A stretch of DNA of 23,934 nucleotides, taken from IMG/VR virus record IMGVR_UViG_3300021142_000180, positions 1 to 23,934 of that record; one strand, given 5' to 3'. This stretch comes from a virus. The position numbers and the translations under genes are program-made. Positions 1 through 23,934 of the stretch are shown one piece after another. The stretch's first letter is position 1. Each line of letters begins with the position of its first letter. The notes beneath the pieces were generated by a model. It was not told the origin of the DNA and did no database searches. It saw only the letters and a list, made by a program, of their open reading frames with translations.

Positions 1-3000
1 GTTGCTAGTTCGTTAGGTATTGATGCTGATCCTATTACATTAGTTGACCTAACCTTACAAAAAATTAATGCTAATAGACCAAATACTGCACCTTATTACT
101 TTAGCGACATGGTTCCATACGGTGCTGCGGTTACTACTGATCTTACAGTAGTTGATCACAGGATCAAAATCTATCCACTGAGTTCAGTGTTTAGTCTAGA
201 CAGCTTGTCTAATAAAGCAGTACTTGTATATCAAAAATCAAACGGTGTTAAAAAACAATTAATATATGGACGTGATTATACGTTTAGTGATCAAGCAACA
301 ATTGTAATTGATCCTTCAGTCGCACTGTTAACCGGCGATACTATTACTACTGTTGAATACGATAGTACTGACGGATGCTTTGTTCCAGAGACTCCTACAA
401 AATTAGGTATTTGGCCAGCATATGTTCCTCAAATATATCTAGATTCTACACTATTATATTCTCCACAATATATGATTCAAGGACATGACGGTAGCGTTAT
501 ATTAACTTACGGCGACTACCGCGATGCAATGTTATTAGAATTAGAAACAAGAATTTATAATAATATTAAAGTCAAATATGATCCTAGTATCTTTGATATA
601 TTTTCAGTGATTCCTGGATATAATAGAAAGACAGATTATAGTCTAGAAGAATTTAATCAAGTACTAGCACCTACATTTTATAAATGGACTGGGTTAGTCG
701 GTGTTGATTTTACTCAGCCGTTAACTTACGATGCATCAAACACATTTACTTACAACTATTCTTTAGATGTAATGCCTAACGGCAATCCAGCCCCGGGATA
801 TTGGAGAGGTATCTATCGCTATATGCTTGATACAGATCGTCCGCATTTATGTCCTTGGGAAATGTTAGGATTTACAGTTGAACCAAGTTGGTGGACAAGT
901 GTCTATGGTCCAACACCGTACACTAGCGATAATCTAGTTATGTGGGAAGACTTATCTACCGGTACTATTCGCAAACCCGGAGTACCGCCAGAGGTAGTAT
1001 TACAGTATGCAAGACCATTTTTAATAAATCATATTCCAGTTGACGAAGCTGGCAATTTAATAAGTCCGCTCGAATCAGGATTAGCTGCCGGAACATTTTC
1101 TCCCAATGCAGATAATAATTTTGTATTTGGCGACATAAGTCCAGTTGAATCAGCGTGGCGTCGAAGTAGCTATTATCCATTTAGTGTGTTAATAGCAAGT
1201 ATGTTATTAACTCCTGCAAAAACATTTGGAGTACTATTAGACAGATCTCGCATTGTCCGTAACGTTGCCGGCCAACTAGTTTATAAAGATACCGGATTGC
1301 GTATTCGTCCAGCTGATGTAGTTGTTCCAAGTATATATTCAAGCACAACTAGAATACAAACTGCGGGTATTGTTAACTATGTAGTTGATCTTATTTTAAA
1401 TGTTATATTCAGTAATAATTTAGAATCTTATAATAATTATAATACTGATTTAAAATCTTTAACACCACAACTGAGTTATCGCGTTGGAGCATTTACTAAT
1501 CAGCCACAGTTTAATTTATTATTAGAAAGCAAAACGCCACTAGCAACAGGTAGTGTTTTTATTCCTACAGAAAGCTATAATATTTTCTTGAACACATCGA
1601 GCCCTGTTAAAAAGCTAACCTATAGCGGCGTAATTATTACTAAGAGTGCATCTGGTTTTGAAGTTAAGGGCTACAGCAAATCTCAACCTTATTTTAACTA
1701 TTACAGTTATTTGGAATCTGGTATTAGTATTAATGTCGGGGGTATCTCGGAGGAATTTGTTGTGTGGACTCCCGGACAGCAATATATTATTGGACAAGTG
1801 ATCCAATACGGTAATGCTTATTATAGATCAACAGCAAATACAACCGCCGGTTCAAGTTTTGATACAACTAGCTTTGTAACATTAAATCAATTGCCAATTG
1901 TCGGTGGTGTAACAGCACAATTTAGAAAGTCTTGGGATCGTAACACAGTAAATTCTGCTCCTTACGGCACAACATTTACCACAGTTCAAGAAGTTGTAGA
2001 TTTTATGTTAGGATATGAACAGTGGTTGATTGATCAAGGTTTTGTTTTTAACAACTTCAATAATAATTTAGCCGCAGTAACCAATTGGTCAACTAGTGCT
2101 AAGGAATTTATGTTCTGGACCACACAAAATTGGTCATCGGGACAGGATAAGTGGAGCGAATGGCTACCAAATCAAGAATATTCCTACGGTACTATTGTTA
2201 AATTTAATGGCAGTTATTATAGTGCAATTTATAATATTCCATCTTCGGATGTGTTTGAAATCACACAATGGGAATTGCTTTCTGGTTTAAGTAATATCGG
2301 CAGTTCTGTAATAAGCCTAAGCCCAGCCGCCGGCGGTGTAACATTTACTAATAATTTAACTGTTGTCGATAGTATTGGAAATTCTTTCAATGATTATGAA
2401 ATATTTAAAGTTGACGGAACGCCTATACCACTTAACCAGCTATCATCATATCGCAATGGAAATACTGTCACATACACTTCTGAAAATTCTGAAGGACTAT
2501 ACTGTGCAAGTTTTTATCTAATACAAAATGAACATGTGGCATTAATTGATAATATTGATATTTTTAACGATGTTATATATAATCCCCCAACGGGTTATCG
2601 CCGTGACCGCATTAAATTATCCGGCTATGTTACCACCGGATGGTATGGCGGATTAGATATTCCCGGGTTTATATTTGATTCTGCAACCGTAGAAGCATGG
2701 CAGCCTTGGCAAGATTACAACATGGCTGACATTGTTCTATATCAAGGCTACTATTATAGTGCTAAAGCATTTACAGCAGGCACCTCTACATTTATCGCAT
2801 CTGATTGGATTCAACTATCATCAAAACCTACAGCTCAAATTTTGCCTAACTGGACTAACTCTGCTACACAATTTACAGATTTCTATAGTTTAGAAGTTGA
2901 TAGTTTTAATACCGATCAACAAACAATGGCACACCATTTAATTGGCTATCAAAAACGTCAATATTTAGATAACATTATTCAAGACTCGGTTAGCGAATTT

Positions 3001-6000
3001 AAATTTTATCAGGGAATGATTCGTGAAAAAGGAACACAAAATGTTCTTAATCAACTGTTTGGAGTCCTTAGTTCAGATGCAGCCGAGAGCCTAACATTCT
3101 ACGAAGAGTGGGCACTACGTGTCGGACAATATGGTGCTGCAAATGCTTTTGAAGATATTGAAATTGTATTAGATGCAAGCGTAGTTAAAAATAATCCCCA
3201 AGGATATTTACTATCACCAAGAATTGATTCTTCAGTAAGTCCGTTTATTATTCAACAAACTCCTAATGATATCTATGTAAAATCTCTTGGATATAACTCT
3301 AATCCGTTCCCTGCATTAGTAAATTCAACTCCGTTATTGCGCAGTGCTGGCTATGTTGATCCAGCCGATGTGGTATTTTCTTTAGGATATATTTCAGATA
3401 TTACTAAACAAGACATTACGAAATTATCTAATGGACAATATGTTTGGTGTGCATTTGACGGCCCAAGCTGGAATATCTATCGATTTACTGATTTATTAAT
3501 TCGTGCTACTAATGTAACATATGACGGTACAACACTGACTATTACTACACAGAATATTGTTCCTATCGTCGCTGGATCTTATGTTGGCTTAGCACAGTCT
3601 GGAAGTTTTGATGGATTCTATCAAGTAGCAACAGTAACATTAAATTCGTTTACTATTACTGCGTCTAACCTAACAGTAGCACAACCGTTTACCTCATACA
3701 ATGAACTAATAATTTACTCATTGATCACACAGCGTACAGCGTCCTTAGATATCTTAGACACTTTAAAACTAACTCACCTGACTCCCGGTTCATTAATTTG
3801 GGTCGATGATAATGGTAGCGGACAGTGGGCAAATTACAAATACTCCCCAGTTTACAAGCAAAAGTCACTATCTAATCCTACGCCTTCCGCAGGATTTACG
3901 TTCGGCTCAACTATTGCTGTGAACAGTCAAAATTCAGTAATGACTGTAGGAAACTCACAAGGTTCATTATATGTTTATGATAAAGTAGGAAAATCAGTAG
4001 CCTGGGAACGCCGAGGTGCTATTCCTATTCCTTTCTTATCAACAAATTACTTTTTAACCAGCCAACCTAATTTATATGCAACAGTAGTTGCAATCAGTGC
4101 AGACGGCACATGGTTAGTTTCTGGTAGCCCACTTGCCGGATATATTAAAACCAACTATCAGGGAATATGGTCTACCGGTGTAGATTATGTTCTTAATAAT
4201 GTAGTTCTTTATAATAATGTATATTATCAAGCACTACAGGCTTCTTATAATCAAACACCAACAACAGTATCACTTTATTGGAAAATAATTCCTTATATTG
4301 CAGTCGATAAGATTAGTGGTGATGAATCCAATGCACATGTTGGCCAAGGTGTAATTAGTATATACAAAAAAGATATTAATAATGACTATTCGTTAGTTGA
4401 TTCTATTGTTAGTCCAGTTCCTACTGCCAATGAAAATTTTGGATCACAGATGGTATTTGGCAATAACGTGTTATATGTTAGTGCTTTGGGTTATTCAAAC
4501 AATAAAGGTAAAGTATATAAATTATCATACAAAACAACGATAGAGCAAACTACAACCTACAATCCAGTCGGCAGCTCTGCTGGTACCTTAGTGGTCACAT
4601 CTACTAGCGGTATTAGAGCAGGCATGATCGTTCAGGGAGCCGGATTTACTTCTGGACAAATTGTTGAAGGTGTACTGACAAAAATAACTTTTGCTAGTAG
4701 TGCAAATATTGGACGTGTTGCTAGCGGAATGACTGTTAGTGGAACAAATATATTGCCTGGAACTTTAGTTGTAAGTAAAGGTTCTGATAATTTAGGTAAC
4801 AACTATATTATCGTAAGAAGTTCACAAGATATGAATACTAATATATCTTCAGTTGAATTTAATGGTAACCCGCTACTAACATTTATCGCAACTAATGTTG
4901 CGAGTATGAATACATTGTTGCTCAGTGGTAGTCCGGATAGTACACCTGCAGGAGCATTAACATTTGTATCTAATAGCTGGACATACGACTTTAGCGAAAC
5001 ATATGTAGGTGCAGCCACAGGAAGTAATTTTGGAAGTTCCTTAGTTCTAAGCCAAGATGGAAATACTTTTGCAATTGCATCATCTAGCAATACACTACCC
5101 GGTGTAGTTAATATATACAAAAATTCCGGAGCAGGGTTGACTGCTTATCAGACACTAACCGGAACTACTACTGGATTTGGTCGAAGTATTTCGATATCAA
5201 AGTACAGCGACTTCCTTGCAATATCAGATGATCATACTAGTGTAGGTACCATTAATCAACAAGGAAGTGTAGTAGTTTACAGCAATAGTTCTACCGGCTA
5301 TACTGTTTCGCAGTCATTAGTCAATCACTATCCCGAGTCGAGTGGATTATTTGGCAATAAAATTGCGTTTATGAATAACGACAACACTATTGCAGTCTAT
5401 AGCAAATACGGTGATGTTTCAATATCAACTTCGTTTGATTCGTACACAGAATTACTTTATTATTCTAATAATGCTCCGCAAACTTTAGTTAATGAATTAA
5501 TTATTGGGACTGAATATAAAATTACCTCTTTAGGAAATTTATCACAAGATCAGTGGAATATAATTGCAACGTCTACCCCAATTACTGCTGCAAGTATAGG
5601 AACTTCTTATAAAATCCTATCTTTAGGTAATACTGATTGGAATTCTGTCGGAGCAACATATTGTACATTTACAGCAACTTCAATTCTATGGTCGCCCACT
5701 GACACTGTTTCAAATTTAATTAATGTTAATTCCTTAATATCCGGACAACTAATAGTGGGCCAGGTAATATCAGGAATTGGAATTCCACTTGGAACAACTA
5801 TTATAAATGTAAATAATTCTAACATTTATCTATCTTCTTCAATCTCTGCCATCCCGACTAATTCTCCAATTACAATTACAGCTTCGTTATTGTATGCAGT
5901 TGGATCAGAGATTCGAGTATCAACATTTGGTACAGGAACTGGAGTAGTAGTAGCTCCTAATTACACATACGCTGTCGGTTCATATTTTGTAGCAAAAACT

Positions 6001-9000
6001 ACAGGAACCGGTACAGGAACTGCGGAATTAGCAAATTATGTATTCCAAAATAATTTAAATTCTACCGTAATAAGTCCAACAACATTTGATAAATCTTCTA
6101 CAAATTTCATTACTTTAGAATCCGATAATGGAAAAGTTGATATCTACGATCGATATAATTCTAAATGGGTATTCAGCGAAAGTCTTACATCAACTAATCA
6201 ACAAGGCGATGCCTACGGAACAGGTTTTGCAGTTGCTGATAATCAGATATTCGTCAGTGCAATAAATGCGCTCGATCAAAATTTAAAATCTGGTCAAGTC
6301 TATAGTTATGAAAAATTATCCGGAACATACAGTTGGGAATCTAGTCGAACTGAGGTACTAGCAGCTGATGTTTCTAAAGTTAAAAAAACATTCTTATATA
6401 ATCGTGCATTAGGTAAACTAGTAACATATTTAGATGTTATTGACCCTTTACAAGGAAAAATAGCAGGACCTGCACAAGAGGAAATACAATATCAAACATT
6501 CTACGATCCTGCAAGTTATTCTTATAGTGATGGAACAGTTTCAGCCACAGTTAATACAAAATCATTCTGGACCACCCAAACAGTCGGTCAACTATGGTGG
6601 AATTTAACAACTACTAAATTTGTTGAAAATCATTTTGATGATCCAAGTTATCGAAACAATACATGGAATACTCTTGCTCCTGGCGCCAGTGTTGATATCT
6701 ATGAATGGGTTTCCTACAATCAATTACCAGCAGTCTGGGACTCTAAAGCAGATACTCCCGCAGGGATAGCAGCCGGAATAAGCGGTACTAGTTTATACGG
6801 AAATTCAGCATACTGTCTAACGCAAACATACGACAATATTAGTAAAACATTTTCTAATACCTATTATTTCTGGGTTAAAAATAAAAAAATTATTCCTGCA
6901 AATGTTACTGGAAGAAACATGTCGGCTAATGATGTTGCTAGCCTTATCGCTAGCCCGAGAGGGCAAGGATATACTTGTCTGGCATTAACTAGTACTAATT
7001 CATTTAGTTTAATTAATGCTGCACAATATCTAAAAGATACAGATGTAGTGCTAGCGATTGAATATTGGTTAACAGATAACACAGATCAAAATATTCACAG
7101 TCAATGGAAGTTAATTAGCAACGATTCGATCGTTAATCTACCAGCATCAATCGAACAAAAATGGTTTGATAGTTTATGCGGAATCGATCAAGGTGGTCGT
7201 CAAGTTCCAGATATGACATTGCCTATAAAGTTACGCTACGGTATTGAAAATCGCCCACGCCAGAGTATGTTTGTAAATCGAATCGAGGCATTAAAAGAAT
7301 TTATCGAAAGTGTTAATTTAACATTAATCTCTTATCAAATTACCGAATCAAGAAACATTTCAGCACTAGAATCCTATGATCCAGTGCCAACTACTATTTC
7401 TGGTTTATATGACAAAACTATTGATACTGATGCAGAATTAGTATATGTAAATGCAGTACCATTCAGCCCACCTACCCTAACTCCAATTATAGTAGATGGT
7501 AAAATTACTGGTATTAATATTGTTAATCCAGGCAATGGATATGTTATTGCTCCGTACATTACTATTGCAGGTACAGGAGAAGGTGCAGTAGTTAAATCAA
7601 CAATAAATGCATTAGGAAAAATTAGTGGAGCAACTATTATTAACGGAGGCGAAGGCTACGATAGTAATACAAAATGTTCAGTTAGAAGTTATTCAGTATT
7701 AGTTCTTAGTGATAGTACATCTCAAAATTCTTGGAGTATATATTCATACGATCTAACAACAAAGCTATGGTCTAAGACACTAACTCAATCATACGATGTT
7801 CGAAATTATTGGAAATATGTTGATTGGTTTGCCACAGGATACAATCAATTTTCATCAGCAGACTATGCTGTTAGTACATTCGTTGACTTAAATTCAATTT
7901 CTCCTGCTATTGGTGAAATGGTAAAAGTTTTAAATGTAAACGCCGGCGGCTGGTTGCTATTAGAAAAATATGCCAATTCAACTTCAGTAGATTGGACACA
8001 AAGTTATAAGGTTGTTGGTATTCAAAATGGTACTATACAATTTAATACATCATTATATGAGTTTACAGGCACCAATGTTGGCTATGATGCTAGTATATTT
8101 GACGGTGTAGATTTTGATATCCAAGCAACTCGCGAGTTAAGAATAATCTTGAATACAATTAAAAATAATATTTTAATTGACGATCTTAAAACAAACTATT
8201 TAAATTTATTCTTTAGTAGTGTTCGTTATGCTCACAGAGAACAACCTTTCATTGATTGGATATTTAAAACAAGTTTTGTTCGTGCAACGCATAATGTTGG
8301 TGCATTGAGTCAGCCAGTAAATTATCCGTCTGACAATTTAAATAATTTCCAAGATTATGTTGCAGAAGTTAAGCCATATAGAACTAAGTTACGTGAATAT
8401 ATCAGTGACTATACCGGTTTAGATATCGGCCAAGCTGCTGTAACAGACTTTGATTTACAATCAAATTACGAAAATAGATCTATTACTGCGATTGGTGCAC
8501 AATTTAAAAATAATGCTATTCAGAGTTTTGATCAGGCATTAAACAGTTATCCTTGGAAATTCTGGAGTGATAATTTAGGATTTGTTGTAACTGAAATTAT
8601 AATTACAAACGGCGGCAGTGGATATGCAAATATTCCACAAGTTGTTATTAGTCAGCCAACTGGTCCTAACCCTAAGATTGCAGTGGCAAATGCATATATT
8701 GCAAATGGAAAAGTCAACAGAGTTCTTATTATTTCCAGCGGCAGTGGATATCTAAGTGCGCCCACTGTAACATTCAACGGCGGATTATCCGTAGGCGGTG
8801 TTGCTGCTAAAGCAGTGGCAATTATAGGGGATAGTGTTGTTCGATCAAATCTTACTGCATTGAAGTTTGACCGAGTTGATCAAACATATTATATTCTAAA
8901 TTTAGAACAAACCGACACATTTACTGGATCAGGTTCTCGACTACAATTCCCATTAACTTGGGCCCCAGATGTAAAAGTTGGTTCAGCAGTTGTAACAGTT

Positions 9001-12000
9001 AACGGAGAAATAATTTTAAGAGAATTATATAAATTAGCTGTGGTTAGTTCAACATCTGCAGGTTACACACAGTATTCTGGAACAATTATTTTTAATTCTG
9101 CTCCCGCAAATAACAGCACAATTGTGGTAAAATACAAAAAAGATATTAGCATTTTAAATGCAACTGATCGTATACAGCACTATTATAATCCAACTACTGG
9201 TCAATTAGGTAAAGATTTGTCACAATTGATGACTGGTATCGATTATGGTGGAACTGTTGTCAGCGGATTAGGATTTAATGTCAGCGGAGGTTGGGGTGTA
9301 ACTCCTTACTATTCTGAATCATGGGATAATAGAGATCCGTCATTTAATGATTATATTGTGCAAGTAACTGCAAATACTCATTCCTTTACATTACCTTATA
9401 TACCGACTACAGGCACAGAAATTAATATCTATCATACAAAAACTAATACAGTTTCTTATATATCGGACGGATCTACCCTTGGATATGCATTTGATATAAA
9501 TCTTATTTCTCCAACTGTAAACATAACATCAACGTCAACAGCAGTTGATGTTAGCAGCACATATAATTCTGTAGGCAGTGTTGGTTATATTCTTAAAGTT
9601 GCCAGTACTGCAGGTATAGTACCCGGTATGGTTATTACTGGTACAGGTTTTAATTCTAGACAAAAAGTTGTCCGTGTTGTCGATTCAACAACTTTAAATA
9701 TTAGTCCAGTTCCTGATAGTACACCAAGTGGTACATTAACATTTAGTAATACTGCTGGCGGATTTATCCTTACCGTCGCAAGTGTTACTGGATTAAAGAT
9801 TGGGGACATTGTTACCAGTACTGGATCAGCATTTAGCTACAATACAACTATAACTGCAATAGATTCTACAAATAATTGTGTTACACTAAATCAAATTATT
9901 TTAAATCATATCGATAACGGAACAACAATAACATTTGCTCGGCAGCTAGTACAACCAACTGATGTGATTATATATGCTAACGGTACTATTTTATTAACAG
10001 CATCTGCACCAATCGGTGCTCTTATTAATATCACTGGATCATATCGTCCTGTAAGATTAGATGATCCGCATTACGGCACAGTTAATCAAATCAACGCATC
10101 AGCAATTGTAACAACACCGATTGCTGATGGAGTGTCGAGTACATTTACGATTCCAGGTTCATACACAGTAAATGATGGCGACGAGTTCATCCTACGTCAG
10201 AGCACTAGCGAAGGTTCTATTACTCCTTCTAGCATTGACTATGACACTGCTATCGATGGCGGAAATCTAGCTTATAGTACTGCTAGCGGACTAGCAGCCG
10301 ATGATATTGTTCTCGACGGTGACGGCTTGATAACTCCATCAAGTAGTCCTGCTCCTGAGGAAGTGATTCCTGGACAGATAGTAGATACTCTAGCTATTAA
10401 AGTATATGATCAAGCACAATCTGGTTCAGCAGATATTAAAGTTGATAATCATGTTACTGATGGGCTGACCAGCGCATTTGCTATCGGCCAACTACCGAAT
10501 AGTTCAAGAGCGGTTATAGTTAAACTTGGTACGTCTATTAAAACTTATACAACAGATTATACTATAGATTATGCAAATAAATTGGTTGTATTTAATAATA
10601 TTCCTTCCGCAGGTCAGACTGTTAGTATTTTTAGTATAGGATTTAATGGAAATAATATCTTAGACATTGATTATTTTGTCGGTGATGGTGAAACTACTGA
10701 ATTTGTAACTAAAGCTACTTGGGTATCATCTCTAACTAGTTTAGTATACGTTAACGGAGTTGTAGCATCTCCAACATTGTTTAAAACTGATAATAGTTAT
10801 ACATTTGCTAACGCAGTTGGTCTTAAATTTTCAACAGCACCTGCTGCTGGTGCATTGATTAATTTCATCATCGTCAGCGGTAGTCAGCAAACATTTGCTA
10901 TTACAAAAACTGAAACTGTACCAACAAATGGTTCTACAACATATACTCTACAATATCCAATTGGAAAAACATTACCAAACGAATCAAATATGATTGTGCG
11001 TGTTGATCAGAGTATTTTACAAGCACCAACTAACAGTTATTTTACCATAGGCAAAAATAGATTAACATATACTGTAGATTCTACCAAAGCAGTGCCATAT
11101 TCAGCACCTACTAATAATATTTTAGTATATGCTGGTGGAAATCTATTAACACTTGGGGTTGATTATACTGTAGATCCGAGTGCAATCTCAGTTAAAATTA
11201 ATAAGATCGTTTATTCAACCTACAGTGGAAAACAATTAATTGTTAGTATAATTTCTAATGATGGATATAGCTACAATGCAACCACTGGACAAATTACATT
11301 TGCACAAGCATACGATAATGCACATACTGTTGAAGTTATTAGCTCTTATCTACAAGATATATTAGATATTCAAAGAACTAATATCGAATATGTTTCGTCG
11401 TTTACCTTGACTCCCGGCACAACAGAATTTTATACATATAATGCTGTCGGTGGAGGAATAATACAACTAGACAGACCTGTAATTGATAATAATTATGTCT
11501 GGGTAGTTCAAGGAACAACATTATTAACACCGAGCATTGATTATAAATTAAACGATGATTTACAAAGTATTGTTTTAGCAAATCCGCCTCATTCGGGAGA
11601 TGTTATTTCAGTTATTACATTTGGTAGCAATATTCTTCCAAATGCTGGTATTTCATATATGCAATTTAAAGATATGTTAAACCGTGTATCTTATAAACGA
11701 TTAAATGCCAATAAGAGAACTACGTTAGTTAATGATTTAAAATGGAACGATACAACTATTGTTGTCGCTGATGCAAGCACATTAGATGTTCCTAATCCGA
11801 GTAGCAATCGTCCGGGCATTATTGAAATACGTGGAGAGCGTATTGAATACTTTACCCTTAATGGAAACGTATTAGGACAGTTACGTAGAGGAACACTAGG
11901 AACTGGTGTATATAATTTAAATAGAGCAGGAACATATGTTCAAGGTATCGGAGCAAGCGAAACAATTCCATATACTGATACTACTACAACCGAAACTATT

Positions 12001-12507
12001 ATATCAAGTGGCGGAACATCAGTTAATCTTGGATTCATTCCAGAAAATGCTAATAGTATAGAAGTATTTGTTGGTGGATATAATGATGCAGCTGAATGGA
12101 TGTCAGGTACTGAATACAGTGCAGGTACTGTTGTTCGTGTTGGACCTTATACATATCGCTGTATTTCTGATAACACAAGTTCAACATCGTTTGCCGCCGA
12201 TAGTAGCCATTGGACATTCTTTGTTGGTAACATACGTTTGAAAAAAGAACCATACAGTGTGTTTAACATAAACAAAGCACCATATAGCCCAGCTGGTGAT
12301 GTGAGTTTCCCTGCAGATTTTATTGTCGACGGAACAACTCCTACTATAACATTAACCAATCCGTTAAGTTTTGGAACACAAGTTACTGTAGTTAAACAAA
12401 CTGGTACAGTATGGGATAGTACTACTAATATACTAAACGATAATACAGTAATCGGTAATTTTATCAAAGCAGAACCTAGTATATGGTATACTGAGTATAA
12501 GAATTAA
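1..12507 (+). CDS. Giant modular virion structural protein (5' end outside window)
   Basis: This is the 3' part of a gene for a very large phage surface protein; 4168 codons are visible. The frame is open from base 1. The first ATG (109) has no Shine-Dalgarno sequence and reads in frame with the codons before it, so the true start lies upstream. Modules in order: conserved N-part with YGDYRD, DTDRPH and CPWEMLGF (to about 960); three CBM5/12-like modules (1765-2829); FYQGMIREKGT segment (about 3000); split propeller (3892-6354) with a fourth CBM-like module and nested insertions; helical FFSSVRYAHREQPFIDW segment (8206-8260); GSGY repeats; SQLMTGIDYGG (about 9220); beta repeats with an acidic DGDG loop (10315); GERIEYF and QLRRGTLGT (11830-11905); fifth CBM-like module (12097). 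I recall similar segments in giant structural proteins of marine T4-like phages. A role in the virion surface or host attachment is inferred. It could instead be a baseplate-attached fibre. Confidence 0.85.
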   Translation, partial: VASSLGIDADPITLVDLTLQKINANRPNTAPYYFSDMVPYGAAVTTDLTVVDHRIKIYPLSSVFSLDSLSNKAVLVYQKSNGVKKQLIYGRDYTFSDQATIVIDPSVALLTGDTITTVEYDSTDGCFVPETPTKLGIWPAYVPQIYLDSTLLYSPQYMIQGHDGSVILTYGDYRDAMLLELETRIYNNIKVKYDPSIFDIFSVIPGYNRKTDYSLEEFNQVLAPTFYKWTGLVGVDFTQPLTYDASNTFTYNYSLDVMPNGNPAPGYWRGIYRYMLDTDRPHLCPWEMLGFTVEPSWWTSVYGPTPYTSDNLVMWEDLSTGTIRKPGVPPEVVLQYARPFLINHIPVDEAGNLISPLESGLAAGTFSPNADNNFVFGDISPVESAWRRSSYYPFSVLIASMLLTPAKTFGVLLDRSRIVRNVAGQLVYKDTGLRIRPADVVVPSIYSSTTRIQTAGIVNYVVDLILNVIFSNNLESYNNYNTDLKSLTPQLSYRVGAFTNQPQFNLLLESKTPLATGSVFIPTESYNIFLNTSSPVKKLTYSGVIITKSASGFEVKGYSKSQPYFNYYSYLESGISINVGGISEEFVVWTPGQQYIIGQVIQYGNAYYRSTANTTAGSSFDTTSFVTLNQLPIVGGVTAQFRKSWDRNTVNSAPYGTTFTTVQEVVDFMLGYEQWLIDQGFVFNNFNNNLAAVTNWSTSAKEFMFWTTQNWSSGQDKWSEWLPNQEYSYGTIVKFNGSYYSAIYNIPSSDVFEITQWELLSGLSNIGSSVISLSPAAGGVTFTNNLTVVDSIGNSFNDYEIFKVDGTPIPLNQLSSYRNGNTVTYTSENSEGLYCASFYLIQNEHVALIDNIDIFNDVIYNPPTGYRRDRIKLSGYVTTGWYGGLDIPGFIFDSATVEAWQPWQDYNMADIVLYQGYYYSAKAFTAGTSTFIASDWIQLSSKPTAQILPNWTNSATQFTDFYSLEVDSFNTDQQTMAHHLIGYQKRQYLDNIIQDSVSEFKFYQGMIREKGTQNVLNQLFGVLSSDAAESLTFYEEWALRVGQYGAANAFEDIEIVLDASVVKNNPQGYLLSPRIDSSVSPFIIQQTPNDIYVKSLGYNSNPFPALVNSTPLLRSAGYVDPADVVFSLGYISDITKQDITKLSNGQYVWCAFDGPSWNIYRFTDLLIRATNVTYDGTTLTITTQNIVPIVAGSYVGLAQSGSFDGFYQVATVTLNSFTITASNLTVAQPFTSYNELIIYSLITQRTASLDILDTLKLTHLTPGSLIWVDDNGSGQWANYKYSPVYKQKSLSNPTPSAGFTFGSTIAVNSQNSVMTVGNSQGSLYVYDKVGKSVAWERRGAIPIPFLSTNYFLTSQPNLYATVVAISADGTWLVSGSPLAGYIKTNYQGIWSTGVDYVLNNVVLYNNVYYQALQASYNQTPTTVSLYWKIIPYIAVDKISGDESNAHVGQGVISIYKKDINNDYSLVDSIVSPVPTANENFGSQMVFGNNVLYVSALGYSNNKGKVYKLSYKTTIEQTTTYNPVGSSAGTLVVTSTSGIRAGMIVQGAGFTSGQIVEGVLTKITFASSANIGRVASGMTVSGTNILPGTLVVSKGSDNLGNNYIIVRSSQDMNTNISSVEFNGNPLLTFIATNVASMNTLLLSGSPDSTPAGALTFVSNSWTYDFSETYVGAATGSNFGSSLVLSQDGNTFAIASSSNTLPGVVNIYKNSGAGLTAYQTLTGTTTGFGRSISISKYSDFLAISDDHTSVGTINQQGSVVVYSNSSTGYTVSQSLVNHYPESSGLFGNKIAFMNNDNTIAVYSKYGDVSISTSFDSYTELLYYSNNAPQTLVNELIIGTEYKITSLGNLSQDQWNIIATSTPITAASIGTSYKILSLGNTDWNSVGATYCTFTATSILWSPTDTVSNLINVNSLISGQLIVGQVISGIGIPLGTTIINVNNSNIYLSSSISAIPTNSPITITASLLYAVGSEIRVSTFGTGTGVVVAPNYTYAVGSYFVAKTTGTGTGTAELANYVFQNNLNSTVISPTTFDKSSTNFITLESDNGKVDIYDRYNSKWVFSESLTSTNQQGDAYGTGFAVADNQIFVSAINALDQNLKSGQVYSYEKLSGTYSWESSRTEVLAADVSKVKKTFLYNRALGKLVTYLDVIDPLQGKIAGPAQEEIQYQTFYDPASYSYSDGTVSATVNTKSFWTTQTVGQLWWNLTTTKFVENHFDDPSYRNNTWNTLAPGASVDIYEWVSYNQLPAVWDSKADTPAGIAAGISGTSLYGNSAYCLTQTYDNISKTFSNTYYFWVKNKKIIPANVTGRNMSANDVASLIASPRGQGYTCLALTSTNSFSLINAAQYLKDTDVVLAIEYWLTDNTDQNIHSQWKLISNDSIVNLPASIEQKWFDSLCGIDQGGRQVPDMTLPIKLRYGIENRPRQSMFVNRIEALKEFIESVNLTLISYQITESRNISALESYDPVPTTISGLYDKTIDTDAELVYVNAVPFSPPTLTPIIVDGKITGINIVNPGNGYVIAPYITIAGTGEGAVVKSTINALGKISGATIINGGEGYDSNTKCSVRSYSVLVLSDSTSQNSWSIYSYDLTTKLWSKTLTQSYDVRNYWKYVDWFATGYNQFSSADYAVSTFVDLNSISPAIGEMVKVLNVNAGGWLLLEKYANSTSVDWTQSYKVVGIQNGTIQFNTSLYEFTGTNVGYDASIFDGVDFDIQATRELRIILNTIKNNILIDDLKTNYLNLFFSSVRYAHREQPFIDWIFKTSFVRATHNVGALSQPVNYPSDNLNNFQDYVAEVKPYRTKLREYISDYTGLDIGQAAVTDFDLQSNYENRSITAIGAQFKNNAIQSFDQALNSYPWKFWSDNLGFVVTEIIITNGGSGYANIPQVVISQPTGPNPKIAVANAYIANGKVNRVLIISSGSGYLSAPTVTFNGGLSVGGVAAKAVAIIGDSVVRSNLTALKFDRVDQTYYILNLEQTDTFTGSGSRLQFPLTWAPDVKVGSAVVTVNGEIILRELYKLAVVSSTSAGYTQYSGTIIFNSAPANNSTIVVKYKKDISILNATDRIQHYYNPTTGQLGKDLSQLMTGIDYGGTVVSGLGFNVSGGWGVTPYYSESWDNRDPSFNDYIVQVTANTHSFTLPYIPTTGTEINIYHTKTNTVSYISDGSTLGYAFDINLISPTVNITSTSTAVDVSSTYNSVGSVGYILKVASTAGIVPGMVITGTGFNSRQKVVRVVDSTTLNISPVPDSTPSGTLTFSNTAGGFILTVASVTGLKIGDIVTSTGSAFSYNTTITAIDSTNNCVTLNQIILNHIDNGTTITFARQLVQPTDVIIYANGTILLTASAPIGALINITGSYRPVRLDDPHYGTVNQINASAIVTTPIADGVSSTFTIPGSYTVNDGDEFILRQSTSEGSITPSSIDYDTAIDGGNLAYSTASGLAADDIVLDGDGLITPSSSPAPEEVIPGQIVDTLAIKVYDQAQSGSADIKVDNHVTDGLTSAFAIGQLPNSSRAVIVKLGTSIKTYTTDYTIDYANKLVVFNNIPSAGQTVSIFSIGFNGNNILDIDYFVGDGETTEFVTKATWVSSLTSLVYVNGVVASPTLFKTDNSYTFANAVGLKFSTAPAAGALINFIIVSGSQQTFAITKTETVPTNGSTTYTLQYPIGKTLPNESNMIVRVDQSILQAPTNSYFTIGKNRLTYTVDSTKAVPYSAPTNNILVYAGGNLLTLGVDYTVDPSAISVKINKIVYSTYSGKQLIVSIISNDGYSYNATTGQITFAQAYDNAHTVEVISSYLQDILDIQRTNIEYVSSFTLTPGTTEFYTYNAVGGGIIQLDRPVIDNNYVWVVQGTTLLTPSIDYKLNDDLQSIVLANPPHSGDVISVITFGSNILPNAGISYMQFKDMLNRVSYKRLNANKRTTLVNDLKWNDTTIVVADASTLDVPNPSSNRPGIIEIRGERIEYFTLNGNVLGQLRRGTLGTGVYNLNRAGTYVQGIGASETIPYTDTTTTETIISSGGTSVNLGFIPENANSIEVFVGGYNDAAEWMSGTEYSAGTVVRVGPYTYRCISDNTSSTSFAADSSHWTFFVGNIRLKKEPYSVFNINKAPYSPAGDVSFPADFIVDGTTPTITLTNPLSFGTQVTVVKQTGTVWDSTTNILNDNTVIGNFIKAEPSIWYTEYKN
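1765..2829 (+). repeat. Three CBM5/12-like modules in the giant protein
   Basis: Three segments of about 40 residues begin with Trp codons at 1765, 2161 and 2698. Each follows the pattern W..(G/N/W)..Y..G/A..V.Y/F.G.YY.......(S/T)F....W/F: WTPGQQY, WLPNQEY and WQPWQDY, each followed by a YGNAYY, FNGSYY or YQGYYY strand. This is the pattern of the small chitin-binding (CBM5/12, ChiC/ChiA1-type) fold, whose exposed aromatic residues bind polysaccharide. Binding to a host or matrix glycan is inferred. The spacing, about 396 then 537 bases, shows they are separate insertions and not one tandem array. Confidence 0.65.
4168..4293 (+). repeat. Fourth CBM5/12-like module, inside the propeller region
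   Basis: The segment starts WSTGVDY and continues with NNVVLYNNVYYQAL and a closing YWKIIP, the same pattern as the three upstream modules. It sits between the second and third recognisable propeller-like strand sets of the giant protein, so it looks inserted into a blade or inter-blade loop. Confidence 0.6.
5497..6042 (+). repeat. Nested module cassette (module inside module inside module)
   Basis: Two front halves of one module type occur in series (IGTEYKITSLGN at about 5500 and IGTSYKILSLGNTDWNSVGA at about 5599). A different module follows (VGQVISGIGIPLGTTI at about 5755). Then come two matching back halves in series (YAVGSEIRVSTFGTGTG at about 5893 and YAVGSYFVAKTTGTGTG at about 5971). 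The order front A, front B, C, back B, back A is what two successive insertions would leave. The reading frame is kept throughout. Confidence 0.6.
7468..7690 (+). repeat. GSGY-type repeat pair, first copy
   Basis: The segment carries G.I.GI.I.NPGNGY..AP.I.I.G.GEGA followed by GKISGATIINGGEGY. These are two units of a repeat in which a Gly-rich G(S/N/E)GY turn precedes 'P.V.I' and an alanine-rich strand. The same type recurs at 8595-8826. A beta-solenoid or beta-sandwich structure is likely; the function is unknown. Confidence 0.55.
8595..8826 (+). repeat. GSGY-type repeat pair, second copy
   Basis: The units read ITNGGSGYANIPQVVIS and ISSGSGYLSAPTVTFNGG, joined by an A-A-G-K-V linker strand and closed by GGVAAKAVAI. 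They are better preserved than the copy at 7468. Units of this type recur in phage fibre proteins that I recall, usually next to beta repeats, as here. Confidence 0.55.
12097..12231 (+). repeat. Fifth CBM5/12-like module near the C-terminus
   Basis: The segment begins WMSGTEYSAGTVVRVG, continues TYRCISDN and ends with HWTFFVGN. It follows the conserved GERIEYF/QLRRGTLGT segment and is separated by about 7.8 kb from the other copies. It is the copy closest to the usual CBM5/12 pattern, with SAGTVV where the family normally has a small-residue turn. Confidence 0.65.
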
Positions 12508-12571
12508 ACTGTAATATGACAAACTTACCCAAGAAATACAATAGATATTAAACTAGCACATTATAAACATT

Positions 12572-12579
12572 GATAAATA
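12572..12579 (+). promoter_or_regulatory. T4-type late promoter box GATAAATA
   Basis: GATAAATA lies in the 92-base gap after the giant gene, 20 bases before the next start codon. T4-type late promoters have a TATAAATA -10 box and no -35 box; marine T4-like phages allow another first base. It would drive the 12600-16678 group. Two more such boxes at gene gaps (16693, 18201) support the call. Confidence 0.6.
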
Positions 12580-12599
12580 TAAGATAAAGAGAGATTAGT

Positions 12600-13208
12600 A
12601 TGCAGACTAAAGACGCAACCGGAATCCATATAGAAGGTCATATTAAAATTTATGATCCTGTTTCTAAGGAAGTTTACATTAACAAACGTAATGCAATTCA
12701 TTACGAAAATATCAGTGTAGCTCTAGCTAATAGTATGATTAATAATGGCCAGGGATTTGTTTACCAAATGGCATTTGGTAATGGTGGAACAGCTATTGAT
12801 CTAACCGGTATTATTACATATCTTACTCCTAATACTAGCGGAACAAATGCTAGTCTTTATAATCAAACATATAGCAAAGTAGTTGACGGAAATTCGAGTA
12901 CTAATGTTGACCCAACCCGCAACTTTACAGAAGTTCGACACGTAACTGGTACTAATTATAGTGATATTTTTGTTACTTGCTTATTAGATTACGGTGAGCC
13001 TAGTGGACAAACCGCCTACGATACAACAATCAACGGTGAATCAACTTATGTCTTTGATGAACTAGGTTTACAAAGTTATAGTTCAACAGGCGAAAGTTTG
13101 TTACTAACGCATGTTATTTTTCATCCAGTATTAAAAAGTTTAAACAGATTAATTCAAGTTGATTATACAGTGCGTATTCAGAGTTTAACTGGTCTAGTGG
13201 GAGTTTAA
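12600..13208 (+). CDS. Conserved phage structural protein, 202 aa, function unknown
   Basis: The protein is 202 aa with no signal peptide or membrane segment. It starts IHIEGHIKIYDP and has the notable motifs NKRNAIHYEN, YQMAFGNGGT and YLTPNTSG, then a beta-rich C-half ending in VDYTVRIQSLTG. I recall close relatives as unnamed structural proteins beside fibre genes in marine T4-like phages; this is memory, not a search. The ATG is preceded by AGAGAGA, a modest ribosome-binding site, and by a late-promoter box. The gene ends 3 bases before the first fibre gene, so they are likely co-transcribed. A connector or fibre-base role is a guess from position only. Confidence 0.8.
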   Translation: MQTKDATGIHIEGHIKIYDPVSKEVYINKRNAIHYENISVALANSMINNGQGFVYQMAFGNGGTAIDLTGIITYLTPNTSGTNASLYNQTYSKVVDGNSSTNVDPTRNFTEVRHVTGTNYSDIFVTCLLDYGEPSGQTAYDTTINGESTYVFDELGLQSYSSTGESLLLTHVIFHPVLKSLNRLIQVDYTVRIQSLTGLVGV

Positions 13209-13211
13209 TAA

Positions 13212-15392
13212 ATGACTTATACAGTTTCGTTTACAGATTCTACTAATCCTGCTAAACCACCGATTGTTATTGCCGACGGTGCCCTTAATAATCAAACAAG
13301 TTTAACCTTTGTTGGAAAAAATTATTCAGGTTATGCGCCAATTTGGGCTGGAGATTTTTTACATCTATTAGAAAATTTTGCCAACTCATCAGCACCATCT
13401 AATCCAGTCCAGGGGCAGTTGTGGTATGACACCTCTAGTGGTAATAATATTCTTAGAGTATATGACGGCACTACTTGGGTAGAAGCTGGAAACTTAAAGA
13501 AAGCTCCGTTTGTTGATGCGCCGAGCCCGTCATCGAGTGTAGCTGGTGACTTGTGGGTTGATACTACTAATAGTCAATTATATCTATTTACTGGTTCAAA
13601 CTGGACACTAGTTGGGCCTACTTATAGTGCCGGATTACAAACAGGACCAGTAGTTGAATCAATTGTCGATACAAACAACGTTACTCGAGCAGTAATTTCA
13701 ATGTATGTATCTAGCGCAACTAATAATTCCTCTTATCGTGTTGCAATTATTAGCAAAGATTCATTTACACCAAAATCAAGTCTTGACGGTTTTGCATCAA
13801 TCAACGAAGGTATTAATTTATATTCAAATACAATAACCCAAGATACTGCAACTGTTTGGGGGACTGTTCAAGCAGCAAATTCATTAAATGTTAATAGTGT
13901 AGCGGTATCTGCTGCAAACTTTTTAAGATCAGATGTAACCAGTACAACAAACAATCCTCTCAATATTAGAAATGCAGGCGGTATAAGTCTAGGAACTGAT
14001 TTAAGTTTTAATATTGCACAAGGACTCAACACATTTACTTTTTATTCTAAAAATAGCGGAAATAGTGTTGAGTTTAATGTAAATGGCAGTACATTAGTAC
14101 ATCTTGACTCTAATGGAAATGTTGGTATAGGTGCTGGAAATATTAGTCCATCAACACCGTTAAGCGTTGCTGGTGTTATTTCATCAGGTGTTGCCGGCAC
14201 TCCAGGCGGCATTATAGTAAACAACGGAGCAAGTCCAACTCCGAGTAATATTCTTTCTGTATCAACTAGTGGAATTTCAACAACTTTAAATTCTACATTT
14301 ACTAGTAATGTAACAGTAAATGGTTTAATAACAACAGGTCTAACAGGAACAAATCCAAGTGGTCCAGTAATATTGCCAGCATCGTCAGGCATTTATGATA
14401 TTGGTTCACAGTCACTAACATTTAGAAATGTCTATGCTAATTCTTTCGTTGGTAATTTCAGCGGAAGTTTTATCGGAACAGTTATCGGTAATGTAACAGG
14501 AACAGCAGACAGTCTTAAAACGCCGACAGTGTTCACAGTTGCAGGTGATATGATTAGTTCAGATACAGGTGTAAGTTTCACCGGCCAAAGTATAACCGGC
14601 ACTGCTATTCTTAATACACAAGTTAGTAGTACAATGATCACCGGCAAACCAGCAGCAACTGCCGCACAGTCTACCGATCAAATACTTGTATTTCAAACAA
14701 ATACTTCTGGCTCTGCACTAAAGAGCATGACCAGAGAAGTATTCCTTAACGGAGTCGGAGCATATGCAATCCCAATTGGCTCAATTATGCCATTTGCTGG
14801 TCAAGCAACTGCTATACCGACTGGGTGGTTAATGTGTGATGGTAGTGAATTAAGTACAACAACATATAATCAATTATTCCTAGTGATTGGATACATCTAT
14901 GGTGCCCAGAACACTCTATTAGGAGCAAACACATTTAAACTACCTGACTTAAGAGGAAGATTTGCCCTTGGCTTGGACAATATGAACAACTATGGAAATG
15001 TTCAAGGATTTGTTCAGGCACAAACTGGTGGAACTCCACCAGTTAACGTTAACACCGGTGGACAGATCGGACCGGCAGGACGTGTTAGCAATATTGCTGC
15101 CGATACACTTGGCGGATATGCAGGAAGTCAAAATGTCGTATTGGATGCAACACAGCTTCCGCAACATACACATAGTCTTAATGATGGAACTGCTCAATAT
15201 TATGCTCCGGGTGTTAACGGTGGTATAACAGATAATGCTGCAAGTTACGGCCACGGATTGCCTGCTACTACTAGTACAGGTTATGGTTTAGAAAATACTG
15301 CCGGTGTTAATTCTGCAAGTATTGGTCAAGCAATAACTGTGATGAACCCATATTTAAGTATTAACTACATCATCTTTACTGGTAACGTATAA
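13212..15392 (+). CDS. Tail fibre protein with tail-collar domain and HTH metal-site motif
   Basis: This 726-aa protein is probably a receptor-binding fibre. Residues 1-95 form the domain shared with the next two genes ([20 protein letters not shown], then GQLWYDT). A second '[17 protein letters not shown]' unit follows, then a long Ser/Thr/Asn/Gly-rich shaft (about 150-515). Residues about 520-590 are a phage tail collar domain ([27 protein letters not shown]). The tip contains LPQHTHS with His652 and His654. In collar fibres such as T4 gp12, an HxH motif binds a metal ion on the trimer axis. The end, [12 protein letters not shown], is typical of the family. The start has a good ribosome-binding site (GGGAG, 13199-13203). 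The stop overlaps the next ATG by one base (TAATG), which suggests translational coupling. Confidence 0.88.
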
Positions 15393-16678
15393 TGACATAT
15401 TCGATTCTTTTAACTAATGGAACTACATTAACAAGTGTGGCAAACGGTACGGTTGATCAAACTGCTACTGATTTAACATTGATTGGACAAAATACTAGCG
15501 GGTATGGTTTGTTTATTAACGATAACTTTGTACACCTATTAGAAAATTTTGCAAATACTAGTCAGCCTAATCATCCTATTAAGGGACAGCTATGGTATGA
15601 TACTAGTCAAAATGTTTTACAAATTTATAACGGTACTAGTTTTACCCCTACTGGAAATACAATAGTTGCAAAATCAGCACCGAGTGGATTATCAGCAGGC
15701 GGCCTATGGATCAATAGTGCAACTAGTCAATTGTTTTTTAATGACGGTCTCGAAACTACGCTAGCTGGACCAATATATACAAAATCTCAAGGTCAATCGG
15801 GATTTGTTGTAAGTGATGTTATTGATACGATTGGTGTTAATCATACAATCGTATCTTTATATGTAGCTAATACCCTATTAGGAATATTTGCTAAAGAGGC
15901 ATTTACTCCGGCGTCAACAATTCCTGGATTTACATCGACAGCACAAGTTGTTGGAAGTCAATTGGGAACCACATTAACCGTCACAACAGTCATTTCTGGA
16001 ACACTAAGTGTAGGACAAACTATAGTTGGAACCGGAATTACACCAGGCACAACTATCACCGGACAATTGACAGGTGTACCATCAGGTTCGATCGGCGGCC
16101 CAGGAACCTATTCAGTAAGTACTAGTACCACAGTAGCATCTTCTAGCATAACTGCTATTTCAGGTTCAATTAGTATTGGATTTAATGTAAGTACATACAA
16201 TGGTGTACAATTTAATGTTCCTGTTAGCCAAGCTACAAATTTATTAGCTCCAGATGGCAGCCTCAAAACACCTGATAGTTTTGTATCTACAACTAGTGAT
16301 TCGTCAACAAGCGGAAGTATTTCAATACAAAATGCTACACCATTAGTATTAGGTACAGCTGGTTATTCACAGATTAATGTTTCTTATAGTCTATTCCAGT
16401 TACAGTCAAAACAAGCCAATCAAAATTTTGAAATTAGTGTATTAAGCGACACTAACTACCCAGCACTGCATGTAAATGCAACAACTAATACAGTTGGAAT
16501 ATTTACTGCTGCTCCTCAAGCTACATTAGATATAAATGGAACAGTTAGAGCAACACCATTTACCCCTGCAAGTTCATCAGCTACAGGTGTTGTTGGGCAA
16601 ATTGCATGGGATGCTAACTATGTTTATGTTTGTACTGCTACAAATACCTGGAAACGTGCCGGATTAAGCACATGGTAA
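15392..16678 (+). CDS. Tail fibre protein, short paralogue
   Basis: This 428-aa protein has the same N-terminal domain as its neighbours: [27 protein letters not shown], and a second [14 protein letters not shown] unit. After about residue 185 it carries a G.GI..GT module ([20 protein letters not shown], then [13 protein letters not shown]) of the kind also found in the giant protein. A short beta-rich tip follows, ending in [14 protein letters not shown] and a final small strand set with W..A/YVYVC. There is no collar domain. The start codon overlaps the previous stop by one base and has no strong ribosome-binding site of its own, so expression probably depends on the upstream gene. It is probably a fibre or fibre segment attached through the common N-domain. 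The tip resembles the end strands before a chaperone domain, but none is present. Confidence 0.8.
15944..16166 (+). repeat. G.GI..GT module in the short fibre
   Basis: The segment reads [19 protein letters not shown] and then a Gly/Pro-rich turn and a Thr/Ser strand set. The same module, more diverged, occurs in the giant protein at about 4620, 4729, 5755 and 9625. It is the longest and least degraded copy here, which suggests a recent acquisition. Confidence 0.6.
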
Positions 16679-16692
16679 ACAGTCCAAACTAT

Positions 16693-16700
16693 GATAAATA
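16693..16700 (+). promoter_or_regulatory. T4-type late promoter box GATAAATA
   Basis: GATAAATA lies in the 48-base gap between two fibre genes, 26 bases before the ATG at 16727. It is identical to the box at 12572 and is followed by an AAGGAA ribosome-binding site at about 16710. It gives the third fibre its own late transcript. Confidence 0.6.
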
Positions 16701-16726
16701 CACTGAAATAAGGAACGAGCGAGACT

Positions 16727-18199
16727 ATGTCATATACAATTAACCATTATAACGGTACATTACTTACTACAGTTGCGGACGGTACAGTTGATACGTCTAC
16801 TGATCTTACACTGATTGGTAAGAATTATGCTGGATACGGTCAAGCACAGAACGATAACTTTGTATGGTTGCTAGAAAATTTTGCAAATACAAATAGTCCC
16901 CCAAATCCTTTGGCAGGTCAACTATGGTTTGATAGTGGCGCCAAGAAATTAAAATTTTATGACGGTTCAAAATTCCGCAATACTGGCGGAGCTGAACTTG
17001 GAACAAGTGCTCCTAGTGGATTAACACAGGGAGATTTCTGGTTTAATACCGCTAGTAATCAGTTATATGCATATACTGGCACTACATTTACACTTATCGG
17101 GCCACAGGAAGTTACTGGAGCCGGCACAACACAAATGCAATCTGTTAGTGTTCTTGATACTAGCAATATTGCACATCCAATTATCCAAGGTATTGTTAAT
17201 GGTGCAACAGTATTCACTATCGCCGGATCAGATGCTCCGTTCCAGTTAAATTCTACAACAAATCCAATTACCGGATTTGATTATATCCAACAAGGTTTAA
17301 CACTTTCTTATACAGAAAATGCAGCCAACGGTGTAACTTCTGGAAGCCAACGCTTCTGGGGCACAGCAACTAATGCTGATAAATTAGGAGGATATCCTGC
17401 TAGTTCATTTGTTCAATCAGGCAATGCTACATTTAGTACCTTAGTTAACTTTAGCGATGCAGGATTTACTGTAGGTAATCCTGTTGCAAAACTAAGCGTA
17501 TTTAATGCTAGTCAAACAACTCCGACAATTCAAAATACATACGGCTCACAAATTTTATTTGAAACCAATGTTTCGGGAGTGACTAAAACACCATTAATTG
17601 TTAATGGTAATGATATTACTCCAGGACTAAGCGGAGTTTCAAATTTAGGTACAAATGCATTACAATGGGCAACTGTTTATGCTAGTTATTTCCAAGGTAC
17701 TGCATACACTGCTGATGGTTTAACTTTAAACACAGCTCGTGCAACAGCCAGTACAGCCGCTGCTGCAAATACGATTGTAGGTAGAGATAGCAGTGCAAAT
17801 ATCACAGCTAATCTATTCCAAGGTACTGCAACATCTGCAAACTATGCTGACTTAGCTGAAAAATATCTAGCTGATGCAGAGTATGAAGTTGGTACAGTTG
17901 TTATAGTAGGTGGTGATGCAGAAGTAACAGCATCTGCTCAAGGATTTAAAGCACTTGGTGTTGTAAGTGAAAATCCTGCATATATGATGAATAGTGAATT
18001 ACAAGGTGGAACATATATTGCTCTTAAAGGACGTGTACCTGTAAAAGTTTGGGGAACATGTAATAAGGGTGATTTAATGGTTGCTTATAAAGACGGAACA
18101 GCTCGTTCTACTCAAGATCCTGATTACATGGTATTTGCCATTGCATTGGAAGATAACACTAGTGAAGAAATCACACTTGTTGAGTGTGTAATTCTATAA
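16727..18199 (+). CDS. Tail fibre protein with YADLAEKY-type C-terminal domain
   Basis: This 490-aa protein is the third paralogue. Its N-domain shows AGYGQAQNDNFVWLLENFAN, GQLWFDS and a second GDFWFNTASNQLYAYTG unit. The central shaft has fibre motifs WGTATNADKLGGYPASSF, LSGVSNLGTNALQWATVYA and TANLFQGTATSA. The C-domain (residues 373-490) starts YADLAEKYLADAEYEVGTVV and contains GVVSENPAYMMNS, ALKGRVPVKVWG and KGDLMVA. This domain is common at the ends of phage fibres and resembles the intramolecular-chaperone or self-cleaving G2-type end domains that help trimers fold; that assignment is tentative. A late-promoter box and an AAGGAA ribosome-binding site precede the ATG. Alternatively the C-domain could simply be the receptor-binding tip. 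Confidence 0.83.
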   Translation: MSYTINHYNGTLLTTVADGTVDTSTDLTLIGKNYAGYGQAQNDNFVWLLENFANTNSPPNPLAGQLWFDSGAKKLKFYDGSKFRNTGGAELGTSAPSGLTQGDFWFNTASNQLYAYTGTTFTLIGPQEVTGAGTTQMQSVSVLDTSNIAHPIIQGIVNGATVFTIAGSDAPFQLNSTTNPITGFDYIQQGLTLSYTENAANGVTSGSQRFWGTATNADKLGGYPASSFVQSGNATFSTLVNFSDAGFTVGNPVAKLSVFNASQTTPTIQNTYGSQILFETNVSGVTKTPLIVNGNDITPGLSGVSNLGTNALQWATVYASYFQGTAYTADGLTLNTARATASTAAAANTIVGRDSSANITANLFQGTATSANYADLAEKYLADAEYEVGTVVIVGGDAEVTASAQGFKALGVVSENPAYMMNSELQGGTYIALKGRVPVKVWGTCNKGDLMVAYKDGTARSTQDPDYMVFAIALEDNTSEEITLVECVIL

Positions 18200-18200
18200 T

Positions 18201-18208
18201 AATAAATA
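18201..18208 (+). promoter_or_regulatory. T4-type late promoter box AATAAATA
   Basis: AATAAATA begins two bases after the previous stop codon and 22 bases before the next ATG. The first base differs from the other two boxes, as allowed in marine T4-like phages. A strong AAAGGA ribosome-binding site lies between it and the start. Confidence 0.5.
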
Positions 18209-18230
18209 TCACACGAAAAAAGGATAATAA

Positions 18231-19187
18231 ATGACTGGAGTTGGATCAACAATTGCTGCTAATGATTATAATACTATTCAAAGTACTATAGCAGGTGTCC
18301 TTGGACAAAATGCTGCAGGTTATGGACAAGCTCTCAGTAGTAGTCAAGTAGCATCTAATGCAAAGATTACAGCCGCTCAATGGAATGCATTACAAAATGA
18401 TATTTCTGCAGTCAATTATCATCAGCTTAATGCTGCTCCTTCTTATGGTGGAAGCGGTTTGACCACAGCAACAACTAGTATAAAAATTAAAGATTCTGAT
18501 CGTGCATCATATTTGGCTGTGGCACAGGCATTGGCTAATTCATCATCTTCATCAGTTGGCGGAGTAAGTTATCCAGGATGTTATGTACAAGCTCCAGCAG
18601 GCCAATATACTGTCCCATCATCGAGTCCATATCCGGTAAGTACTCAGCGTTCGCCCGGATGGAATGGCACTGTTACTAATACAGTAACATTGACATTTGC
18701 AAGCAATTTAGCAGCAGAGTATTATTTTAACGCCGGAAGTGTTTTTAATATTACAGCAAGTGCAACTGGTGGACAATCTGGCACAGTGGGAACAAAAGAT
18801 TACTCATGGGCAACAATGTTATCCAACATGGGAACTATTACTTTTGGATATACTGCTACTACTAAGAGCGGATCGAGTGGTACAGGATCTGGTTACGGTT
18901 GGACATATTTTAATTCTAATAAAGGTGCAACCCAAACCATTTATTCAAATGCAATCAGTGGAACTTATGCTCCAAATCAGTATGATATTCGCTGCAATTT
19001 AAATTCTGCCGGCACAGTAATAACATTCACTATCGAATTCCAAGACCTATCAGGCCAACCAAATCCACCTTGGGGCACAGATGAAAATGTAACAGCAACT
19101 ATTACTAGTAATGTTAATGCTATATACTCATCCGGTGCAGTTTCAGTTGCAGCATACTTGCCAACTACAAGTTCTACATTCCCTTAA
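18231..19187 (+). CDS. Tail-fibre-like structural protein, 318 aa
   Basis: The N-part (1-75) is helical and follows the pattern VGSTI.A.DYNTIQSTIAGVLG and KITAAQWNALQNDI, which I recall at the start of phage proteins encoded beside tail fibres. A low-complexity Ser/Gly linker follows. The C-part (about 145-318) is beta-rich: LTFASNLAAEYYFNAGSVF, then SWATMLSNMGTITFGYTAT, and a repeated T-rich strand end (ENVTATITSNVN). I recall the 'YFN.GG' segment as a recurrent, uncharacterised domain in phage tail proteins. There is no signal peptide or enzyme motif. The start is fixed by an AAAGGA site 7 bases upstream. It is the last late gene before the oppositely styled cassette with a sigma70-type promoter. 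An adhesin role is inferred from context only. Confidence 0.75.
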   Translation: MTGVGSTIAANDYNTIQSTIAGVLGQNAAGYGQALSSSQVASNAKITAAQWNALQNDISAVNYHQLNAAPSYGGSGLTTATTSIKIKDSDRASYLAVAQALANSSSSSVGGVSYPGCYVQAPAGQYTVPSSSPYPVSTQRSPGWNGTVTNTVTLTFASNLAAEYYFNAGSVFNITASATGGQSGTVGTKDYSWATMLSNMGTITFGYTATTKSGSSGTGSGYGWTYFNSNKGATQTIYSNAISGTYAPNQYDIRCNLNSAGTVITFTIEFQDLSGQPNPPWGTDENVTATITSNVNAIYSSGAVSVAAYLPTTSSTFP

Positions 19188-19210
19188 TCAATTTAATTTA
19201 GCCTAAGCTC

Positions 19211-19239
19211 TTGACAAGCTAACTACTGTAGTGTATTAT
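19211..19239 (+). promoter_or_regulatory. Sigma70-type promoter for the glycosyltransferase cassette
   Basis: A perfect -35 box TTGACA (19211-19216) is separated by exactly 17 bases from TATTAT (19234-19239), one mismatch from TATAAT. Transcription would start near 19246, giving a leader of about 14 bases before the ATG at 19260. Inverted repeats overlap it: ACTAC-T-GTAGT (19222-19232) in the spacer, and GTAGTGTA/TATACTAC (19228-19249, one mismatch), whose arms flank the -10. They could be an operator. Confidence 0.7.
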
Positions 19240-19249
19240 CGTATACTAC

Positions 19250-19253
19250 GGAG
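19250..19253 (+). promoter_or_regulatory. Ribosome-binding site GGAG that decides the start at 19260
   Basis: GGAG ends at 19253. It directly abuts a TTG codon at 19254, which is too close for initiation. It lies 6 bases before the ATG at 19260, the normal spacing, so the ATG is preferred. Confidence 0.65.
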
Positions 19254-19259
19254 TTGTCT

Positions 19260-19610
19260 ATGGATGAAAGAATTGAAAAAGCGTTTGCAGTAGCCAATTA
19301 TATGTCTACCCTGTCAAATCAGCGCAGAGTGATATTAGAAGAATATAATCAAAAATTAGTTTACTATACTAATGGTGCAACATTTAAAGTTTCCCCAGAA
19401 TTAATAAACTTTGCCAAAACTATTCTAGATATTGGACACGCTGCTGATATTGCATTTGTTGATGCAAATGATTTTCCAGTTATCATCGATGATGTTCAAG
19501 ATTTTTTTGATAGCATTGTAGGTGTATATTTTGAAGCAACAACTGAATATGCAGCTAAATTTGCTGAACTTAAAAATAAAAGAAAAATTTCTGATATAGT
19601 GGATCTATGA
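19260..19610 (+). CDS. Small conserved phage protein, 116 aa, function unknown
   Basis: This is a 116-aa, mostly helical, acidic protein with no membrane segment. It begins MDERIEKAFAVANYMSTLSN and continues QRRVILEEYNQKLVYY, NGATFKVSPELINFAKTI, and an acidic centre VDANDFPVIIDDVQDFFD. The end is charged (ELKNKRKISDIVDL). I recall similar short proteins in T4-like marine phages, all unnamed. A start at TTG 19254 would add two residues but conflicts with the ribosome-binding site. It is the first gene behind the sigma70-type promoter and shares the ATGA overlap with the following glycosyltransferase-like gene, so it belongs to that transcript. A helper or regulatory role for the cassette is speculation. 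Confidence 0.75.
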   Translation: MDERIEKAFAVANYMSTLSNQRRVILEEYNQKLVYYTNGATFKVSPELINFAKTILDIGHAADIAFVDANDFPVIIDDVQDFFDSIVGVYFEATTEYAAKFAELKNKRKISDIVDL

Positions 19611-20452
19611 CAACTGGTGCTGTGATATTTGCTCATAACAATAGCAATGTTAATTATGTTAAATTAGCAATCTTTGCAGCTAATCGAGTGAAAGATTATT
19701 TAGATATACCTGTTAGTTTAATAACTGACAGTAAAGATTGGTTATTAAAAGCCTATCCTGATCATCCGTTTGATCAAGTTATTTCAGTACCGCCTGCAAC
19801 AACTACACAACAAAAAAAGTTTCATGACGGTACTCTTGCCGGTAAAATGTTAGATTGGAAAAACTTTTCAAGAAGCCAAGTATACGATCTAACTCCATAC
19901 GATCGTACTATTGTATTAGACAGCGATTATATTTTAAATTCTAGAGTGTTAAAACCTGCACTAACTAATGAACATGATTTTCAAATCTATCAAAATAGTT
20001 TTGATTTAGCGTTAGATAGACCGGCAATGTTTGATAGAATTAGTTCATATTCAATTCCTTTTTATTGGGCTACTGTTTTTATCTTTGAAAAGAACGATCT
20101 TATGAAATCGTTTTTTGATTTAATTGAATACATTAAGGCTAATTGGAATTATTTTAAAGTACTCTATAGTATCGATGCCCATACATATCGTAATGATTTT
20201 GCATTTAGTATAGCCATACATATTATGAATGGAAAAACTAATGGCAATTTTGCTGTAGAGTTGCCTGGAACTATGACCTTTACAACGGACAAGGATATAT
20301 TGATTTCTGCAAAAGAAAATACAATGTCATTTCTTGTCGAAAAGAAAGATTACTTAGGCGAATATACCGCAGTTAAGACCACTGGTTTGGATGTGCATGT
20401 TATGAATAAATTTAGTCTTAATCGATTTATAGATGGAGGTTATGGTGTCTAG
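19607..20452 (+). CDS. GT8-like glycosyltransferase, first copy
   Basis: This 281-aa protein has a GT-A-type N-half: the opening strand GAVIFAHNNSNVNYVKLA, then VSLITDS, and the metal/nucleotide-sugar motif TIVLDSDYI with Asp105 and Asp107. The DxD after a TIVLD strand is the hallmark of glycosyltransferase family 8 and related enzymes, which transfer sugar from a nucleotide-sugar donor with Mn2+. The C-half has FYWATVFIF and a conserved region DFAFSIAIHIMNG. It is a cytoplasmic-type protein with no membrane segment. Its start overlaps the previous stop (ATGA). It aligns over its whole length with the next gene, from which it diverged by tandem duplication. The acceptor, a virion protein, phage DNA or a host glycan, cannot be read from the sequence. 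Confidence 0.7.
   Translation: MTTGAVIFAHNNSNVNYVKLAIFAANRVKDYLDIPVSLITDSKDWLLKAYPDHPFDQVISVPPATTTQQKKFHDGTLAGKMLDWKNFSRSQVYDLTPYDRTIVLDSDYILNSRVLKPALTNEHDFQIYQNSFDLALDRPAMFDRISSYSIPFYWATVFIFEKNDLMKSFFDLIEYIKANWNYFKVLYSIDAHTYRNDFAFSIAIHIMNGKTNGNFAVELPGTMTFTTDKDILISAKENTMSFLVEKKDYLGEYTAVKTTGLDVHVMNKFSLNRFIDGGYGV
20435..20439 (+). promoter_or_regulatory. Ribosome-binding site GGAGG that decides the start at 20445
   Basis: GGAGG lies inside the end of the preceding gene. It overlaps the first possible ATG (20433) and is only 2 bases from the second (20442). It is 5 bases before GTG 20445, whose protein lines up residue for residue with the paralogue's Met-Thr-Thr-Gly start. Confidence 0.6.
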
Positions 20453-21287
20453 AGGATTTCTGATCTACGCACAAAATACCGATACTGTTGATTATGTCAA
20501 ACAGGCGTATGCTCTGGCGTTAAGTATTAAATTTAGTCAAACTGAAGTCACGGCAGTTTCATTAATCACAAACGATCCTGTACCAAAAAAATATCAAAAA
20601 ATATTTGATCAGATACTGCCTATTCCTTGGTTTACTGATGAACCTACTTCGCCATTAAAGGGCGAAAATCGTTGGAAGGTATATCATGTATCGCCGTATG
20701 AGGAAACAATTGTATTAGATAGTGACATGTTGATACTAGAAGACATTGTTGAATGGTGGTATTATTGTAAAAACTATGATGTTAAATTTTGCTCACGGGT
20801 AAGAAATCATAAATTAGATATAGTAAATGATACATATCATCGTAAGGCATTTGTATCTAATCAACTATCTAGTCCCTATTATGCCCTACATTATTTTAAA
20901 AAATCAACATCAGCTCACGAATTTTATAAGGTATTAGAATTTGTATGTAATAATTGGGCCTGGTGTTATGATAAATTTGCACCTAATCATTATCAAAATT
21001 GGCTCAGCATGGATTTAGCTGCTGCCATTGCTATAGAAATTACAGGCATGCATAACTATGCAGTTGATGTGTGTAGTCCTTTAGAATTCATACATATGAA
21101 AGTTCCACTACAAGAATGGAAAGAATCTTCTGCTAATTGGCAGGATACTGTGCCTAGCATACTAAATTCTAAGGGAGAATTAGTCGTTGGTAATATTAAA
21201 CAAACGCGAATATTTCATTATATAGAAAAACAATTTATTACAAAAGAACTATTAACTCGATTGGAGAAACTAGCGTATGGCTCGTAA
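20445..21287 (+). CDS. GT8-like glycosyltransferase, second copy
   Basis: With a GTG start the protein is 280 aa, one residue different from its 281-aa neighbour. It shows GFLIYAQNTDTVDYVKQA, VSLITND and TIVLDSDMLIL with Asp92 and Asp94 as the DxD pair. These match the first copy's motifs in order and spacing (VDYVK/VNYVK, SPYEETIVLDSD/TPYDRTIVLDSD). The C-half carries LSMDLAAAIAIEITG, matching DFAFSIAIHIMNG, and HMKVPLQEW. Many aromatic and His residues near the end (NNWAWCYDKFAPNHYQNW) suggest a different acceptor site from the first copy. ATG 20433 and ATG 20442 are alternative starts with poor ribosome-binding spacing. It overlaps the following gene by 11 bases. Function is inferred from the DxD and paralogy. 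Confidence 0.7.
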   Translation: MSRGFLIYAQNTDTVDYVKQAYALALSIKFSQTEVTAVSLITNDPVPKKYQKIFDQILPIPWFTDEPTSPLKGENRWKVYHVSPYEETIVLDSDMLILEDIVEWWYYCKNYDVKFCSRVRNHKLDIVNDTYHRKAFVSNQLSSPYYALHYFKKSTSAHEFYKVLEFVCNNWAWCYDKFAPNHYQNWLSMDLAAAIAIEITGMHNYAVDVCSPLEFIHMKVPLQEWKESSANWQDTVPSILNSKGELVVGNIKQTRIFHYIEKQFITKELLTRLEKLAYGS

Positions 21288-21861
21288 AAAAATCACTCCT
21301 TACGAGCCAAGATATTATATTCATTACGATAAAAAAACCGGAATGATTTTAAGTGTATCTCCTGAAAAACTACCTACTGATAAACACAGTGTTGAGCTTT
21401 CGTTTGAAGAATTTAAACTGTTTATTGACGGAAGTAGAAATCCTCGAGACTACATAGTAGTACAAGATAAAAACGAAATTACAATAACTCGAGTAAATAA
21501 TCCTTTACAGGGATTTGCATTTAAAAATAAATCGTTTGAGTGGATTAATAATCCTCCTTCAAAGAATACTGAATTATCAACTATATGGGATAATGTAAAT
21601 AATTGTTGGGAGTTCAAACTGTCTAAGTCTGCTAAAGATCGTACTGTTACAGATGTTACTAGTCATGCAATCTTTTTTGTAACACTCGAAGATGATTTTG
21701 ATTTCTTGATTAGAACCATTATAATTAAAATTAAAGATCTAGTAAGTAATGAAAGTATAGTTGTACCTTTTGATAGCAAGATAGAAAAGCATATAGATAA
21801 AATTTCAATATCATCAAAGACACATTTTCATAGTTATGGATTAATAATAAATGACAAATAA
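21277..21861 (+). CDS. Unknown protein in the glycosyltransferase cassette, 194 aa
   Basis: This 194-aa protein has no recognised domain. The N-part is charged and beta-rich (PRYYIHYDKKTGMILSVSPE, then VELSFEEFKLFIDG and DYIVVQD). The middle has FEWINNPP and WDNVNNCWEFKLS. The C-part has a hydrophobic strand (HAIFFVTLED) and ends SKTHFHSYGLIIN. The repeated strand/turn layout suggests a beta-sandwich or two-lobed fold with no membrane segment. It lies between the two glycosyltransferase pairs, overlapping the genes on both sides by 11 bases, so it is almost certainly translated with them. GGAG at 21263 is the ribosome-binding site. A partner or acceptor-presenting role for the enzymes would fit the position but is a guess. 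Confidence 0.7.
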   Translation: MARKKITPYEPRYYIHYDKKTGMILSVSPEKLPTDKHSVELSFEEFKLFIDGSRNPRDYIVVQDKNEITITRVNNPLQGFAFKNKSFEWINNPPSKNTELSTIWDNVNNCWEFKLSKSAKDRTVTDVTSHAIFFVTLEDDFDFLIRTIIIKIKDLVSNESIVVPFDSKIEKHIDKISISSKTHFHSYGLIINDK

Positions 21862-22750
21862 AATAAAAATTATAGAACAAGATATTATCTTTCTCAGCTA
21901 CGATGAACCAAATGCTGAAAAAAATTATGCTGATCTACTTTCTAAGTTTCCCTGGGCAAAACGTGTACACGGAGTTAAAGGTAGTGATGCTGCGCATAAG
22001 GCCTGTGCTGCTTTAAGCGATACAGAGTACTTTGTTACAGTTGATGCAGATAATATTGTAGATCCTAAGTTTCAAGAAGTTGAAATAGACCTAGATGCAC
22101 TAGGGCTAACTAGTGAAAATGTATTTTCGTGGTGTGGAAAAGTTCACGTTAATGGACTTATGTACGGCAACGGCGGTCTTAAATTATGGACACGTAAATT
22201 TGTCAATGAAATGCGCACACATGAAAACAGCGACCCAACCGATACTAAGGGATTAGTTGAGTTTTGTTTCGATGACCGATACTATCAGTTTAATGAAAAC
22301 TATAGTGAAAGTTATACTAATGCAACTCCGTTCCAAGCATGGCGAGCAGGATTCCGTGAAGGTGTAAAGATGAGTTTGGATCAAGGTGCTCGAGTTGCAG
22401 ATCTTAAAACAGTATGGTGGCAAAATTACCATAGATTATTAATCTGGTCAAGTGTTGGAGCAGATGTTGAAAATGGAATATGGAGTATACTTGGTGCAAG
22501 AGAAGGAGCATTTCTGACTAGCTGTACAGATTGGGATTATTCAAATGTTCGAGATTTTGAGTATCTAACTGCTCGCTGGGAAGCACAACATGCTGTACTA
22601 ACTCCCGAAGATGCTGCTAAATTAATTAATCAATTAGGTAACGATTTAATGAATAGATGCGGACTAGAAATAGCTAATTTAGATCCCGCTGGCAGTCAAT
22701 TTTTTAAGACTGTATATAACAATACTCCGAGAATTATACGTAAACGATAA
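21851..22750 (+). CDS. GT-A-like glycosyltransferase, third enzyme of the cassette
   Basis: This 299-aa protein opens with DIIFLSYDEPNAEKNYADLL and FPWAKRVHGVKGSDAAHKA, then FVTVDADNIV with Asp65 and Asp67. The 'hydrophobic strand-DxD' arrangement, the early S.DEPNA helix start and the AAH helix fit a GT-A nucleotide-sugar fold. Later motifs are YGNGGLKLW, FQAWRAGFREGVKMS and WSILGAREGAF. It belongs to a different family from the GT8-like pair upstream and aligns with the next gene. I recall proteins of this type in marine T4-like phages as hypothetical or glycosyltransferase-like. It has no strong ribosome-binding site and overlaps its neighbours by 11 bases and 1 base, so it is probably translationally coupled. 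Donor and acceptor are unknown. Confidence 0.65.
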   Translation: MTNKIKIIEQDIIFLSYDEPNAEKNYADLLSKFPWAKRVHGVKGSDAAHKACAALSDTEYFVTVDADNIVDPKFQEVEIDLDALGLTSENVFSWCGKVHVNGLMYGNGGLKLWTRKFVNEMRTHENSDPTDTKGLVEFCFDDRYYQFNENYSESYTNATPFQAWRAGFREGVKMSLDQGARVADLKTVWWQNYHRLLIWSSVGADVENGIWSILGAREGAFLTSCTDWDYSNVRDFEYLTARWEAQHAVLTPEDAAKLINQLGNDLMNRCGLEIANLDPAGSQFFKTVYNNTPRIIRKR

Positions 22751-23436
22751 TGTACGATATTGTTTTTATTAGTTATAATGAATTGAATGCAGATGAAAAT
22801 TATGCAAAACTTCTTGCACGATTTCCTAAAGCTAGAAGAGTAGATGGAGTTACAGGAATACATGCTGCACATATTGCCGCAGTTAAACCGAGCCTATCTC
22901 GATTTGTTTGGATAGTTGACGGTGATGCAGACATATTAGACTCGTTTAATTTTGATTTTAATGCTCGTAATCAGACCGATACAGTATTTGTATGGAAGAG
23001 TATAAATCCAATTAATGATTTAGAATATGGCTATGGTGGAGTAAAGTTAATACCAAGATCGTTAACATTGAAGCTAGATACTAGCACAGTTGACATGACT
23101 ACTAGCATTGGTAAATTATGTGTGCCAATGCCGGAAGTTAGTAATATTACTGCATTTAATACAGATCCTTTTAATACTTGGAAAAGTGCCTTTAGGGAAT
23201 GTGTAAAGTTATCCAGTAAAATAATTCCTGGACAGATCGACATAGAAACAGATGATCGATTGAATACTTGGTGTACCTATCAAAATGGTTCAGACTTCGG
23301 TGATTGGGCCATCATTGGTGCTAATGCAGGCAAAAAGTATGGTCAAGAAAATGCCTCTAATAAAGAGGCATTGTTAAAGATAAACGACTTTACTTGGCTA
23401 AAAGATCAATGGTCATTGGGAATATCTCAGCAATAA
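22750..23436 (+). CDS. GT-A-like glycosyltransferase, shortened paralogue
   Basis: This 228-aa protein aligns with the preceding gene: DIVFISYNELNADENYAKLL, FPKARRVDGVTGIHAAHIAA, WIVDGDADIL (Asp57, Asp59, Asp61), YGYGGVKLIP, FNTWKSAFRECVKLS and WAIIGANAGK. It is about 70 residues shorter, mainly through shorter segments in the second half. The motif has an extra Asp, so DGDAD could be read in two ways as a DxD. The ATG overlaps the previous stop by one base (TAATG). The last 47 bases are also the 3' end of thyX on the other strand, and a hairpin lies inside codons near its end. Activity is inferred; it could be a non-catalytic partner of its longer neighbour. Confidence 0.65.
   Translation: MYDIVFISYNELNADENYAKLLARFPKARRVDGVTGIHAAHIAAVKPSLSRFVWIVDGDADILDSFNFDFNARNQTDTVFVWKSINPINDLEYGYGGVKLIPRSLTLKLDTSTVDMTTSIGKLCVPMPEVSNITAFNTDPFNTWKSAFRECVKLSSKIIPGQIDIETDDRLNTWCTYQNGSDFGDWAIIGANAGKKYGQENASNKEALLKINDFTWLKDQWSLGISQQ
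23350..23372 (-). terminator. Intrinsic terminator for thyX, inside the opposing gene
   Basis: The 9-base arms AATGCCTCT and AGAGGCATT are perfectly complementary around a 5-base loop. On the minus strand the hairpin follows the thyX stop codon by 17 bases and is followed by a T-rich run (ATTTTCTT). On the plus strand it lies about 64 bases before the end of the glycosyltransferase gene and is followed only by TTGTTAAAG. It therefore serves thyX better, although weak bidirectional action is possible. Confidence 0.6.
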
Positions 23437-23934
23437 CTTTAGCACAGGCTATTGCTACTTCTTGATGTTCTAGTTGTGTACCGTTAGCACTGCGCAGTTC
23501 AATAAAGTGAATCCAACTACGTAGTGTGCCATTCATATATAAACGACTTTCAATTAAACCTTCTGGTAATACTGCACGTGCTTGTTCTTTGGCTATGCCT
23601 TTAGTGATAGCCCATTCATATGCAAGTTGCGATGCTTCGATAATTCGTTGTTGCACATCTTCCCATTCTCGCTGTAAAGTTTCATCATCCGTTTCGATAC
23701 TATTTTGGCGATTTTTTGTGTCTTGCAATCGTGCTTCTCTTGTGACGAATGCAAGGTCCTTAGTAGGGTCTGCGTATCGCTGAGAAAATTCTTGAAAGCT
23801 AAAAGATTTATGTCGGAGGATCTGACGGGCAATGTCTCTGGTGGTAGTGATCTCACAACAGGCACTGACCATCTCGAGTGGTGACCAGTGCTGGTGTTTG
23901 ATGAGATATTTAATAAGTTTTTCTGATGTGTCTG
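23390..23934 (-). CDS. thyX: FAD-dependent thymidylate synthase ThyX, 5' end outside window
   Basis: ThyX makes dTMP from dUMP with methylene-tetrahydrofolate, NADPH and FAD, and supplies phage DNA synthesis. The visible part is 180 residues and the frame is open at the right edge. The residues before the first internal Met (HQHWSPLEM) are also typical ThyX sequence, so the start lies outside. The ThyX signature is RHKSFSFQEFSQRY (23774-23815), with Lys where the second Arg of the RHR core is usual. Further on are ARAVLPEGL, then RSWIHFIELRSANGTQLEH, which with the signature forms the dUMP and flavin site. Full ThyX proteins have roughly 220-250 residues, so some 40-70 are missing. It is antisense to the fibre/glycosyltransferase block and overlaps its last gene by 47 bases. 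Confidence 0.95.
   Translation of the reverse strand, partial: DTSEKLIKYLIKHQHWSPLEMVSACCEITTTRDIARQILRHKSFSFQEFSQRYADPTKDLAFVTREARLQDTKNRQNSIETDDETLQREWEDVQQRIIEASQLAYEWAITKGIAKEQARAVLPEGLIESRLYMNGTLRSWIHFIELRSANGTQLEHQEVAIACAKVIAEIFPMTIDLLAK

Follow-up and report, generated by a model that had tools for sequence, protein, structure and literature searches.

A giant structural protein of a virus raises the question of how two front halves and two back halves of one small module came to stand in a single reading frame, both fronts before both backs, with an unrelated module between them. The window, that is, the whole stretch of DNA analysed here, is the 23.9-kb IMG/VR virus record IMGVR_UViG_3300021142_000180, and its first 12.5 kb encode this protein (4168 aa), the 5' end of the gene lying outside the record. 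A first-pass annotation had proposed that the order A[B[C]B]A at positions 5497-6042 arose by successive in-frame insertions into loops of earlier modules. Here, we name the split module T, with A as the outer T, B as the inner T, and C as the G.GI..GT module. The nest occupies aa 1833-2010 (nt 5497-6030, frame +1) and reads N-half of A, N-half of B, C, C-half of B, and C-half of A, the cut positions between parts being uncertain by about two residues. The features of the window discussed below are as follows.

1..12507, plus strand: giant virion structural protein hosting the nest (open frame; match to phrog_10938, virion structural protein, E 5e-213)
3886..6342, plus strand: beta-propeller region with FG-GAP/integrin-like blades, the nest lying in a loop (AlphaFold and Foldseek)
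4678..4911, plus strand: second in-frame insertion, in which one C-like module interrupts another, whose halves lie at 4573-4677 and 4912-4965 (orthologue comparison and C-profile matches)
5428..5496, plus strand: propeller loop of variable length, flanking the nest on its upstream side (empty or otherwise filled in orthologues)
5497..5577, plus strand: A, N-half of the outer T, LIIGTEYKITSLGNLSQDQWNIIATST (W-profile match, model 4-35)
5578..5658, plus strand: B, N-half of the inner T, PITAASIGTSYKILSLGNTDWNSVGAT (W-profile match, model 9-29)
5659..5883, plus strand: C, complete G.GI..GT module inside B (match to a C profile built without it)
5884..5952, plus strand: B, C-half, SLLYAVGSEIRVSTFGTGTGVVV (W-profile match, model 29-51)
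5953..6030, plus strand: A, C-half, APNYTYAVGSYFVAKTTGTGTGTAEL (W-profile match, model 33-52)
6031..6108, plus strand: re-entry into the loop of the propeller, ..TTFDKSSTNF (in the alignment, orthologues resume here immediately behind the empty site)

Parts of the nest and their setting in the giant protein

The W-profile, an HMM of intact tryptophan-type T copies that the broken copies of the window could not enter, matched the 4168-aa protein in four places only, first the two fronts and then the two backs. The front matches were located at aa 1830-1864 (21.4 bits) and aa 1866-1886 (24.2 bits), and the back matches at aa 1960-1982 (10.3 bits) and aa 1989-2008 (13.0 bits), while the best score among 500 block-shuffled proteins was 6.6 bits. 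The central module scored 18.4 bits against the C profile built without it (shuffle maximum, 8.6). With all four matches above the shuffles, the halves and the central module are placed as first described. Given that the front halves end at model positions 29-35 and the back halves start at 29-33, A and B were cut in the same loop. The insert amounts to 125 aa within a 53-aa host for A, and to 75 aa within a 50-aa host for B.

AlphaFold modelled the 850 residues around the nest with pLDDT mostly >90 outside the nest. Foldseek matched the propeller to those of integrin alpha and of WD40 proteins (E about 1e-8), and by our own count from the sequence it would have seven blades. The nest exits the propeller between strands at model residues 523-528 and 752-757. 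Within the nest (model residues 533-741), pLDDT falls below 50 because hardly any homologue spans it, and we therefore infer the folding of the interrupted T copies rather than read it from this model.

The C-like site at 4573-4965 was uninterrupted in L009, L018, and L019 and filled in L010-L014. An intact C module is also present in a neighbouring tail-fibre-like ORF (window 15392-16678), which shows that this phage has C in at least two of its genes. Further, CBM5/12-like modules (W..G..Y..G..V.Y.G..Y) are repeated in the giant protein, some of them in propeller loops; CBM_5_12-like copies lie at window 4168-4290 and aa 4032-4062, and the protein has five such Pfam stretches. At the end of the record, a minus-strand ORF (23390-23932) resembles, by eye, flavin-dependent thymidylate synthase (ThyX).

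The T module and its break points

The T consensus was derived from 112 intact copies and contains TAGSFVVGKTYTILTVGTTDFTLIGASSNTVGVTFTATGVGSGTGTATTA, and the C consensus was derived from 25 C copies. At least 553 relatives of intact T were confirmed in viral contigs and only 4 loci were found among 84,980 genomes of bacteria and archaea, so T is essentially a virus domain. Besides its nested occurrences, T is present alone as a complete unit in other loci, and C stands alone as a complete unit in L084, L094, L202, and the window ORF at 15392-16678. T belongs to no Pfam, PHROG, or NCBIfam family, its sole Pfam match being YjbE, below the cut-off; sequence searches of the PDB and a fold search against the PDB gave nothing significant. 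A viral fold library placed T in several uncultured Caudovirales proteins, and T-bearing proteins include matches to head-tail adaptor, tail protein, and virion structural families.

An intact 54-aa T was predicted by AlphaFold from a 58-row alignment as one compact domain using both halves (pLDDT 97.7), with a strand at residues 12-17, a helix at 23-27, and strands at 39-41 and 51-53. All three kinds of break site are coil in this fold. DSSP assigned a further strand at residues 2-3 of the model, which suggests that the ends of T are probably adjacent, and such adjacency would explain its tolerance of insertion. The first-pass annotation had pointed to structure prediction as a way to tell nested modules from four separate domains; the intact module came out as a single domain to which both halves belong, rather than as two domains, and the nest itself stayed at a pLDDT (<50) too low to be read.

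Loop 1, which runs from the helix to the next strand, has a length fixed by class: 7 residues in 43 of the 46 W-type intact copies and 4 residues in all 106 F/Y-type ones (152 intact copies measured). The break points of A and B fall in this loop. It had been anticipated that intact copies with matching break points would reveal nesting, and such copies are indeed common, with the breaks located in the class-fixed loop. When A was rejoined (TST+NYTY), loop 1 became 7 residues long, as expected, and rejoined A and B scored 55 and 58 bits, respectively, versus 20-35 for single halves. HMM scores of rejoined halves did not tell nested from crossed pairing. Long-linker N-halves were found with F-type C-halves in 7/9 cases, versus 11/32 (one-sided Fisher p 0.026). 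In the nest, the front half of A is of the long-linker kind and the outer back half is F-type, so this association favours the pairing of the outer halves with each other, for which sequence thus offers modest evidence.

Nesting, gain, and loss in related phages

Orthologues were fetched with the conserved downstream part of the protein (80) and with L052 as query (another 80), some contigs being shared. The site had a basal length of 65-68 residues, i.e., it was empty, in 53 of 72 distinct site-spanning segments; L009 is an example (..TTGFDNNTTTFDKKSTNF; segment quoted at the site, GDSKITTGFDNNTTTFDKKSTNFVTLEVNSGRVDVYDRY). In L052, the same loop holds one uninterrupted T (TFDLYTSIPASAIVTGMSYKIRKLGNTNWNLVAGTTGLIYTQGQLFTAVNVGTGTGTVIDLEQVPNTPTTFDNDLTRV), and in L015, L046, L060, L079, and L171 it holds unrelated short fillers. 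In a tree of 63 orthologues, the window and L052 fell in different clades, each beside empty-site neighbours, and the supported branches require two or more changes at the site. Since the T-bearing lineages stand apart in the tree, the loop probably received T twice. Judging by these placements, the T of L052 is probably an independent insertion and not necessarily an ancestor-like intermediate, so the true intermediate of the window nest was not found among the orthologues. When the whole 183-aa nest was used as query, full-length matches came from the same phage only; the nest is unchanged in two other contigs of the same metagenome (L088/L089).

An independent T[T[C]T]T was identified in another phage, L082, at another place in the protein, and the junction at which C enters B there is the one seen in the window. 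Its parts, in order, are as follows.

VDNYYIITKLGTSDFRAVGAPTNQVGVKFRA: outer N-half
DISRVPAGSFVVGNQYSIVKIGLTDWVEAGAES: inner N-half
TAVVTGSIADNTL..C..TSTTITGQP: C
EVGITFTAITAGRGNGRV: inner C-half
RWIKGTTGTGTLNLV: outer C-half

The simpler arrangement T[T]T occurs in L180, L189 (twice), L235, L250, L015, L024, and L325, three nesting levels are reached in L244 and L246, and T is split by another module in L066. Altogether, about ten loci besides the window and L082 have a module inside itself, and L326, harder to read from its sequence, is probably a further nested case. Break points cluster in loop 1 (after DFT.IGA) and loop 2 (after F.AT, before GSGTGTA), with a single break between LGT and TDF in L246. 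In the first locus set, every detectable orphan C-half had an unmatched N-half upstream, short T tails being assigned by eye; this speaks against halves acting as independent units, which had been named as evidence against nesting. Furthermore, the proposed order A[B[C]B]A from successive insertions is supported by the empty and single-module sites, L082, and the loop length.

Gain or loss of T appears to be recent in some lineages. L213 and L240 differ by the presence of one whole T between flanks that are about 90% identical (150 nt net, with the adjoining linker replaced too), which indicates that in-frame gain or loss of T takes place over short times. Within this giant protein family, further modules of 63-87 residues are present in frame in one phage and absent from a close relative, in the pairs listed here.

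L032 versus L039/L069
L029 versus L036
L078 versus L080
L042 versus L116

The earlier suggestion that modules jump into structural genes at permissive sites therefore holds as a pattern, through independent gains at one loop and recent in-frame presence/absence, and does not extend to the molecular act of insertion. No convincing terminal repeats or target-site duplications were found at the ends of T. Both ends tend to encode Thr-Ala; their synonymous sites agreed no better than shuffled ones did (p 0.12), and the Ala codon alone gave p 0.024. Over at least 100 bases, DNA identity between T copies from different contexts stayed at or below about 82%, and the donor of a recent copy was accordingly not found. 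Recombination with little or no homology, followed by selection for an open frame and folding, would be the simplest account. A self-splicing intein or enzyme-coding mobile element was considered and rejected, as the inserts are modules of 50-75 aa and Pfam, PHROGs, and NCBIfam gave no such family. Separately, L324 has a 525-bp intergenic insertion (about 3267-3797) that by eye encodes an HNH-type endonuclease and is absent in the close relative L320.

Origin of the nest and comparison with known systems

The nest is very probably the product of successive in-frame domain insertions. A virus-specific T of about 50 residues would have entered a surface loop of the propeller in the giant phage virion protein; a second T would sit in the loop of the first, between the tryptophan helix and the next strand, and C in the same loop of the second copy, this being the presumed order of insertion. 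Each interrupted T should still fold as a single discontinuous domain, because strands come from both halves and the interruption is confined to a loop. The outcome would be decorations stacked in a branched fashion on the exterior of the protein, presumably displayed at the surface, where they probably tune surface or receptor contacts. The modules may have come from illegitimate or short-homology recombination between co-infecting phages. It is rather unlikely that T goes further and is a dedicated mobile in-frame mini-domain, preferring a few loops including its own, inserting recursively into itself, and kept for the added surface; in that case T would be the equivalent, at the level of proteins, of nested transposons.

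Tandem duplication with internal deletions could also leave two T copies and C with pieces lost, and no loop insertion would be needed. Tandem T copies exist, as in L066 (aa 1404-1500), and GTGTG-coding DNA is repetitive, but bringing both fronts before both backs would take several matched events. Moreover, L189, L250, and L244 have whole intact copies enclosed by the two halves of another, and the C-in-B junction is found again in L082, all of which makes this course improbable. The front and back motifs might also be separate half-size repeats in accidental order, a reading helped by the short, glycine-rich back half, to which weak matches come easily. It is largely refuted, and very improbable in our judgement, given that 190 of 212 distinct T matches are full-length (22 partial), that an unmatched front half precedes every orphan back half that could be detected, and that both halves make up one predicted domain.

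Metagenome assembly might instead have joined pieces of different phages. The nest lies within a 1490-bp mismatch-free block (5386-6875) relative to L088/L089, which are about 15% different elsewhere in the gene, and an identical block in otherwise divergent contigs makes a co-assembly error possible; either the block is a tract that recombined recently, nest included, or co-assembly created a join. As an explanation of the nest, an artefact deserves very little credence, since the frame is open throughout, the junctions fall on boundaries of domains and loops, and contigs of other samples (L082, L244, and L246) share this architecture.

Successive insertion, the preferred account, gives these loci a wider use. 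The empty, one-module, and nested loops across related phages form a natural record of domain insertion, and the gain and loss of modules between phages about 90% identical may allow direct study of the mechanism of phage protein mosaicism. Two or three defined loops of T accept inserts that exceed T itself in size, an unusual property compared with published size trends for domain insertions, and T could serve as an insertion-tolerant scaffold.

Integrin alpha provides a familiar parallel, in which a loop of an FG-GAP-type beta-propeller accommodates a complete inserted I domain. The phage protein likewise carries a domain in a propeller loop, but there the inserted part is in turn interrupted two times, and the protein belongs to a phage virion. 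Ig-like domains are dispensable small beta domains found across unrelated phage virion proteins and thought to aid surface adhesion; T resembles them in being small and dispersed over unrelated virion proteins. T as an Ig-like domain was rejected, as it has about 50 aa, no Pfam Ig match, and no significant match in the PDB fold search.

Nested domain insertion in general and phage domain shuffling are already known. Ongoing domain exchange in phage structural and receptor-binding proteins was reported by Smug et al. 2023 (PMC10684548), who described mosaic architectures in a text where the word 'nested' does not occur. An ECOD survey (PMC13114784) documented nested A1-B1-C-B2-A2 insertions generally, including six-level nesting of hybrid motifs in the Si3 of cyanobacterial RNA polymerase, and its text does not mention phages or viruses. 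As far as the literature searched goes, and with priority not certain, the new element is a virus-specific mini-domain, so far uncatalogued, that serves repeatedly as host as well as insert and accepts inserts exceeding its own size. The topology is alike in the ECOD cases and the phage nest, and in both one small family acts recursively as host and insert. The insert was smaller than the host in 77% of the surveyed events (PMC13114784), whereas the phage inserts of 125 and 75 aa are larger than their hosts of 53 and 50 aa. Furthermore, T differs from the ECOD cases in being polymorphic between close relatives and in occurring in many unrelated phage proteins.
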